This document shows, piece by piece, positions 1-64,000 of a DNA stretch of 64,000 nucleotides. The stretch's first letter is position 1; each line of letters starts with the position of its first letter. The notes beneath the pieces are model-generated. The model ran no database searches, was not told where the DNA came from, and worked only from the letters and a program-made list of their open reading frames with translations. This DNA comes from an uncultured Flavobacteriaceae bacterium (GTDB lineage: Bacteria; Bacteroidota; Bacteroidia; Flavobacteriales; Flavobacteriaceae): contig CANMSN010000010.1 in NCBI GenBank assembly GCA_947500585.1, forward strand, positions 62,001-126,000, given 5' to 3'. Position numbers and translations under genes: made by a program.

Positions 1-1
1 A

Positions 2-673
2 TATGTCGCTCAAGAATTCGACTTGATGCCATTCATTTCAGTTGCCGAAAACATTGGTGCGTTCCTTTCTAATTTTTATCCTGAAGAAAAACAAGAACGT
101 ATAAAAGAACTACTTGATGTTGTTGAATTAAATGATTTTGCCAACACTAAAGTAAAACTTTTAAGTGGCGGACAAAAACAACGTGTTGCATTGGCTAGAG
201 CCATTGCTAAACAGCCTGAAATATTATTATTAGATGAACCTTTTAGCCATATTGATAATTTTAAAAAGCAATCGTTAAGAAGAAGTTTATTTAAATATTT
301 AAAAGAAAAAAATATTACTTGTATTGTGGCAACTCATGATAAAGATGATGTATTATCATTTTCAGACACTATGATTATTTTACACGAAGCCAAAATAATA
401 GCTAATAATTCTCCAAAACATTTATACAAAAATCCAAAAAATAAATTAATAGCTTCCTTTTTTGATGAATTTAATGACATAAATGGTGATATTATTTATG
501 CAAACCAATTACAACTTGTCGAGAAATCAAAATTAAAAGCAACCGTAAAAGTATCTTATTACAAAGGTTATTATTATTTAATTGAAGCTGATTTGAATGG
601 TGAAAAAATTTTTTTTGAAAACCAATCTGAAATAAAAAAAGACACTGTTATTTCTCTTGAAATTATAAAATAA
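2..673 (+). CDS. ABC transporter ATP-binding protein, 5' end missing
   Basis: The open frame enters from the window edge, so the Walker A region and true start lie outside. What remains begins at the Q-loop (YVAQEFDLMPF), then has the ABC signature LSGGQKQR, the Walker B stretch ILLLDEP and the H-loop THDKDD. The last ~70 residues form a TOBE-like tail, as in PotA/FbpC-type importers. It energises transport across the inner membrane; the substrate cannot be told from this fragment. ATG/TTG codons near base 23 fall inside the Q-loop and are not real starts. Confidence 0.9.
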   Translation, partial: YVAQEFDLMPFISVAENIGAFLSNFYPEEKQERIKELLDVVELNDFANTKVKLLSGGQKQRVALARAIAKQPEILLLDEPFSHIDNFKKQSLRRSLFKYLKEKNITCIVATHDKDDVLSFSDTMIILHEAKIIANNSPKHLYKNPKNKLIASFFDEFNDINGDIIYANQLQLVEKSKLKATVKVSYYKGYYYLIEADLNGEKIFFENQSEIKKDTVISLEIIK

Positions 674-718
674 TTTATTGAACATCCCTAATTTATAATA
701 AACCTAAGGGCATCTTGA

Positions 719-792
719 TTTTGTCATTCAGAGGTAACGAGGAATCTCATTCATTATCAACAGATTCTTCACTTCGTTCTGAATGACAAAAA
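719..792. repeat. Imperfect inverted repeat, GTCATTC family
   Basis: Arms at 719-747 and 762-792 begin and end with TTTTGTCATTCAG / CTGAATGACAAAA and can fold into one long hairpin. It lies between the ABC ATPase and the convergent RND gene, where it could act as a bidirectional terminator. The layout resembles dispersed intergenic repeats common in flavobacterial genomes; no second copy of this type is seen in full in this window. Confidence 0.6.
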
Positions 793-828
793 ATTAGGAT
801 TATGCGTGATTAAGGACATTCAAAGAAT

Positions 829-3081
829 TTACTTATCAAACTTTTTTAATAAAGCTGGTAAATAAAAAATATCTGTAATTAACGCAATAGCAACAGTTAC
901 CGCGCAAAGCAAACCAAAATATCTTACTGATGGTACAGCACTAGAACTTATAATTAAAAAGCCCCCAACTAATGCAATTGTGGTAGAGAGAAGTGCACCT
1001 CCAGTATATTTCATAGCATTATTCATACGCTGTTCTGGAGTTCCTATAATGTATTTACTACGTCGATATTTGTGTACTAAATGAATGGTATCATCCATAG
1101 CTATTCCTAACATAATTGGTGTAATCATTGCTGTTGTAACATCTAATGGAATATTTAATAAGCTCATAAAAATAGCCAATATAACTAATGGTAAAACGTT
1201 TGGAATTAATACTAAAAGTGTCGTTCTGAGGCTTTTTATAAAAAACCATAAACACAAAAAGGCAACAAAAAAAGCAGCAAAAAAGGATTTAAATTGCGTC
1301 TCTAAAATAAAATTATTTAACTGTGCAAAAACTACTGCAAAACCATTGATTTTGAGATTATAAGATGATGTTTCAAAGGATGTTTCAAAATCTTTTTTTA
1401 TATCGTCCAGCACTTGTTCAAGTTCTGAAGTTCGCATTTCTTTTAAAGTTAAAGTAAAGCCAGCAGTGGTTAAATCTTTAGAGAATAATTTAAAAAAACT
1501 ATTGCCGTTAACATCTAATTCTGCTAATGTGCTTTTTATCCTATCTTCAGATACACTAGATTGAAATAAAACTGGTGTACGTTTTTCTAAAAATGATTTT
1601 ATGGTAATTACCGAAACAGGCGAAGCAATTAAAGGGTTATTGTCAAGCTTATTCTGAAAATCTTCAAGCTGTTTCATAGCTTCTTTGTTCAGAATTTTTT
1701 CACCCTTTACTGTTGAAATATTTAACTGTAATCTATTGCTTCCGCCTAATTCAACTTCAACAGTTCTTAAATCTTGTTTAGCCTTTCCTTCAGCTAAAAG
1801 ATCACGCGAATTGGTATCTATTTTTACTTGAAAAATAGAATACGCCCCAAATAAAAGTACAACTGTAAAGGAAACTATAATCGTAGTTTTATACTTTGAT
1901 GTAAAACCATTAAGCCATTCTATAAATTTATGCTGAGAGTACTTTTTTATACTAAACAGCGGTTTTGCTTGTTCAAAATTTAAATTCATAAAACTAAAAC
2001 CTATTATAGTTATAACATAAACCAGAATAAAACTAAGCACTAAACCAATACAAGTAAATACACCCATATTTTTAAATGCAGGTAAAGGCGATAAATACAG
2101 TGCAAAATAACCAACAAATGTAGTAAGCGTGGTATAGAAACATGGTGTTAAACTTTTACGAATTGCTAATGTTAAGAGTTGCACCTTAGATAATGATTTA
2201 TTTACAATTCCTTCCTTATGATAAATATTTATAATATGAACAGCATCACTTACACTATATACCATAAGTATGGTTGGGATGAGCATAGAAATCATATTCA
2301 AAGCAAACCCTAAAGACGTTATGAGTCCAAATAGCAAACTTACTGGAACAGCGACCGAGAGAAGAGAAATAATTAAATAACGCTTACTTGGTAATAAAAA
2401 CAGCAATAGTATTGTAATGACCAAAACCGTTAAAATCCCAAAGGTTAAGCTCTCTTTATAAATACCTTTACTATAGGCTTCGTTTAAAACAGGTGGCCCT
2501 GTTAAATAATAATTAGAATATTGTTTTTCTATAATGGTACGTATTTCGCCTGCAATATCTTTGCGTTTCTCTTCTATGGTAGGTGTAGGGTTTAGTTGGA
2601 TGTAAAAAAACTGATTTTTATAATCCTTAGTTACCAATTGCGACGTGATATTTGACAATTTTGAAAACAGGTTTTTTAAACCTTTTTCGCTTCGTTTTTC
2701 ATTATATAAATCATCAAAATTAATTTTATTATTCGCATAAATAGGATATTTAGCCTTTGCTAGACTAAACGTTGTTTTAACATAAGGTAATGTTTCAATA
2801 CGTTCGTGAAGTGTATTTAGTTGTTGTATTTCTGCTTCTCCAATAGCATTTTTAACAGGAAGCATTGCGATAAAAATTTCGTCTGAGCCAAAATTTTCTT
2901 GAAAGTCTATATAAGCATTATAACTTGGATCATCTTCTAAAAACCAGATGGAAAGCGAATTGTCTACACGTAATTTTTGAAGCGTTTGATAGCCAGAAAC
3001 ACCCATTAAAATAGCAAGTACTATAATTATTGCTATTCTGAATTTAATAATAGTTTCTATGATATTTTCTAATCTTTTCAT
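829..3081 (-). CDS. MMPL/RND-family transporter
   Basis: A 750-residue inner membrane protein with the duplicated RND plan: one TM helix at residues ~13-30, a large extracytoplasmic loop, a TM block at ~210-370, a second single helix at ~400, a second loop, and a last TM block at ~600-745. Intramembrane acidic motifs appear at VYSVSDAVHII and MDDTIHLVHK. The MMPL branch moves hydrophobic or lipid-like compounds by proton motive force. It is the last gene of the polyketide/fatty-acid operon and overlaps the PPTase gene by 4 bp (ATGA), so export of the lipid product of this locus is the natural inference. The substrate is unknown. Confidence 0.88.
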   Translation of the reverse strand: MKRLENIIETIIKFRIAIIIVLAILMGVSGYQTLQKLRVDNSLSIWFLEDDPSYNAYIDFQENFGSDEIFIAMLPVKNAIGEAEIQQLNTLHERIETLPYVKTTFSLAKAKYPIYANNKINFDDLYNEKRSEKGLKNLFSKLSNITSQLVTKDYKNQFFYIQLNPTPTIEEKRKDIAGEIRTIIEKQYSNYYLTGPPVLNEAYSKGIYKESLTFGILTVLVITILLLFLLPSKRYLIISLLSVAVPVSLLFGLITSLGFALNMISMLIPTILMVYSVSDAVHIINIYHKEGIVNKSLSKVQLLTLAIRKSLTPCFYTTLTTFVGYFALYLSPLPAFKNMGVFTCIGLVLSFILVYVITIIGFSFMNLNFEQAKPLFSIKKYSQHKFIEWLNGFTSKYKTTIIVSFTVVLLFGAYSIFQVKIDTNSRDLLAEGKAKQDLRTVEVELGGSNRLQLNISTVKGEKILNKEAMKQLEDFQNKLDNNPLIASPVSVITIKSFLEKRTPVLFQSSVSEDRIKSTLAELDVNGNSFFKLFSKDLTTAGFTLTLKEMRTSELEQVLDDIKKDFETSFETSSYNLKINGFAVVFAQLNNFILETQFKSFFAAFFVAFLCLWFFIKSLRTTLLVLIPNVLPLVILAIFMSLLNIPLDVTTAMITPIMLGIAMDDTIHLVHKYRRSKYIIGTPEQRMNNAMKYTGGALLSTTIALVGGFLIISSSAVPSVRYFGLLCAVTVAIALITDIFYLPALLKKFDK

Positions 3082-3653
3082 GATAACGACACTGCATAAG
3101 CCCCATAATTTCCATGATGGCTTATAGAAATTCCAACATTCAACTTTTTAGAATTATAATATATGGAAGGTATTCCGAATTCTGATTTTACAATTTTTAG
3201 TTTTGATTTTAATACTTTAAACTGATTAGAAATAGAAACAAGTAATGCTTCCTTAATCATTTGACTCTGGTTTGCATAATTACTACATAATAATTTTATA
3301 CATTTTGATGTGATTTCTCTATGTTCTAAATGTGCTTCTGATAAAATATATTGAGATGAAATTTTAGTGTTTACAAAACATTTAAAGTCTTTATAGGTTA
3401 CTTTGAAATTCGCATTATTGATTTCACATTGAAATTGCTTTGGATTATAAAATCGACAGGGTTGTATTTGTGTATATAATTTATAAGCTGCCTCTTTCAT
3501 GCTCCATAGCTGCCAAACCATTATAAATGGGTTTTTAGAGTCGTGAATTAATTGCTGTTCATTTAATGTGAAGAGTTTCTCTAAAAAACGAGGTCTTTGC
3601 CAATTGGAAGATTTCTTTGTTTCAACAATATCTATGATATCTACGCCTACCAT
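3078..3653 (-). CDS. 4'-phosphopantetheinyl transferase superfamily protein
   Basis: 191 residues with both family motifs: MVGVDIIDI at the N-terminus (Mg-binding Asp5 and Asp8) and WSMKEAAYK at residues 50-58. The enzyme moves the phosphopantetheine arm from CoA to a carrier-protein serine. It starts one base into the ACP stop codon (TAATG), so it is translationally coupled to the carrier it probably activates. The length is between AcpS and Sfp types. A locus-dedicated PPTase suggests that the local ACP is kept separate from primary fatty acid synthesis. Confidence 0.87.
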   Translation of the reverse strand: MVGVDIIDIVETKKSSNWQRPRFLEKLFTLNEQQLIHDSKNPFIMVWQLWSMKEAAYKLYTQIQPCRFYNPKQFQCEINNANFKVTYKDFKCFVNTKISSQYILSEAHLEHREITSKCIKLLCSNYANQSQMIKEALLVSISNQFKVLKSKLKIVKSEFGIPSIYYNSKKLNVGISISHHGNYGAYAVSLS

Positions 3654-3904
3654 TAGTTGGCTAACTTTGTATTTACAATTTCCATTACTGCTTTAACATC
3701 AAGCATTTTTTCCATGTCCTCATTTTCCAACCTAATATCAAATTCATCTTCAATATCAAGAATAATATCTACTAAATTTGCTGAATTTATCTTTAAGTCT
3801 TTTACAAAATCTGTGTTTTCTGAAAGGTTTTTAAAAGCATCTTCATCTTGAATATAGGGTGCAATAATTTCCTTTAATTTAGAAATGAGTTCTTCGTTTT
3901 GCAT
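3653..3904 (-). CDS. Acyl carrier protein, specialised
   Basis: 83 residues with the carrier-protein helix pattern. The phosphopantetheine serine is most likely Ser41 in LKINSANLVDI. The usual DSL triad reads NSA here, while the serine and the downstream acidic helix (DIILDIEDEFDI) are kept. It sits between the ketosynthase and PPTase genes of the operon. The altered recognition triad fits a carrier served by its own PPTase rather than by the housekeeping AcpS; this is inference. Confidence 0.88.
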   Translation of the reverse strand: MQNEELISKLKEIIAPYIQDEDAFKNLSENTDFVKDLKINSANLVDIILDIEDEFDIRLENEDMEKMLDVKAVMEIVNTKLAN

Positions 3905-3927
3905 AACATTATTTTTTTAATGTAAAG

Positions 3928-5202
3928 TTACGCTATAAATCGTTTAAATAAAACACAGGCATTAACATCTCCAAAACCAAAACTGGCTTTAGCTAAAATA
4001 TTAAATTCAACATCCATTTTTTTATTTGGAATTTTTTCAGAAGCCACTAGTTTACTAATCTCTGGATGTAAGTCTTCACAATTAATATTTGGTGCTATAA
4101 ATTGTTCTTTTAACTGAATCACGCTTGCCACACATTCTATAGCTCCCGAAGCCGCTAAACAATGACCTATCATGGATTTAGTGGAATTGATATAAGGAAA
4201 ATCGTTTTCTTTTCTATTTAAGGCTTTACTCCAATTTTCTATCTCTAGAGCATCTTTTGATGTTGCAGTAAGATGTCCATTTATCACCTCAATATCATCG
4301 GGTTTTATATTAGCATTTTCAATAGCTTTTTTAATACAGCGCTGCACCGCCTTAGGGTTTGGAGCTGTTAATGTTCCACCATGGCGTTGCCCTCCAGAAT
4401 TTACTTCTCCTCCTAAAACCTCAGCATAAATAGTTGCTCCTCGCTCTAAAGCACTTTCTAGAGATTCTAAAACTAATGCGCCTGCACCACTTCCTGGAAC
4501 AAATCCTGATGCAGTAGCACTCATGGGTCTTGAACCTGCTTCTGGATTATCATTGTACTTATAAGTCATAACACGCATGGCATCAAAACCTCCCCAAAGA
4601 TATGGCCCATGATCACTACAACTACCAACCAACATCCGTTTTGCTTTTCCTGCTTGAATACGATTATATCCCATTAAAAGCGCTTCAGTTCCCGTAGTGC
4701 ATGCTGATGAATTTGTGGTAACTTGATTTCCTAAACCTAGCATCCCTCCTAAATATGCAGAAATTCCACTTGCCATCGTTTGAACTACAACGGTACTACC
4801 TAAACGTTTTACTTGTTTGTCGTCTAACTTATAAATAGCTTCTCGAAACTTCTCAACTCCAGAAGTCCCAGTGCCAAATATTAAACCTGTATCATAATCT
4901 AAATCACTTTCAGGATTCATATGAAAACCTGCATCTTTCCATGCATCAATACCAGCTATACAACCGTATAAAATTCCTGAACTATTAAATCCTCGCAATT
5001 GTAAATCAGTGAAATATTTCGATTTTAATTCATCTGAAATTTGAGGAATACCTCCTATTTGACATGAAAAATTTAAATCCTTTAATTCTTGATGAAAAGT
5101 GATACCAGATTTACCCTCTTTTAAAGCATTAGTAAAATTGGTAACACCAATAGCATTAGGCGATACAACTCCTAAACCTGTAATAACAACACGTTGTTTC
5201 AT
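3928..5202 (-). CDS. Beta-ketoacyl-ACP synthase (KAS II-like)
   Basis: 424 residues, full thiolase fold of FabF size. The active-site Cys168 lies in TTNSSACTTG, and the two histidines are His310 (INGHLTATSKD) and His347 (SMIGHCLAAS). The first histidine motif differs from the common NAHGTST form. It condenses acyl and malonyl units on ACP. It overlaps the dehydratase gene by 4 bp (ATGA). No chain-length-factor partner is visible, so it probably works as a homodimer. Confidence 0.9.
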   Translation of the reverse strand: MKQRVVITGLGVVSPNAIGVTNFTNALKEGKSGITFHQELKDLNFSCQIGGIPQISDELKSKYFTDLQLRGFNSSGILYGCIAGIDAWKDAGFHMNPESDLDYDTGLIFGTGTSGVEKFREAIYKLDDKQVKRLGSTVVVQTMASGISAYLGGMLGLGNQVTTNSSACTTGTEALLMGYNRIQAGKAKRMLVGSCSDHGPYLWGGFDAMRVMTYKYNDNPEAGSRPMSATASGFVPGSGAGALVLESLESALERGATIYAEVLGGEVNSGGQRHGGTLTAPNPKAVQRCIKKAIENANIKPDDIEVINGHLTATSKDALEIENWSKALNRKENDFPYINSTKSMIGHCLAASGAIECVASVIQLKEQFIAPNINCEDLHPEISKLVASEKIPNKKMDVEFNILAKASFGFGDVNACVLFKRFIA

Positions 5203-5636
5203 ATTTTCATCATTCCAGAAATTTTACCTCTTGCAACCAATTCATCTTTTTCATTAATCATTTTTACTTTACATTTCAACTTATTAAACCGAAAGATTTC
5301 TTTCTCAGAAATAACAGTTACTTTTTCATTAGGCAAAACAGGAAGGTAAAAATCTACCTGATGCGAAGTCAATGCTATTTGAGGTTTTGTTGTTTCATTC
5401 AGCTTATTTCTAAGCAAATAAATACCAAGACAAACTAGACCAATTTGTGCCATACATTCGGTTAAAATAACCCCTGGAGTAATTGGATTATTTTTAAAAT
5501 GCCCTTTATAAAATGATTCGTCTTTTTTGAAGGTGTAGTGTCCTGTAACACCATCTTCTGAAATAGCATTTATCCCATCTACGAATAGAAATGGGGTTTG
5601 ATAGGGTAAAAGTGATATGATTTTTTCTACTTTCAT
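5199..5636 (-). CDS. 3-hydroxyacyl-ACP dehydratase, FabZ-like hotdog protein
   Basis: About 145 residues with the FabZ signature KGHFKNNPITPGVILTE carrying the active-site His, and an N-terminal PYQTPFLFVD motif. It removes water from 3-hydroxyacyl-ACP. A longer reading from a GTG at 5654 is possible, but that GTG lies inside the REP palindrome next to the RAYT gene, so the ATG at 5636 is the better start. It opens the 3' half of the operon, directly after the RAYT insertion. Confidence 0.88.
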   Translation of the reverse strand: MKVEKIISLLPYQTPFLFVDGINAISEDGVTGHYTFKKDESFYKGHFKNNPITPGVILTECMAQIGLVCLGIYLLRNKLNETTKPQIALTSHQVDFYLPVLPNEKVTVISEKEIFRFNKLKCKVKMINEKDELVARGKISGMMKI

Positions 5637-5645
5637 AAGGTAAAT

Positions 5646-5678
5646 AGACCTCACAGGTTTTGAAAACCTGTGAGGTCT
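5646..5678. repeat. REP palindrome, copy 1 (RAYT 3' side)
   Basis: A perfect palindrome with 16-nt arms (AGACCTCACAGGTTTT and its complement) around a single central G. It lies 10 bp past the stop codon of the RAYT gene and 9 bp upstream of the dehydratase ATG, so its hairpin may affect expression of the downstream genes. Confidence 0.9.
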
Positions 5679-5688
5679 TACAATAAAA

Positions 5689-6249
5689 TTATTCTAATAA
5701 AAATATTTTTTCTAACTCTTGTTGTTTTATAAAATGAGAGGCAATGAAATTGTCCTTGTCTTCAAACAGACTGATGACCTCTTTTCTCAATAAAAGCGTG
5801 GGCTTACTCGATATTAATGATAAAAAAGAGGAATGTTTATATAATTTGAAGTCACTTACGAAAGCGTGGTGTTCTGGATTTAGATGAATATAAATAATTA
5901 ATCTTTTAAGATAATCTTCATTATCAACCTTAATTCTTGAAAACCTATCCTTAAATAAACTACCACTTCGTCCATAAGATTTATTAATACTTTTTGAATA
6001 TGAATTAAAAAAGTTTGAAAATGATTGAGATATTTTCTTCTCTTCGATATTTTCTCGAGTTTTCACTAAAAGATGAAAATGGTTTTTAAGAAGGCAATAC
6101 GCCATAATATTGCTTGTTGGAACAATATACTTTTTTAAAAGAGACAAAAAATAAGTATAGTTTTTATCTTCTAGGAAAATATTTTCCTTATTATTTCCAC
6201 AGTTGTAAATGTGAAAATAAGAATCTTCAACCAATGGTTCGTATTTCAC
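5689..6249 (-). CDS. REP-associated tyrosine transposase (RAYT), IS200-like Y1 family
   Basis: 186 residues. The HUH motif is seen as His57-Phe-His59 in LLKNHFHLLVK, the likely nucleophile is Tyr84 in FNSYSKSIN, and the family landmarks GSLFKDRF and YIHLNPEHH follow. RAYTs cut and join single-stranded DNA at REP hairpins and are normally single-copy domesticated enzymes. The gene is bracketed by palindromes with the same arms (5646-5678 and 6266-6320), with a third at 7151-7183. It sits between two fatty-acid genes of one operon in the same orientation, and it looks intact. Confidence 0.9.
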   Translation of the reverse strand: MKYEPLVEDSYFHIYNCGNNKENIFLEDKNYTYFLSLLKKYIVPTSNIMAYCLLKNHFHLLVKTRENIEEKKISQSFSNFFNSYSKSINKSYGRSGSLFKDRFSRIKVDNEDYLKRLIIYIHLNPEHHAFVSDFKLYKHSSFLSLISSKPTLLLRKEVISLFEDKDNFIASHFIKQQELEKIFLLE

Positions 6250-6265
6250 TTTTTTATACTTTTTG

Positions 6266-6320
6266 AGACCTCACAGGTTTCATGTGCTGAATTTATTTTA
6301 GTATCGAACCTGTGAGGTCT
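6266..6320. repeat. REP pair, copy 2 (RAYT 5' side)
   Basis: Left arm AGACCTCACAGGTTT at 6266-6280 and right arm AACCTGTGAGGTCT at 6307-6320, separated by 26 nt. These are the same arms as in copies 1 and 3 but with a longer loop. The element ends 17 bp before the start codon of the RAYT gene and just after the end of the enoyl reductase gene (stop at 6334). Confidence 0.85.
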
Positions 6321-6333
6321 TTTAAACTTAAAC

Positions 6334-7128
6334 TCAACTTAAATGCTCACCTCCATCTACAGGAATAGTAGTTCCTGTAATCCATGAGGCTTCATCTTTA
6401 CTTAATAAATATACCACATTGGCCACATCTTCAGGTAAAGTTAAACGCTTATTTGGATTTCTAATTAAACTATGTTCAATAATTGTTTCGCTATCAGGAA
6501 TCATTCTCAAAGAGGAGGTATCTGTAACACCTGCTTGAATACAATTGGCTTTAATTCCAAAAGGCGCAAATTCTAAGGCAATACTTCTAGTTATAGCTTC
6601 GAGTGTTACTTTAGCCCCAGAAACAGCTGCATAATTTTTCCAAGCTTTAGTATTCCCTTCGCTGGTAAAACTTATAATTCGTACATCATCTGCAAACAAA
6701 TTAGCATCAAAAATGGCTTTAGTCCAATCGTATAAACTTATAGCCATTGCATTAATGGTTAATGCAAAATCATCGTTTTTTAACACTGGTTTATCTTGAG
6801 AAATCATAGGCTTTAAATTGCCTTTTGCAATGCTGTGTATTAGTGTTCTTATGACGCCTTTTTCTATAAATAAAGTTTTTAATTCTTCAATGACAACATC
6901 TCGTTTTTCAGCTTTAGAAGCATCTATATTAAATGATTTAAACTGAACCCCTTCTTTTATTATTGTATTAAATTCTGCTTGAATGACATCATCTTGCGAC
7001 CTAGAATTTCGATGAACTATACAAATATTCATCCCATGCTTTGCTAGTTTTTTTGCAGTTGCCAAACCTAAACCAGAGCTTCCTCCAAGGATTAATGCCC
7101 ATTGATTTTTATTTTGAAATTCTTTCAT
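6334..7128 (-). CDS. FabL/FabI-like enoyl-ACP reductase (SDR fold)
   Basis: 264 residues with a Rossmann N-terminus (ALILGGSSGLG). The catalytic pair is Tyr166 and Lys173, spaced Y-x6-K (YAAVSGAK), the mark of enoyl-ACP reductases; ketoreductases have Y-x3-K. The layout NYAAVSGAKVTLEAITRSIA and the end VDGGEHLS recall Bacillus FabL. It reduces enoyl-ACP with NAD(P)H. No ketoreductase is present in the locus, so FabG from primary metabolism may be shared. It is separated from the PKS gene by a 105-bp spacer with a REP. Confidence 0.78.
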   Translation of the reverse strand: MKEFQNKNQWALILGGSSGLGLATAKKLAKHGMNICIVHRNSRSQDDVIQAEFNTIIKEGVQFKSFNIDASKAEKRDVVIEELKTLFIEKGVIRTLIHSIAKGNLKPMISQDKPVLKNDDFALTINAMAISLYDWTKAIFDANLFADDVRIISFTSEGNTKAWKNYAAVSGAKVTLEAITRSIALEFAPFGIKANCIQAGVTDTSSLRMIPDSETIIEHSLIRNPNKRLTLPEDVANVVYLLSKDEASWITGTTIPVDGGEHLS

Positions 7129-7150
7129 TTTGTTTATGAAGTTTTTTACT

Positions 7151-7183
7151 AGACCTCACAGGTTTCTAAAACCTGTGAGGTCT
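7151..7183. repeat. REP palindrome, copy 3
   Basis: Arms AGACCTCACAGGTTT (7151-7165) and complement (7169-7183) around CTA. It lies in the spacer between the type III PKS and the enoyl reductase. A smaller hairpin CTGAAACATGTTCAG follows at about 7201-7215. This copy has no transposase beside it and shows that the REP has spread within the operon. Confidence 0.88.
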
Positions 7184-7233
7184 TCTAATTTATGAGATAC
7201 TGAAACATGTTCAGCATGACAAAATGCTTTTTA

Positions 7234-8286
7234 TCACCATTCTAATAAAATACGTTGTGCCGAAAATCCGGGTCCAAAACTAAGCATAATCCCTTTGTCT
7301 CCTTTTGGCAAATCTCTATCCATAAAACGTTCTAACACATAAAGCACTGTAGCACTACTCATGTTTCCATATAAACGTAATACTTCTTTTGTATCATCTA
7401 TATTCTTACCTAAATCACCGAATAAATCTTCAACAGTTTGCACAATCTTTTTCCCTCCAGGATGAAATACTAAATGGTCAATATCTTCAATGGTTAAATC
7501 ATTCCGCTCTAAAAACGGATGAATAATTTTAGGAAAATGATCTGATATGGTTTGTGGTACAGATTGATCTAATACCATTTGTAAACCTGAATTTCTGAGC
7601 TTAAAACCCATCATATGTTCAGCATCAAAAAAATGATACATCGCTTCGTCCTTAATTTCTGGTCCAACCTCATCTTCATAAGACGACAAAATAACACTCG
7701 CACAACCATCACCAAAAATTGCTGCACTTACAATGTTTACCATCGAATAATCTTCTATTTGAAAAGTAGCCGTTGGAGATTCTACCGCTACTACAACAGC
7801 ACGTTTGTTTGGATTAGCTTTTAGAAAATTTTTAGCGTATAATATGCCTGAAACACCTGCTGCACAACCCATTTCTGTTACTGGCAAACGAACGATGTCT
7901 TGTTTCATTTTTAAACTATTAATTAAATAGGCATCCAAAGAAGGAATCATAATGCCAGTGCAACTAACGGTTATAATATAATCGATATCTGTGGGTTGTA
8001 ACTTTGCTTTATCCAAGACTTTTACTAAACACTTTTCTGCAAGTATTATTGATTCTCTTGCATAAATATCATTTTTTTCTTCGAACGAGGTCTTTAAAAA
8101 CACCTCTTCGGCATCCATTATAGAATAGCGTTTATCAACCGCTGCATTTTCAAAAATCTTAAGCACTTTCCGTTTAAAACGTTCCTCTTGTCCTTCTAAC
8201 CAAAGCTCCACAAAAGGTAAAATATCTTTTGTCTCTCTAGTATATTTTGGAAGTTGCTTTGCAACAGATGTAATTCTTACTGCCAT
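7234..8286 (-). CDS. Type III polyketide synthase
   Basis: 350 residues, chalcone-synthase superfamily. The triad is Cys141 (EMGCAAG), His275 (VFHPGGKK) and Asn308 (LYGNMSSAT); the C-terminal loop SFGPGFSAQR matches the GFGPG loop. It extends a CoA- or ACP-bound acyl starter with malonyl-CoA and cyclises it, giving pyrones, resorcinols or phloroglucinols in known members. Here it is immediately preceded by a methyltransferase and a flavoprotein and followed by acyl-chain genes, which suggests a long-chain starter. The product is unknown. Confidence 0.92.
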   Translation of the reverse strand: MAVRITSVAKQLPKYTRETKDILPFVELWLEGQEERFKRKVLKIFENAAVDKRYSIMDAEEVFLKTSFEEKNDIYARESIILAEKCLVKVLDKAKLQPTDIDYIITVSCTGIMIPSLDAYLINSLKMKQDIVRLPVTEMGCAAGVSGILYAKNFLKANPNKRAVVVAVESPTATFQIEDYSMVNIVSAAIFGDGCASVILSSYEDEVGPEIKDEAMYHFFDAEHMMGFKLRNSGLQMVLDQSVPQTISDHFPKIIHPFLERNDLTIEDIDHLVFHPGGKKIVQTVEDLFGDLGKNIDDTKEVLRLYGNMSSATVLYVLERFMDRDLPKGDKGIMLSFGPGFSAQRILLEW

Positions 8287-8997
8287 TTACGTTCTAATTA
8301 ACCATTGGTAACGAAATGCCCATTTCCAACGGATTTGTGATTTAAGGTTTAATTGTTTTGACATTTTTTCTAAATCTTCGCGCTTAAATGCGCGCAAAAT
8401 AGACGTTAATCCATCCTGAACGATCATATGGTTTGAAATTACCATTCCCAATAATTTGAATAAGCCATAAGCGACTTGACTACGTTGCAAATCGTTAACA
8501 ACGATTCCTAAATTAGATTTCTTTGATAAATTAGATAATAAACTTAAAATGTCTTGTTCTTTAAAATGATGCAAAAATAATGTTGTTAAAGCAATATCAT
8601 AATCTATTTCTTGAAATGCATCTGAAAAGACATCTTCATTCTTATAAGACAATTCAGGGTAGTTTATTGATAATTCCTTAGCATAATCAATGGCATCTTG
8701 GTTAGCATCAATACCTATTAGTTTAAAATTGTAATTGTGCTTTCTTCCGTAATCTGCTACTAATCTCAAAATATCACCATGTCCGCAGCCCAAATCTAAA
8801 ATTGTATAGGTTTTATCTTTGGATTGATGTTTCAATAATTGCTGAATACCATCTAGTGTTACTCGATTTCCACCAAGCCATTTATTTATTTTTCCTAGTT
8901 TGTCTAAAGTGTCGCGTAACAGATCGCCCTTCATAGAAAAATCGTCCATGAGTTCCGTTTCGTTACTTCTATATGCAGTATTTATAAATAAGGGCAT
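8287..8997 (-). CDS. SAM-dependent class I methyltransferase
   Basis: 236 residues. Motif I is ILDLGCGHGD at ~residues 71-80, the acidic end of strand 2 is LIGIDAN, and post-motif residues include TLFLHHF. It overlaps the flavoprotein stop codon by one base and ends directly before the PKS start, so the three genes are co-translated. Its likely role is O- or C-methylation of the polyketide ring, as with methyltransferases near other type III PKS genes. The target is inferred from context only. Confidence 0.85.
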   Translation of the reverse strand: MPLFINTAYRSNETELMDDFSMKGDLLRDTLDKLGKINKWLGGNRVTLDGIQQLLKHQSKDKTYTILDLGCGHGDILRLVADYGRKHNYNFKLIGIDANQDAIDYAKELSINYPELSYKNEDVFSDAFQEIDYDIALTTLFLHHFKEQDILSLLSNLSKKSNLGIVVNDLQRSQVAYGLFKLLGMVISNHMIVQDGLTSILRAFKREDLEKMSKQLNLKSQIRWKWAFRYQWLIRT

Positions 8998-10127
8998 TAC
9001 ACTTTCATAGGTTTACCATGGGTCATTTTAATAATCATTGGAACTAAGAATGGAAACCATTGTAATAGCATTAATAATTTTGGTGCTAACCAATTTTTTC
9101 TAAAGAAATAGGCAATAGTATGACCCACTTTAAGTCTTAAATTAAAGGTTTGTTGCCATCTTTTTGCATACAGGTTTTCCAATATTTTCCTAGATTTAAT
9201 TTTTCCTTGAAGATAATCAATTATGAGCTCAGAAGCTAATTGTGAGCTTCTAATGGCCATTCCCATACCGTTACCACATAAAGGATGAATCATACCTGCA
9301 GTATCGCCGCACATAATCATATGGTTTTCAACAGGACTTTTAGTTTCAAAAGAAATTTGACTAATTGTTAATGCTTCTTCAAACGCTTTTGTTGAATTTA
9401 AAAACAGTGCTTTTAAAGCGTTGTTTTTAAATAGTACTTCCTCTTGAAAAGCATCTATGTCTTTATACTTTTTGAAAGATTCAAAATTAGTAATATAACA
9501 TAGGTTTATGTTGTTGTTTTCTACTTTCGATACGCCACAATAACCGCCTTTAAAATTATGAAGCGCTACTTTATCTTCAGAAAAATTACCAGACACATGA
9601 ATCTTTACTCCTAAATATGGTGATTTCTTTTTGATGAATTTTCGTTGAAATTGGATATCTAAATGAGAACGTTTTCCATAAGCACCAATAACTATTTTAG
9701 ATTTAAAAACCTTATTAAATTTCGTTTTTACTTGAAAAGTATCAGCTTTAAATTCAACGTTATTTACACTGTCCTGAAGCACTTCAACTCCATTTTTAAG
9801 AACTAATTTATAGAGTTGAAAATCTAATTCGTAACGGCTTATTCCAAAACCACCAAGCGGCAATTTAGCTTCTATTTTTTTGTTATTGTGTGTAGTTAAT
9901 TCAAATTTTGAAATACGTTTTGAACCAAATTTGAAAGGATCAAATCCTAAAAAATTTAAATAAGGTAACACTTCATTAGACACATATTCGCCACAAACTT
10001 TATGTTTAGGATACGTATTTTTTTCAATAAGTAGCACTTTAATATTTGACTTGGATAGATGAATAGCATTTGTTAAGCCTGCTAAACCACCTCCTATAAT
10101 TATAACATCATATTTTTGTGTTAGCAT
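8997..10127 (-). CDS. FAD-dependent oxidoreductase, geranylgeranyl-reductase-like
   Basis: 376 residues. The N-terminal dinucleotide site is IIIGGGLAGL, followed by the PKHKVCGEYVS motif typical of the geranylgeranyl reductase/aromatic hydroxylase-like flavoproteins. The second FAD motif is MCGDTAGMIHPLCGNGMGMA. A hydrophobic C-terminal stretch suggests membrane contact. In this operon it may hydroxylate or oxidise the aromatic ring, or reduce double bonds in the chain; the sequence does not decide between these. Confidence 0.83.
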   Translation of the reverse strand: MLTQKYDVIIIGGGLAGLTNAIHLSKSNIKVLLIEKNTYPKHKVCGEYVSNEVLPYLNFLGFDPFKFGSKRISKFELTTHNNKKIEAKLPLGGFGISRYELDFQLYKLVLKNGVEVLQDSVNNVEFKADTFQVKTKFNKVFKSKIVIGAYGKRSHLDIQFQRKFIKKKSPYLGVKIHVSGNFSEDKVALHNFKGGYCGVSKVENNNINLCYITNFESFKKYKDIDAFQEEVLFKNNALKALFLNSTKAFEEALTISQISFETKSPVENHMIMCGDTAGMIHPLCGNGMGMAIRSSQLASELIIDYLQGKIKSRKILENLYAKRWQQTFNLRLKVGHTIAYFFRKNWLAPKLLMLLQWFPFLVPMIIKMTHGKPMKV

Positions 10128-10649
10128 TTATAAATTTTGATAATGGATAACATCAATTTTTACGGTTTTACTCATCACCATGCTTCCGCCACCAACATCA
10201 AAATCTCTGCGGTTAATTTCAAAATTTGACTTGATTTTATACCCTTTTGATAATTTAAATACTTCAACAGGTATCGTAATTTCTTTAGTTGTTCCCTTGA
10301 TAATTAACTTGACTTTTACTGAGTAGTTATTTTTTGATGTTTTACTAATCGATTTACTTTCAACCTTGATATATTCATGATTATCAACATCAAAATAATC
10401 TTCTTTTAATAGGTGTTCGTCTCTGCTGTCAATTCCTGTTTCAATAGAAGCTACTTTAATTTTGCCTTTGATATTTAAAAGTTTCTCCTCTTTATCAAAA
10501 TCAGCGTTTATTGTGAATGTATTAAAATGACCATCAACATTAACACCTAAGTTGCGAATTATGAAATCTATACTTGAATTAGCCTGGGAAAAGCCAAATG
10601 ATAAACTACAACAAAAAAATAAAGACAGATAAAAACGTAACATAAACAA
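10128..10649 (-). CDS. YceI-family periplasmic lipid-binding protein
   Basis: 173 residues with a signal peptide (cleavage probably near FGFSQA) and the YceI lipocalin-like pattern: IDFIIRNLG, then DSRDEHLLKEDYFDV and IKGTTKEITIPV. Family members bind long isoprenoid or other amphiphilic molecules. It is the first gene of the operon and abuts the flavoprotein gene with no gap. A role as periplasmic carrier for the exported product is plausible but unproven. Confidence 0.85.
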   Translation of the reverse strand: MFMLRFYLSLFFCCSLSFGFSQANSSIDFIIRNLGVNVDGHFNTFTINADFDKEEKLLNIKGKIKVASIETGIDSRDEHLLKEDYFDVDNHEYIKVESKSISKTSKNNYSVKVKLIIKGTTKEITIPVEVFKLSKGYKIKSNFEINRRDFDVGGGSMVMSKTVKIDVIHYQNL

Positions 10650-10705
10650 GATTTATGTGTTAAGTTACATTACAATTTATATAAGAGGAAATAAATTAAC
10701 ATTTT

Positions 10706-11155
10706 TTACAAGATTTTGATGATTATGATTGAAGTCTCTCTAAACTGAATATCGTCTCCAACCTCTTTAGATAGTAGTAGTTTTGCTATTGGTGTAGATG
10801 GTGAAATGGCATAAAACAATTCGTTGTTTGCCATTAATTTGCCAGCGCTAATGGCAATAAAATAATTAGCATTTGACGTATAAACCAAACTTCCTAAACT
10901 TATTTTTTTAGATGTATTATTTATATCTATTTTAGAAAGCGCCTCTTTTATTTTTTGAATTTCAGCAAGTTGATTTCCTGCTTTTTCTCGTTCTAATTGT
11001 AACATAGCGCGACCAGTTTCATGCTTATCGCCTGCGCTACTTTTAGTTTCTGTTGTTAAGGATTGTTGAATTTCGTTTATGGTATTTTGAATGGTTTGAA
11101 ACCTAGTTTCAACAAATTCAAGACATTTATTATATAGTTGTTGTTTTATGGTCAT
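10706..11155 (-). CDS. GreA/GreB-like protein
   Basis: 149 residues. Residues 1-85 look like an antiparallel coiled coil containing SAGDKHETGRAMLQLE, which recalls the acidic-tip region of Gre transcript cleavage factors; residues ~90-149 look like a small FKBP-type C-terminal domain ending in a beta-rich tail. It may act at the RNA polymerase secondary channel. Such proteins have sometimes been labelled 3-oxoacyl-ACP synthase; nothing here supports that. It lies 56 bp upstream of the YceI gene and could be transcribed with the operon. Confidence 0.6.
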   Translation of the reverse strand: MTIKQQLYNKCLEFVETRFQTIQNTINEIQQSLTTETKSSAGDKHETGRAMLQLEREKAGNQLAEIQKIKEALSKIDINNTSKKISLGSLVYTSNANYFIAISAGKLMANNELFYAISPSTPIAKLLLSKEVGDDIQFRETSIIIIKIL

Positions 11156-11166
11156 GCTTATTTTTC

Positions 11167-11259
11167 GTCATTGCGAGACTTTATAAAAAGTCGTGGCAAT
11201 CTCATAATTTTAAGTTATAATTTAAAAGACTACCACGTCGTTTCTCTCCTCGTAATGAC
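11167..11259. repeat. Imperfect inverted repeat, GTCATTGCGAG family
   Basis: Left arm starts GTCATTGCGAG and runs to ~11203 through CGTGGCAATCTC. The right arm, from ~11227 through CCACGTCG to CGTAATGAC, is its imperfect complement. It fills the space between the DAO-family gene and the GreA-like gene. It is a different repeat class from the REP and from the element at 719-792. Confidence 0.6.
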
Positions 11260-11260
11260 A

Positions 11261-12373
11261 TTATACTAATTCTGCAAGTTCTTTACCAACCAAACTGCCA
11301 ATGGCAACACCCATACCTCCTAAACGAACACCACAAAACATATGGTTTGTTAGCTGTTTTACAATGGCTTTTTTTTGTTTTCCAACACCCATAATACCGC
11401 TCCAACTATAATCTATTTCAAAACGTGTATTTGGTAAAATGGTTGTTTTTAAAAGGTCTGTAAGTTTATTTTGAATTAAATCTGTTTGGTTAAACTCGGT
11501 TGTTTCTTCAGTTTTAAAATCTAAGTTTCGACCTCCACCAAAAAGAATTCTATCATCTATATTTCTAAAATAATAATACCCTCTGTCCAAATGAAACGTG
11601 CCTTTTATATTTAGGTTTTTAATAGGTTTTGTAATTAACACTTGGGCTCTTGCTGGCTTTATCTTTTCGTTTAAAAGTTGGGATGCAAAACCATTTGTAG
11701 CAACGAGTAATTTTGAAGTTGAAAATTCGAATTGATTGGTTTTTACAATTACGGAATCATTTCTTTCTGAAAACTCTTCAACACTAATATTATTCAAAAT
11801 TTTAATCCCTTTTGATTGTACTTTTTGAAGTAAAGCTTCCATCATTTTACCAGTATCAATCTGTCCTTCAAACTGATTGAAAATGTATTCATCTTTTATG
11901 TTTTTAAAATTAAAAATATTGTCTTTTAAGCTAAAAACAGAGTCCCTAAAAATAGGTTTAAGCAGTTTATTTATGGTTTCTTTTTTTGATAAACAAGTTT
12001 CAAATAATTCTGAATCTGTTTTATAAAACAATTCATAACCACCTAATTGCTGATAGTTAATAGTGTTATCTCCTAAGGTTTCTCTTAACAATTTTAAACC
12101 TTTTACACGATTCTTTATAAGTTGAATAACCTCATCTTCTGAATGAGATTCTAAATCATCAAGTATTTCGCTTAGGCTACCAAAACAAGCAAATCCAGCA
12201 TTTTTAGTGCTAGCGCCTTGTGGGAGTGTTCCTTTTTCGAGTATTAACACTTTTGCTTTAGGAAATCGTTCTTTTAGATGTAACGCACAACTTAGCCCTA
12301 CTATACCACTACCAACAACAGTAAAATCTATATTTGATAACCAGCTTTTTATTTCCCAGTATGAAAAGTTCAT
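11261..12373 (-). CDS. FAD-dependent oxidoreductase, DAO family
   Basis: 370 residues with an FAD site near the N-terminus (TVVGSGIVGLSCALHL), an STKNAGFACFG block, and a C-terminal GVRLGGMGVAIGS segment. This is the D-amino-acid oxidase/glycine oxidase fold, which oxidises amines or amino acids. The substrate cannot be assigned. It stands alone between the terminator of accC and the repeat at 11167. Confidence 0.8.
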   Translation of the reverse strand: MNFSYWEIKSWLSNIDFTVVGSGIVGLSCALHLKERFPKAKVLILEKGTLPQGASTKNAGFACFGSLSEILDDLESHSEDEVIQLIKNRVKGLKLLRETLGDNTINYQQLGGYELFYKTDSELFETCLSKKETINKLLKPIFRDSVFSLKDNIFNFKNIKDEYIFNQFEGQIDTGKMMEALLQKVQSKGIKILNNISVEEFSERNDSVIVKTNQFEFSTSKLLVATNGFASQLLNEKIKPARAQVLITKPIKNLNIKGTFHLDRGYYYFRNIDDRILFGGGRNLDFKTEETTEFNQTDLIQNKLTDLLKTTILPNTRFEIDYSWSGIMGVGKQKKAIVKQLTNHMFCGVRLGGMGVAIGSLVGKELAELV

Positions 12374-12467
12374 ATTACGAAGTTAATATAATCACTTAAA
12401 GAAAAAGATAAACTTCTTAATAAACTGAAACATCTTAAATACAATTCACTTAAAAATAATTCATAAA

Positions 12468-12495
12468 AAAACTCCGAAATTACTTTCGGAGTTTT
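12468..12495 (-). terminator. Rho-independent terminator after accBC
   Basis: Perfect 12-bp stem AAAACTCCGAAA / TTTCGGAGTTTT with a 4-nt loop, immediately past the accC stop codon. Confidence 0.85.
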
Positions 12496-12498
12496 AAT

Positions 12499-13851
12499 TT
12501 ATTCTTCTGTTTGTTTTTCCATGACAAAATCTTCCATAAACTTGGTAGTATAATTACCTGCCAAATAATCTGGATGATCCATGAGTTGCCTATGGAAAGG
12601 AATGGTTGTTTTAATGCCTTCTATTACAAATTCATCTAAAGCGCGCTTCATTTTATTAATAGCCTCTTCTCTAGTTTGCGCTGTTGTAATTAACTTAGCA
12701 ATCATAGAATCGTAGTTTGGCGGAATCGCATAACCTGCATAAACATGCGTATCTAAACGCACACCATGACCTCCAGGAGCATGTAATGTTGTGATGACAC
12801 CAGGTGATGGTCTAAAACCATTATAAGGGTCTTCAGCATTAATTCGGCATTCTATAGAATGTAATTTTGGGGTGTAGTTTTTCCCTGAAATTGGCACACC
12901 CGCAGCTACTAAAATTTGCTCGCGAATTAAATCGAAATCTATAACTTGCTCTGTAATTGGATGTTCAACTTGAATACGCGTATTCATTTCCATAAAGTAG
13001 AAATTTCTATGCTTATCTACTAAAAACTCAATGGTTCCAGCACCTTCATATTTTATATACTCTGAAGCTTTTACAGCCGCTTTACCCATTTTATCACGAA
13101 GTTTATCCGTCATAAATGGAGATGGTGTTTCTTCAGTTAATTTTTGATGACGACGTTGGATTGAGCAATCTCTTTCAGATAAATGACACGCTTTTCCACG
13201 AGAATCTCCAACAATTTGAATTTCAATATGGCGTGGCTCTTCAATAAGCTTTTCCATATACATATCATCGTTTCCAAAGGCAGCTTTACTTTCTTGTCTT
13301 GCAGAGTCCCAAGCGTCTTTAAGCTTTTCTGGTTTCCAAACAGCACGCATACCTTTACCACCACCACCGGCAGATGCTTTAAGCATTACAGGATAACCTG
13401 TAGCTTTTGCAACTTTTTCACATTCTGCAAAGGTTTCTATAATACCATCGCTTCCTGGTACACAAGGTACACCTGCAGCTTTCATTGTGGCTTTGGCATT
13501 TGCTTTATCGCCCATTCTATCAATCATTTCCGGTGAAGCTCCAATAAACTTTATTCCGTGCTCATCACAAATTTTTGAAAACTTAGCATTTTCTGACAAG
13601 AAACCATAACCTGGATGAATCGCATCAGCATTTGTAATTTCTGCCGCTGCTATAATATTTGACATTTTTAAATAGGATTCACTACTTGCTGGAGGGCCAA
13701 TACAGACCGCCTCGTCTGCAAACTTTACGTGTAGACTTTCTGCATCAACTGTTGAATATACTGCAACCGTTTTAATGCCCATTTCTTTACAGGTTCTAAT
13801 AACACGTAGTGCTATTTCACCTCTATTGGCTACTAATATTTTTTTAAACAT
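12499..13851 (-). CDS. accC: Acetyl-CoA carboxylase, biotin carboxylase subunit
   Basis: 450 residues, the normal AccC length. Landmarks are [13 protein letters not shown] at the N-terminus, the ATP-grasp loop [26 protein letters not shown], and [16 protein letters not shown]. It carboxylates biotin on BCCP with ATP and bicarbonate, the first step of malonyl-CoA formation. It is in one operon with accB and fabH. Confidence 0.97.
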
Positions 13852-13855
13852 AATT

Positions 13856-13939
13856 TTTAAGTTTATAAGTTTATGGTTTATAAGTTTATATGTTTAGTTG
13901 CGAGAGCTTCTAAACTTTAAACTTTAAACTTCTAAACTC
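13856..13939. repeat. AT-rich short-unit repeat between accB and accC
   Basis: Units of AAGTTTAT repeat on the left (from ~13857) and units of AACTTTAA on the right (to ~13938), so the two halves are roughly complementary and may form a hairpin. Such arrays can change length by slippage. Its effect on accC expression is unknown. Confidence 0.6.
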
Positions 13940-13943
13940 CAAA

Positions 13944-14426
13944 TTAAGATGGATCTACTAAAAATAATGGCTGATCAAATTCTACTGGAGATGAATCGTC
14001 AACTAATATCTTAACTATTTTTCCAGAAACTTCTGACTCTATTTCGTTGAAAAGCTTCATAGCTTCTATTATACACAGGACGTCGCCTGCAGCAATAGTT
14101 TGACCAACTTCAACAAATAATGGCTTATCTGGTGATGGTTTTCTATAAAATGTACCAATAATTGGCGATTTAATAGTAATGTATTTTGAATCTTCGCTGG
14201 CCGTTTTAGTTTCGCTTACTGGAGCTTTACTTTCTGCAGCAACTGGTGCAACAGGTTGTGCAATTTGAGGTATTTGAGTTGCAGGAACTTGATGTACAAT
14301 AGTTGTGTCTGATGATTCAGACCCTGTTCTGATAGTGATTTTGATATCGTCCATCTCCAATTTAACCTCACTTGCTCCTGATTTAGCAACAAACTTGATT
14401 AGGTTTTGAATTTCTTTTATATCCAT
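13944..14426 (-). CDS. accB: Acetyl-CoA carboxylase biotin carboxyl carrier protein
   Basis: 160 residues. The C-terminal biotinyl domain carries the biotin lysine in CIIEAMKLFNEIES. A flexible Ala/Pro/Gln-rich linker lies at residues ~45-75, and the N-terminal domain has the MDIKEIQNLIKF start usual for this family. It carries carboxybiotin between AccC and the carboxyltransferase. Confidence 0.96.
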   Translation of the reverse strand: MDIKEIQNLIKFVAKSGASEVKLEMDDIKITIRTGSESSDTTIVHQVPATQIPQIAQPVAPVAAESKAPVSETKTASEDSKYITIKSPIIGTFYRKPSPDKPLFVEVGQTIAAGDVLCIIEAMKLFNEIESEVSGKIVKILVDDSSPVEFDQPLFLVDPS

Positions 14427-14452
14427 AATTTTGCTAATTAATTAGTTAATGG

Positions 14453-15454
14453 TTAGTTTACTGAATTATATGCCCATTTTAAATAAATGGCTCCCCAATT
14501 AAATCCGCCACCAAAAGCGGCGAATATTAAATTATCTCCTTTTTTAAGTTGTGATTCGTAATCGTTTAAAAGTAAAGGTAATGTAGCCGATGTTGTATTG
14601 CCATATTTTTCAATATTCATCATTACCTTTTCGTCTTCTAATTCTATTCTATTTGCAGTTGCATCTATAATACGCTTATTAGCTTGGTGAGCAACCAACC
14701 AATCTACAGTGTCTTTTGTTAAGTTATTTCGTTCTAATATTTTAACTGCGGCATCAGCCATATTAAATACTGCATTTTTAAATACTGTTCGCCCTTCTTG
14801 AAACGCATAATGCCCCCCTTTTTCTAAAACTTCTGGTGTTAGAGAAAATGATGATCCACCATAAGTAGCTTGTAAAAACTCTCTTCCAGTGCCGTCACTT
14901 CTTAGATATTCATCTTTTAAGCCTAAATCTTCGGTTGTTGGTTCAAATAAAACGGCACCTGCTCCGTCTCCAAAAATAATACATGTGGCTCTATCTTTAT
15001 AATTTATTATTGAAGACATTTTATCTGCTCCAATTAAAAGTACATTTTTATAACTTCCAGATTCAATATACTTTGCCGCTACAGACATTCCGAATAAGAA
15101 ACTTGAACAAGCTGCATCCATATCAAATGAAAAAGCATTAGTTGCACCAATACTAGATGCAGTAAAAGCCGCGGTTGAAGCAGCTTTCATATCTGGTGTT
15201 GCGGTGGCAACAATAACAAGTTCTATATCTTTGGGGTCAATTCCTTTTTTATCAATAAGATCTTGGGCCGCTTTAATAGCTAAGTAAGATGTTCCTTTGC
15301 CTTCGTCTTTTAAAATTCGACGTTCTTTGATTCCAGTTCTAGTTGTAATCCATTCATCATTTGTATCAACCATAGTTTCAAGAATCTGGTTGGTTAATAC
15401 GTATTCTGGCACATATGCGCCTACAGCTGTAATGGCCGCAGAGATTTTACTCAT
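14453..15454 (-). CDS. fabH: Beta-ketoacyl-ACP synthase III
   Basis: 333 residues with the FabH triad: Cys in DMDAACSSFLFG, His in LVAHQANKRI, Asn in EKYGNTTSAT. It condenses acetyl-CoA (or branched acyl-CoA) with malonyl-ACP to start fatty acid synthesis. The gene order rpmF-fabH-accB-accC is normal for Bacteroidota. Confidence 0.96.
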   Translation of the reverse strand: MSKISAAITAVGAYVPEYVLTNQILETMVDTNDEWITTRTGIKERRILKDEGKGTSYLAIKAAQDLIDKKGIDPKDIELVIVATATPDMKAASTAAFTASSIGATNAFSFDMDAACSSFLFGMSVAAKYIESGSYKNVLLIGADKMSSIINYKDRATCIIFGDGAGAVLFEPTTEDLGLKDEYLRSDGTGREFLQATYGGSSFSLTPEVLEKGGHYAFQEGRTVFKNAVFNMADAAVKILERNNLTKDTVDWLVAHQANKRIIDATANRIELEDEKVMMNIEKYGNTTSATLPLLLNDYESQLKKGDNLIFAAFGGGFNWGAIYLKWAYNSVN

Positions 15455-15589
15455 AACTTTATAGTTAAATTGACTAAAAAATCATTAAAATTGGACAAAA
15501 ACGTTCAAAATTTCGTGAAAACTACTAAAATTTAGTTTAATAACACACAAATTCTGTGTTTTTGTCTTCATAAAATATATATCATAAAA

Positions 15590-15614
15590 AAAACGCTCAA
15601 CAAGTGAGCGTTTT
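15590..15614 (-). terminator. Terminator after rpmF
   Basis: Stem AAAACGCTCA / TGAGCGTTTT with a 5-nt loop, 21 bp past the rpmF stop. The remaining ~130 bp up to fabH should hold the fabH promoter. Confidence 0.8.
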
Positions 15615-15634
15615 GTATTATGTATGCATATTAT

Positions 15635-15838
15635 TTATGCTACGTTTTCTACTTCTTCTGAATTGTCAATTAAAACTTGACCTCTGTAGTATAATTTTCC
15701 TTCGTGCCAGTGTGCTCTGTGATATAAGTGAGCTTCACCAGTTGTTGGGCAAGTAGCAATCTGTGGCGCAGTTGCTTTGTAATGCGTTCTTCTCTTATCT
15801 CTTCTTGTTTTCGAGATTTTTCTTTTAGGATGTGCCAT
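15635..15838 (-). CDS. rpmF: 50S ribosomal protein L32
   Basis: 67 residues, starting [17 protein letters not shown], the standard L32 start, with a [12 protein letters not shown] segment. Only one cysteine remains of the zinc-ribbon cysteines found in other L32 forms, as is common in this phylum. It follows yceD by 9 bp. Confidence 0.97.
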
Positions 15839-15847
15839 TTTATATGT

Positions 15848-16393
15848 TTATTTATCCGTTAATAATTTCTTTAATGTATTCCAACGAGGATCAATTTCCT
15901 CTTCTTTTTCTTTTGTTTCTTTAAGCTTTGGGCTTAATTCGTCTAATTTTTTAAGTATTTCAGAATCTAACGTTCCGTCTTCCACTCCTGGATGAATACG
16001 CTTAATTGGTACAGAAAGTACAATTAATTCATATATATATTGTTGAATATTAATTTCATAAGTGCCATGAGGAACAATAAGAATATCTATATTCTCATCA
16101 CTGTACTCATCGCCAAACTTAACCACTAAATCAAATTCACTTTCAATGGCTTGATCATACGGCTCGTTTGTTAAATCGCAATTAATATTAACAAATCCTG
16201 AAATTTTAAAGTTTAATTCTAGTAATGTCGTTTTTTTTTCAAAAACAACATCTACTTTAACATTTACACTGTTAAAATCTTCATACTCAAAATATTCAAA
16301 GAACGCTTGCTTAATTTGATACTCAAAATTGTGTTTCCCTATCTTTAAACCTACAAATGGAATTGTAAACTCTTTCAATGGCTTCATTATCAC
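15848..16393 (-). CDS. YceD/DUF177 family protein
   Basis: 181 residues, placed directly upstream of rpmF as in most bacteria. It has the family's beta-rich start and a central FVNINCDLTNEPYDQAIESE segment, with an acidic end (DPRWNTLKKLL). The family has been linked to 23S rRNA processing or accumulation; the biochemical role is not settled. Confidence 0.85.
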   Translation of the reverse strand: MIMKPLKEFTIPFVGLKIGKHNFEYQIKQAFFEYFEYEDFNSVNVKVDVVFEKKTTLLELNFKISGFVNINCDLTNEPYDQAIESEFDLVVKFGDEYSDENIDILIVPHGTYEINIQQYIYELIVLSVPIKRIHPGVEDGTLDSEILKKLDELSPKLKETKEKEEEIDPRWNTLKKLLTDK

Positions 16394-16460
16394 GTCTATT
16401 TTGAGCCTGCAAATATATAAATTTTTATTTACTCAACATCACTTATAAACATTTTTTTGT

Positions 16461-17507
16461 TTATATCTTTCTGGGCGCTTTTTTTAATGGATTTGATGTA
16501 ATTTCATTATAATCAAGTCTGTTTTTAAAAATATGAATTGCTGTAAAAAGCGCTTCCTTAAATGAGTTTTCATCAGCTTCTCCTTTTCCAGCAATTTCAT
16601 AGGCAGTTCCATGATCGGGCGATGTTCTTACTTTATTTAAACCTGCTGTATAATTAACCCCTTGGCCAAATGATAATGTTTTAAAAGGTATTAAACCTTG
16701 ATCGTGATACGATGCAATAATAGCATCAAAATTTTTATAATTATTAGAACCAAAAAAGCTATCGGCCGCATACGGGCCGTAAACCAGCTTCCCTGATTCT
16801 TTAATTTTATTTAATGTTGGTCTTAAAATAGCGTCATCTTCAGTACCAATAACGCCATTATCTCCTGTGTGCGGATTAATACCTAAAACAGCAATTTTTG
16901 GTCTTCTTATTTTAAAATCTTTTTGAAGTGATGTATAAACTGTGTTTATTTTACTTTCAATTAATTCTGTTGTTATATGAGTTGCTACATCTTTAACTGG
17001 CACGTGGTCGGTTAATAAACCAACTCTTAATGTATCAGTTACCATAAACATTAGGCTTTCGCCTTCTAATTCTTGCGCTAAATAATCAGTGTGTCCTGGA
17101 AAATTAAAACTTTCAGATTGTATGTTGTGTTTATTAATGGGTGCAGTTAACAAAACATCAACTTCTCCATTTTTTAAAGCTTTAGTTGCTGCTGCTAGAG
17201 ATTTAATAGCATATTCACCTATTTTAATATCTTCTTTCCCGAAATCAATATTTACAGGTTCTTTCCAAATATTAAAAACATTAACCTTTCCGGAAATTAT
17301 CTGATTGGTATTATGAATACTATTAAAATTAATTGAAGACTTAAAATGTGTTTTTAAGAAACTCATGACTTTTATAGATGCAAAAATAACTGGTGTGCAA
17401 AAATCTAGAATTCTATCATCCTCAAAAGTTTTTAAAATAATTTCGCCTCCAATACCATTTAAGTCACCTATGGAGATTCCAACTAATATTTTTTCTGCTT
17501 CCTTCAT
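16461..17507 (-). CDS. pdxA: 4-hydroxythreonine-4-phosphate dehydrogenase
   Basis: 348 residues from the ATG at 17507. Landmarks are ISIGDLNGIGGEII, the metal-ligand histidines in FPGHTDYLA and ASYHDQGLIPFK, and SPDHGTAYEIAG. It acts in pyridoxal phosphate synthesis, oxidising 4-phosphohydroxy-threonine. A TTG at 17558 would add 17 residues with no family support. It is divergent from ribE, with a short shared promoter region. Confidence 0.94.
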   Translation of the reverse strand: MKEAEKILVGISIGDLNGIGGEIILKTFEDDRILDFCTPVIFASIKVMSFLKTHFKSSINFNSIHNTNQIISGKVNVFNIWKEPVNIDFGKEDIKIGEYAIKSLAAATKALKNGEVDVLLTAPINKHNIQSESFNFPGHTDYLAQELEGESLMFMVTDTLRVGLLTDHVPVKDVATHITTELIESKINTVYTSLQKDFKIRRPKIAVLGINPHTGDNGVIGTEDDAILRPTLNKIKESGKLVYGPYAADSFFGSNNYKNFDAIIASYHDQGLIPFKTLSFGQGVNYTAGLNKVRTSPDHGTAYEIAGKGEADENSFKEALFTAIHIFKNRLDYNEITSNPLKKAPRKI

Positions 17508-17584
17508 TAAAAAAGACAAGTTTTGTTCGTAATTTTGAAATTCCTTTTTGCTATGCAAATTTAACTAAATAAACAGACAATACT

Positions 17585-18175
17585 ATGTTTACTGGAATTA
17601 TTGAAGATATTGGAGTGGTTTCAAATTTAGAAGAAGAATTTGATAATCTTCATATAAGTATAAAAAGCGCTGTTACTAGTGAGTTGAAAATAGACCAAAG
17701 TGTTGCCCACAATGGCGTTTGCTTAACAGTAGTAAATATAAATGATGATACATATACAGTTACAGCGATTAAGGAAACCTTGGATAAAACAAACCTTAGT
17801 GCTTTAAAAATAGATGACAAGGTTAACCTAGAACGCGCCATGAAACTAGGAGATCGTATGGATGGACATATTGTTCAAGGCCATGTTGACCAAACAGCTA
17901 TATGCACTAATATTGAAGAGACAAATGGGAGTTGGGTTTTTACTTTTAATTACGATTCTAGACTTAATAATATTACCATTGAGAAAGGTTCTATAACCGT
18001 TAATGGCACTAGTTTAACTGTTGTAAATTCTAAAAAAGATACTTTTAGTGTCGCTATTATACCTTATACTTACCAACATACAAACTTTAATGCCTTTAAA
18101 AAAGGAACTATAGTGAATTTAGAATTTGATGTTTTAGGTAAATATGTTAGCAGGCTTTTGGAATTGAAAAACTAA
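17585..18175 (+). CDS. ribE: Riboflavin synthase subunit alpha
   Basis: 196 residues with the family start MFTGIIEDIG and two tandem lumazine-binding barrels (residues ~1-88 and ~89-190), each with an NGVCLTV/NGTSLTV loop. It turns two 6,7-dimethyl-8-ribityllumazine molecules into riboflavin. No FMN riboswitch is visible in the short upstream region. Confidence 0.96.
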   Translation: MFTGIIEDIGVVSNLEEEFDNLHISIKSAVTSELKIDQSVAHNGVCLTVVNINDDTYTVTAIKETLDKTNLSALKIDDKVNLERAMKLGDRMDGHIVQGHVDQTAICTNIEETNGSWVFTFNYDSRLNNITIEKGSITVNGTSLTVVNSKKDTFSVAIIPYTYQHTNFNAFKKGTIVNLEFDVLGKYVSRLLELKN

Positions 18176-18184
18176 AAAAGAGTT

Positions 18185-18406
18185 TTACTTTTTATTTTTA
18201 AGCTTTTTGCTTGCTCCATAAGCCAAGGCTACAAATGCACCAACTAATACACCCCCATCTATTGGAAAACCTGGTAAGCCTGGTCCATTACTACTACTAG
18301 AAGTAGAAGTAGGAGTAGGAGGAGTCTCAACAACTTGAGCTACACATACAAAACTTATTAATACAAATAAGATTGAGGCAAGTATTCTTTTATTTTGTAT
18401 TGTCAT
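18185..18406 (-). CDS. Small membrane protein with PID-CTERM-like sorting tail
   Basis: 73 residues from the ATG at 18406. An N-terminal signal segment ends near CVAQ, a Pro/Thr/Ser-rich spacer follows (PPTPTSTSSSS), then GLPGFPIDGG, one TM helix, and a basic tail KKLKNKK. The P-I-D followed by a helix and lysines matches the PID-CTERM sorting signal described in Bacteroidota. The mature function is unknown. It is convergent with ribE, 9 bp apart. Confidence 0.7.
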   Translation of the reverse strand: MTIQNKRILASILFVLISFVCVAQVVETPPTPTSTSSSSNGPGLPGFPIDGGVLVGAFVALAYGASKKLKNKK

Positions 18407-18442
18407 GGGGTTACAAAAGTATAAAAAAAAGTAAGTTATCAA

Positions 18443-18769
18443 ATTGTATTCAAGCGTTTCACATAAAAATTACCTGTGAAAAGCTTAAAAACACGATAAA
18501 ATACAATATTGAAAGATTTTCTTTTTCAACAATAATCTTTCACTCCTTATAATTATGGTACAAATATATATAATTTAATATGAAAAAGAAATTAAAATAA
18601 ATTATCCTGATTTAATTTGTGAAATATGTCTTTGATTTTGCATGACAACATTCTAGGCATTGCTATACGTTTTAAAAATTCTCCTTGGTAGGTTTTTAAA
18701 ACCTACAAACTATACGAATAGTATTGTTAACCAATTAATACTTCTATTATTCATGCTAAACTTTTCTTT
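18443..18769. other. Intergenic region with a REP-like palindrome
   Basis: No credible gene. At 18688-18706 there is a palindrome GTAGGTTTT-T-AAAACCTAC. Its AGGTTTT-N-AAAACCT core is the same as in the RAYT-linked REPs, but the outer bases differ. It may be a variant or decayed REP, or serve as the terminator of the sulfatase gene ending at 18770. Confidence 0.5.
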
Positions 18770-20380
18770 CTAATTTAAAATTAGTCCTCTGAAACCTTCA
18801 CTTCCCCACCAATCTTCGTTGGGTTTCCAATCTGGACTCAACATTAGTTTACGTTGTTTCTCTAATCGTGGCATCAATTTATCTTTATTGCTTTTAAGTT
18901 TTTGTTTCCAAGCAGATTCATCCCATAATGGGTCAACTTCAGCATACTGCGTACCCATTTCCTGTAACCAGGTCAAAAGTTTATCTTTCATTTTAGATGT
19001 CAACTCAGGATTTTCAATGGAAACATCCTTTGTCTCTACCAAATCATTATGAAGGTTGTATAGTTCTACATCATTGTTTTCCCAATAATAAATCAATTTC
19101 CAATCACCTTCTCTAATAATCGAACTGGGTTCGCCGCCTTGATTACCATAGTGTGGATAATGCCAAAATAATGGTCTTGATGCTATCGTATTTCCTTCTA
19201 AAAGCGGTTTTAAACTTACACCATCAATAGTGTGTTTTGGGTTTTGAGGAATATTTGCTAAATCTAATAACGTAGGGTATAAATCTACACCAGATACAGG
19301 AACTTCAATTTGTTGTCCTTCTTGATTCATCCATGGGATATACACAAAATAAGGCACTCTTACACCACCTTCCCATTGGTAGCCTTTTCCGCCTCTTAAA
19401 TCGAGTTGATTTGTAGAATAGTTATCTCCAGAAGTTACGCCACCATTATCAGAAGTAAAAACAATTATGGTGTTTTTATCAAGGTTCTGCTCTTTTAATG
19501 TTTTTAATACACTGCCAACGGCTTCATCTACCTGCTCAATCAATCCTGCGTAAACAGGATTATCTTGATACTTTCTTGCAGGTAATACACGTTCCATAGC
19601 AAAACCTTTTTCATGTATTCCTATACTATCTGCTTTATTTCTATACTTATTCCATTTTTCTTTTGTTGTCTGTATGGGCGAATGCACCGCATAAAAAGAT
19701 AAGTATGCTAAAAATGTGGAGTCTTTTTTGGCTTTTATAAAATTTGAAGTCTCTTTGGCTAACTTCATAGATAAACTCATGCCTTTTTCTTCGGGATAAT
19801 CTGTCATATTCGGATTATTAAACGGAGAAAAATAACCGCCACTATATGGTCCTCCTTTTTCATAACCGCCTTGATTAATATCAAATCCATGATCGGTTGG
19901 TAATGACTTATCTTCGGCATTTCCTAAATGCCACTTACCTGCAAAAAATGTGGCATACCCATTTTCTTTTAGTACTTCGGGTAACGTGATATCATCATGA
20001 CTTAAATGATGTTTATATTCTGGAGGTAATAATTTAGTATGCCTGTTTAACTTACGCCAAGCTTGTCCAAATTTAGCTCCTTCATATTGTGTAAGACCAT
20101 GTCTAGCAGTAAATTGACCATTTAACAAACTAGCTCGAGAAGGACTACAAACTGCACAAGCAGCATAGCCATTGGTAAAAATAGTTCCCGATTTTGCAAG
20201 ACCATCTATATTAGGAGTTTCGTAATACTTACTTCCCATAACACTCAAATCTGCATAACCTAAATCGTCTACTACAATGAAAAGGATATTTGGTTTTTTT
20301 GAAACAGTTTCTTTTTTTTCAGCTTTATTACAAGATGAAAAAAAAAGTAAAACTATAAGTATTGAAATGATATCTTTCAT
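18770..20380 (-). CDS. Sulfatase (lipoprotein)
   Basis: 536 residues. The N-terminus is a lipoprotein signal with Cys in LLFFSSCNKA. The sulfatase fold starts NILFIVVDDLGYADL, and the formylglycine motif is CSPSR in AAVCSPSRASLLNGQ, with GKWHLG and the metal site FTSDNGG downstream. The Cys must be oxidised to formylglycine by a maturase, not seen here. It probably removes sulfate from a marine polysaccharide or its fragments in the periplasm. It lies next to a GH97 enzyme and a second sulfatase. Confidence 0.92.
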   Translation of the reverse strand: MKDIISILIVLLFFSSCNKAEKKETVSKKPNILFIVVDDLGYADLSVMGSKYYETPNIDGLAKSGTIFTNGYAACAVCSPSRASLLNGQFTARHGLTQYEGAKFGQAWRKLNRHTKLLPPEYKHHLSHDDITLPEVLKENGYATFFAGKWHLGNAEDKSLPTDHGFDINQGGYEKGGPYSGGYFSPFNNPNMTDYPEEKGMSLSMKLAKETSNFIKAKKDSTFLAYLSFYAVHSPIQTTKEKWNKYRNKADSIGIHEKGFAMERVLPARKYQDNPVYAGLIEQVDEAVGSVLKTLKEQNLDKNTIIVFTSDNGGVTSGDNYSTNQLDLRGGKGYQWEGGVRVPYFVYIPWMNQEGQQIEVPVSGVDLYPTLLDLANIPQNPKHTIDGVSLKPLLEGNTIASRPLFWHYPHYGNQGGEPSSIIREGDWKLIYYWENNDVELYNLHNDLVETKDVSIENPELTSKMKDKLLTWLQEMGTQYAEVDPLWDESAWKQKLKSNKDKLMPRLEKQRKLMLSPDWKPNEDWWGSEGFRGLILN

Positions 20381-20389
20381 GTATTTATA

Positions 20390-22330
20390 TTATTCTGGTC
20401 TAATCCACATACAATGTCCGCCTCCTGGAGCCATTATCGCTTTTATGATGTCTCCTTTTTTCACCTTATCCATTCTAACTTGATAAGCTTCTGGGTTTGT
20501 TTTACAATGTGTTTCAGGCGTGTCTTCATAATAGGTCACAAGATAGGATTTACCTGCTTTTAAAAAATCTAATTTTGTCTCAATTATACCCCCTTTTTGA
20601 TTAAATACAGACCCAATAAACCATTCTTCTCCATGTCTTCTAGCTGTAGAAATATATTCTCCCATTTTTGCATGTAAAACCTTGCTCTCATCCCATTTAC
20701 CTACTGGTAGTTTTTGAATAAATTCGAAAAGGTCCGCTTTTTCATTATAAGCTTCAGGAGCATCTGGAATACAGACTAAACCGCTGTGGATAATTAATGT
20801 TCTGGCAGCTTCTGAAGCTACAGTCGAGTAATAAGAATGTCGTTTTTTTGGCCCTTTTTCTCTATCACCATTATTGATTCCTATCAAATCAAAATTACCA
20901 TTGTTCATATCTAAAGGCCCTTGAATGGCGTTTATCAATGCCATTTTTATAAAGGTTTCTGGTGTAAATGCTTTTCTAGAATCTTGTTGTGCATGGCAAT
21001 ATTCCTTGGTTATAGCATTAGGATACGTTCTTTCTATACCTGTAAAAGGCACAGGGCTATCGTGAAAATCTACCAATAAGTGATTTTCTGCACTTTTCTG
21101 AATAGCATCACGAGTAAAAGTCACATTGCTTCCCATAAAACCATATTTAATACCACTCATACCAAGTGATTTGTAATATGGAAACAAGTCATCATCCCCA
21201 AAATTACCTTTATGTCTGTCATAATAAAGTATCAGTTTTACACCTCTCTCTTTAGCATATTCTGATACTTTTTCAATATCAAATTTATCAGATATTTCAA
21301 ACTGTCCTTTTGTTACTTTGGTATACCAGGAATCATCTATTAAAAAATATTCAATACCTTTTTCAGCAGCAAAATCTATAAACCGTATATAACTTTCGGT
21401 ATCAATACCATACGTAAATCCATCTTTTGCTTTGTAACCATGAACCCTCCAATCCCAAAGGGTTTTTCCGGGTTGTATCCAAGACGCATCTTCTAATTGA
21501 TTGGGTGTTGCCAGATTAAGAGGAACGGTATTGGTTACTAAATCTCCTATATGGTCATTAATTAAAATAACTCGCCATGGCGTTATGGTTATTTTTTCTG
21601 TAAGTTTTGTTTTGTTTGAAGAAGTAAGTATATTTTTTGTTTGATCAAAATTGAAATTTATAACTTCAAATTCTGGTGCTGCATATAAATCTGATTCTAA
21701 GATGGATAGGTATGGTTTTTCAGAGCCTTCAACAACAATAGGCATACGTAATTTGTGTGGCTTTTTAGTTGTAGCTAACTCACTAATGGATATAGGACCT
21801 AAAGGAACGCGCTCTCCTTCCGGACAATACAAAGCATCTGTACTGCTTAAGTTGTATTCACAATAAAAGTGGGCTTCTGTGTTTTCATTATAGCCTTCTA
21901 TTTCATATCTAAACCCAATTCCCGTGTCATAGGCACGTGCGTATAGTTTTGCACTAGTACCTTCAATATCAATATCAATAACCAACTCATTATAATGATC
22001 TTTAATCTCACTAAACTGTCCCCAAATTGGTTGCCAAGTTTTATCACTTGAAGCTAAAAAAGATTTAACTATAGTTGCTTTTTTTCCAGGAAAAATAGAA
22101 AGTTCTGAAACATGAATTAACTCCTTATCGTTCTTTGATAATGTATAGGTGATACTATTACTAGTATCACTTAAATGAATTGAAACTTCCCCATCTGGTG
22201 AGCTTACAGTTAAAGTAGATTCTTTTTGAGCACACCCAATAACTGTAAAAAATATAATTAATAGTAAGAGAATGTACTTTTGTTTTATAGTTTTAGTTGT
22301 TATTACTTTTGATATCATTTGTTTAAACAT
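20390..22330 (-). CDS. Glycoside hydrolase family 97 protein
   Basis: 646 residues with a lipoprotein signal (FTVIGCAQ). GH97 features are the N-terminal beta-super-sandwich beginning VSSPDGEVSIHL, YDTGIGFRYE, a catalytic barrel with EYFLIDDSWY and KLILYYDRH, VDFHDSPVPFTG followed by RTYPN, and NGNFDL near the end of the barrel. GH97 enzymes act on alpha-glucosides or alpha-galactosides. Which of the inverting or retaining branches applies is not clear from the motifs. The flanking sulfatases suggest a sulfated substrate. Confidence 0.85.
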   Translation of the reverse strand: MFKQMISKVITTKTIKQKYILLLLIIFFTVIGCAQKESTLTVSSPDGEVSIHLSDTSNSITYTLSKNDKELIHVSELSIFPGKKATIVKSFLASSDKTWQPIWGQFSEIKDHYNELVIDIDIEGTSAKLYARAYDTGIGFRYEIEGYNENTEAHFYCEYNLSSTDALYCPEGERVPLGPISISELATTKKPHKLRMPIVVEGSEKPYLSILESDLYAAPEFEVINFNFDQTKNILTSSNKTKLTEKITITPWRVILINDHIGDLVTNTVPLNLATPNQLEDASWIQPGKTLWDWRVHGYKAKDGFTYGIDTESYIRFIDFAAEKGIEYFLIDDSWYTKVTKGQFEISDKFDIEKVSEYAKERGVKLILYYDRHKGNFGDDDLFPYYKSLGMSGIKYGFMGSNVTFTRDAIQKSAENHLLVDFHDSPVPFTGIERTYPNAITKEYCHAQQDSRKAFTPETFIKMALINAIQGPLDMNNGNFDLIGINNGDREKGPKKRHSYYSTVASEAARTLIIHSGLVCIPDAPEAYNEKADLFEFIQKLPVGKWDESKVLHAKMGEYISTARRHGEEWFIGSVFNQKGGIIETKLDFLKAGKSYLVTYYEDTPETHCKTNPEAYQVRMDKVKKGDIIKAIMAPGGGHCMWIRPE

Positions 22331-22350
22331 TTATATCTCTATTTACTCAA

Positions 22351-22512
22351 TGAACTCATCTTGACTTTTTCTATTTCCTAAAAAACGGCTAAAATTCGCC
22401 CATATTTCGTTACTTTTTTTATGCGTAGCAATGCTATGCCTTTCAAAAAGCACCTCATCTGTACAAATTTTATCTCATTTTCGGTTAAACACAAAAAGTC
22501 AAGATGAGTTCA
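22351..22512. repeat. 162-bp segment bounded by perfect 20-bp inverted repeats
   Basis: The left arm TGAACTCATCTTGACTTTTT (22351-22370) is the exact complement of the right arm at 22493-22512. A near-palindrome GCGTAGCA/TGCTATGC sits near the middle. The segment lies between the second sulfatase and the GH97 gene. It has the size and ends of a small non-autonomous element, but no clear target duplication is seen. Confidence 0.65.
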
Positions 22513-22526
22513 ATAATTCAAAACAA

Positions 22527-24056
22527 TTATATTCTACTATAGCCTTGACTTTTATATTGCTGTAGTAACTTTTTCAATTCTTCTATAACTTCTGGATATT
22601 CATTGTAAAGATTGTTTTGCTCTTCTATATCTTGATCCAAATCGTACAAAGCTCCTGGAGCTTCTCCATCTTTTGGTTCAATGGTCTTTGGTTGGGAAAA
22701 GCCTCCTGAGCCTAAATGCTCAGTATATTTCCATTTGCCTTTTCTAATAGAAAACACGCCGTCAAGAGAATGGTGAACAATGGCTTCTCTTATAGGTGTC
22801 TCCACATTTGTAGTGTAGGCTGGCCATATATTATAACTATCCTCTGCTCCTGAATTTGGCATTGGCTTGTTCAATAATCCTGCCATAGTGGATAACAAAT
22901 CTGTTGTACACATAATTTGATTGGATTGATGCCCTTCAGGAATGATGCCTTTCCATTTTGCTATGAACGGTACTCTATGTCCGCCTTCATAAATATCTGC
23001 TTTTTGGCCTTTGTAAATATAATTAGCACGATGCGCATATTCTTGTTTATCTACTGGCTTCCAATGCGCCCCATTATCTGAAGTCACAATAATTAAAGTG
23101 TTGTCTAATTTACCAGCTTTCTCTAGTGATTCTACAACTGCACCAACTGCGTCGTCTACCATCGTTACGAAATCACCATAGCGTCCTGCTTTAGATTTTC
23201 CGTTAGCATCACCAATGGGTAACCAAGGTGTATGTGGTGCCGTTAATGGAAAATAGATAAAGAAAGGTGTATTATCTTCCTTTTGATTGTCTATAAAAGC
23301 TGTTGTTTTTTTAGTAAGATTATCTAATACGTTTTCAAATACAAAACTTGGAGAAACTTCCCCAGGTCTCCAAATAACGCCACGACCATCTTTATTTTCA
23401 GTTTTTCCTTCTGTATAAGCCGTAGGTAATTCTACAGCTTTTCCATTCTCAATATATAGATAAGGTGTCATATCTAAAGATGCCGGTATGATATATGAAT
23501 AATCAAATCCTAACTCATTTGGTCCGCTAATTTTTGTCCTAAAATCTACATTACTGTCATCGCCTTCCTCAAACACTTTTCCCCATTCATACTTAGCAAT
23601 AGGTTTATTTATATCTTTAGGTTGCCAACCTAAACCAAGATGCCACTTACCTATACAAGCAGTTTTGTAACCATTGCTTTTAAGATAGGAAGCAACCGTA
23701 AGTCTACTTTCTTCTATAAGAGGTTGATCATAACCCCAAAGCACTCCTTCTTTTAGTCGACTTCTCCATGCGTATCGACCAGTAAGTATACCGTATCGGG
23801 TTGGTGTACATACCGAAGAATTGGTATGCGCATCTGTAAAATGAACACCTTCTTGTACTATTTTATCCATGTGAGGTGTTTGAATTCCTGATTCTGGATT
23901 TAATGATGAAAGGTCTCCATAACCCATATCGTCTGCTAAAATGTAAACGATGTTTGGAGATTTTATTTGGCTGACTTCTATTTGCTTTTTAGCATTTTTT
24001 TTGTTTTGACAGGATACAATCAAAATTGAAAGTATAACTAAACTGAATCTATTCAT
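22527..24056 (-). CDS. Arylsulfatase-type sulfatase (lipoprotein)
   Basis: 509 residues with lipoprotein Cys in ILIVSCQNK. The sulfatase core starts NIVYILADDMGYGDL; the formylglycine motif is CTPTR in SVCTPTRYGILTGRY, and GKWHLG and VTSDNGAHW follow. CTPTRYG recalls marine carbohydrate sulfatases of family S1. It differs strongly from the sulfatase at 18770, so the pair probably removes sulfate at different positions. It is the first gene of the sulfatase-GH97-sulfatase set. Confidence 0.92.
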   Translation of the reverse strand: MNRFSLVILSILIVSCQNKKNAKKQIEVSQIKSPNIVYILADDMGYGDLSSLNPESGIQTPHMDKIVQEGVHFTDAHTNSSVCTPTRYGILTGRYAWRSRLKEGVLWGYDQPLIEESRLTVASYLKSNGYKTACIGKWHLGLGWQPKDINKPIAKYEWGKVFEEGDDSNVDFRTKISGPNELGFDYSYIIPASLDMTPYLYIENGKAVELPTAYTEGKTENKDGRGVIWRPGEVSPSFVFENVLDNLTKKTTAFIDNQKEDNTPFFIYFPLTAPHTPWLPIGDANGKSKAGRYGDFVTMVDDAVGAVVESLEKAGKLDNTLIIVTSDNGAHWKPVDKQEYAHRANYIYKGQKADIYEGGHRVPFIAKWKGIIPEGHQSNQIMCTTDLLSTMAGLLNKPMPNSGAEDSYNIWPAYTTNVETPIREAIVHHSLDGVFSIRKGKWKYTEHLGSGGFSQPKTIEPKDGEAPGALYDLDQDIEEQNNLYNEYPEVIEELKKLLQQYKSQGYSRI

Positions 24057-24402
24057 TTTACATTGTTATTTTTAAAAGTTTATTTAGTTTTAATAATTGT
24101 AAATATAACAGTTATAAAACAACATTAACAATCCTATTTTCATTAAATAATGTTTAACCTATTGGATAACTAATAATAATTTAGCCGCATAGTCTCTTAA
24201 CTAATTGTCCACTTTTTTGTTGCAAGTCCAAAAAGACAAAATTTAACGTCTTTAACTCTATTAAAAATTTCTAAATCTATTGGGGTAGAAGTGAATTCTT
24301 TCTTTGAATTTTAAAATACTAAAAACATTCATATTTCATCAAACAACTAGAAAAAGCAACAATTTCTGTTAAAAAATGTTAAATTTTTGAGTGTTTGCAA
24401 AT

Positions 24403-24439
24403 AAAAAAGCTTCAAAGAGTAAAAACTCTGTGAAGCCTT
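24403..24439 (-). terminator. Displaced tRNA terminator (left island end)
   Basis: Stem AAGCTTCAAAGAGT (24407-24420) pairs, with two mismatches, with ACTCTGTGAAGCCTT (24425-24439). On the minus strand it ends in a T run. Its position relative to the 14-bp tRNA-end repeat matches that of the terminator following the intact tRNA at the right end, so it is probably the tRNA's original terminator. Confidence 0.6.
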
Positions 24440-24448
24440 GTCATTACT

Positions 24449-24462
24449 AGTGGTCCCACTTG
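24449..24462. repeat. Left attachment repeat of island (tRNA 3' end)
   Basis: AGTGGTCCCACTTG, identical to 29545-29558, where it is the 3' acceptor end of the CAT tRNA. The two copies are 5,096 bp apart and enclose the integrase pseudogene. Confidence 0.75.
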
Positions 24463-24639
24463 TACTAATATATTGTTTCATTCTGAAACATATTTAATGA
24501 CAAATGCTAATAAACGTTACTGACATTAAGAAATTGACTGTCTGTCATTAAATAAGTTTTAAAATAATTCAGAATTATTCAAACCAAAAACACCCTCTCA
24601 AGCACACAGGTTTGGTACATAATTCGCTTTACATTAACC

Positions 24640-25932
24640 ATGAAAACAACAGCAAAAAGTACTCACGGAGTTATTAGGTTTAGTTTAAAAGAACCTATAA
24701 AGAGTTTAGAGTTAACACCTAAAAAAGAGAGTTTAATCATGTTGCATTTTGCATCAGGAGGTAACAGGTTTAAAAAGAGCATTGGTTATAAATGCCCATT
24801 TAATCAATGGGATTTATCCAAGCAAAGAATTAAGACAGGCAAAGGCATGATGTCAAATGCTTATGAAGTAAACAATTTTATTAGTGAGTTGCAAGCCCAT
24901 GCAGAAAAAGAATTATCTACAATGAAAACAGATAATAACTCAATAGATTTAGAGTATTTATCTCATGCAATAAGTTGTAGAATAAATGGCTCGAAAGTAA
25001 ACAAGAAAGATAGTGATGACAAAAAAGTGTTATCGTATTCAAAGAAACTCCTTGAAAACAAGAAAAATCACATTAATATTACCACTTACAGAGCTTGTAA
25101 CCAAACCGTTAAAATGCTTGAAAAGTTTGAAAAAAAGTTTGAAACTATATTAAAGTTCAACAATATTGATTTAGCATTTTATCGAAAGTTTGTTACTTTT
25201 TTAGAAGATGAAAATTATAGTCTTAATAGTATTGGTAAGCATATCAAAAATTTAAAAATCTTTTTAAACGATGCTGTTACCAATGGAGTAAGTAATAATG
25301 TCATATTCAAAAGCAGAAACTTTAAAGTATTGCGTGAGACAACAACAGAGGTTTATTTATCTGAAAAGGAAATTAAAATTTTAGCGAAAAAAGATTTTAG
25401 TAATAGACCTAGAATAGAGTTGACAAGAGATATATTTCTAATAGGTTGCTATACGGGTCAAAGGGTTAGTGATTATAATGGACTAACTAATAAAAATATT
25501 GAAATAATAAATGGTCACAAATTTATTAAGATACAGCAAAAAAAAACTGACACCCCTGTTCTTATTCCTATTACTCATGCCATACAAGAGGTTATGAGTA
25601 AGTATAACAATCGTTTTCCACCTAAATTAAATGAACCTATTTTAAGACAAAATATAAAAACTGCTTGCAGCAGTGCAGGGTTTAAAGAATTAATCAGTGT
25701 CTCTAAAACCAAAGGAGGGAAACTAATTAAAGAAGACGTGCCTAAATATATGATTATTAAAACTCATACAGCTCGTAGAAGCTTTTGTACAAATTACTAA
25801 GTAGCAGGAAAGTCAATACAAAGTATTATGCTCTTTTCTGGACATAAAACAGAACGGGAGTTTTACAAGTATATTAGGATAGAAAAGGAGCAAAAAGCCT
25901 TAGCCGTTTTAGAAAGTGGTTTTTTTGATTAA
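24640..25932 (+). pseudogene. Tyrosine recombinase/integrase with in-frame stop
   Basis: The frame runs 430 codons but has a TAA at codon 387 (25798-25800). Upstream are a SAM-like DNA-binding region and the catalytic blocks CYTGQRVSDYNGL (box I Arg) and KTHTARRSF (H-x-x-R). Past the stop the same frame continues with VAGKSIQSIMLFSGHKTERE and FYKYI, which hold the final His and the Tyr nucleophile. So a single nonsense change removes the nucleophile. The type matches Bacteroidota mobile-element integrases. It is almost surely the enzyme that placed this island, now inactive unless read through. Confidence 0.9.
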
Positions 25933-26100
25933 TTACACGTATAAATTTTCATACTAGAAATAATTGTAGTAAATTTAACACTCTCTCCCTAGTAATAATT
26001 GTTAGCACCTACTTTATTGAACAAAACTATACCCTTCATTGGGTATTGGTTTCTGTGATATACTTTATTATTTTTAAACATACAACCAAAACCAGTAATT

Positions 26101-27588
26101 ATGAAAACTGTATTGTCATCTATTATTTTATCAGTAGGAAGTATTTTATATGCTCAAAATATTGAAATCATCAAAGTTGATATCGACAATGACATCACAC
26201 CTAATGATCTTATTTATGCATTACCTGTAACAAAACTTCAATGTTCAATTAAGGGAAAAGAAACTGTTTATAAACTTGGGTTAAAAAAAATAGCAGCTAA
26301 TAAAGTCTTTACAACTAATGGCTTTAAAAAATTGAATGAACAAATTACAAGCGAAAAGAAAAGTTTTGTAGCTAACGAAATTTTGATGAATACTAAAACT
26401 ATTCCAGATGAAAATCATATTTATAACATAAAACTAAAAAAGAGATGGAATAAGACTAATAAAGTTACTTTACAAATAGCCGAAAATGGGTTAATTTCAG
26501 GAGGTGCTTTTGTTTCAGAAGATCATACCTTTAAAATTATTTCAAGTACAGTATCTAATATTTTAGGTTTATTCGTTAAAAACAATGACCCTAAAAAAAA
26601 GTTGTACGATTCACAAAAGGATCCAAAAACATTATTTAAAAAAATTAAAATTAGTGATATTAAAAATTCGGAAATTGATAATGTTAACCAATTTGGTATT
26701 ACTAAAAGCTTAAAAACTATATTAAAAAAGAGAAATAAATTAAATGATACCTTAAAGAGTTTTCAAGATAAATTGGGGCAAATAGAAAAGGAATTTGTTT
26801 TTGAAAATAAATATTTCAATAACATTAAAGTATTAAAACACAAAACAGCGACTCTTCGAATATTAATAAAAGAAATTAAGTTGCAATTAGCAAAAGAACA
26901 GGAGAAGTTTGCTAAAATCTTGAATTCCTTTATGGGTACCAAAGAGATTAATGATATTATTCTTATAAATGAATTTAATTACCAATTTAATCACAAAGGT
27001 TTTACGGCTAAATCCGATTATTTCAAAATTCAAGATGATGGCAATAAAGCCTATAAAATTGTTAAAACAGACAAAACTGTTTACAACGCAAAGGAGAATA
27101 ACAAACTAAAATGCACAAGCTGTTTTAAAATAGATTTAACTAGTGGTATCGACGATTTTGGCGACAAATTTTATGCTAAGTTAAAAGCAGAGCCTACTAA
27201 CAAAGGGTTAGCATATAAAATACCTGCATCTTATAAAATAGCAGTCAGTACTCATAAGGCCAAACAGCCTACACAATTTAATTTTTATGCGGTAGGTAAT
27301 GTTTACGGTAGGTTGTCAAACAGGACCAACCTGAATAGTTTAGTGTTTTATCCTAACCTAGGTTGGTTTAAAGAGATTGGTGCAGAATCTAAAGGAATAT
27401 CAACCGAAGATATTGATGCAATTGGAGGAGCTTTAAAAGATACAACTGGTGTATTCAAGAAAAAATCGGAATTCGATAAGCTAAAAGAAGAAACGGATTT
27501 ATTAGAGTTGCAATTAAAGAAGAAAACTCTGGAAAAAGATTTAGAAGGTAGTGTTGTTGAAGAAACTGAGGAAAATGAAGAAGAATAA
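26101..27588 (+). CDS. Secreted coiled-coil protein of unknown function
   Basis: 495 residues. A signal peptide ends near ILYAQ. Residues ~25-60 (ITPNDLIYALPVTKLQCSI) and a later GLAYKIPASYKI block recall the layout of DUF4831-like Bacteroidota proteins, only weakly. Residues ~195-275 and ~450-495 are predicted coiled coils rich in Lys/Glu, the last very acidic (EETEENEEE). One CTSC pair is present. It overlaps the next gene, a serine protease, so the two are expressed together; it could be a substrate, inhibitor or anchor of that protease. No enzyme motif is seen. Confidence 0.75.
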   Translation: MKTVLSSIILSVGSILYAQNIEIIKVDIDNDITPNDLIYALPVTKLQCSIKGKETVYKLGLKKIAANKVFTTNGFKKLNEQITSEKKSFVANEILMNTKTIPDENHIYNIKLKKRWNKTNKVTLQIAENGLISGGAFVSEDHTFKIISSTVSNILGLFVKNNDPKKKLYDSQKDPKTLFKKIKISDIKNSEIDNVNQFGITKSLKTILKKRNKLNDTLKSFQDKLGQIEKEFVFENKYFNNIKVLKHKTATLRILIKEIKLQLAKEQEKFAKILNSFMGTKEINDIILINEFNYQFNHKGFTAKSDYFKIQDDGNKAYKIVKTDKTVYNAKENNKLKCTSCFKIDLTSGIDDFGDKFYAKLKAEPTNKGLAYKIPASYKIAVSTHKAKQPTQFNFYAVGNVYGRLSNRTNLNSLVFYPNLGWFKEIGAESKGISTEDIDAIGGALKDTTGVFKKKSEFDKLKEETDLLELQLKKKTLEKDLEGSVVEETEENEEE

Positions 27589-28462
27589 GTGGAAAACTAT
27601 TATCGGAATAATTTTAATTATTCTAGTTGTAGTTTTATTATTATTAAATAGAGGCTGTTACCAAAAACTAGAGCATTTCTTGGATGATGGTATTCCTGTT
27701 TCTGTTAATGAGTTTCCTTATCAAGTTGCATTGGTGTCTCAAATAACAACAAATAAAGCCGAATGTGGAGGAGTAATAATAAATTCGGAATTCATTCTTA
27801 CTGCTGCACATTGTTTTGATGGTATAAATGCGTCAAGCTTATTAGTCTATTCAGGCGATATAACCTTAAACTCCAGCGGCACCTACTCCACAATAAAAAA
27901 AGTCCATAAATATAAATTTTTTAATAGAGCTACAGGCCAAACAGAACGTTATTTAAATGGTTTTTATGAAAACGACTTATGCCTAATTCAATTAGACCAA
28001 CCTTTAACTTTTAGTTCGAATACAGAAGCGATAGACTATCTTAGTTATATAGAAAGACAAGAACTGCTAACAAAAAAAAAGAAGGGAATTTTATTAGGTT
28101 GGGATAAAAAAAACTTCTTTTCTTCCCGAGATAAGTTATCAAAAAAAGAGATTAAAATTCTTGATAGTACTGAGTGTTCAAGAGGGAATTTAATGGAGCC
28201 TTATTTAAAGTCAAAAATGCTTTGTTTAGGCAATGATTCGCAAGTCAATGCTTGTAAAGGAGATAGTGGTAGTGGGGTGTTTTACGAATCAATGAATGGA
28301 TATAAACTTTTAGGCATTATTACTATTGGTACTGCTGATAGTCAATGTAACTCAAATTTTAAAAAAATCAACTATGATGTCATTATGGATGTAGTAAAGT
28401 ACCAAGACTGGATTACTGAAACACTTGATAAACATTCAATTTATGATAACTTTAGTTTTTAA
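27575..28462 (+). CDS. Membrane-anchored trypsin-fold serine protease (S1)
   Basis: 295 residues from the ATG at 27575, preceded by GAGG; a GTG at 27551 would add 8. One N-terminal TM helix (~residues 8-25) is followed by GIPVSVNEFPYQVAL, which aligns with the mature end of trypsins. The catalytic residues are His79 (TAAHC), Asp134 (ENDLCLI) and Ser231 (CKGDSGSG). The position six before the serine, Asp in trypsin, is Asn here, so Lys/Arg specificity is not expected. The protease faces the periplasm or outside. It overlaps the upstream gene by 14 bp. S1 trypsins are uncommon in this phylum. Confidence 0.88.
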   Translation: MKKNKWKTIIGIILIILVVVLLLLNRGCYQKLEHFLDDGIPVSVNEFPYQVALVSQITTNKAECGGVIINSEFILTAAHCFDGINASSLLVYSGDITLNSSGTYSTIKKVHKYKFFNRATGQTERYLNGFYENDLCLIQLDQPLTFSSNTEAIDYLSYIERQELLTKKKKGILLGWDKKNFFSSRDKLSKKEIKILDSTECSRGNLMEPYLKSKMLCLGNDSQVNACKGDSGSGVFYESMNGYKLLGIITIGTADSQCNSNFKKINYDVIMDVVKYQDWITETLDKHSIYDNFSF

Positions 28463-28608
28463 TTATAATGGTAAAGATTTAACCTAACGATCTTAAATAA
28501 CTAAACTCCAAAAATCAAAAAACGTTTGGGTTTATTTTCATAGAAACATCATGTTTCCTATAAAAAGATTCATATTTTTAAGGATTATTACAACCAGACA
28601 TTAAGTAT

Positions 28609-29277
28609 ATGACACTCAACGAAATATTAAAAGATTCCAACTATAAATTAACGCAGTTTCAACCTAAACAAATAAAACGCTTAGAAAAAAGCATTTTTAT
28701 AAAAGAAGTTAGAGGAAAACAAAGTCCATTTGTTAATTGTCTTGTGCGTAAAAAGGATATTCAGTTGAAACCAGAGGAAGTTGTAAGACAATTATATTTA
28801 ATGGTTTTAAATGACCAATATAATTACTCGTTTGAAAGAATGGAGATTGAACATTCAGTAAGTTTTGGGCGAGAAAAAAAACGAGCAGATATTGTCATTT
28901 TTGATAAAGACGATTCAAGAGCTGTCTATATAATGGTTGAGCTTAAAAAGCCAAAACTAAAAGATGGAAAAGAACAATTAAAGTCTTATTGTAATGCAAC
29001 TGGTGCCCCAATTGGCGTTTGGAGTAACGGAGAATCTATTTCCTTTTATAATAGAAGAGATCCGAATTACTTTAAAGACATTCCAAACATTCCTAAGTCT
29101 AGTCAAACACTTAAAGAAGTTTTAAGTGAAAAATGGACGATAAATGACTTAATTGAAAATGACGAACTCGTTAATAAGAAGAAATCTTTAAAAGACAACA
29201 ATTATAACAGAAAATTTAATACTTTTAAAATGTTGAAATACACACTTTTTGGACCTGATTTACTATGCTCAATTTAA
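28609..29277 (+). CDS. HsdR N-terminal domain protein, probably truncated
   Basis: 222 residues. Residues ~30-180 hold the type I restriction R-protein N-terminal nuclease fold: Asp in KRADIVIFD, then VELKKP (E-x-K) and EQLKSYCNATGAPIG with the usual Gln. From about residue 195 (LVNKKKSLKDNN) the sequence becomes short and atypical. Many relatives continue at this point into an adenine methylase, so this is probably a remnant of a restriction-modification fusion. It could still be a small DNA-binding or nuclease protein. Confidence 0.7.
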   Translation: MTLNEILKDSNYKLTQFQPKQIKRLEKSIFIKEVRGKQSPFVNCLVRKKDIQLKPEEVVRQLYLMVLNDQYNYSFERMEIEHSVSFGREKKRADIVIFDKDDSRAVYIMVELKKPKLKDGKEQLKSYCNATGAPIGVWSNGESISFYNRRDPNYFKDIPNIPKSSQTLKEVLSEKWTINDLIENDELVNKKKSLKDNNYNRKFNTFKMLKYTLFGPDLLCSI

Positions 29278-29353
29278 ATAGGAATACATGGGTCAACTTC
29301 ACAAGAATATGCGTCATACCCCCTGCACTGTTTATAGACAAATCAAAACTGAA

Positions 29354-29491
29354 TTACATTTTGAAATAGTATTCTGGATTATTTTCATCCGTCATAGGTT
29401 GTTTATGCTCACAAGTTTCCGTATCTTTAAGTAAATAAAAACAGATAGTTTTTTCTTCAAAATGTTTAGAAGCACACTGTGGAACACCCAT
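29354..29491 (-). CDS. Possible 45-residue Cys-containing protein
   Basis: ATG at 29491 to TAA at 29354. The product MGVPQCASKHFEEK..., with three Cys and two His, ends in NNPEYYFKM. The composition is protein-like, and no overlapping gene explains it. It starts just past the terminator of the tRNA, inside the right end of the island. It may be a small gene or the tail of a lost longer gene. No family is recognised. Confidence 0.3.
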   Translation of the reverse strand: MGVPQCASKHFEEKTICFYLLKDTETCEHKQPMTDENNPEYYFKM

Positions 29492-29496
29492 GAAAT

Positions 29497-29532
29497 AAAA
29501 AAGCCTCACAAACGCAATGTTTACAAGGCTTT
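29497..29532 (-). terminator. Terminator of the CAT tRNA
   Basis: Arms AAAGCCTCACAAAC (29500-29513) and GTTTACAAGGCTTT (29519-29532) pair with few mismatches and end in a T run on the minus strand, just past the tRNA. It is brought by the island, since the original one seems to be at the left end. Confidence 0.75.
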
Positions 29533-29544
29533 ACAATTTCTAAA

Positions 29545-29558
29545 AGTGGTCCCACTTG
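29545..29558. repeat. Right attachment repeat of island (within tRNA 3' end)
   Basis: AGTGGTCCCACTTG, identical to 24449-24462. It covers the discriminator base, the acceptor 3' strand and the first base of the T stem, so the tRNA stayed intact after integration. Confidence 0.75.
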
Positions 29559-29620
29559 GGCTCGAACCAAGGACCACCTGATTATGAGTCAGGTGCTCTA
29601 ACCAACTGAGCTATGGGACC
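29547..29620 (-). tRNA. tRNA with CAT anticodon (Met, or Ile2 after lysidine modification)
   Basis: A 74-nt cloverleaf: acceptor GGTCCCA/TGGGACC, D arm GCTC-AGTTGGTTA-GAGC, anticodon arm CCTGA-CTCATAA-TCAGG, T arm CTTGG-TTCGAGC-CCAAG, discriminator A, CCA not encoded. The anticodon CAT fits elongator Met or Ile2; the sequence alone does not separate these safely. Its 3' end is the integration site of the 24.4-29.6 kb island. Confidence 0.93.
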
Positions 29621-29667
29621 AAAATTGGCTGCAAATCTAATATTAATTTTAAAACTCTACAAGAAAT

Positions 29668-30078
29668 TTATTCGTTTAAAACAATTTCCTGACAAAGCTC
29701 TATAAGTACGCCATTTGTAGCCTTAGGGTGAAGAAATACCACCAACTTATTATCGGCTCCTTTTTTAGGTGTCTCATTTAAAATTACAAAACCTTCAGCT
29801 TTTAATCGTTTTACTTCGGCTTCAATATCATCCACATCAAAAGCAATATGATGAATACCTTCGCCTTTTTTAGCAATAAATTTCGCTATTGGACTCTCTT
29901 CATTAGTTGCTTCCAGGAGTTCTATTTTGTTATTCCCAACTTTAAAGAAAGACGTTTTCACACCTTCACTTTCAACCGATTCTGTTTTGTAGTTAGGCTC
30001 ACCAAAAAGCTTCTTAAACAAATCATTAGAATTATCTATACTTTTTACGGCAATGCCTATATGTTCAATTTTATTCAT
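29668..30078 (-). CDS. mce: Methylmalonyl-CoA epimerase
   Basis: About 136 residues from the ATG at 30078 (MNKIEHIGIAV); a start at 30096 adds six residues not typical of the family. It has the glyoxalase/VOC fold with metal ligands in IEHIGIAV, GEGIHHIAFDV and a late Glu in VLIELCQ. It interconverts the methylmalonyl-CoA epimers in propionate metabolism. Confidence 0.92.
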   Translation of the reverse strand: MNKIEHIGIAVKSIDNSNDLFKKLFGEPNYKTESVESEGVKTSFFKVGNNKIELLEATNEESPIAKFIAKKGEGIHHIAFDVDDIEAEVKRLKAEGFVILNETPKKGADNKLVVFLHPKATNGVLIELCQEIVLNE

Positions 30079-30235
30079 CTTAAAACTTTTTGTCATTCCC
30101 TCAAAGGAAGGAATCTTGTTGTATTAAACCAAAATCACTATCAAGATATGAAAATAGCACTCTAAAAGTAACATAATCTTTAAATATCCGTTATTTTTGT
30201 ATCCTAAACCTTAAAGGGTTTTTAAAATTAAAACT

Positions 30236-30634
30236 GTGGAAGAAGAAAGTCAAAGACAAAAAAAAATAGGAACGGTATTACAACAAGATTTAGTTGATGT
30301 TTTACAAAGAGCAGCTACTGATGGTGGTATGCGTGGAGTTTTAATATCGGTATCTAAGGTAAAAGTAACTGTAGATTTATCTGTTGCTAAAGTTTATTTA
30401 AGTATTTTTCCAAACGATAAAGCTACTGAACTTTTAAAAGGAATAAAATCTAATACGCCTTTAATTAAACACGAATTGGCGCAACGAACAAAGCACCAAT
30501 TGCGCAGAATGCCTAATTTAGAGTTTTTTATAGACGATTCTTTAGAGTATATTGATCAAATTGAAAAATCTTTAAAAGGGAAAGAAAACCCTATCGAGAA
30601 TCCAGACTTACTTGATAAAAGAAAAAAATCATAA
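30236..30634 (+). CDS. rbfA: Ribosome-binding factor A
   Basis: 132 residues from a GTG start (EEESQRQKKIG), with the KH-like fold sequence VTVDLSVAKVYLSIFP and the RMPNLEFFIDDSLEY end. It helps 30S maturation. The next gene starts at the base after its stop. Confidence 0.93.
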   Translation: MEEESQRQKKIGTVLQQDLVDVLQRAATDGGMRGVLISVSKVKVTVDLSVAKVYLSIFPNDKATELLKGIKSNTPLIKHELAQRTKHQLRRMPNLEFFIDDSLEYIDQIEKSLKGKENPIENPDLLDKRKKS

Positions 30635-31840
30635 TTGAATTTTCCTTTATATATAGCAAAACGTTACATAGCCTCTAAAAGCACAAACAATGCTATTAAT
30701 TTTATCACCTACATTGCTGTTATTGGCGTTATTTTAGGTGCTGCTTCACTGTTTATTGTACTCTCTGGATTTGCTGGTTTAAAAGATTTCACGCTAAAAT
30801 TTTCAAGTGTTGTAGATCCAGATTTAAAAGCCGAAACTATTATTGGTAAATCGTTTATTTTAACCAACGAACAAGTATTAAAACTTAACGATATTGAAGA
30901 GGTAGTATTATACTCTAAAATTATTGAAGAACGTATTATTGTTGCTTTTGAAAACAAGAACTACATAGCAAATATTAAAGGTGTTGATGCCCAATTTCAA
31001 AATGTGGTTGCTATAGATTCTGTTATAGATCTTGGTAGTTGGTTCGATCAAAAATCAAATCAAATTGTCGTAGGTTGGGGTATTGCGCACAATTTATCTA
31101 TGGGTGTTTTAGATTATTCTAAAACTGTAAATATATATGTTCCAAAACCTGGAAAAGGTCAAATAACCTCAACAAAAAGTGCCTTTAACTCTGTTAGAAC
31201 ACTTAATGTTGGTATTTTTTCTATTAATGAAGAACTGAATGATTCCTATGTTTTTTCATCTATAGATTTGGCACAACGCTTATTAAACTATAAAACGAAC
31301 CAAATAAGTGGTATAGAGTTTAAGCTTGAAGAAGGTGCTGATGAAACACTAGCTAAACAAAAAATTCAAACAGTTTTAGGAAATACTGTTGTTATTAAAA
31401 ATAGAGCTCAGTTAAATGATGCGCTTTATAAAATGCTAAATACCGAAAACTTAGCTGTTTATTTAATATTTACCCTTGTACTTATTATTGCATTTTTTAA
31501 TATCATAGGCTCTCTTATTATGATGATGTTAGACAAAAAGAAAAGTCTCAATACACTTTTTAATATTGGAGCTACAGTAAAAGATATCCGTAAAATTTTC
31601 TTTCTACAAGGTAGTTTAATGAGTGTTTTTGGTGGACTTATTGGTTTAGGTGTAGCTTTAATAATTACTGTACTACAAAAAACATTTAATTTAGTTATGA
31701 TAACAGCTTCACTAGCTTACCCTATAACTATAAAGACTGAAAACTTTTTTATTGTGTTTTTTACAATTTCTGTTTTAGGAATAATTGCATCAAAAATAGC
31801 TTCGGTAAGAATTACAAAATCTTTGGTGCAGACATCTTAG
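30635..31840 (+). CDS. ABC transporter permease, FtsX/LolCE type
   Basis: 401 residues from a TTG start (NFPLYIAKRYIASKS, usual for this family in Bacteroidota). One TM helix at ~25-50, a large periplasmic domain to ~residue 265, then three TM helices (~270-300, ~325-350, ~365-385). This is the LolC/LolE/MacB-type permease plan, probably in lipoprotein release. The paired ATPase is not adjacent. It is coupled to rbfA. Confidence 0.85.
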   Translation: MNFPLYIAKRYIASKSTNNAINFITYIAVIGVILGAASLFIVLSGFAGLKDFTLKFSSVVDPDLKAETIIGKSFILTNEQVLKLNDIEEVVLYSKIIEERIIVAFENKNYIANIKGVDAQFQNVVAIDSVIDLGSWFDQKSNQIVVGWGIAHNLSMGVLDYSKTVNIYVPKPGKGQITSTKSAFNSVRTLNVGIFSINEELNDSYVFSSIDLAQRLLNYKTNQISGIEFKLEEGADETLAKQKIQTVLGNTVVIKNRAQLNDALYKMLNTENLAVYLIFTLVLIIAFFNIIGSLIMMMLDKKKSLNTLFNIGATVKDIRKIFFLQGSLMSVFGGLIGLGVALIITVLQKTFNLVMITASLAYPITIKTENFFIVFFTISVLGIIASKIASVRITKSLVQTS

Positions 31841-31859
31841 TTTAAACTAATCGATTACG

Positions 31860-32393
31860 ATGCAAGATTATATAGAATTCGCTGGAAAAAACGGTATCAC
31901 ACTTTTAAATACCGGTAAATGTCAATTTTGTGGAGCGAATACAAAAAGAGGCATTCATGAATGTTTAGAAGTTTTTAGTCTTAATATTAAAAATCTAGAT
32001 TTTTCTTTAGTTGAAAATCATATTTATAAATTCTTGATTGTTGACGCGCATACTTTGCAACATCCTGAAATACATGGAAGATGGAATAACCACTTTCATC
32101 TAACAAGGCTGCATTTAATATTCAAATATAATGTTGAGTGGACCTATAAAACCTCCTCCAAACTAAGTGATTATTTAAACCAATATAAAGTTAGTAATAG
32201 GGATGAATATTTATTTCCTCCAAAGGTACTTGAGAGAGGCTTGATTACCTCTTCAAATATTTTAGAAAAAGCATTTCCCACAGCAGAATTAAAAGATTTG
32301 ATTAAGAAATGGGCTTTAGATGTTTATAGCAAATGGAGCGTTCATGAAGAAACGGTAGATGTTATTGCAAAAGGTTTCTTGAAAATTAAATAA
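31860..32393 (+). CDS. DUF5946-like protein
   Basis: 177 residues. A zinc-ribbon-like CQFCGANTKRGIHECLE start is followed by FLIVDAHTLQHPEIHGRW and an HLTRLHLIF stretch, which fits DUF5946-type proteins. Several His and Cys could bind metal. Function unknown. Convergent with dusB, one base apart. Confidence 0.6.
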   Translation: MQDYIEFAGKNGITLLNTGKCQFCGANTKRGIHECLEVFSLNIKNLDFSLVENHIYKFLIVDAHTLQHPEIHGRWNNHFHLTRLHLIFKYNVEWTYKTSSKLSDYLNQYKVSNRDEYLFPPKVLERGLITSSNILEKAFPTAELKDLIKKWALDVYSKWSVHEETVDVIAKGFLKIK

Positions 32394-32394
32394 C

Positions 32395-33390
32395 TTACTC
32401 TGTAAACTGATAATCGGCAAATTTTTCAAGCACCTCATCGAAAGCAGCAAAAACATCTTCAGAATGGTCAGAAGTTACCATTTTCATTCGGTATTCTTTA
32501 AAATGAGGAATGCCTTTAAAGTAATTTGTATAATGACGGCGGGTTTCAAAAACACCCAAAATTTCACCTTTCCAGTCTATTGACATTTGTAGATGACGAC
32601 GAGCTGCTTCCACACGTTCTTCTAAAGAAATGGGCGCTAAATGTTCACCCGTTTCAAAGAAATGTTTTACTTGTTTAAAAAACCATGGGTTGCCTATACT
32701 TGCACGACCAATCATAGCGCCATCTAATCCATATTCATCACGCATTAAAGCTGCTTTTTCAGGCGTATCTACATCACCATTTCCAAATACAGGAATATGC
32801 ATTCTTGGGTTATTCTTCACGGCAGCAATAGGTTTCCAATCAGCTTCACCTTTATACATTTGAGCGCGCGTACGCCCATGAATAGCAATGGCTTTACAGC
32901 CTACATCTTGCAAACGTTCGGCAACATCAACAATTTTTATAGAATCGTGGTCCCAACCCAAACGGGTTTTAACAGTAATGGGTAAGTTGGTACGTTTAAC
33001 CATTTCGGCAGTGAGTTTTTCCATAAGGCAGACATCTTTTAAGATTCCTGCTCCTGCACCTTTACTCACTACTTTTTTTACTGGGCAACCAAAATTAATA
33101 TCAATAATATCTGGGTTAGATTTTTCAACAATATCAATGGTTTGAAGCATACTATCTAAATTTGCTCCAAATATTTGAATACCAACAGGACGTTCTTTTT
33201 CATAAATATCCAGTTTCATAACACTTTTTGCGGCGTTACGGATTAAACCTTCACTCGATACAAATTCGGTGTAAACCACATCGGCTCCTTGTTCTTTACA
33301 CAATGCACGAAATGGCGGATCGCTTACATCTTCCATTGGTGCTAAGAGCAATGGAAAATCTGGAAGTTCTATGTTATCTATTTTTACCAA
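32395..33390 (-). CDS. dusB: tRNA-dihydrouridine synthase
   Basis: 331 residues. FMN-barrel landmarks: LLAPMEDVSDPPFR, DINFGCPVKKVVSKGAG with the catalytic Cys, VKTRLGWD, AIHGRTRAQMYKG, and PVFGNGDV. It reduces uridine to dihydrouridine in the tRNA D loop. The DusB subgroup call is by overall resemblance. Confidence 0.93.
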   Translation of the reverse strand: MVKIDNIELPDFPLLLAPMEDVSDPPFRALCKEQGADVVYTEFVSSEGLIRNAAKSVMKLDIYEKERPVGIQIFGANLDSMLQTIDIVEKSNPDIIDINFGCPVKKVVSKGAGAGILKDVCLMEKLTAEMVKRTNLPITVKTRLGWDHDSIKIVDVAERLQDVGCKAIAIHGRTRAQMYKGEADWKPIAAVKNNPRMHIPVFGNGDVDTPEKAALMRDEYGLDGAMIGRASIGNPWFFKQVKHFFETGEHLAPISLEERVEAARRHLQMSIDWKGEILGVFETRRHYTNYFKGIPHFKEYRMKMVTSDHSEDVFAAFDEVLEKFADYQFTE

Positions 33391-33418
33391 GCAATAAATT
33401 TTTGAGCAAAATTAAGAA

Positions 33419-34549
33419 TTATTTCTTGATAAACTTTTTGATAACCATTCTATTAGACTTGAGATGAATTTTTACAATATAAATACCTTGATTAAACGCA
33501 GACACATCAATACTAGATTCATTTCCAGTATAAAGTTTTGTTAATTTGGTGTCGAATATTTCGATTAAATATTTATCTGAACTTTTAACTTTTAAGAAAT
33601 GACTTGTAGGGTTGGGGAACAAAACAACTTCATTTAGATTTTCAATTGAAACATTTGATAATATCATATCGTTTGTTGAAAAAGAGATGAGTTTTGCATC
33701 ATCTGAAACGGTAAGAGGGCCAACAGACCTTGAAAAAGACTCAGAAGTAACTAAATAATTGTTAGCGTCAACAAAAGTTATGGCTTCAGCTTGTTCTAAA
33801 TCTAATGAAGACAATTGGGTTTGCGTGTTGATTCCTGAAAAAACATCATTCGAATTAAAATTATAACAATCCCAAACAAAAGGCTGTAAAACATTATTAT
33901 AACCAACCAAATACAGTTTTCCTGTTGAAGTATTAAATGTTGCCCCAGTAATAAGTACGTTGCTCTCTAGAGTTGAAGGCAATGGGTTTACAACATGCGT
34001 TCCTTGTGTTTTAGGAATGATATATCCTTTGGTAATACCATCAACCCAATTTTTGGTAAACACTATTAAGTTGTTAGCATCAAAAGAAACTAAAGCTTCT
34101 GCATCCCAAATAGTATTGTTCAAGTTTGAAGAAAAATCAGTTTGGTCTGCATAATTATATTCTATAATTTCTGCGGTTATATTTGTAGAAATCATGTAAT
34201 CTGATTTACTAATTTTATAAATTTTTAAATCGGTTCTATTACCATTATTATTACCAATATCGCCTATATAAATTGAAGTATCGTCTTGCGTAATATCTTC
34301 CCAATCTATGTTTGTGGCATTAGTTATAGTTACCGTTCTTGTTATTTGTTCTGTTGTAATATCTATGTCGTAAAGCTTATTTTCGCCTCCAGAATCGTTG
34401 TGAGTAATAAGCTTATTGTTAAAAAAAATGACTCCAGAAGATTCATTCAAACTTGTTGGTAACAAAAACGCTTCAGTCACATTACTTATTTGGCTAAAAG
34501 CTCCAAGTAACCCAAAAAAGAAACATGCTGTTGAACTTATTATTTTCAT
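33419..34549 (-). CDS. T9SS-secreted protein with C-terminal sorting domain
   Basis: 376 residues. A signal peptide (ends near GLLGAFSQ), a probable beta-propeller-like body (HNDSGGENKLYDID, IGDIGNNNGNR, WDAEALV), and a type A sorting tail from ~residue 305: LFPNPTSHFLKV, ending VIKKFIKK. The tail directs export through type IX secretion and surface attachment. The DNS/GDIGNN motifs suggest calcium-binding loops. Substrate or activity unknown. Confidence 0.85.
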   Translation of the reverse strand: MKIISSTACFFFGLLGAFSQISNVTEAFLLPTSLNESSGVIFFNNKLITHNDSGGENKLYDIDITTEQITRTVTITNATNIDWEDITQDDTSIYIGDIGNNNGNRTDLKIYKISKSDYMISTNITAEIIEYNYADQTDFSSNLNNTIWDAEALVSFDANNLIVFTKNWVDGITKGYIIPKTQGTHVVNPLPSTLESNVLITGATFNTSTGKLYLVGYNNVLQPFVWDCYNFNSNDVFSGINTQTQLSSLDLEQAEAITFVDANNYLVTSESFSRSVGPLTVSDDAKLISFSTNDMILSNVSIENLNEVVLFPNPTSHFLKVKSSDKYLIEIFDTKLTKLYTGNESSIDVSAFNQGIYIVKIHLKSNRMVIKKFIKK

Positions 34550-34618
34550 AAACCTTCCCCCACTGATAAAAAGCTAAATGTAACACAAAAACACATATAT
34601 TTATAAAAAATTCAATCA

Positions 34619-35356
34619 TTGCAAATTCCTTTTGAGCCTCAATTATTTGGCTATAACATAAACATTCATCTAGTTTTAGAATATCTAGCGTTTTTTTTAG
34701 CGTTTCGATATTATGTGTTTTTACGAAGAAAAAGTGCTGATATTATTTCATCTAACAACAGGTTATCCATTATACTTGGTGCTGCTTTAGGGGCTTTAAT
34801 TGGGTCTCGATTAGTAGGTCTTTTAGAAAATCCGATTATTGAATTTTCACAACAAAGTATCATTCAATTATTAAATACGAAAACCATTATGGGTGGCTTG
34901 TTTGGTGGGTTATTGGGTGTAGAGCTTGTTAAAAAACGTATTGGTGAAACCCAATCTTCTGGAGATTTGTTTACGTTTCCTATAATTTTAGGCATTTTTG
35001 TTGGTCGTGTTGGGTGCTTTTTATCTGGCATTAATGAGTTTACTTATGGCAAAGAAACGTCCTTTTTTACGGGTATGGATTTAGGTGATGGCGTATTACG
35101 TCACCCAACATCGTTATATGAATTAATTTTTTTAGTTATTCTTTTTATTGGATTAAAACGCCTTCAGAAAACTAAAAAACCAAAAAACGGCGACCTATTT
35201 AAATGGTTTATGATTCTATATTTTGGGTTTCGGTTTTTTATAGAATTTTTAAAACCTAATGTATTTTATATGCTTGGATTGAGCACTATTCAATTATTAT
35301 GCATACTTTGTTTGCTATATTACAGAAACACTATTTTTGGTTTAAGAGCTATCTAA
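34619..35356 (+). CDS. Prolipoprotein diacylglyceryl transferase-like membrane protein
   Basis: 245 residues from a TTG start, about seven TM helices. The Lgt family signature region reads GIFVGRVGCFLSGINEFTYG, with HPTSLYE and a late GFRFFIEFLKP. In standard Lgt the motif is GRxGNFxNxE; here it is GRVGCFLSG, so this is a paralogue and may use another acceptor. It precedes a Tes-like radical SAM gene. Confidence 0.8.
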   Translation: MQIPFEPQLFGYNINIHLVLEYLAFFLAFRYYVFLRRKSADIISSNNRLSIILGAALGALIGSRLVGLLENPIIEFSQQSIIQLLNTKTIMGGLFGGLLGVELVKKRIGETQSSGDLFTFPIILGIFVGRVGCFLSGINEFTYGKETSFFTGMDLGDGVLRHPTSLYELIFLVILFIGLKRLQKTKKPKNGDLFKWFMILYFGFRFFIEFLKPNVFYMLGLSTIQLLCILCLLYYRNTIFGLRAI

Positions 35357-35359
35357 AAT

Positions 35360-35446
35360 GCCTGCGTTAGGGATTGAACGGTTTGTTTGAAATCCCCGAC
35401 ATAGGAGGGATTGAGTAGTGAAAGCCCGACCCTTGTGGTAACGCCC
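35360..35446. repeat. Structured intergenic repeat (GCGTTA...TAACGC element)
   Basis: Bounded by GCGTTA (35364) and TAACGC (35439-35444). It contains a hairpin GGATT...AATCC (35371-35395) and the blocks AGGAGGGATTGAG and AAAGCCCGACCC. Elements with this wording are frequent between flavobacterial genes. The strong pairing suggests either a transcribed structure or a small mobile element. It separates the Lgt-like gene from the radical SAM gene. Confidence 0.6.
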
Positions 35447-35462
35447 AAATAAAAAATAATAT

Positions 35463-36854
35463 ATGCCTATTAGAAAATATACCTATTACGACTTTACATT
35501 AAGCTTGTGCCCTGAGTGTTTAAAGCGTGTAGACGCCAAAATTGTATTTGAAAATGACAATGTTTACATGCTTAAACGCTGTAATGAACATGGAAATTCT
35601 AAGGTGTTGATTGCAGACGATATTGAGTACTATAAAAACATTAGAAACTATAATAAGCCAAGCGAAACGCCTTATAAATTTAACACACAAACGCATTATG
35701 GTTGTCCTTATGACTGTGGCTTGTGTCCCGACCATGAGCAGCATTCTTGCTTAACGGTTGTAGAGGTTACAGACCGTTGTAATTTAACGTGCCCAACGTG
35801 TTATGCTGGTTCGTCGCCAACGTATGGCAGACATCGTACTTTAGATGAGGTTAAAGCTATGCTGGACACGATTGTTAGGAATGAAAAAGAACCTGATGTG
35901 GTACAAATCTCTGGGGGTGAACCAACTACACATCCGCAATTTTGGAAGATTATGGATTATGCAAAATCGCTTCCTATTCGGCATTTAATGCTCAATACAA
36001 ATGGTATTAAAATAGCTAAGGATATCGCTTTCGCGGAACGACTAAAAACCTATGCCCCAGATTTTGAAATTTATTTACAGTTTGATTCTTTTGAAAATAG
36101 TGTGTTACGTGAACTTCGAGGAGCAGATTTGAATGACATACGAAAACAAGCCATTGAAAATTTAAATGCAGTAAACCTATCGACAACTTTAGTTGTTACA
36201 CTTCAAAAAGGTTTGAACGATCATGAGATTGGAAAGATTATAGATTATGCTTTAAAGCAAAAATGTGTTCGCGGCGTAACGTTACAGCCAACGCAAATTG
36301 CTGGACGTTTGGAAAATTTTAATCCTGAAACAGATCGTATGACGCTAACCGAAGTGCGCCGAAAAATAATGGAACAAACCGATATTTTTAATCCAGACGA
36401 TTTGTTGCCTGTACCTTGCAACCCTGATGCCTTGGTTATGGGTTATGCGCTTAAATTGGATGAAGAGGTTTTTCCATTAACGCGCTATATTAATCCAAAT
36501 GATTTATTAGATAATAGCAAGAATACCATTATTTATGAGCAAGATTCGCAATTACAAGATAAAATGATTGAACTTTTTAGCACAGGTAATTCGGTTGAAG
36601 TTGCTGAAGAAAATCTAAAAAGTATCATGTGTTGCTTACCAAATATTGATGCGCCAAACTTGGGTTACGATAATTTATTCCGTATTATTATCATGCAATT
36701 TATTGATGCTTACAACTTTGATGTACGCGCCATTAAAAAATCGTGTGTACATATTGTAGATAAAGACAATAAAATTATTCCTTTTGAAACCATGAATTTA
36801 TTTTATAGAGATGATAAAAAAGCGCGATTGGAAGAACTTAGAAACCAGATTTAA
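35463..36854 (+). CDS. Radical SAM protein, tetraether lipid synthase-like
   Basis: 463 residues. Three Cys clusters: LCPECLKR near the N-terminus, GCPYDCGLCPDHEQHSC at ~residues 80-95, and the radical SAM CxxxCxxC as DRCNLTCPTC. ISGGEPTTHP is the SAM-binding GGE motif. The double N-terminal cluster matches the MJ0619/Tes group, whose archaeal member joins lipid tails of tetraether lipids. A lipid or other membrane substrate is plausible here given the Lgt-like neighbour; not proven. Confidence 0.82.
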   Translation: MPIRKYTYYDFTLSLCPECLKRVDAKIVFENDNVYMLKRCNEHGNSKVLIADDIEYYKNIRNYNKPSETPYKFNTQTHYGCPYDCGLCPDHEQHSCLTVVEVTDRCNLTCPTCYAGSSPTYGRHRTLDEVKAMLDTIVRNEKEPDVVQISGGEPTTHPQFWKIMDYAKSLPIRHLMLNTNGIKIAKDIAFAERLKTYAPDFEIYLQFDSFENSVLRELRGADLNDIRKQAIENLNAVNLSTTLVVTLQKGLNDHEIGKIIDYALKQKCVRGVTLQPTQIAGRLENFNPETDRMTLTEVRRKIMEQTDIFNPDDLLPVPCNPDALVMGYALKLDEEVFPLTRYINPNDLLDNSKNTIIYEQDSQLQDKMIELFSTGNSVEVAEENLKSIMCCLPNIDAPNLGYDNLFRIIIMQFIDAYNFDVRAIKKSCVHIVDKDNKIIPFETMNLFYRDDKKARLEELRNQI

Positions 36855-36857
36855 ATT

Positions 36858-37058
36858 ATGAGTTTATTACTAGAACCAGGAAATCTAGATGGATTACTCA
36901 CCCTAATAGTGGCCATAATGTTAGGTCCTGCAATCTTATTAGCTATTATTGGAGCTCTAGTTTATAAAAAGCATAAAAAAGCTGCTAAAGTATTATTTAT
37001 TCTTGCAGTAGTTTATGTTATTATAAGCTTTGGTGTTTGTGGTGCTCTAATGATTTAA
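36858..37058 (+). CDS. Small two-helix membrane protein
   Basis: 66 residues: N-terminal MSLLLEPGNLDG, TM helix ~14-35, a KKHKKAAK basic turn, and TM helix ~45-64 ending GVCGALMI. It starts 3 bp after the radical SAM stop codon, so it is co-transcribed. No known family recognised. Confidence 0.75.
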   Translation: MSLLLEPGNLDGLLTLIVAIMLGPAILLAIIGALVYKKHKKAAKVLFILAVVYVIISFGVCGALMI

Positions 37059-37069
37059 AATAGAAGTTT

Positions 37070-37272
37070 ATGGTCTTTTTTTCAGAAGCAAACTATAATT
37101 TTGATGGTTTGTCTATACAATTTTAGCTATTATGCTTGTTCCCGCAGTTATATTCTGTATTATTGGGTTTGCGGTTCTGAAAAAGCATAAAAAAGCTGCC
37201 AAAGTATTATTCATATTAGCAACTATTTACACTATTATTAGTTTAGGTATTTGTGGTGCTTTTGCTGGTTAA
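37070..37272 (+). pseudogene. Frameshifted tandem copy of the small membrane protein
   Basis: From ATG at 37070 the copy reads MVFFSEANYNFDGLSIQ and then stops; a +1 shift restores ILAIMLVPAV... and KKHKKAAKVLFILATIY to a TAA at 37272. This parallels the 36858 gene along its length. The 203-bp span is not a multiple of three. A short functional form from the internal ATG (37132) with 47 residues is still possible. Confidence 0.75.
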
Positions 37273-37377
37273 AAACTCAATTATTGTAATTCTACAATAA
37301 CTTCATTTTTTCTTTTTATAATTTTAAAAGGCGCATTATATCTAAAAAAGTAGAATTTATTGGTGTGCCAATTAACA

Positions 37378-37767
37378 CTAATTTTTAACTAATCTTTTTA
37401 AAACGCAAAGTCCGTAAAAACCCAGAAATAATTCTGCAAAAGTTCCAAAAATGTAGCCAAAAGTTGGTGTTCCATCAATTAATAAGCTTACTAATCTTCC
37501 AAAACCTAAACCCATCATAAAAACTAGGTTTGTCACCAAAGCTAATTTTAAATAATTAGCTTTAATTATTCCTAAAACCCAAAGTATAGAAAACCCCAGA
37601 TACAAGCCCATAATAGCTTTAAAAAAATTATGCTCATCAATCGTATTTAAATGAATATCAAACTGCGAATCTGGATTAAAACCATATACAAAAGCTACAG
37701 GTACAACAATTAGCACCGAAATAATTAGATGAATTTTATTAATGAAATCTTGTTTGGTTTTTATCAT
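37378..37767 (-). CDS. DUF4345-like membrane protein
   Basis: 129 residues with four TM helices (~10-28, ~48-65, ~70-90, ~98-122). The GLYLGFSILW and GLGFGRLVSLLIDG motifs fit DUF4345. Function unknown. Divergent from lepA. Confidence 0.7.
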   Translation of the reverse strand: MIKTKQDFINKIHLIISVLIVVPVAFVYGFNPDSQFDIHLNTIDEHNFFKAIMGLYLGFSILWVLGIIKANYLKLALVTNLVFMMGLGFGRLVSLLIDGTPTFGYIFGTFAELFLGFYGLCVLKRLVKN

Positions 37768-37871
37768 GGCGCAGTTTCAACTGAATAAAAGTAGTGAAGA
37801 TTTATTTTATCTTAAAAGACCTCACTTAAATCTTCTATATTTGCAAAATCTTTTGATAGAGATTGTTGACT

Positions 37872-39668
37872 ATGAAGAACATCAGAAATTTTTGCATCAT
37901 TGCACATATTGATCACGGTAAAAGTACCCTTGCAGATCGTTTACTTGATTTTACAGGATCGGTAACAGCAAGAGAAAAGCAAGATCAATTACTAGATAGT
38001 ATGGACTTAGAGCGCGAACGTGGTATTACTATCAAATCGCACGCCATTCAAATGGACTATGAATTTGAAGGTGAAAAATACATTCTAAATCTTATTGATA
38101 CACCTGGTCACGTCGATTTCTCATATGAAGTATCTCGTTCTATTGCTGCTTGCGAAGGCGCACTTTTAATCGTAGATGCAGCCCAAAGTATTCAAGCACA
38201 AACCATTTCTAATTTGTATTTGGCTTTAGAAAATGACTTAGAAATTATTCCCGTTTTAAACAAAGTAGATTTACCAAGCGCAAACCCTGAAGAAGTTACA
38301 GATGATATTGTAGATTTATTAGGTTGTGACCCAGAAGAAGTTATACACGCCAGTGGAAAAACAGGTTTTGGTGTAGATAATATTTTAAAAGCAATTATAG
38401 AGCGTGTTCCTGCACCCAAAGGAGATCCAAACGCGCCACTTCAAGCTTTAATTTTCGATTCGGTTTACAACACTTTTAGAGGTGTAGAAACCTATTTTAG
38501 GGTTTTTAATGGTGAGATTAAAAAAGGACAAAAAATTAAATTTGTTGCCACAGATAAAGAATATTATGCCGATGAAGTTGGTACTCTAAAATTAACACAA
38601 GTTGTAAAACAAAGTGTAAAAACAGGAGATGTTGGTTATTTAATTACTGGAATAAAAACCGCAAAAGAGGTAAAAGTAGGTGATACTATTACAGATTTTG
38701 CAAACCCAACAACCAATATTGTTGAAGGTTTTGAAGATGTAAAACCCATGGTTTTTGCAGGTATATATCCTGTTGACACCGAAGATTATGAAGAGCTTCG
38801 AAACTCTATGGAAAAACTACAACTAAACGATGCTTCCTTAGTATTTGCTCCAGAAAGTTCTGCTGCATTAGGTTTTGGTTTCCGTTGTGGATTCTTAGGT
38901 ATGCTTCACATGGAGATTATCCAAGAGCGTTTAGAACGTGAATTTGATATGACCGTTATTACAACAGTACCTAACGTATCGTACCATGCTTATACAAATA
39001 AAAATCCTGATGATGCTTTTATAGTTAATAACCCATCAGATTTACCAGACCCATCAACAGTAAATCGTGTTGAAGAGCCTTATATTAAAGCTACTATAAT
39101 TACAAAATCTGATTTTGTTGGTAATGTGATGTCACTTTGTATTGAAAAAAGAGGTATTGTTTTAAATCAAACTTATTTAACTACAGAGCGTGTAGAAATG
39201 ACTTTTGAAATGCCTTTGGCTGAAATTGTATTTGATTTTTATGACCGATTAAAAACTGTTTCTAAAGGTTATGCCTCATTTGATTACCATCCAATTGGTA
39301 TGAAAGTATCAAAACTTGTGCGTTTAGATATTTTATTAAATGCCCAACCAGTAGATGCGCTTTCAGCTTTAATACATGCTGATAATGCACATAATATTGG
39401 TAAAAAGATGTGTGAAAAATTGAAAGAGCTTATTCCTCGTCAACAATTCGATATTCCAATCCAAGCGGCTATTGGTGCCAAAATAATATCAAGAGAAACT
39501 GTAAAAGCACTTCGTAAAGACGTAACTGCAAAATGTTACGGTGGCGATATTTCGCGAAAACGTAAACTTCTTGAAAAACAGAAAAAAGGTAAAAAACGTA
39601 TGCGTCAAGTTGGTAATGTAGAAATACCTCAGCAAGCGTTTATGGCTGTTTTGAAGTTGAATGATTAA
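37872..39668 (+). CDS. lepA: Elongation factor 4
   Basis: 598 residues from ATG at 37872 ([19 protein letters not shown]); a TTG at 37863 would add three. GTPase motifs: [23 protein letters not shown]. The LepA-specific C-terminal end [18 protein letters not shown] is present. It acts on the ribosome as a back-translocation or assembly factor. Its last ~57 bp recur twice downstream (40300-40357 and 45227-45284). Confidence 0.97.
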
Positions 39669-39670
39669 AA

Positions 39671-39701
39671 AAAGCAGAAGCAATTAATTTGCTTCTGCTT
39701 T
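39671..39701 (+). terminator. Terminator after lepA
   Basis: Perfect 13-bp stem AAAGCAGAAGCAA / TTGCTTCTGCTTT with a 5-nt loop, 2 bp after the lepA stop. Confidence 0.88.
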
Positions 39702-39724
39702 TATATTGAAATCAAAACTAATTT

Positions 39725-39988
39725 TTAATTACAAGTACCTATTAGTTCAAAATCAGTTATGAATGCAGAAAAAGACTGCCCTTCTAAACTAACTACTTCT
39801 TCTTGTCCTTCTGTAGTAACAGTCATAGTCCCATCACCATTATCGCAATACTGAGAAGATATTACTATATCAAAAAGCTCTAAATCACAAGTTTGACAAG
39901 TGTTTTGGGCACTATCGCCATCGTCATCAGAACATGCTGTAAAACTAATTGCTGCTATTACAGCTAAACTCAAAATAATTTTCTTCAT
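39725..39988 (-). CDS. Small lipoprotein
   Basis: 87 residues. Lipoprotein signal with Cys in SFTACSDDDGD, where the acidic residues after Cys fit the flavobacterial surface-export pattern. A CQTC pair and two more Cys, including CN at the end, could form disulfides. No family recognised. It lies in the stretch between lepA and the first lepA-tail copy. Confidence 0.65.
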   Translation of the reverse strand: MKKIILSLAVIAAISFTACSDDDGDSAQNTCQTCDLELFDIVISSQYCDNGDGTMTVTTEGQEEVVSLEGQSFSAFITDFELIGTCN

Positions 39989-40029
39989 AATAAAATAGAT
40001 TCATTAATATTAGTGAGCTAAAATAGAAT

Positions 40030-40299
40030 AAACTAAAACACCATCCTAATAATTAACAGGTTTTTGACTACATTTATTAAATTTCAACGATTATATTAAT
40101 CGTTTAATCGTGATTTTGTGATTTGATGCCTAAAATTCTCTCAATACTAATACTGGAAAATTATTTTGAAATAAATTTAATTTCATAAATGCTTGATTTA
40201 AAATTGATAAGTCAAAAGTGACTCTTATCAACCTTAAATTGAAATTGTTTCTGATGAATTGAGCTAAAAAAGGCTTAAATAAAAGCGGACAAGTCAATA
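40030..40299 (-). pseudogene. Remnant of a receptor-gene start and its promoter region
   Basis: An ATG at 40186 reads MKLNLFQNNFPVLV and stops within 20 codons; the intact receptor at 45076 starts MKLNLLQ. The ~110 bp upstream of this ATG match those upstream of the receptor: AGTCAAAAGTG, TTCTGATGAATTG, GCTAAAAAA, and AAATAAAAGCGGA in the same order. So this is a decayed second copy of that gene's front end. Nothing else credible is seen between 39989 and 40186. Confidence 0.65.
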
Positions 40300-40357
40300 G
40301 GTAATTTTGAAAATACCTCAATTGGCTTTTATAGCTGTTTTTAAATTGAATGATTAA
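40300..40357 (+). repeat. lepA 3'-end copy A (diverged)
   Basis: Matches the last 57 bp of lepA with about ten differences and one inserted base; landmarks are GAAAATACCTCA and AAATTGAATGATTAA. Same strand as lepA. It sits directly after the remnant promoter and directly before the end of the LytTR gene. Confidence 0.8.
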
Positions 40358-40358
40358 T

Positions 40359-41123
40359 TTATTGTTCTAACCATTTTCTAAAATCTGAAGTTGTAGAAGA
40401 ACTTGTCATAGCTTTATCTTTTAATCCAGTTACGGTAATTAGTAAGCGATTTTTAAAATGGCTCTCTATATTATTGATAGCATCAATACTTATAATTTCA
40501 CTTCTATTAATTTTAAAGAATTTATTGGGATATAATTGTTGGTGAATACTTCCTAAGTTTTGAGAAATCGTATGTCGTTTCCCTTTAATGTCTGTTGCAA
40601 TACAAAAATCGCCTGAAGCTTCAATTTTACTAATTTCTGAAACATTAAGTAGCTGAATGCCTTTTGCTTTTTTTATAACAAAACGCTTTTTGTAATTATT
40701 GTGTTCTTCTTTTAAAGCCGATTTAAGCTCGGTAATAGTGGTCTTATTTAATATGTTGTAATTGCCTTTTTGAAATAAGGCTTTGTACTTTTCCATCGCC
40801 TTTTTAAAATCGGTCTGCGTGTATGGTTTTAAAATATAAGCGATGCCGTTAGTATTGAAGGCTTGAAATAAGTATTCGTCATGCGCGGAACAGAAAATAA
40901 TAGGCACATCTATAGAAATTTCATTATATAAATCGAAAGATAAACCGTCTAATAATTGAATATCTGATAATATAAAATCGTATATGTTTTTTTGAAGAAA
41001 TATTTTCCCTTCGGTATTTGAACGCGCCCAATCATGCTTAATTCCTTCAACAAAAAACAGTTGTAAATAATTAATAAGTTTTTGATATGCTGGTATTTCG
41101 TCTTCTAAAATTAAGATTTTCAT
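40359..41123 (-). CDS. LytTR-family response regulator
   Basis: 254 residues from ATG at 41123 (MKILILEDEIPAYQ). Receiver domain with acidic pocket ED near residue 8 and phospho-Asp in FILSDIQLLDG; a long linker with ~residues 120-145; then the LytTR DNA-binding domain (EISKIEASGDFCIATD, NKFFKINRSEIIS). It partners with the kinase encoded just upstream. The conserved promoter regions at 45080-45213 and 40187-40290 are plausible targets. Confidence 0.88.
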   Translation of the reverse strand: MKILILEDEIPAYQKLINYLQLFFVEGIKHDWARSNTEGKIFLQKNIYDFILSDIQLLDGLSFDLYNEISIDVPIIFCSAHDEYLFQAFNTNGIAYILKPYTQTDFKKAMEKYKALFQKGNYNILNKTTITELKSALKEEHNNYKKRFVIKKAKGIQLLNVSEISKIEASGDFCIATDIKGKRHTISQNLGSIHQQLYPNKFFKINRSEIISIDAINNIESHFKNRLLITVTGLKDKAMTSSSTTSDFRKWLEQ

Positions 41124-41127
41124 AGCC

Positions 41128-42138
41128 TTAGTTTTCTTCAATTAATTTAATAATTGGAATTGATATTCTATACTCAGTATTCGTATCAATAACCTGAACT
41201 TTTTTATCAATTAATAACTCATAACGTGCTTTTAGGTTATTTAACCCAGTGCCCAAAGATTCAGAATTTATTCCAGAATTTGATTTATTGTTAGTAACCG
41301 TTATCCAATCATCTTCTATGAGAACCGTTGTTTTTATAATACTATTATCTAACACTTTATTATGTTTTACTACATTTTCAAGTAGCGTTTGTAAAGCTCC
41401 TGTTGGAATAAACTTATCGCTAACAGAATTATTGTTTATAATGTTAAAATCGTAATCATTTGTAAAACGTGTTTTAATTAAAAACATGTAATTTTCCGCA
41501 AAGTCAACTTCTTTAGAAAGTTCCATAACCTCTGCATCTTTAGTACGAATAAGATATCTATAAATTAAAGATAAACGGTTTATATATTCTTTTGCTTTTA
41601 TAGTATCACTATCTATTAAGGCATCTAGAGCGTTTAAATTGTTAAACAAAAAATGTGGGTCTAATTGAGAGCGTAATAATTTAAGTTCATTTTCTTTTTG
41701 TTGCTTCTCAATTTTTAAATATTGGGTTTGACCTTCGTAGAATTTTTTAGCCAATAATAATGCAAAAGGAAATGATATTTGCTGTACGCCTCTATTTATC
41801 ATATTAATCATAAAATTGAATCCTTTCGGAAACTTATTCCAATCGTTTGCTCCAGACCAAAAGCCAACAGTGTAGTCTACACCTGTAAAAAATATTAGTA
41901 TAAAAATACCAAAACCTATATATAAAAAATATTTTTTTTCGGTAACAAATTTAGGGGTTAGCCAGAATACAAATAAATAAATTATAGTACAAGTAGTAAT
42001 TATTTCCAAAGGAAAATCTATAATATATTCTCTTAATAATGCGTCTCTATCATGATAAGATAATCCTTGAATAATAAAGGATACGGCGAAGTAAATACCT
42101 AAAATTATAAAGTCTGATTTATTGAGTTTTGAGTTCAT
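41128..42138 (-). CDS. LytS-type sensor histidine kinase
   Basis: 336 residues. Four TM helices (~10-30, ~42-62, ~70-92, ~115-135), a coiled-coil stretch (EGQTQYLKIEKQQKENE), then the His_kinase domain with phospho-His in LRSQLDPHFLFNNLN and an ATPase part (LQTLLENVVKHN, LGTGLNNLKARY). The membrane part has no extra sensor domain. It is four bases upstream of the regulator gene. Confidence 0.88.
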   Translation of the reverse strand: MNSKLNKSDFIILGIYFAVSFIIQGLSYHDRDALLREYIIDFPLEIITTCTIIYLFVFWLTPKFVTEKKYFLYIGFGIFILIFFTGVDYTVGFWSGANDWNKFPKGFNFMINMINRGVQQISFPFALLLAKKFYEGQTQYLKIEKQQKENELKLLRSQLDPHFLFNNLNALDALIDSDTIKAKEYINRLSLIYRYLIRTKDAEVMELSKEVDFAENYMFLIKTRFTNDYDFNIINNNSVSDKFIPTGALQTLLENVVKHNKVLDNSIIKTTVLIEDDWITVTNNKSNSGINSESLGTGLNNLKARYELLIDKKVQVIDTNTEYRISIPIIKLIEEN

Positions 42139-42150
42139 TACTTTTATTTA

Positions 42151-42693
42151 TTAAATAAATTTAATTTTATTGTCAACGTAACTAATTAAAAGGATAAATA
42201 ATAAGGACATTACGAAAGTGTAAATATTAGTTTTTAATTTATAATGCTCTCTTTTCGACGTTTTATGAACTAAAAAGAATAAAAAACTAACAACTACAAA
42301 AGATATTGTATATAAATTTAATCCTAGATATAAACTAATCCTACCTTCGTCATTTGGCTGAAAAACATTTGCTATTCCTGCTCCTAGCCGCATTGCAAAA
42401 GGAAGAAAAAGAAAGGGGTATAAAAATAAATTTTTTCTTTTCTTTATTAAAAAATATACCAAAATAGATTGTAAGATTGTAAATAGAGGTCCTGATGCAC
42501 TAGTTATAATTCTTTGGGTTTTTGAAAGTTCTATTTTTGAGTTTTTTAGATTAGCTCCATTCAAAGAAAAACCCGCATCATATCCTAACAACTCATAAGC
42601 TACCCAATGAGACATCTCGTGAAAAAAGAACGTTAGAAATGAAGCTATAGCTAAAACTATTGTATATAATATGATATTATTTTTTGTCATCAT
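42151..42693 (-). CDS. M50-like membrane metalloprotease
   Basis: 180 residues from ATG at 42693, after the receptor stop; ATG at 42708 is an alternative. Five or six TM helices. The zinc motif HEMSH (FFHEMSHWVAYE) is in the first part, followed by SGPLFTILQSI and NVFQPNDEG, which may be the second metal motif (N-x-x-P...D-x-G). This fits site-2 protease relatives that cut within membranes. It is between the receptor and the kinase in one operon, so it might process a membrane signal; inferred. Confidence 0.68.
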   Translation of the reverse strand: MMTKNNIILYTIVLAIASFLTFFFHEMSHWVAYELLGYDAGFSLNGANLKNSKIELSKTQRIITSASGPLFTILQSILVYFLIKKRKNLFLYPFLFLPFAMRLGAGIANVFQPNDEGRISLYLGLNLYTISFVVVSFLFFLVHKTSKREHYKLKTNIYTFVMSLLFILLISYVDNKIKFI

Positions 42694-42694
42694 C

Positions 42695-45076
42695 TTAATT
42701 ATTGTCATCAATTCTGTTTTCTTCTTCTCTAGAAGAATTACTTCTACTTTTCTTTTTGCCAAACTTAGAACCAAAACTATACGCAAATCTTAATTGTACG
42801 TTTTGTCTTGAACCATTACTTTCTATATCAGCATTAATATTATCATAGTCTACCGTTCCAACAAAGCCTCTATTTAACACTTTGCTAATGCCTAAATTTA
42901 CTTTTAATCTATTGTCTAAAAACTTCTTGCCAAAAGAAAAATCTAAATTTCCAATCCAACCTACATCAATTTGACCTTCTAATGCACCTGACCCAAAATA
43001 ACTAGACATTTCTGCATTAATTTCCCATGGTAATTCATAGCTTGCTTGTGTGTACCAACCAATATTCCATTTATCAAGTTTTAATTGTGGATTTAAGTCA
43101 AAAGATTGAAACTCGTTATAATCAACAATAAAACCAGTAAAACCTTCAACTCCTTTTATAAAATCTAAAGGTCCAAACAGTCTAAAATTCCAATTTTTTC
43201 TTTCAGACAAATTAATTGTAGAACGACTTACTTGAGCGGTTGCATCATCTTGTGAAATAAAAAGAAATAAGTCATCTTTAGTTTCGCTATATGCTATTGT
43301 GAAAAATGGTTGACTATCAAAAGTTAAATTAAACTGATAATTATTGGTAAATGAAGGCTTTAAATTAGGGTTTCCTACTTCTGATGTTAATGGGTCGTAA
43401 AATTGTACAAAAGAGTTAAGGCTATTATAAGAAGGCCTCCTTATACGGTAGCTGTAAGCTAAGTTTGCTCCTAAATTTTCGTTTAGTTTTCTACTTAGAG
43501 AAGCACTCGGGAAGAACTTAGAAATTTTTCTTGTTCTATTGTCATTTGCATTTGTAGAAATACCTTCTGTATCACTGTCTTCATAACGCAAACCTCCTGA
43601 AAAAGACCATTTTCCAAAATTGGCATTTAATTTTGAATACACAGCAAAAATAGTTTCGTTAATTAAAAACCGATTACTATTATTGGGTTGAAAATCAAAA
43701 TCGTTAGTTGTAGAATTTTGAGTGAATGATTGTAAATCACTATCTGTATTTACCGCAGAAAATTTACTACCAAAGCTTAATTTTAAATCGTCTGAAAATG
43801 TTTTAGAGTAATCTATTTTAGATGTTTTTATAGTAAATTTTCCATCTTGTAAATAGCGTTGATTTGTAAAAGGCACAGTATTGCCATCTGCCGCAAATAC
43901 ATTATCAGTATTATTATTCGTGAAATTCACATAATTAAAATCTGCTACTAACTTATGGCCTTCTGACTTAAACTCGTAATACGGATTTATATTTAATGTT
44001 TGTCTTGCTCTATCGAACGAATTTTGCGACACTAACATTTCGCTAAAACTTGGGGAAGATATGGATGTATTACTTCTAGATATTCTTTCAGAATTCGTAT
44101 TAATATAACGCATACTAAAGCCAATAGAATGCTTCTCATTTAAGTAATAGTCTAGACCTCCACCAAGTCTAAAGGTTTTAGGGTCGTAAGGCTCTATTGT
44201 AGCTTGATCATAGATGGTTTGTTCTTGTGTATCTGAGTTTTCAATTCTTCGTGTAATAAACAAATCGTCTCGCCATGTTGGGCTAGATTGACCAATATTA
44301 GCTTGCCAATTAAGTTTATTTTTATAACTGGCAATTGAAAAGCTTGTGCCGTGTTCTACGCCTTCATCTTCTCCAATCCATGCATTTACACTTCCGTGAG
44401 TACCTAAACGCACATTTTTCTTTAAAATAATATTAATTATAGGTCCAGAACCCTCTGCATCAAACTCTGCCCCTGGTTGTTCTATTAATTCTACTTTTGC
44501 AATATTATCTGCTGGCAAATCTTGTAGTAACGTCTGCATATCCATATAATCAGTGGTTTTGCCATTTATCAAAATTCTAACATCACTTCTGCCTGCAAAA
44601 TTAATTCCGTTATTCGTTACAATAATTCCTGGAACGCGCTTAATAACATCTTCTAAATTAGAATTTATCATTTCAGATTGTTCTAAATCTACAACCAACT
44701 TTTCAGCCGTTTGCCTAATTATAGGTCGTTTACTTTTAACAACAACTTGGTTTAGTACTTGTGTGTCTTCTTTTAAAACAAAGTCTATTTTTTTAGTATT
44801 CAATAACTCGAAAACTTCGGATTTTTTAGTTTCAAAGCCTAATGTAGAAACCTCTATATAATATGTTCCTTTAACGACATCTTCAAAAAGATAATAACCC
44901 TTTTCGTTTGAAATTACACCAGTAACTAATTCGTTTGAAATAGTATTATAAAGTACAACGTTTGCAAACTCTAAAGGGTTATTATTTTCCTCTGTAATTG
45001 TTCCTTCAATAGTCTGCGAAAAACTTGAAGTAACACTAAAAAAGAATACTAATATTTGAAGTAAATTTAATTTCAT
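42695..45076 (-). CDS. Outer membrane beta-barrel receptor, TonB-dependent-like
   Basis: 793 residues. Signal peptide (ends near SSFSQT), CarboxypepD_reg-like domain (~22-105, GTITEENNNPLEFANVVLYN), plug domain (~115-215, VVKSKRPIIRQTAEKLVVD, RVPGIIVTNNG, VRILINGKT), then an OMP_b-brl_3 type barrel ending LRFAYSFGSKFGKKKSRS. Such proteins take up ligands or peptides in Bacteroidota; the substrate is unknown. First gene of the cassette with M50, kinase and regulator. Confidence 0.87.
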   Translation of the reverse strand: MKLNLLQILVFFFSVTSSFSQTIEGTITEENNNPLEFANVVLYNTISNELVTGVISNEKGYYLFEDVVKGTYYIEVSTLGFETKKSEVFELLNTKKIDFVLKEDTQVLNQVVVKSKRPIIRQTAEKLVVDLEQSEMINSNLEDVIKRVPGIIVTNNGINFAGRSDVRILINGKTTDYMDMQTLLQDLPADNIAKVELIEQPGAEFDAEGSGPIINIILKKNVRLGTHGSVNAWIGEDEGVEHGTSFSIASYKNKLNWQANIGQSSPTWRDDLFITRRIENSDTQEQTIYDQATIEPYDPKTFRLGGGLDYYLNEKHSIGFSMRYINTNSERISRSNTSISSPSFSEMLVSQNSFDRARQTLNINPYYEFKSEGHKLVADFNYVNFTNNNTDNVFAADGNTVPFTNQRYLQDGKFTIKTSKIDYSKTFSDDLKLSFGSKFSAVNTDSDLQSFTQNSTTNDFDFQPNNSNRFLINETIFAVYSKLNANFGKWSFSGGLRYEDSDTEGISTNANDNRTRKISKFFPSASLSRKLNENLGANLAYSYRIRRPSYNSLNSFVQFYDPLTSEVGNPNLKPSFTNNYQFNLTFDSQPFFTIAYSETKDDLFLFISQDDATAQVSRSTINLSERKNWNFRLFGPLDFIKGVEGFTGFIVDYNEFQSFDLNPQLKLDKWNIGWYTQASYELPWEINAEMSSYFGSGALEGQIDVGWIGNLDFSFGKKFLDNRLKVNLGISKVLNRGFVGTVDYDNINADIESNGSRQNVQLRFAYSFGSKFGKKKSRSNSSREEENRIDDNN

Positions 45077-45226
45077 AACTCTGTTTGATTTAAGATTGAT
45101 TAGTCAAAAGTGCTTCTTATCACTCTTAAATCGAAATCTTTTCTGATGAATTGGGCTAAAAAAAGGTTGAATATGCTTTTTTATTCATTACCAAAAAATA
45201 TTTAAATAAAAGCGGATACTATAATA
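45077..45226 (-). promoter_or_regulatory. Conserved upstream region of the receptor gene
   Basis: Shares ordered blocks with 40187-40299: GATTTAA, AGTCAAAAGTG, TTCTGATGAATTGGGC, GCTAAAAAAA and AAATAAAAGCGGA. Here a 37-bp AT-rich stretch is inserted. Conservation of non-coding DNA next to a LytTR regulator gene suggests it binds the regulator. No exact promoter boxes are assigned. Confidence 0.5.
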
Positions 45227-45284
45227 GGTAGTGTAGAAATACCTCAGCAGGCGTTTATGGCTGTATTGAAGTTGAATGATTAAA
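45227..45284 (+). repeat. lepA 3'-end copy B (55 of 58 bases identical)
   Basis: Runs GGTAGTGTAGAAATACCTCA to AGTTGAATGATTAAA. It differs from lepA 39612-39669 at three places; in the lepA frame two are silent (CAA/CAG, GTT/GTA) and one changes Asn to Ser. The coding-type pattern points to a former lepA end, not a random match. Confidence 0.9.
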
Positions 45285-45726
45285 CTCAGTTTCTATTTTT
45301 TACTCTTAATCAACTCTTTATTAGTTAATCATTGAAAAACGTAAAGTATTCATACGCTTTTTCAATTTTTGTTGTAGATAATTTTGATTAAACTCAATTA
45401 TACAATTTAATCTTCAAAAATATAACGCAATCAAAATTGTTAATAATTATTTCGTATTTTTATAACACTGTAATTTACCCAGTAACTAAAACTGTATGAA
45501 TCACCTATTAACACTATGTTTCGTTAATTTTCAAATTTTATTTTACCTGTTTAACTTTTATTAACAATTTAACGATTTTTAGCTGTTCTTTTGTCTGATT
45601 TTTAATAAACTAACCAACAAAAAATGGCTTTTGTAATTTTTTAAATTAAAGACCATTTTAGGTTACTTTATTTATAAAATTTATTTTTTTTGATATGATT
45701 TAAACATTTTTTTACAAATTTCTTAT
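45285..45726. other. Intergenic region upstream of the glycogen operon
   Basis: 442 bp, very AT-rich, with no supported gene. An imperfect inverted repeat AAAATGGCTTTT (45621-45632) / AAAGACCATTTT (45648-45659) lies near the operon start and could be an operator or leader hairpin. It should contain the glg promoter. Confidence 0.45.
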
Positions 45727-46929
45727 ATGAAGGCACTTTTTTACACTAGAGAATTTCCACCTTATGTTTATGGTGGTGCTGGGGTACATGTTGAATATTT
45801 AGCAACAGAATTAGCTAAATTGATAGAAATGGATGTAAGATGTTTTGGCGATCAAGATAGCAAATCAGATAATTTATCAGTAAAAGGTTTTCCATTCGAT
45901 AATCCTATTTTTGATGAGGCCGATGATAAATTAAAAGCTGTTTTTAAAACATTAAGTACTTGTATTCAAATGAATGCACAACCAATTGATGCAGACGTTG
46001 TGCATTGCCATACTTGGTATGCCCATTTTGCAGGTATTATAGCTAAATTATGCTATGGTACACCTTTGGTAATTACTACCCATTCCTTAGAACCTTTAAG
46101 ACCCTGGAAACGAGAACAATTAGGACGGGGTTACGATGCATCTTCTTGGGTAGAAAAAACAGCTATAGAAATGGCCGATGCGCTTATTGCCGTGTCAGAA
46201 GAAACTAAAGAAGATGTTTTAAAACATTTTAACGTAGATGAAAAAAAGGTTCATGTTATTTATAACGGTATTAATCTTGAGCAATATATTACTACTTCAA
46301 AAACGGCAACTTTAGACGAATATGGTGTTGATAAAACCAAACCCTATGTGCTTTTTGTTGGTAGAATTACACGCCAAAAAGGAATTATTCATTTAGTAAA
46401 TGCTGTAAAATATATAGATCCAGAAACCCAAATTGTACTTTGTGCCGGAGCACCAGATACCAAAGAAATTGGTGTTGAAATGGAACATGCTGTAAACGAA
46501 GTTAAAAAAACACGTAATAATGTTATTTGGATAGATAAAATGCTTGAAAAACATCAAGTTATCGAGCTTTACTCGCATGCCGATGTGTTTTGTTGCCCAT
46601 CTATTTATGAACCATTCGGAATTATTAATATTGAAGCTATGGCTTGTAAAACAGCGGTTGTAGCAAGTGCTGTTGGAGGTATAAAAGAAGTGGTTGTTCC
46701 TGGCGAAACAGGAATTCTTATTCCTTTAGAACAACAAAAAGAAGCCCCTTTTGAACCTGTTAATCCAGATAAATTTTCAAAAGATCTTGCAAACGGTATA
46801 AACCAATTAATTTCTAATGATGATTTAAGAACTAAAATGGCAGAAAACAGCAGAAAACGCGTTGAAGATTATTTTGATTGGGTTGCTATTGCTAAACAAG
46901 TAGAGTCGTTGTACAAATCTTTAATATAA
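45727..46929 (+). CDS. GT4 glycogen/maltose-1-phosphate synthase
   Basis: 400 residues, two Rossmann domains. Starts MKALFYTREFPPYVYGGAGVH; the donor site is YVLFVGRITRQKG and CCPSIYEPFGIINIEAMAC. This is the short GT4 form found in actinobacteria (GlgM), which joins ADP-glucose and glucose-1-phosphate to maltose-1-phosphate, in contrast to the longer GT5 GlgA. The GlgE gene in the same operon supports GlgM. Glycogen synthase activity cannot be excluded. Confidence 0.85.
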   Translation: MKALFYTREFPPYVYGGAGVHVEYLATELAKLIEMDVRCFGDQDSKSDNLSVKGFPFDNPIFDEADDKLKAVFKTLSTCIQMNAQPIDADVVHCHTWYAHFAGIIAKLCYGTPLVITTHSLEPLRPWKREQLGRGYDASSWVEKTAIEMADALIAVSEETKEDVLKHFNVDEKKVHVIYNGINLEQYITTSKTATLDEYGVDKTKPYVLFVGRITRQKGIIHLVNAVKYIDPETQIVLCAGAPDTKEIGVEMEHAVNEVKKTRNNVIWIDKMLEKHQVIELYSHADVFCCPSIYEPFGIINIEAMACKTAVVASAVGGIKEVVVPGETGILIPLEQQKEAPFEPVNPDKFSKDLANGINQLISNDDLRTKMAENSRKRVEDYFDWVAIAKQVESLYKSLI

Positions 46930-46984
46930 AAAGCTCCATCTATAAATCGCCTACAAAACTAAAGACTAATTAAAAGCACTAAAT

Positions 46985-48250
46985 ATGATTAATAATAAAG
47001 TTTTAGCCATAATACTAGGTGGCGGTCAAGGATCTAGGTTGTATCCTTTAACTCAAGATAGATCTAAACCTGCTGTACCAATAGCTGGAAAATATAGGTT
47101 GGTAGATATTCCTATTTCTAACTGTATTAATTCAGATATAAAACGCATGTTCGTTTTAACGCAGTTTAATTCCGCTTCATTAAACCGTCATATAAAAGAT
47201 ACCTATCATTTCAGCTTTTTTAGTAGTGCTTTTGTAGATGTACTTGCCGCAGAACAAACGCCACATAATAAAACATGGTTTCAAGGAACAGCAGATGCGG
47301 TTAGGCAAAGTATGCATCATTTTTTAAGACATGAATTTGAGTATGTTTTAATACTCTCTGGCGATCAGCTTTACCAAATGGACTATGAAAAAATGATTGA
47401 CGCTCATGAAAAAAGTAATGCAGAAATTTCTATTGCTACAATTCCTGTTAGCGCAAAAGATGCTACAGAATTTGGTATCTTAAAATCGGATGATACAAAT
47501 GTGGTAACCTCATTTATTGAAAAACCAGATGCTAGCTTACTACCCGACTGGACATCGGAGGTTAGTGACCAAATGAAAAGTGAAGGCAGGCACTATTTAG
47601 CATCAATGGGTATATATATTTTCAATAGAGATTTGCTAATAAATTTAATGGAAAACCCTGATACAATCGATTTTGGAAAAGAAATTATACCCCAAAATAT
47701 CAATAACCACAAAACACTGAGTTACCAATATGAAGGTTATTGGACAGACATTGGTAATATAGATTCTTTCTTCGAGGCTAATATTGGGCTTACTGAGGAT
47801 ATTCCTAAATTTGATTTATACGACAAGAAAAAACGCATCTATACAAGAGCCCGTATGTTGCCAACAACAAAACTAGCAGGCACCATGTTAGAAAAAGCCG
47901 TAATTGCAGAAGGTTGTATAATAAGTGCTGCTAAAATTGAAAAATCTGTGATTGGTATTCGCTCTAGAATTGGAAAAGAAACAACCATAATTAATACGTA
48001 CATGATGGGCAGCGATCATTATGAAACCCTTGCCGAAATTGATAGAGACAAAATTGAAATCCTATTAGGTATTGGTGAACGCTGTTTTATTAAAAATGCC
48101 ATAATAGATAAAAACTGTCGTATTGGTGATGATGTTAGAATTAATGGCGGCAAACATTTGGAAGATACCGAAACTGATATGTATTCCATTAAAGACGGTA
48201 TAGTTGTCATTAAAAAAGGAGCTGTAATTCCTAAAGGCTTTGCCCTTTAA
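46985..48250 (+). CDS. glgC: Glucose-1-phosphate adenylyltransferase
   Basis: 421 residues. Nucleotidyl transferase start AIILGGGQGSRLYPLTQDRSK, catalytic GDQLYQMDY, GYWTDIGNIDSFFEAN, then a left-handed beta helix. It makes ADP-glucose, the donor for the operon's synthase. Confidence 0.96.
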   Translation: MINNKVLAIILGGGQGSRLYPLTQDRSKPAVPIAGKYRLVDIPISNCINSDIKRMFVLTQFNSASLNRHIKDTYHFSFFSSAFVDVLAAEQTPHNKTWFQGTADAVRQSMHHFLRHEFEYVLILSGDQLYQMDYEKMIDAHEKSNAEISIATIPVSAKDATEFGILKSDDTNVVTSFIEKPDASLLPDWTSEVSDQMKSEGRHYLASMGIYIFNRDLLINLMENPDTIDFGKEIIPQNINNHKTLSYQYEGYWTDIGNIDSFFEANIGLTEDIPKFDLYDKKKRIYTRARMLPTTKLAGTMLEKAVIAEGCIISAAKIEKSVIGIRSRIGKETTIINTYMMGSDHYETLAEIDRDKIEILLGIGERCFIKNAIIDKNCRIGDDVRINGGKHLEDTETDMYSIKDGIVVIKKGAVIPKGFAL

Positions 48251-48292
48251 AACAAAACTTATTTTTATTATTTCTTTAATATTACCTGCAAT

Positions 48293-50230
48293 ATGCAAGA
48301 CCAAAGAAGAGTTGTAATTGACTATGTTTCACCAAGTGTTAATGGTGGTCAATTTTACATTAAACGTGTTGTTAATGAAATTGTAAATGTTGAAGCACAT
48401 ATTCTTGCTGATGGACATGATGTACTTGGTGCATCCGTTTTATATAAACATGAAAAAGAAAAAAAATGGAGAGCAACCAGAATGCATTTAGTTGTAAACA
48501 ACGAATGGGAATCTTCGTTTATAGTTGAAAAACAGGGATTTTATTCATACAAAGTTGAAGCTTGGGTAGATTATGCTTTAAACTGGCAACATGGTATTGA
48601 ACGAAAAATTGATGATAACCAACATGTAAAATCAGAACTGCTTGAGGGTATTTCTTTTTTGGAAACAATTCAAAAAAAAGCATCCCATAATGATAAATTA
48701 TATCTCGATCATCTTAAAAATATTTTTTCGAATGAAAATCATTACGATGAAGCTATAAAAGAAGCTACTAGCGAAAGACTTCATCACCTTTTTACAGAAC
48801 ATCCAGAAAAAATATTAGTAAATACCTCATCAGAATATCAAGTATACGTTGATAGAAAAAAAGCAAGGTTTAGCACCTGGTATGAATTTTTTCCACGTTC
48901 CGCATCAGAGCAAGAAGGGGTTCATGGCACATTTAAAGACTGTGAACGTTTGTTGCCAAGGGTTGCAAAAATGGGTTTTGATACGTTGTACCTGCCTCCT
49001 ATTCATCCTATAGGTGAGGTAAATAGAAAAGGCAAGAATAACACCACTGATGCTAAAGAAGGTGATGTAGGTTCTACTTGGGGTATTGGTTCTCAATATG
49101 GCGGTCATAAAGCCATTCATCCGCAATTAGGAACCATTGATGATTTTAAATCTTTAATTAAAAAAGCAAAAGAACAAGGTCTTGAAATCGCTATGGATTA
49201 TGCGCTTCAAGCTGCTCCAGACCATCCTTGGGTAAAAGAACACCCATCATGGTTTAAATGGCGTCCAGATGGCACGGTTCAATATGCAGAAAACCCACCA
49301 AAAAAGTATCAAGATATTTTACCTATTTATTGGGAGAGTGAAGACTATAAGAGTCTTTGGAATGAGTGTTTAGACATTTTAATGTATTGGATAGATTGTG
49401 GTATTCAAGTTTTTAGAGTTGATAACCCACATACCAAACCGTTTTATTTCTGGAATTGGATTATTACAAAAGTAAAAGCAAAACATCCAGATGTTATATT
49501 TTTAGCTGAAGCTTTTACAGCTCCAAAAGTCATGCAACAATTAGCCAAACAAGGCTATACACAATCTTATACTTACTTTACTTGGCGAAATAATAAACAC
49601 GAACTTACAGAGTATGTTAAGGAATTAACCCAATCTGAGCTAAAAGAATATATGCAACCTAATTTTTGGCCTAACACACCAGATATTAACCCGTTTCATT
49701 TACAAGGCGCAAACGAATCTAAACACATACAACGTTACGTTTTAGCTGCAACTTTAAGTTCTAGTATTGGTTTGTACGGTCCTGTTTATGAGTATATGTT
49801 AAGTGATGCTTTGTTAGGGCGAGAAGAATACTTAAATTCTGAAAAGTTTCAATTCACCCATTACGATTGGAGCATTGAAAATAAACTTATTACGGTTATT
49901 ACAAAAATTAATCATATCCGCCATCAAAACGAGGCGCTTCAACAAACCAATAATATTAAATTTTGTTATGTTGAAAATGACAATTTAATGGCGTTTTACA
50001 AGTGGAACGACTCTAAAACTAACGAACTTTTAATTGTTATAAGTTTAGATGCTTTTAATGCACAACAAGGCACGGTTCAACTTCCTTTACAAGACTTGGG
50101 CATTAACGCTGGTCATAACATTGAAGTACGAGATTTAATTACGAATAGCAGTTACAATTGGGGACACGAATGGAATTTTGTAGAGTTACACCCTACACTT
50201 CCTTTCCATATTTTCAAGGTAAATAAATAG
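48293..50230 (+). CDS. glgE: Alpha-1,4-glucan:maltose-1-phosphate maltosyltransferase
   Basis: 645 residues. An N-terminal beta-sandwich (DUF3416-like, ~1-110) is followed by a GH13_3 barrel: TWYEFFPRS, DTLYLPPIHPIG, the nucleophile in VFRVDNPHTKP and the acid/base in IFLAEAFTAPK. It adds maltosyl units from maltose-1-phosphate to glucan. GlgE is less common in Bacteroidota than GlgA. Within two bases of the maltokinase gene. Confidence 0.93.
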   Translation: MQDQRRVVIDYVSPSVNGGQFYIKRVVNEIVNVEAHILADGHDVLGASVLYKHEKEKKWRATRMHLVVNNEWESSFIVEKQGFYSYKVEAWVDYALNWQHGIERKIDDNQHVKSELLEGISFLETIQKKASHNDKLYLDHLKNIFSNENHYDEAIKEATSERLHHLFTEHPEKILVNTSSEYQVYVDRKKARFSTWYEFFPRSASEQEGVHGTFKDCERLLPRVAKMGFDTLYLPPIHPIGEVNRKGKNNTTDAKEGDVGSTWGIGSQYGGHKAIHPQLGTIDDFKSLIKKAKEQGLEIAMDYALQAAPDHPWVKEHPSWFKWRPDGTVQYAENPPKKYQDILPIYWESEDYKSLWNECLDILMYWIDCGIQVFRVDNPHTKPFYFWNWIITKVKAKHPDVIFLAEAFTAPKVMQQLAKQGYTQSYTYFTWRNNKHELTEYVKELTQSELKEYMQPNFWPNTPDINPFHLQGANESKHIQRYVLAATLSSSIGLYGPVYEYMLSDALLGREEYLNSEKFQFTHYDWSIENKLITVITKINHIRHQNEALQQTNNIKFCYVENDNLMAFYKWNDSKTNELLIVISLDAFNAQQGTVQLPLQDLGINAGHNIEVRDLITNSSYNWGHEWNFVELHPTLPFHIFKVNK

Positions 50231-50231
50231 C

Positions 50232-51860
50232 ATGCCTAAACAAACATCTATAAAATCTGTAAATACTCCTTATCAGTTTAATAAAAGCTGGGAGGAGTTA
50301 CTTGATAATAATGACTTTGTCAAAGTTTTTTTATCAGATGTTTTAGAAAATTATATTGTTAAACAACGTTGGTACGGAGGTAAAGCCAGTACACTTAAGT
50401 ATATTGAATTAGCAGAGTTTTTTAAAATTCAGCAAAAAGGAGAAGTTTACTACGGGTTAATTTTGGAAGTTAATTTTGTTGAAGCTTTTTATCAACATTA
50501 TTTCTTGCCAATAGCATTCGTAACAAACGACGATTTTTCACAAATAGACAGAATCCTTTCTATTGAAATTAACAATAAACAAGGTCATATTATTGATGCC
50601 ACAAACATAGAAGCTTTTAGAAAATTAGTTTATGAGCGTATTGCTACAGCGGAACCTAAAGACACCACGAAAGTACAATACCATAAAAGCCATTTGTTTA
50701 AAAATAAAATCTATCAATCGTCAAGATTTATGGGTTTAGAGCAAAGCAATACTTCATTAATTTTTAATGATACTTCAGTTTTAAAATTTTTCAGACGCAT
50801 ATTTGCCGATAAAAACCCTGATTACGAAATGAGTCGGTTTTTATCAGAAAAAAAAGAATTTAAAAACACCCCTGCATATTTGGGAAGTATTAATTTAGTA
50901 GACTCTGATAACGTAAATATTACGATTGGTTTAATGCAAGAAATGATTCCAAATGATGGTGATGCGTGGGCTTATATGTTAAAAGAATTGCATAAAGTAT
51001 TTTGTAATATAGAGTATAAAAAAATTGACGTTAACACCCTTCCTAATACTGAATTATACCAACGTTTAACCATACAAAGTATACCACCTCAAATTATAGA
51101 TTGGGCTGGTTTAAACTTATTTTTACAAGTTCAAACTTTGGCAAAACGCACAGCCGAAATGCATAATGCATTAGGGTCAGAGTTTGAAGATACTGCTTTT
51201 ACTCCTGCACATTATAATAATGATTATACTGTTTGGTTAAAAAATAAAGTCTTATATCAATTCCAAAATAGACTAAATACCATTGAAAATAATTTACATA
51301 AACTTGACGGTTTAGCTTTAGAATTAGCAAATGAGTTTCTCGACAAAAAAAACATGATTAGAAAACGTTTTGTTGATTTTGATTGGACCAAGTTAAAAGG
51401 CGAGCGAATTCGAATTCATGGTGATTATCATTTAGGACAAATATTGGTAAAAGACGACGATTTTTATATCATAGATTTTGAAGGCGAACCAGAAAGCACG
51501 ATTAGAGACAGAAAAGTAAAACAACCACCTTTAAAAGACGTAGCAGGTTTGTTCAGATCGTTTCATTATGCCATTTACGCCAATATTTTTAACAACAAAG
51601 ACCATTATCCTACAACTCAAGAAAACCTGTTTAATGCAGCAGAAATATTATATCGTTACATTACAGGATTATTTTTAGGAACTTACGTGACAGAAACACA
51701 AAACGCAAATTTAAATTTAGGCTACAACCAAGAACGTATATTTATTTTAAAATACTGCTTATTAGAAAAAGCAGTTTACGAATTGGGTTATGAGCTAAAC
51801 TCCCGGCCTCAATGGGCTGTTATTCCCTTAAAGGGAATTTCTAATATTATAAATCACTAA
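50232..51860 (+). CDS. Maltokinase-like protein
   Basis: 542 residues. N-terminal RWYGGKAST is typical of Mak/Pep2; kinase motifs are IHGDYHLGQILV (catalytic) and IIDFEGEP (Mg). It phosphorylates maltose to maltose-1-phosphate, the GlgE substrate. No trehalose synthase (TreS) gene, the usual maltose source, is present next to it; TreS might be elsewhere in the genome. The next gene follows 3 bp later. Confidence 0.88.
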   Translation: MPKQTSIKSVNTPYQFNKSWEELLDNNDFVKVFLSDVLENYIVKQRWYGGKASTLKYIELAEFFKIQQKGEVYYGLILEVNFVEAFYQHYFLPIAFVTNDDFSQIDRILSIEINNKQGHIIDATNIEAFRKLVYERIATAEPKDTTKVQYHKSHLFKNKIYQSSRFMGLEQSNTSLIFNDTSVLKFFRRIFADKNPDYEMSRFLSEKKEFKNTPAYLGSINLVDSDNVNITIGLMQEMIPNDGDAWAYMLKELHKVFCNIEYKKIDVNTLPNTELYQRLTIQSIPPQIIDWAGLNLFLQVQTLAKRTAEMHNALGSEFEDTAFTPAHYNNDYTVWLKNKVLYQFQNRLNTIENNLHKLDGLALELANEFLDKKNMIRKRFVDFDWTKLKGERIRIHGDYHLGQILVKDDDFYIIDFEGEPESTIRDRKVKQPPLKDVAGLFRSFHYAIYANIFNNKDHYPTTQENLFNAAEILYRYITGLFLGTYVTETQNANLNLGYNQERIFILKYCLLEKAVYELGYELNSRPQWAVIPLKGISNIINH

Positions 51861-51863
51861 TTT

Positions 51864-53774
51864 ATGGCACAAGTAAAACCTTATAGTTTATTTACAGAAT
51901 TCGATATCAACCTATTTAAGGCTGGCAAACATTACAGACTTTACGAAAAAATGGGATCTCATTTAGTTACTGTTGATGGTATTGATGGCACTTATTTTGC
52001 AGTTTGGGCACCCACAGCAAAACAGGTTTCTGTAATAGGCGACTTTAATTACTGGATAGAAGGTGATCATCAATTAAATGTACGCTGGGATTCTAGCGGT
52101 ATTTGGGAAGGGTTTATACCACTAGTTGGCAAAGGCAACATCTATAAATATAAAATTCAGAGCCATAATAACGATATAAAAACTGAAAAAGCAGATCCGT
52201 ACGCTCGACGTTGTGAGCACAACCCAAATACAGCATCTATTGTTTGGGATGATAATTACAAGTGGAAAGATAAAGATTGGATGAAAAAGCGAAAAAACCA
52301 TAACGCTTTAGATGCTCCATATTCTGTTTACGAAGTTCATTTAGGCTCTTGGAAAAGACATTTGGAAGAAGATCGGTTCTTATCCTATTTTGAATTAGCT
52401 GATGATTTAGTTAACTATGTTAAAGAGATGAATTTTACGCATGTTGAACTTATGCCGATTATGGAATTCCCTTATGATCCGTCTTGGGGCTATCAAGTAA
52501 CAGGCTATTTTGCGCCAACGTCACGTTTTGGTTATCCTGAAGAATTTAAATATCTAGTAGATAAACTGCACCAAAATGATATTGGAATTATTTTAGATTG
52601 GGTGCCTTCTCATTTTCCAGAAGATGCACATGGGCTAGGGTTCTTTGATGGGTCTTGCTTATACGAGCATCCAGACCCTAGAAAAGGCTATCATCAAGAT
52701 TGGAAAAGTCTAATTTTTAATTACGGTAGAAATGAAGTAAAGTCTTTTTTAATTAGTAATGCCGTTTTTTGGATGGATCAATACCATGCTGATGGCTTAC
52801 GTGTTGATGCTGTGGCTTCTATGCTATTTTTAGATTACTCTCGTAAAGATGGCGAATGGGAACCAAATGAATTTGGAGGTAGAGAAAACCTAGATGCTAT
52901 CGCATTTTTAAAAGAATTAAACGAAGAAATATATGCATCATTCCCCGATGTGCAAACCATTGCTGAAGAATCTACAGCTTTTCCTGGCGTTTCTAAACCT
53001 GTGTTTTTAGGAGGCTTAGGTTTTGGCATGAAATGGATGATGGGTTGGATGCACGATACTCTAGAGTATTTTGGAAAAGATCCTGTTTACAGAAAATACC
53101 ATCAAAACGATATTACGTTTAGTTTAGCCTATGCATTTACCGAGAATTTTATGCTACCGCTCTCTCATGATGAGGTAGTATATGGTAAAAACTCTATTTT
53201 AGGCAGAATGCCTGGTGACGAGTGGCAGCGTTTTGCTAATTTACGTTTATTATTTGGTTATATGTTTACCCATCCAGGAACAAATTTAGCCTTTATGGGT
53301 ACCGAATTTGGTCAATATAACGAATGGAATTTTCAAGAAAGCTTAGATTGGAACTTACTGGAATTTAAACCTCATAAAGACTTTCAAAATTATTATAAAA
53401 CATTAAATACATTTTATAAAAATACGCCTGCTTTATTTGAAAAAGGCTTTTCTAATGAAGGGTTTGAATGGATTAGTTATGATGATCATGAAAACTGTGT
53501 GATATCATATATAAGAAAAGGTAAAAACCCAGAAAATAATGTTGTTGTTGTCTGTAATTTAACGCCAACTGTTAGAGAAAACTACCGTATTGGAGTTCCT
53601 GTAAAAGGAAAATTAAAAGAAATTTTTAATAGTGACTCTAATGAATTTGGTGGTAGTGGTATTTCCAATAAAAAACAAATTACTATTAAAAAACAACCTT
53701 GGAATGGTAAAGATTATTCTGCGGAAGTTACTCTAGCACCTCTAGCAGTTACTGTTTTTGAATTTAAACCCTAA
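51864..53774 (+). CDS. glgB: 1,4-alpha-glucan branching enzyme
   Basis: 636 residues. CBM48 (~20-120, FAVWAPTAKQVSVIGDFNYW), GH13_9 barrel with VELMPIMEFPYDPSWGYQ, nucleophile in GLRVDAVASML, acid/base in TIAEESTAFPGV, and LPLSHDEVV. It adds alpha-1,6 branches. Last gene of the five-gene glucan operon. Confidence 0.96.
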   Translation: MAQVKPYSLFTEFDINLFKAGKHYRLYEKMGSHLVTVDGIDGTYFAVWAPTAKQVSVIGDFNYWIEGDHQLNVRWDSSGIWEGFIPLVGKGNIYKYKIQSHNNDIKTEKADPYARRCEHNPNTASIVWDDNYKWKDKDWMKKRKNHNALDAPYSVYEVHLGSWKRHLEEDRFLSYFELADDLVNYVKEMNFTHVELMPIMEFPYDPSWGYQVTGYFAPTSRFGYPEEFKYLVDKLHQNDIGIILDWVPSHFPEDAHGLGFFDGSCLYEHPDPRKGYHQDWKSLIFNYGRNEVKSFLISNAVFWMDQYHADGLRVDAVASMLFLDYSRKDGEWEPNEFGGRENLDAIAFLKELNEEIYASFPDVQTIAEESTAFPGVSKPVFLGGLGFGMKWMMGWMHDTLEYFGKDPVYRKYHQNDITFSLAYAFTENFMLPLSHDEVVYGKNSILGRMPGDEWQRFANLRLLFGYMFTHPGTNLAFMGTEFGQYNEWNFQESLDWNLLEFKPHKDFQNYYKTLNTFYKNTPALFEKGFSNEGFEWISYDDHENCVISYIRKGKNPENNVVVVCNLTPTVRENYRIGVPVKGKLKEIFNSDSNEFGGSGISNKKQITIKKQPWNGKDYSAEVTLAPLAVTVFEFKP

Positions 53775-54025
53775 TTTTAACGTTTAACAGCTGGGTTATA
53801 ACTTAATTATTAGGGTATTTTTAGTATAAAATAATGGCTTTATTTTGCTGATGGGTCGTTAAAAGCCTAAATAAATCCGTTCACTTAGAGCATGTTATAC
53901 TTTTTGTAATTATACACCTCATTCATTGAGTTTTAAACAATTTTTCATTCATTTTTTTGATAAAAAGAAACGCACAAGGTGCTTTAAATTTAGTATTTTG
54001 GTCAATTAATATTTATACGTAATTT

Positions 54026-56422
54026 ATGATATTAAATACCGAGTTAGAATATAAAGGGAATCTATTCCCATCAAACATAACAAACTATAAAAAAGATGTA
54101 GATGTCCTACATTTTTCAACCTCAAATAATGTTATTCTTAAACTTACCGTGTTGCGAGATAGTGTACTTCGTTTCACTTATACAACCGTTGGTAAATTTG
54201 AAAGAGACTTCTCTTATGCTATAGATGAAGATGCAAGTAGAGGTTACAACCATTTAGAGATTTCTGATGATGATGAAAAATATATTGTAACGACTTCAAA
54301 ACTTATTTGCCACATATATAAATCAGATTTAAGAGTCTTCCTTTACGATGCGCTAGACAATAAAATTATTTGTGAAGATGAGCTTGGTTTCCACTGGGAA
54401 GAAAGTTACGAATTAGGAGGCGATATTGTTAAAATGAGTAAAGCGGCTCAAAACGGCGAAAGCTACTATGGTCTTGGAGATAAACCTGAGCATTTAAACT
54501 TAAAAGGACGCCGTTTTGAAAATTGGGCAACAGATTCTTACGCTTTTGGGAAAAATACAGACCCCATATACAAAGCCATCCCTTTTTACACAGGTCTGCA
54601 AAACGGAAAATCTTATGGTATTTTCTTTGATAATACCTTTAGAACCTATTTCGATTTTTGTAATGAAAGAAGAAATGTAACAAGTTTTTGGGCACAAGGT
54701 GGAGAAATGAATTATTATTTCTTTTACGGTCCAAAAATGCAAGATGTTGTTACAAGTTATACCGATTTAACTGGAACACCAGAATTACCGCCATTATGGG
54801 CCTTAGGCTACCACCAATGTAAATGGAGTTATTATCCAGAATCGAATGTAAAGGAAATAACATCAAAGTTCAGAGAACTTCAAATACCCTGCGATGCTAT
54901 TTATTTAGATATCGATTATATGGATGGTTTCCGATGCTTTACTTGGAATAAAGATTATTTTCCAGACCCAAAACGTATGGTAAAAGAATTGGCAGATGAT
55001 GGTTTTAAAACCGTTGTTATTATAGATCCTGGTATTAAAATTGATAACGAATACAGTGTTTTTAAAGAAGGCTTAGAAAAAGACTATTTCTGTAAACGTG
55101 CAGATGGTCCATACATGAAAGGTAAGGTTTGGCCTGGGGAGTGTTATTTTCCAGATTTTACAAGACCAGAAGTAAGAGAATGGTGGGCTGGCTTATTTAA
55201 AGAACTTATAGAAGATATTGGTGTAAAAGGTGTTTGGAACGATATGAACGAACCTGCTGTAATGGATGTTCCAGGAAAAACATTCCCGCCAGATGTTCGT
55301 CATGATTATGAAGGCAATCCTTGTAGTCATAATAAAGCGCATAATATCTACGGAATGCAAATGGCTAGAGCCACTTATCATGGTTTAAAACGTTATAATT
55401 ATCCTAAACGTCCATTTGTAATTACACGTTCTGCTTATTCAGGTACGCAACGTTATACCTCAACTTGGATGGGCGATAATGTGGCATCTTGGGAACATTT
55501 ACAAATAGCTAATATACAAGCACAACGTTTAGCGCTATCAGGATTTTCATTTGCTGGATCTGATATTGGAGGTTTTGCGGAACAACCAAATGGCGAATTA
55601 TATGCAAGATGGATTCAGTTAGGCGTGTTTCACCCTTTTTGCAGAACACACTCTTCTGGAGATCATGGTGAGCAAGAACCTTGGGCTTTTGATAATGAAA
55701 TAGTTGATGTTGTTCGTAAATTTATTGAACTACGATATCAATTATTACCGTATTTATACACCTCATTTTATCAGTATTCACAAGATAATGTGCCAATGCT
55801 AAAATCTTTGGTGTTATTCGACCAAGACGATGCACAAACACATTACAGAACTGATGAGTTTATTTTTGGTAATCAAATATTAGTATGTCCTATAAACGAA
55901 CCAAACTCTAAAGGAAGACGCATGTATATTCCTAGAGGAGAGTGGTTTAATTATTGGACTAATGAAAGTATGACTGGAGGTAAGGAAACCTGGGTAGATG
56001 CAGATTTAGATAGTATGCCTTTATTTATTAAAGCTGGAGCTATTATACCAAAATACCCTGTACAACAGTATGTTGGTGAAAAGAAAATTGACCAACTTGC
56101 TCTTGATGTATACTATAAAAATGGTAAAGAAGATTCTGAGTTATACGAAGATTCCAATGATGGCTACGATTATACCAAAGGGCGCTATAGCTTAAAGAAG
56201 TTTAATTTAGCTGGTAATGGTGATAAGCTTATTATCCGTATACATAAAAGAGGAAATTACATAACGCCTTATACTACGTTTAAAATTAATTTAATTGGGC
56301 TTCCTTTTAAAGTTAAAAAAATTAAAGTGGATAACGAAGATGTAAAACTTAAAGATTTAGAATTTGCAAATAACACGCTGGTGGTTACCAAAGAATTTAC
56401 GAACCTTCAGATTATAGGTTAG
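54026..56422 (+). CDS. Glycoside hydrolase family 31 alpha-glucosidase
   Basis: 798 residues without a signal peptide, so probably cytoplasmic. N-terminal galactose-mutarotase-like part, then the GH31 barrel: nucleophile Asp in GVWNDMNEPAV, acid/base Asp in TWMGDNVASW, and GSDIGGF. It releases glucose from alpha-glucans or oligosaccharides and likely serves turnover of the polymer made upstream. A 250-bp gap to glgB suggests its own promoter; no gene is seen in that gap. Confidence 0.92.
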   Translation: MILNTELEYKGNLFPSNITNYKKDVDVLHFSTSNNVILKLTVLRDSVLRFTYTTVGKFERDFSYAIDEDASRGYNHLEISDDDEKYIVTTSKLICHIYKSDLRVFLYDALDNKIICEDELGFHWEESYELGGDIVKMSKAAQNGESYYGLGDKPEHLNLKGRRFENWATDSYAFGKNTDPIYKAIPFYTGLQNGKSYGIFFDNTFRTYFDFCNERRNVTSFWAQGGEMNYYFFYGPKMQDVVTSYTDLTGTPELPPLWALGYHQCKWSYYPESNVKEITSKFRELQIPCDAIYLDIDYMDGFRCFTWNKDYFPDPKRMVKELADDGFKTVVIIDPGIKIDNEYSVFKEGLEKDYFCKRADGPYMKGKVWPGECYFPDFTRPEVREWWAGLFKELIEDIGVKGVWNDMNEPAVMDVPGKTFPPDVRHDYEGNPCSHNKAHNIYGMQMARATYHGLKRYNYPKRPFVITRSAYSGTQRYTSTWMGDNVASWEHLQIANIQAQRLALSGFSFAGSDIGGFAEQPNGELYARWIQLGVFHPFCRTHSSGDHGEQEPWAFDNEIVDVVRKFIELRYQLLPYLYTSFYQYSQDNVPMLKSLVLFDQDDAQTHYRTDEFIFGNQILVCPINEPNSKGRRMYIPRGEWFNYWTNESMTGGKETWVDADLDSMPLFIKAGAIIPKYPVQQYVGEKKIDQLALDVYYKNGKEDSELYEDSNDGYDYTKGRYSLKKFNLAGNGDKLIIRIHKRGNYITPYTTFKINLIGLPFKVKKIKVDNEDVKLKDLEFANNTLVVTKEFTNLQIIG

Positions 56423-56442
56423 AGCATAACACTTTTAAAAAT

Positions 56443-56477
56443 AAAAGCCTTTTTGTTTTCACAAAAAGGCTTTTTTA
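56443..56477. terminator. Bidirectional terminator after GH31
   Basis: Stem AAAAGCCTTTTTG / CAAAAAGGCTTTT with a 6-nt loop, A- and T-flanked, between convergent genes. Confidence 0.85.
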
Positions 56478-56506
56478 CATCTGGTGAGATTATACCTAAA
56501 GAATTT

Positions 56507-57409
56507 TTACTTCACAAAATCAGTAATAATTTTTTTGATTTTTTGATTTTTTTCTGTTGGTTCTAAATCAAATAAAAATTGATAAAGTCTTTTATCTTCT
56601 ACTTTGTCTTTTAATTCTAAATCTTTGTTTTTAGCAAATATTTCATCCCAGTTATTACGAACCAATTCCCACATAGCTTGATTCTCTTTCCACCAATCTT
56701 GAGCAGCTATACATTTAGAATCCGCAACTTTAGTATAGGTGTTTAACCCTTTTTCTTGTGCCAAAAGCACATCTTCTTCCACCAGTTTTCTAATAACTTT
56801 GTCATTATCTTGTTCGTGAATCCAACCATTGGCAATAATTTCGTGTCTATTAGTTCTTACTGTAACATCATAATCTTGTCTTTTAGTATATTCTCTTCTT
56901 GGTAAAGGCGCATCGGTAGTGTTTTCCCAATAACTTTTTCCATCTACGTGCACCCAAGTTGCAGAGCCTTCATAACGCGGACTATCATCTACTTGATATA
57001 CTTTTTGCGTCCATTGTCCTTTAACGTCGCTTTTCGGTTTTTGTATAAACTTCCATTTATTATTTGCATCGAACATATATAAGTTGGTGTTTTCATATAA
57101 CCAATCTTGTCGCCAATGTTTTATAATATGAGATTCTGTTGGTTTGCCAACAATTAAAAGATGCTGCATCACTATTTTATTATCGCCATCTTCTACTAAT
57201 TGTACCCATTCTAAACCTTTATCATGTTTCACTTTTGAAGCCTGATATGTGGTGTCTTTTGAATAGCTAAAAGTCTCTGCAAAGTTAAAACCAACTTCAT
57301 AGCAGCCACACATACTTTTTATGGCTTTTTGGTCTTTTTCTTTTTTACTTTGTGCATTCACATTTATAATAAATACAGCCGAAAGTACTATAAACACTAA
57401 TTTTTTCAT
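56507..57409 (-). CDS. DUF6607 family protein
   Basis: 300 residues. Signal peptide (ends VNAQS), then a CGCYEVGFNFAETF block, KHWRQDWLYEN, and RREYTKRQDYDV, which match the DUF6607 pattern. Often found beside TonB receptors for iron or heme in flavobacteria. Divergent from the DUF6686 gene, so a shared iron-responsive promoter at 57410-57512 is possible. Biochemical role unknown. Confidence 0.75.
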   Translation of the reverse strand: MKKLVFIVLSAVFIINVNAQSKKEKDQKAIKSMCGCYEVGFNFAETFSYSKDTTYQASKVKHDKGLEWVQLVEDGDNKIVMQHLLIVGKPTESHIIKHWRQDWLYENTNLYMFDANNKWKFIQKPKSDVKGQWTQKVYQVDDSPRYEGSATWVHVDGKSYWENTTDAPLPRREYTKRQDYDVTVRTNRHEIIANGWIHEQDNDKVIRKLVEEDVLLAQEKGLNTYTKVADSKCIAAQDWWKENQAMWELVRNNWDEIFAKNKDLELKDKVEDKRLYQFLFDLEPTEKNQKIKKIITDFVK

Positions 57410-57512
57410 AATTAAATTAATTTTTAAATTTTGTTATTTTTATTTAGATTAAATATAAATAGTTTTTATATTTGTCACAAATATATCCTTATTTAGAATA
57501 AATCCAAATAAA

Positions 57513-57863
57513 ATGTGTCAAAAATTAAAAACTTTATCACAAAATAAACAAGGAGCATTGCACTACTGCAATACGTGTAAAATTTATCATGTATTGTTTA
57601 ATAACTTCCATTTCATCCTAAACCAAAAACAAGTAAATGCTTTAAAAAATCATATTATCAGTATTGATATTAAATACTGGGAATCGCAATTTGAATGCAC
57701 TTCTATAAAGCGAAAAATTCCTGTTCCAACCTTCCAAGAAAATTTAATACTAATATTCGATAAACAAGAGTTTGATGCTTTTAAAAATTTGTTCACTAAT
57801 CAATCAAATACATCTAAGATTTTAACTGCTGGTGATATTGAGTATAATTTCATTCTTAATTAA
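57513..57863 (+). CDS. DUF6686 family small protein
   Basis: 116 residues. MCQKLKTLSQNKQGALHYC starts a Cys-containing zinc-ribbon-like region (CNTCKIYHVLFNN), followed by an alpha/beta domain. Fits DUF6686. Its stop is 4 bp before the start of the receptor. Function unknown; context suggests iron/heme regulation or handling. Confidence 0.7.
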   Translation: MCQKLKTLSQNKQGALHYCNTCKIYHVLFNNFHFILNQKQVNALKNHIISIDIKYWESQFECTSIKRKIPVPTFQENLILIFDKQEFDAFKNLFTNQSNTSKILTAGDIEYNFILN

Positions 57864-57867
57864 AGCT

Positions 57868-59946
57868 ATGCAAAACCAATATAGAATATCAATACTTTGG
57901 TTTGCCTTCATTTTTAGCCAATTAATGTTATCACAACAACAAAAAGAAGAGGAAAAAGATTCTACCAAAGTTGAAACATTAAGTGAAGTTATTATTTCTG
58001 CAACGCGAACCAAAAGGCAGTTAACAACAATACCATTACCTGCTCAATTAGTTTTTAAAAAAGAAATTAAGTCTATTAATTCTGTTAGGTTATCAGATAT
58101 ACTAAATGAACAAACAGGGTTAATTACAGTGCCCGATTTTGGTGGTGGTGAGGGCATACAAATTCAGGGCTTAGATAGTGCGTACACTTTAATTCTTATT
58201 GATGGCGTGCCTCTTATCGGGCGTTCTGCAGGAACATTAGACCTAAGCAGAATAAGTGTTGGAAATATTAAGCAAATTGAAATTATAAAAGGAGCGTCTT
58301 CTAGTTTGTATGGTAACGAGGCATTAGGTGGCGTAATTAATATTATTACTGAAAGTCCTAAAAGCGGTTTTAATAGTGATATTAATTATAGAGGCGGCTC
58401 GTTTAACACGCATGATATAAATACAAACCTAAATTATAAAAAAAATAAATTTGGTGTAACTACTTTTTTGAATCGGTTTAGTAGCAATGGCTACGATTTA
58501 GTAGACACTGATGCTGTAAATACAGTAGAGCCTTTTAATAATTACACCTTAATTTGTAAAACAACTTACGATTTTACTAAAAACACTAAACTACTGCTCT
58601 CAGGACGTTTTTATCATCAAAAACAAGACAATATTGCTTCTGAAACCTTGAAAGGTGAAAGTGAAATTAATGAGTGGAATACCCTTCTAAAGTTCGATCA
58701 TAAATTTAACACTACTTGGAGTAGTTTTTTAGAGTTTTATGCCTCACAATATAAAGCTGATGAATTTTTAAATAGTGAAATAGGTTCTACTTTTTATGAA
58801 AGCAATTTTAACCAGCTTTTTGTAAGACCAGAATTTAGAACAACTTTTAGATTTAATGACAAAAACACCATTATTGGTGGTATTGGACTAACATACGAAC
58901 GCTTAAAAAGAACCGAATTTTTTGGCACGCCAGAATTTAATTCGCCTTATGCCTACATGCAATATGATGGTAATTTAACTAAAAAATTAAGCGTGATTTT
59001 AGGCACTCGTTTTGATAATCATAGCACATACCAATCACAATTTAGCCCAAAAATTGCTGTTCTTTATAAAATCAATGATAAAATAGCTGTTAAAAGCTCT
59101 TTAGGTTATGGTTTTAAAACTCCAGATTTTAGGCAGCTGTATTTCGATTTTACAAATTCAACAGTTGGCTACACGGTTTTAGGCTATAATGCCGTTTCCT
59201 CACGTATTCCGCAGTTAGATGCTAATGGCGAGCTAATAAGTATACTAGTTCCTGTTTCTGCGTTTAATAATGGCTTAAAGCCCGAAAGCTCTATTAGTTA
59301 CAATTTTGGAGTAGATATAAAAGCATTATCTAACCTAAAAATAAATCTTTTTAGAAATGATATTACCAACCTAATTGATACCCGAGTAATTGCTCGAAAA
59401 ACGAATGGCCAAAATGTATTTAGCTATTACAATGTAAACGAGGTTTATACACAGGGTATAGAGTTTAATGGGGTTTATAAATTCAATGAAAATGTGTCTA
59501 TTTCAGGGGGTTATCAATTATTATATGCGAAAGATAAAGACGCAGAAAAAGCTTTTGAAAACGGACAAGTTTTTGCAAGAATAACAGCAAATTCGCCATC
59601 GTTTAGGCTTCAAAAAAACGATTATTTTGGCTTGTTTAATCGTTCTAGGCATTTAGCAAATTTCAAAATATTTTACACGATTCCTGAATGGAATTTAGAG
59701 ACTAATTTAAGAAGTACATACAGAAGTAAATTTGGAATTTTTGACACTAACGGCAACAGCTATTTAGATAAATATGATGATTTTGTAAATGGCTATACTA
59801 TTTGGGATTTTGCCATCAATAAAACCATTTATAAACATTACAAATTAGGTTTTGGAATAGATAATGTTTTCAATTTCAACGACCCTCAAAACATCAGCAA
59901 TATTGCTGGATGCATTATTTACGGAACACTTAACATTCAATTTTAA
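57868..59946 (+). CDS. TonB-dependent receptor, probably heme/siderophore
   Basis: 692 residues from ATG at 57868 (MQNQYRISIL); a longer start at 57832 overlaps DUF6686. Signal peptide, TonB box-like EVIISATRTKRQLT, plug (LIDGVPLIGRSAGTLDL, GASSSLYGNEALGGVINI) and a 22-strand-type barrel. The HmuY gene behind it points to heme; the classic heme His motifs were not mapped. Confidence 0.87.
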   Translation: MQNQYRISILWFAFIFSQLMLSQQQKEEEKDSTKVETLSEVIISATRTKRQLTTIPLPAQLVFKKEIKSINSVRLSDILNEQTGLITVPDFGGGEGIQIQGLDSAYTLILIDGVPLIGRSAGTLDLSRISVGNIKQIEIIKGASSSLYGNEALGGVINIITESPKSGFNSDINYRGGSFNTHDINTNLNYKKNKFGVTTFLNRFSSNGYDLVDTDAVNTVEPFNNYTLICKTTYDFTKNTKLLLSGRFYHQKQDNIASETLKGESEINEWNTLLKFDHKFNTTWSSFLEFYASQYKADEFLNSEIGSTFYESNFNQLFVRPEFRTTFRFNDKNTIIGGIGLTYERLKRTEFFGTPEFNSPYAYMQYDGNLTKKLSVILGTRFDNHSTYQSQFSPKIAVLYKINDKIAVKSSLGYGFKTPDFRQLYFDFTNSTVGYTVLGYNAVSSRIPQLDANGELISILVPVSAFNNGLKPESSISYNFGVDIKALSNLKINLFRNDITNLIDTRVIARKTNGQNVFSYYNVNEVYTQGIEFNGVYKFNENVSISGGYQLLYAKDKDAEKAFENGQVFARITANSPSFRLQKNDYFGLFNRSRHLANFKIFYTIPEWNLETNLRSTYRSKFGIFDTNGNSYLDKYDDFVNGYTIWDFAINKTIYKHYKLGFGIDNVFNFNDPQNISNIAGCIIYGTLNIQF

Positions 59947-59963
59947 TTTAATAAATAAACACA

Positions 59964-60614
59964 ATGAAAACAATTCAATTAACAGTATTAGCAATTATAT
60001 GTATAGGGTTTACATCTTGTAATAACGATGATGATACGCCACAGCTTATAGCAGTAAAGGCTGAACAATTTGTAAATTTACATGCACCACAAACTTCTGA
60101 TTTTACAACAAGCCCACCAACAATAACAGGTGATTTTGTGAAATTTGATTTTGCAACAGGAACAACAACTACGAGTGATACAGATTGGGATATTGCTTTT
60201 AGAGGCACAACCATTTTAGTTAATGGTGGCACATCTTCAGGTATACCAGAGGAACCTACAAGAACAGGAAATGCAGGCGCATATATTTTAACAGACATTT
60301 TTAATGAGGTTAACACGATTACAGAATCTTCGTTTGAGCAAGATAGTGCATTAGGTTTAGCAATAAAAACAGGTTCTGGAAATGGTTGGTACAATTATGA
60401 TGGTTCAAATCCTTTTGCCCCAAAAATTGAACCTATACCAGGAAAAGTAATTGTTTTTAGAACAGCCGATAATAAATATGCAAAAGTTGAAATTTTAAGC
60501 TATTATAAAGATAATCCTGATGTGATAACAGAAGACATTGCACAAAACGATTCAAGATATTTCACCTTCAATTATGTATACCAACCAAACGAAGGTAAAA
60601 CTACATTTGAATAA
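59964..60614 (+). CDS. HmuY family protein
   Basis: 216 residues. Lipoprotein Cys in GFTSCNNDDD; body with FVKFDFATGT, DTDWDIAFRGT, and VIVFRTADNKYAKVEILSYY, as in HmuY. HmuY binds heme at the cell surface and passes it to HmuR. 17 bp after the receptor gene. Confidence 0.88.
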   Translation: MKTIQLTVLAIICIGFTSCNNDDDTPQLIAVKAEQFVNLHAPQTSDFTTSPPTITGDFVKFDFATGTTTTSDTDWDIAFRGTTILVNGGTSSGIPEEPTRTGNAGAYILTDIFNEVNTITESSFEQDSALGLAIKTGSGNGWYNYDGSNPFAPKIEPIPGKVIVFRTADNKYAKVEILSYYKDNPDVITEDIAQNDSRYFTFNYVYQPNEGKTTFE

Positions 60615-60643
60615 TAAAACTTCCATATACGTTTGCGTCATAT

Positions 60644-60664
60644 TCCGCCTATTCTTTAGGCGGA
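60644..60664. terminator. Hairpin between convergent genes
   Basis: Stem TCCGCCTA / TAGGCGGA with a 5-nt loop. It lies between hmuY-like and antiporter genes; a long T run is missing, so the terminator role is likely but not certain. Confidence 0.5.
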
Positions 60665-60739
60665 TTTATGATTTATAGTGATATACTGAAATTTTATAAA
60701 TCAACCCATAAAACAAAATTAAACGCACGCTTTAGAAAC

Positions 60740-62575
60740 TCAGCCTTTTTTAACATCAATAGGTTTTCCTAAATAAACCAATTTATAACCTTTTTCTATT
60801 TTTTCAATAGCTTTATTATAAGAAGAAATAATTTCCAAAACGCCTTTTTTATCCTTAACTAATAGCGGAATAATGTCTTCATCCTTATTGGTTATTTCAA
60901 TAAGTTCTTCATAATGCGCTCTATCATTAATTTCAATCTCATGTATCTCAGGGTATTTTCGAGCTACTTCGGTTAATAAATGAAAATCGTCTGTATGTGA
61001 AAACAAGCCTTCTTTTGGACTATTATTTGAATCGGCCATTTCATCAACCGTAATTAATCTAAACGAGCCGTTTTCACCAAATTGCTCTCCAAATTTATTA
61101 ATGGCATATTGATTAATATCTGAATTACCTGTTAAAGCCATTAAATAACCAACATCGTTAAGCTCAATATTATCGCCCAAAGTTTCAGAATAAATATCGG
61201 TATTTATGCCCTCCAACCCTATATCTTGAGCCAACTGTATGTTTGTTTGATTACTATCAATTAAAACAACATGTCTGTTATTATCTTCTAAATACTTACC
61301 TATTAAACGAGAGACTTGAGAGGCGCCTACTATTAAAATACCTTCCGATTTTTTTAGAAATACCCCAACCATTTTTGCAAATAATCTAGCTGTTGTTGCA
61401 TTTAATAAAACAGTTCCTAAAACAATCATAAACACCAAAGGTGTAATATATTCAGCACCTTCAACACCTTGTTTCATAAGCTTACTACCGAAAAGAGACG
61501 CAATTCCTGCTGCTACAATACCTCTCGGACCAACCCAACTAATAAAAAGCTTTTCATTTGTAGACAAATTAGAGCCGGATGTACTTAAAAATACTGCTAA
61601 AGGCCTTATAACAAATACAACTATAGCAAAAAGAGCCGCTGTTTTCCAGGTATAAAGGAGCATTAAGTCATCAATACTTATATTGGCGGCCAGAAGAATA
61701 AATAAAATTGAAATAAGCAAAACACTTAAAGACTCTTTAAAATAGAGCAACTCTTTAATATTTTCTAGTTTTCCATTTCCTAAAACCATCCCCATAACTA
61801 CTACAGCTAAAAGCCCCGACTCGTGTGCAAATACTTCAGATTCAACAAAAACCAATAAAACTGTTGACAGCGAAACTACATTTAGCAAATAATGCGGAAT
61901 CAATTTTTTATTTATTGCAAAAGCCAAAGCATGCGCAAAAGTAAACCCAAAAGTCGTACCAAAAAGAATGATTTTTCCAAACTCAATCAAGGCTGTTTTT
62001 GTAAAACCGCTGTCGCCTTCCACACTAATAAACTCAAATACCAAAACGGCTACCAAAGCACCTATTGGGTCTATTAAAATGCCTTCCCATTTTAATACCG
62101 TTGATATATCTTTTTTAAGTGGAATATTTCTTAAAATTGGTGTTATTACTGTAGGTCCCGTAACAATTATAAGTCCTGCAAATAGAAAAGACAGTTCCCA
62201 GCTCAATCCAAAAATTAAATAGGCTATAATACCTGCTCCAAAAAAAGTAATTGCCGAACCTAAAGTTATTAATTTGGTAATTACAGGACCAACCGTTTTA
62301 ATTTCAGATCGCTTTAAAGTTAAACCACCTTCAAAAAGAATGATACTAATGGCTAAAGAGACGAAATAATACAAACCTTCTCCTGGAAATAAGCCTTTTT
62401 CACCATTCCAAATAGGTTCTATCCATTTGGTTCCATCATCAGATAAAAACTCAGAAGCTATTGGCCCAACCAATAAACCTATTAAAATTAATGGTAAGAT
62501 GGCAGGAATTTTTAATTTCCAAGCTACCCATTGTGCCAATATACCTAAAATTATTATGCCTGCTAACTCTAACAT
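60740..62575 (-). CDS. Cation:proton antiporter with RCK (TrkA-N) domain
   Basis: 611 residues. About twelve TM helices with CPA-type Na/H exchanger motifs (ILFEGGLTLK, TGPTVITPILRN, WVGPRGIVAAGI) to ~residue 400, then a TrkA-N nucleotide-binding domain from ~415 (ILIVGASQVSRLIGKYL). Exchanges Na+ or K+ for H+ at the inner membrane; the RCK domain suggests ligand control. Divergent from the stress protein gene. Confidence 0.92.
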   Translation of the reverse strand: MLELAGIIILGILAQWVAWKLKIPAILPLILIGLLVGPIASEFLSDDGTKWIEPIWNGEKGLFPGEGLYYFVSLAISIILFEGGLTLKRSEIKTVGPVITKLITLGSAITFFGAGIIAYLIFGLSWELSFLFAGLIIVTGPTVITPILRNIPLKKDISTVLKWEGILIDPIGALVAVLVFEFISVEGDSGFTKTALIEFGKIILFGTTFGFTFAHALAFAINKKLIPHYLLNVVSLSTVLLVFVESEVFAHESGLLAVVVMGMVLGNGKLENIKELLYFKESLSVLLISILFILLAANISIDDLMLLYTWKTAALFAIVVFVIRPLAVFLSTSGSNLSTNEKLFISWVGPRGIVAAGIASLFGSKLMKQGVEGAEYITPLVFMIVLGTVLLNATTARLFAKMVGVFLKKSEGILIVGASQVSRLIGKYLEDNNRHVVLIDSNQTNIQLAQDIGLEGINTDIYSETLGDNIELNDVGYLMALTGNSDINQYAINKFGEQFGENGSFRLITVDEMADSNNSPKEGLFSHTDDFHLLTEVARKYPEIHEIEINDRAHYEELIEITNKDEDIIPLLVKDKKGVLEIISSYNKAIEKIEKGYKLVYLGKPIDVKKG

Positions 62576-62679
62576 GATTTCATCACTGTTTTTAAAAAAG
62601 ACTAATTTAAGTAAAAACAGATGAAATCATCTTTTTAAAAATACTATATTACCGTTTTAAGAAAAAAACTAAGAAAACT

Positions 62680-63528
62680 TTGTTGTTAAAGCCTTTTAAA
62701 AGCATTGGTATTGGTGTTGCATATTCGCCCAATTTAAAAGCTAACCTTTTTGAGGCTGCTAGATTATCCGTTTTTTTTAATTCAAAATTATTTTTAGTTC
62801 ATGTTGGCGAGTCGTCTGAAGATAAAGTTTCCATGTTAAAAATAATTTTGAAAAGTTTTGAAAAAGATAATTTAGACTACGAAGTCGTGTTTAAAAAAGG
62901 GAATCCTGTTGATGTTATATTATCTACTGTAGAAGAAAAAAAAATTGACTTATTAATTCTTGGCGCAGTACAACGGGAGCAATTTTTAAAATACTACGTA
63001 GGCTCTATTGCAAGAAAAATTACTAGAAAAGCAAAATGTTCGGTCTTATTACTTATAAAACCATCTGTTGAGCGCATACCTTGCGAACATATTGTTGTAA
63101 ACGGATTAAAAGACCCAAAAACAGAGCAAACCATAACCTCAGCTTTTTATGTTGCAAAACAACTTAAAGCTCAAAAAATTACCATAGTTGAAGAAATTAA
63201 TCAAGACGAAATAGCTGTAAAAGTAGATGACAATAAATCTCTTAGGCGCGCAACCATTATAAAGGAGCGTATTAAACTTAGAGAAAACTCAAGAATTAAA
63301 GAGATTATTGAACATATTCCAGAAAATTACACCAACGATATTATAATAAAATCGCAACCTATTTTTGGAAAAAAAGGGTATTCCATAGGGCATTATGCTC
63401 AAATTTCTCGCGCAGATTTACTAGTCATGAATGCACCAACAAAAATGACGTTTTGGGATCGTTTATTTCCACACGATATTGAACATATTTTAACCGAGCT
63501 ACCAACCGACGTTTTAATCCTGCAATGA
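62680..63528 (+). CDS. Universal stress protein (two-domain)
   Basis: 282 residues from a TTG start. The first Usp domain has the ATP-binding pattern LLILGAVQREQ and VGSIARKITRKAKCSVLLL; the second, shorter part repeats the fold without a clear ATP loop. Overlaps the transporter gene by 4 bp (ATGA), so it may control it. Confidence 0.85.
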   Translation: MLLKPFKSIGIGVAYSPNLKANLFEAARLSVFFNSKLFLVHVGESSEDKVSMLKIILKSFEKDNLDYEVVFKKGNPVDVILSTVEEKKIDLLILGAVQREQFLKYYVGSIARKITRKAKCSVLLLIKPSVERIPCEHIVVNGLKDPKTEQTITSAFYVAKQLKAQKITIVEEINQDEIAVKVDDNKSLRRATIIKERIKLRENSRIKEIIEHIPENYTNDIIIKSQPIFGKKGYSIGHYAQISRADLLVMNAPTKMTFWDRLFPHDIEHILTELPTDVLILQ

Positions 63529-64000
63529 GCCCAAAAAAGAATAACATAAAAGATTTTTTTAAGGCTTTACCCAAAAACATATTTTCTGGTTTTGTAGTCA
63601 GTCTAATAGCTTTACCGCTTGGTTTAGGATTAGCAATGGCGAGTGATGCGCCTCCAATAGCAGGTATTATAGCTGCTATAGTTGGTGGCATAATCGTTTC
63701 AATTTTAGGAGGAAGTCATGTTACTATTGTTGGCCCTGGAAATGGTTTAGTGGGTGTGCTTTTAGTTGCTATAACCACTTTAGGTATCGAAAATGCTTAT
63801 GTAGCTATTATTTTTTCTGGTGTTTTATTAATGTTTTTAGGGTTTCTTAGAATGGGTGCATTGGCAGATTTTTTTCCATCATCTGCCATTCAAGGTATGC
63901 TTGCTGCCATAGGGCTTATCATTTTAGGAAAGCAATTTCATATTATGCTTGCGCACAAAATAAAACGAGAAGATACGGTTGATTATCTTTTTGAAATTCC
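63525..64000 (+). CDS. SulP-family anion transporter, 3' end missing
   Basis: Starts ATG at 63525 and runs off the window. The 158 visible residues include SGFVVSLIALPLGLGLAMAS, which is the SulP start, followed by GGIIVSILGGSHVTIVGPGN and further TM helices. SulP proteins carry sulfate or bicarbonate. The overlap with the universal stress protein gene suggests a joint unit. Confidence 0.88.
   Translation, partial: MSPKKNNIKDFFKALPKNIFSGFVVSLIALPLGLGLAMASDAPPIAGIIAAIVGGIIVSILGGSHVTIVGPGNGLVGVLLVAITTLGIENAYVAIIFSGVLLMFLGFLRMGALADFFPSSAIQGMLAAIGLIILGKQFHIMLAHKIKREDTVDYLFEI

What the first reader, a model, noticed from the sequence alone, without database searches (positions are those of the whole stretch)
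34619..37058. Lgt-like paralogue next to a tetraether-synthase-like radical SAM enzyme
The Lgt-like protein has GRVGCFLSG in place of GRxGNFxNxE, and the radical SAM protein has the double Cys clusters of the Tes group. A small two-helix membrane protein follows. Inference: a lipid-modifying set, perhaps acting on membrane lipids or lipoproteins. Bacterial Tes-like enzymes are little known.
Basis: partly seen in the sequence, partly recalled or inferred. Interest (0 to 1): 0.58.

Follow-up and report, generated by a model that had tools for sequence, protein, structure and literature searches.

The report
Lipid enzyme pair with Cys-tailed peptides
Many Bacteroidota, and some mycobacterial plasmids, carry a conserved gene set - a lipid-transferase look-alike, a radical enzyme built like the archaeal membrane-lipid coupler, and tiny membrane proteins whose one constant feature is a cysteine near their end - which probably attaches and then reworks lipids on those small proteins.

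Summary
The three genes form a conserved cassette. In 395 Bacteroidota genomes the radical SAM (rSAM) gene occurs in 34 and the Lgt-like gene in 32, with 31 in common; at least one of the three rSAM-only genomes carries a Tes-type gene. Next to the pair lie one to four very different 1-3-helix proteins. Their constant feature is a cysteine at the outer end of the last helix ([IV][GS]x[GS]xC). This motif follows the rSAM gene in 84 of 97 loci and appears in at most 1 of 97 in control stretches. Three actinomycete plasmids have the same three parts at 27-28% rSAM identity. The rSAM protein has the Tes fold (Z 42) and three of its four metal sites. It falls outside the Tes clade (AU p = 0.0016), below both NCBI cut-offs (Tes, TrsS), with altered C-terminal cysteines. 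The Lgt-like protein keeps the essential arginines but not the HGGL histidine or the GNF(x)N signature. Most likely reading: a dedicated lipidation system in which the Lgt-like enzyme loads the terminal cysteine of the small proteins and the rSAM enzyme couples or alters the lipid tails. That the parts work together is well supported; the chemistry is inferred.

The parts
34619..35356 (+). Lgt-like transferase paralogue (245 aa, TTG start), here called LgtX
   Evidence: PF01790 95.2 bits; below TIGR00544 cut-off; predicted fold matches E. coli Lgt 5azb, Z 14.2 over 236 residues
35003..35050 (+). LgtX signature GRVGCFLSGINEFTYG (E. coli Lgt: GRLGNFINGELWG); Arg of E. coli R143 kept, N146 replaced by Cys133
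35358..35452 (.). imperfect palindromic repeat-like element between LgtX and rSAM; partial copies elsewhere in the genome; in many other loci the two genes overlap
35463..36854 (+). Tes-fold radical SAM enzyme (463 aa)
   Evidence: 7tol E 2e-68; Foldseek 4.8e-34; Z 42.2 over 418 residues to 7tom
35508..35591 (+). rubredoxin-like site C16-x2-C19-x20-C40-x2-H43, same spacing as Tes
35703..35744 (+). N-terminal auxiliary cluster motif C81-x3-C85-x2-C88 with H91/H94
35778..35801 (+). radical SAM cluster C106-x3-C110-x2-C113
36417..36746 (+). altered C-terminal cysteine set: C319, C390, C391, C428 (S427 and, further on, E442 where Tes and TrsS-type have Cys)
36858..37058 (+). Cys-tailed small membrane protein (66 aa, two helices), likely acceptor substrate; ends ISFGVCGALMI
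37038..37040 (+). codon of Cys61, the only column invariant in an alignment of 30 such proteins
37070..37272 (+). second copy of the small protein, frame broken; open piece 37132-37272 (46 aa) keeps ISLGICG

Best explanation
A dedicated protein-lipidation cassette. The small proteins are the acceptors: the last helix runs from the cytoplasm outwards and ends in an invariant cysteine at the outer face, the geometry of a lipoprotein signal peptide, but without a lipobox that signal peptidase II could cut. The Lgt-like enzyme transfers a diacylglyceryl (or similar phospholipid-derived) group to that thiol. The Tes-fold rSAM enzyme then couples or otherwise modifies the ends of the lipid tails (for example iso-branched chains), either on the loaded protein or on the lipid donor beforehand, giving uncleaved small proteins held by an unusual, perhaps membrane-spanning or cross-linked, lipid anchor. 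Shown here: the three parts occur together, the cysteine is conserved, the folds match. Inferred: the acceptor role, the donor, the order of steps and the rSAM product.
For: Co-occurrence in 395 genomes: rSAM 34, LgtX 32, both 31; Fisher p 1.7e-41. Two genomes keep both genes on different contigs (G181, G414). LgtX lies in the locus in 95 of 100 loci with at least 3 kb upstream, often overlapping the rSAM gene by 3-64 bases. Cys-tailed ORFs follow the rSAM gene in 88 of 97 loci, with the motif in 84 of 97; four control stretches gave 6-9 and 0-1 of 97. In 30 aligned small proteins only the Cys is invariant. Of 130 motif proteins, 123 have more K/R just before the last helix than after the Cys and none has fewer, in 1-, 2- and 3-helix forms alike. 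Tandem copies are divergent (median identity 36%, 47 pairs), as for a set of substrates. Within the window's family 13 of 13 genomes with an intact rSAM have the small protein. In G003, which lacks both enzymes, the small-protein homologue has lost the Cys. M. branderi, M. avium and Nonomuraea loci repeat the pattern with AGICTG-type tails. LgtX keeps R143, E202, Y235 and R239 equivalents; R143 and R239 are essential in E. coli Lgt (PMC4728403, passages).
Against: No experiment. LgtX lacks the HGGL histidine, the N146/N149 signature residues, much of the periplasmic head and the W256/Y259 positions, so its donor, acceptor or activity may differ. The rSAM enzyme is presumably cytoplasmic (no helix of its own was predicted to span the membrane; inference) while the Cys faces outwards. 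The small protein was not found near either gene in G181, nor in L172, L173 or L193. One genome (G164) has LgtX without the rSAM gene. The broken pair in G072 kept its Cys, so loss of Cys with loss of enzymes rests on one genome. The C-terminal cluster, to which Tes is proposed to bind its substrate, has different ligand candidates here.
Confidence: 0.42

Rival explanations
1. The cassette makes a free membrane lipid (for example coupled iso-fatty-acid or branched tetraether-like lipids). LgtX moves diacylglyceryl groups between lipids, and the small proteins are accessory subunits or lipid chaperones.
For: Closest solved enzyme is Tes, a lipid coupler; bacterial Tes homologues were proposed to make branched tetraethers (PMC8941075, PMC10087280, passages).
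Against: The Tes-type Bacteroidota proteins (L117 over the Tes cut-off, L119 just under it) lack the LgtX partner. The small proteins vary in everything but the outer Cys and occur in 1-4 divergent copies, odd for a fixed subunit.
Confidence: 0.25
2. The rSAM enzyme modifies the peptide itself (a RiPP-like maturation such as a Cys thioether), and LgtX or the small helices only anchor or export the product.
For: Tandem divergent small ORFs beside a rSAM gene are a usual layout of modified peptides (recalled); lipidated modified peptides exist, made with the general Lgt pathway (PMC12636315, passages).
Against: Fold and three metal sites are those of a lipid enzyme. The Cys is on the outer face, away from a cytoplasmic rSAM enzyme. 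No leader or core pattern other than the TM-Cys end was seen.
Confidence: 0.15
3. The small proteins are redox or metal-delivery partners of the rSAM enzyme or LgtX, the conserved Cys being a ligand or disulfide partner.
For: A single invariant Cys; a TrsS-type relative lies near thiol-redox genes in one locus (CcdA and a disulfide oxidoreductase).
Against: Outward orientation, divergent tandem copies, and no second conserved Cys (83 of 130 motif proteins have just one Cys).
Confidence: 0.1
4. Unrelated neighbours placed together by chance or by shared transcription.
For: The rSAM gene also sits among conserved genes such as lepA and dus in the window's family.
Against: Co-occurrence across the phylum with changing surroundings, in unlinked genes, and across phyla.
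Confidence: 0.02

Closest known systems
Tetraether lipid synthase Tes / GDGT-MAS (MJ0619; PDB 7TOL, 7TOM; NF045702)
   Same: Whole-protein fold (Z 42.2, 418 residues, 29% identity); rubredoxin-like, N-cluster and rSAM motifs with equal spacing.
   Different: 289.7 bits against a cut-off of 450; outside the Tes clade; C-terminal Cys set changed; Tyr459 position is Ile; middle of the C-terminal domain does not align by sequence; paired with LgtX and Cys-tailed proteins.
Radical SAM (seleno)protein TrsS (NF045646)
   Same: Best-scoring NCBI model, 334 bits, and covers the C-terminal region; shares C319 with the TrsS-type rows.
   Different: Cut-off 490 not reached; three relatives on plasmids that I take as TrsS-type sit next to a methyltransferase gene and no Lgt gene.
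Prolipoprotein diacylglyceryl transferase Lgt (E. coli, 5AZB; TIGR00544)
   Same: Fold (Z 14.2, next best unrelated 7.5); R143, E202, Y235, R239 and most glycines kept.
   Different: H103 lost and N146 to Cys in 9 of 9 LgtX rows aligned, Y26 to His in 7 of 9, Y30 to Glu in 4 of 9, short periplasmic part; the partner proteins lack a lipobox.
Lipidated RiPP DybA of the MNIO family (PMC12636315)
   Same: A small peptide given to the lipoprotein route for lipidation.
   Different: Uses the general Lgt/LspA/Lnt route with a normal lipobox and an iron oxidative enzyme; 'radical SAM' does not occur in its text (passages seen).

Membership tests
Tes (tetraether lipid synthase) | NCBIfam NF045702 equivalog cut-off (450 bits) | tested here: not met
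   289.7 bits; a Tes-type Bacteroidota protein, L117, reaches 493.8
Tes (tetraether lipid synthase) | rubredoxin motif CX2CX20CX2H, N-cluster CX3CX2C + His, rSAM CX3CX2C | tested here: met
   C16/C19/C40/H43, C81/C85/C88 with H91/H94, C106/C110/C113, invariant in 42 aligned sequences
Tes (tetraether lipid synthase) | C-terminal cysteines CC...PFC seen in Tes rows | tested here: not met
   window has S427, C428, E442; C319, C390, C391 appear instead. Which of these bind a cluster is not known
Tes (tetraether lipid synthase) | same clade as MJ0619 | tested here: not met
   Tes clade 100/99 without it; AU test of window type plus Tes p = 0.00164, 22 rows, long branches present
Tes (tetraether lipid synthase) | whole-protein fold of GDGT-MAS | tested here: met
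   Z 42.2 to 7tom, next entry outside Tes MoaA 17.9; model weak at residues 341-398
Tes (tetraether lipid synthase) | couples lipid chain ends | not testable with these tools
   needs an assay
TrsS | NCBIfam NF045646 cut-off (490 bits) | tested here: not met
   334 bits
TrsS | adjacent methyltransferase gene (pattern seen in three plasmid relatives; the name TrsM is recalled) | tested here: not met
   no such gene next to the window rSAM gene; seen
Lgt | TIGR00544 equivalog cut-off (118.9 bits) | tested here: not met
   44.7 bits; the genome's other Lgt scores 146.9
Lgt | R143 and R239 | tested here: met
   R130 and R205; kept in all 9 LgtX rows
Lgt | signature GRLGNFINGELWG and HGGL | tested here: not met
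   GRVGCFLSGINEFTYG; MGGL
Bacterial lipoprotein (small protein) | lipobox [LVI][ASTVI][GAS]C | tested here: not met
   1 of 130 motif proteins; pattern recalled
Bacterial lipoprotein (small protein) | Cys at the outer end of an N-in helix | tested here: met
   K/R bias, 123 of 130 in favour and 0 against
Bacterial lipoprotein (small protein) | lipid on the Cys | not testable with these tools
   needs mass spectrometry

The most novel reading that the evidence does not exclude
A new class of protein modification: small uncleaved membrane proteins carrying a diacylglyceryl cysteine whose lipid tails are joined end to end, to each other or across the membrane, by a Tes-like radical enzyme. These would be lipid-stapled membrane proteins in bacteria, made by a route separate from the normal lipoprotein pathway.
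Probability: 0.25. Interest if true: 0.92.

Novelty: new variant of a known kind. Interest (0 to 1): 0.7.

Why it matters
It gives a concrete, genetically tractable context to bacterial relatives of the tetraether synthase, whose function is open in the papers seen. It also predicts a second, dedicated lipidation route in bacteria with its own acceptors, and names the acceptor residue. The same cassette on mycobacterial plasmids suggests that it moves between phyla or is old.

Tried and rejected
Rejected: that the rSAM gene is simply a Tes (scores, C-terminal cysteines, tree). Rejected: that LgtX is the general Lgt of these genomes. In all 32 LgtX genomes searched, the best TIGR00544 match lies at a place other than LgtX, but only 22 of 32 reach its cut-off. 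Rejected: chance neighbours.

Not settled: whether all LgtX-linked rSAM proteins form one clade. The best tree has them together at 65/29 only, with long branches, and the actinomycete rows lack the GCPYDCGLC motif. Foldseek and VIA ranks beyond the first match were used only as a yardstick.

Led nowhere: Rfam found only a tRNA in the window. Pfam gave no family over its cut-off for the small proteins. Text searches for Lgt or diacylglyceryl transferase with radical SAM and tetraether or neighbourhood terms showed no paper on this cassette, by their listings and by the passages opened; TrsS appears once, in a table. The library lacks most subscription journals, so 'not described' means not found there. 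Three further plasmid hits (H5, H6, H10) were not opened.

Rows dropped before counts: from 118 loci, 3 exact duplicates and 3 with rSAM score 350 or less (L117-L119) were dropped, leaving 112; 15 of 112 were left out of the control for short downstream DNA. Loci are related, so counts are not independent. The looser 'Cys-tailed ORF' count (104 of 112) includes some noise; the motif count is 91 of 112 loci, and 85 of 112 have all three parts. Of the 8 loci without a Cys-tailed ORF, 4 have under 350 bases downstream.

Full report
WHAT IS THERE. Three + strand genes lie at 34619-37058: an Lgt-like membrane protein, a 463-residue radical SAM (rSAM) protein and a 66-residue two-helix protein. By Pfam the first is LGT (95 bits); the NCBI lgt equivalog gives 44.7 bits against 118.9. 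The second hits the archaeal tetraether synthase in the PDB at E 2e-68, next best 0.0026. NCBI models give TrsS 334 (cut-off 490) and Tes 289.7 (cut-off 450). The third matches no family over a cut-off. The genome has a separate, better-scoring Lgt on another contig.

CO-OCCURRENCE. In 149 related genomes (the window's own included), 17 besides the window carry a full-length rSAM relative; in all 17 the Lgt-like gene (LgtX) lies just upstream on the same strand. In 395 genomes of the phylum the rSAM profile (E <= 1e-30) rings in 34 and the LgtX profile (E <= 1e-25) in 32; reading the two lists, 31 are shared, Fisher p 1.7e-41. The three rSAM-only genomes hold low-scoring relatives: one passes the Tes cut-off (493.8), one is just under it (441.9), and of the third I scanned a 378-residue piece, which gave no family at E 1e-30. 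One genome has LgtX only (G164). In two genomes the genes lie on different contigs yet both are kept (G181, G414).

THE SMALL PROTEINS. In 112 loci I looked for short ORFs with a hydrophobic helix beside the pair. Downstream of the rSAM gene, same strand, within 900 bases, 88 of 97 loci have one with a Cys at the end of the last helix and 84 of 97 have the motif [IVL][GSA]x[GSA]xC. The antisense strand gave 7 and 0 of 97, stretches 2-2.9 kb and 3-3.9 kb further on gave 7 and 0, and 6 and 0, and the antisense of the former gave 9 and 1. In one family of the order the small protein lies between LgtX and rSAM instead (5 of 5 loci). Copies per locus (motif): 59 loci with one, 26 with two, 5 with three, 1 with four. 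In an alignment of 30 of them, some only 11-20% identical to the window's, the Cys is the sole invariant column. Forms with one, two and three helices exist; K/R lie before the last helix and almost none after the Cys (123 of 130 more before, 0 fewer), so by the positive-inside rule the Cys faces outwards whatever the number of helices. A strict lipobox is met by 1 of 130. Within the window's family the small-protein profile rings in 15 of 149 genomes: the 13 with an intact rSAM, one with a broken rSAM gene (G072), and G003. G003 has no full-length rSAM match, and on the contig stretch read its homologue has SSGFFYAII where others have SLGICG; a faint rSAM-tail match (E 0.023) lies just before it. 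LgtX was not searched in the whole of G003, only in that stretch. In G072 the remnant kept its Cys, so this natural control is a single case.

ACTINOMYCETES. tblastn against plasmids gave 10 records. Persicobacter (Bacteroidota) has the full cassette. Mycobacterium branderi, M. avium and Nonomuraea, at 27-28% rSAM identity, have an Lgt-family gene beside the rSAM gene and one or two membrane proteins ending SGGLCTG, TVGVCTG, TAGICTG, SAGYCTG or SAGICTG. Mycolicibacterium vanbaalenii and two haloarchaea, which I take as TrsS-type by their neighbours, sit next to a methyltransferase and no Lgt. So partners sort with subfamily.

THE rSAM ENZYME. The model (mean pLDDT 72.8, weak at 341-398) matches 7tom with Z 42.2 over 418 residues; outside Tes the next, MoaA, has 17.9. 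The rubredoxin-like site, N-terminal cluster and rSAM cluster have Tes spacing and are invariant in 42 sequences. At the C-terminus Tes, TrsS-type and actinomycete rows share CC...PFC; the window type has SC...PFE and C319 (also in TrsS-type and actinomycete rows), C390 and C391. Tes Tyr459 aligns with Ile431 (inference from the alignment and the residue offset). In Tes this domain's cluster is proposed to hold the substrate radical (PMC9433317, passages); Y459 and M439 changes left Tes active there. The tree puts Tes rows in a 100/99 clade without the window type; holding the two together costs 27 log units, p 0.0016. Long branches call for care.

THE Lgt-LIKE ENZYME. Model pLDDT 87.1; 5azb Z 14.2 over 236 residues, next 7.5. 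Kept in all 9 LgtX rows: R143, E202, Y235, R239, and E243 as Glu or Asp. Changed in all 9: H103, N146 (to Cys), N149; W256 and Y259 fall in a gap. Y26 is His in 7 of 9 and Tyr in L114 and L116. That His (H17), a Glu at Y30 (E21) and Cys133 are invariant in 41 Bacteroidota sequences. R143 and R239 are essential for transfer in E. coli (PMC4728403, passages). I read this as a phospholipid-handling core with a changed acceptor side.

MECHANISM. Shown: parts co-occur, cysteine conserved and outward-facing by charge bias, folds. Inferred: the small proteins are acceptors, LgtX loads the Cys, the rSAM enzyme acts on the lipid tails. Iso-branched fatty acid tails end like archaeal phytanyl tails (PMC8941075, passage), and Bacteroidota are rich in them (recalled), so a Tes-like coupling is chemically sensible. 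Tandem divergent copies fit substrates better than subunits.

PRIOR ART. Bacterial Tes homologues: PMC8941075, PMC9433317, PMC11868695, PMC10087280 (passages only). A lipidated modified peptide made with the general lipoprotein route: PMC12636315 (passages). None of the passages seen describes this cassette; searches are listed under Tried and rejected.

Noticed in passing
window 35358-35452: An imperfect palindrome (DNA fold z -2.3) splits LgtX from the rSAM gene here; partial copies lie at other places of the genome, while in many relatives the two genes overlap. Probably a repeat that landed in the operon.
   Followed up: partly
L050 (G072), about 7695-8060: A decayed cassette: rSAM and small protein broken, LgtX not found in the locus, at the same place before lepA, suggesting recent loss.
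   Followed up: partly
L114, L115, L116: A divergent version with the order rSAM, DUF4395 membrane protein (PF14340 over cut-off), LgtX with a GCCYG motif (L114, L116), Cys-tailed protein.
   Followed up: partly
L117, 6864-8321 (G213): A Bacteroidota protein over the Tes model cut-off (493.8 of 450), without LgtX: a candidate true bacterial Tes.
   Followed up: no
L205 (G164), 7758-8462: LgtX without the rSAM gene and without a motif small protein nearby.
   Followed up: partly
L186, L187, L189, L194, L202 (Hymenobacter): Very short one-helix versions of the Cys-tailed protein, about 40 residues, some with proline-rich starts, beside three-helix copies.
   Followed up: no
window 829-10127: A run of ketosynthase, dehydratase, reductase and methyltransferase-like genes that looks like an aryl-polyene or flexirubin pigment cluster (judged by eye).
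   Followed up: no
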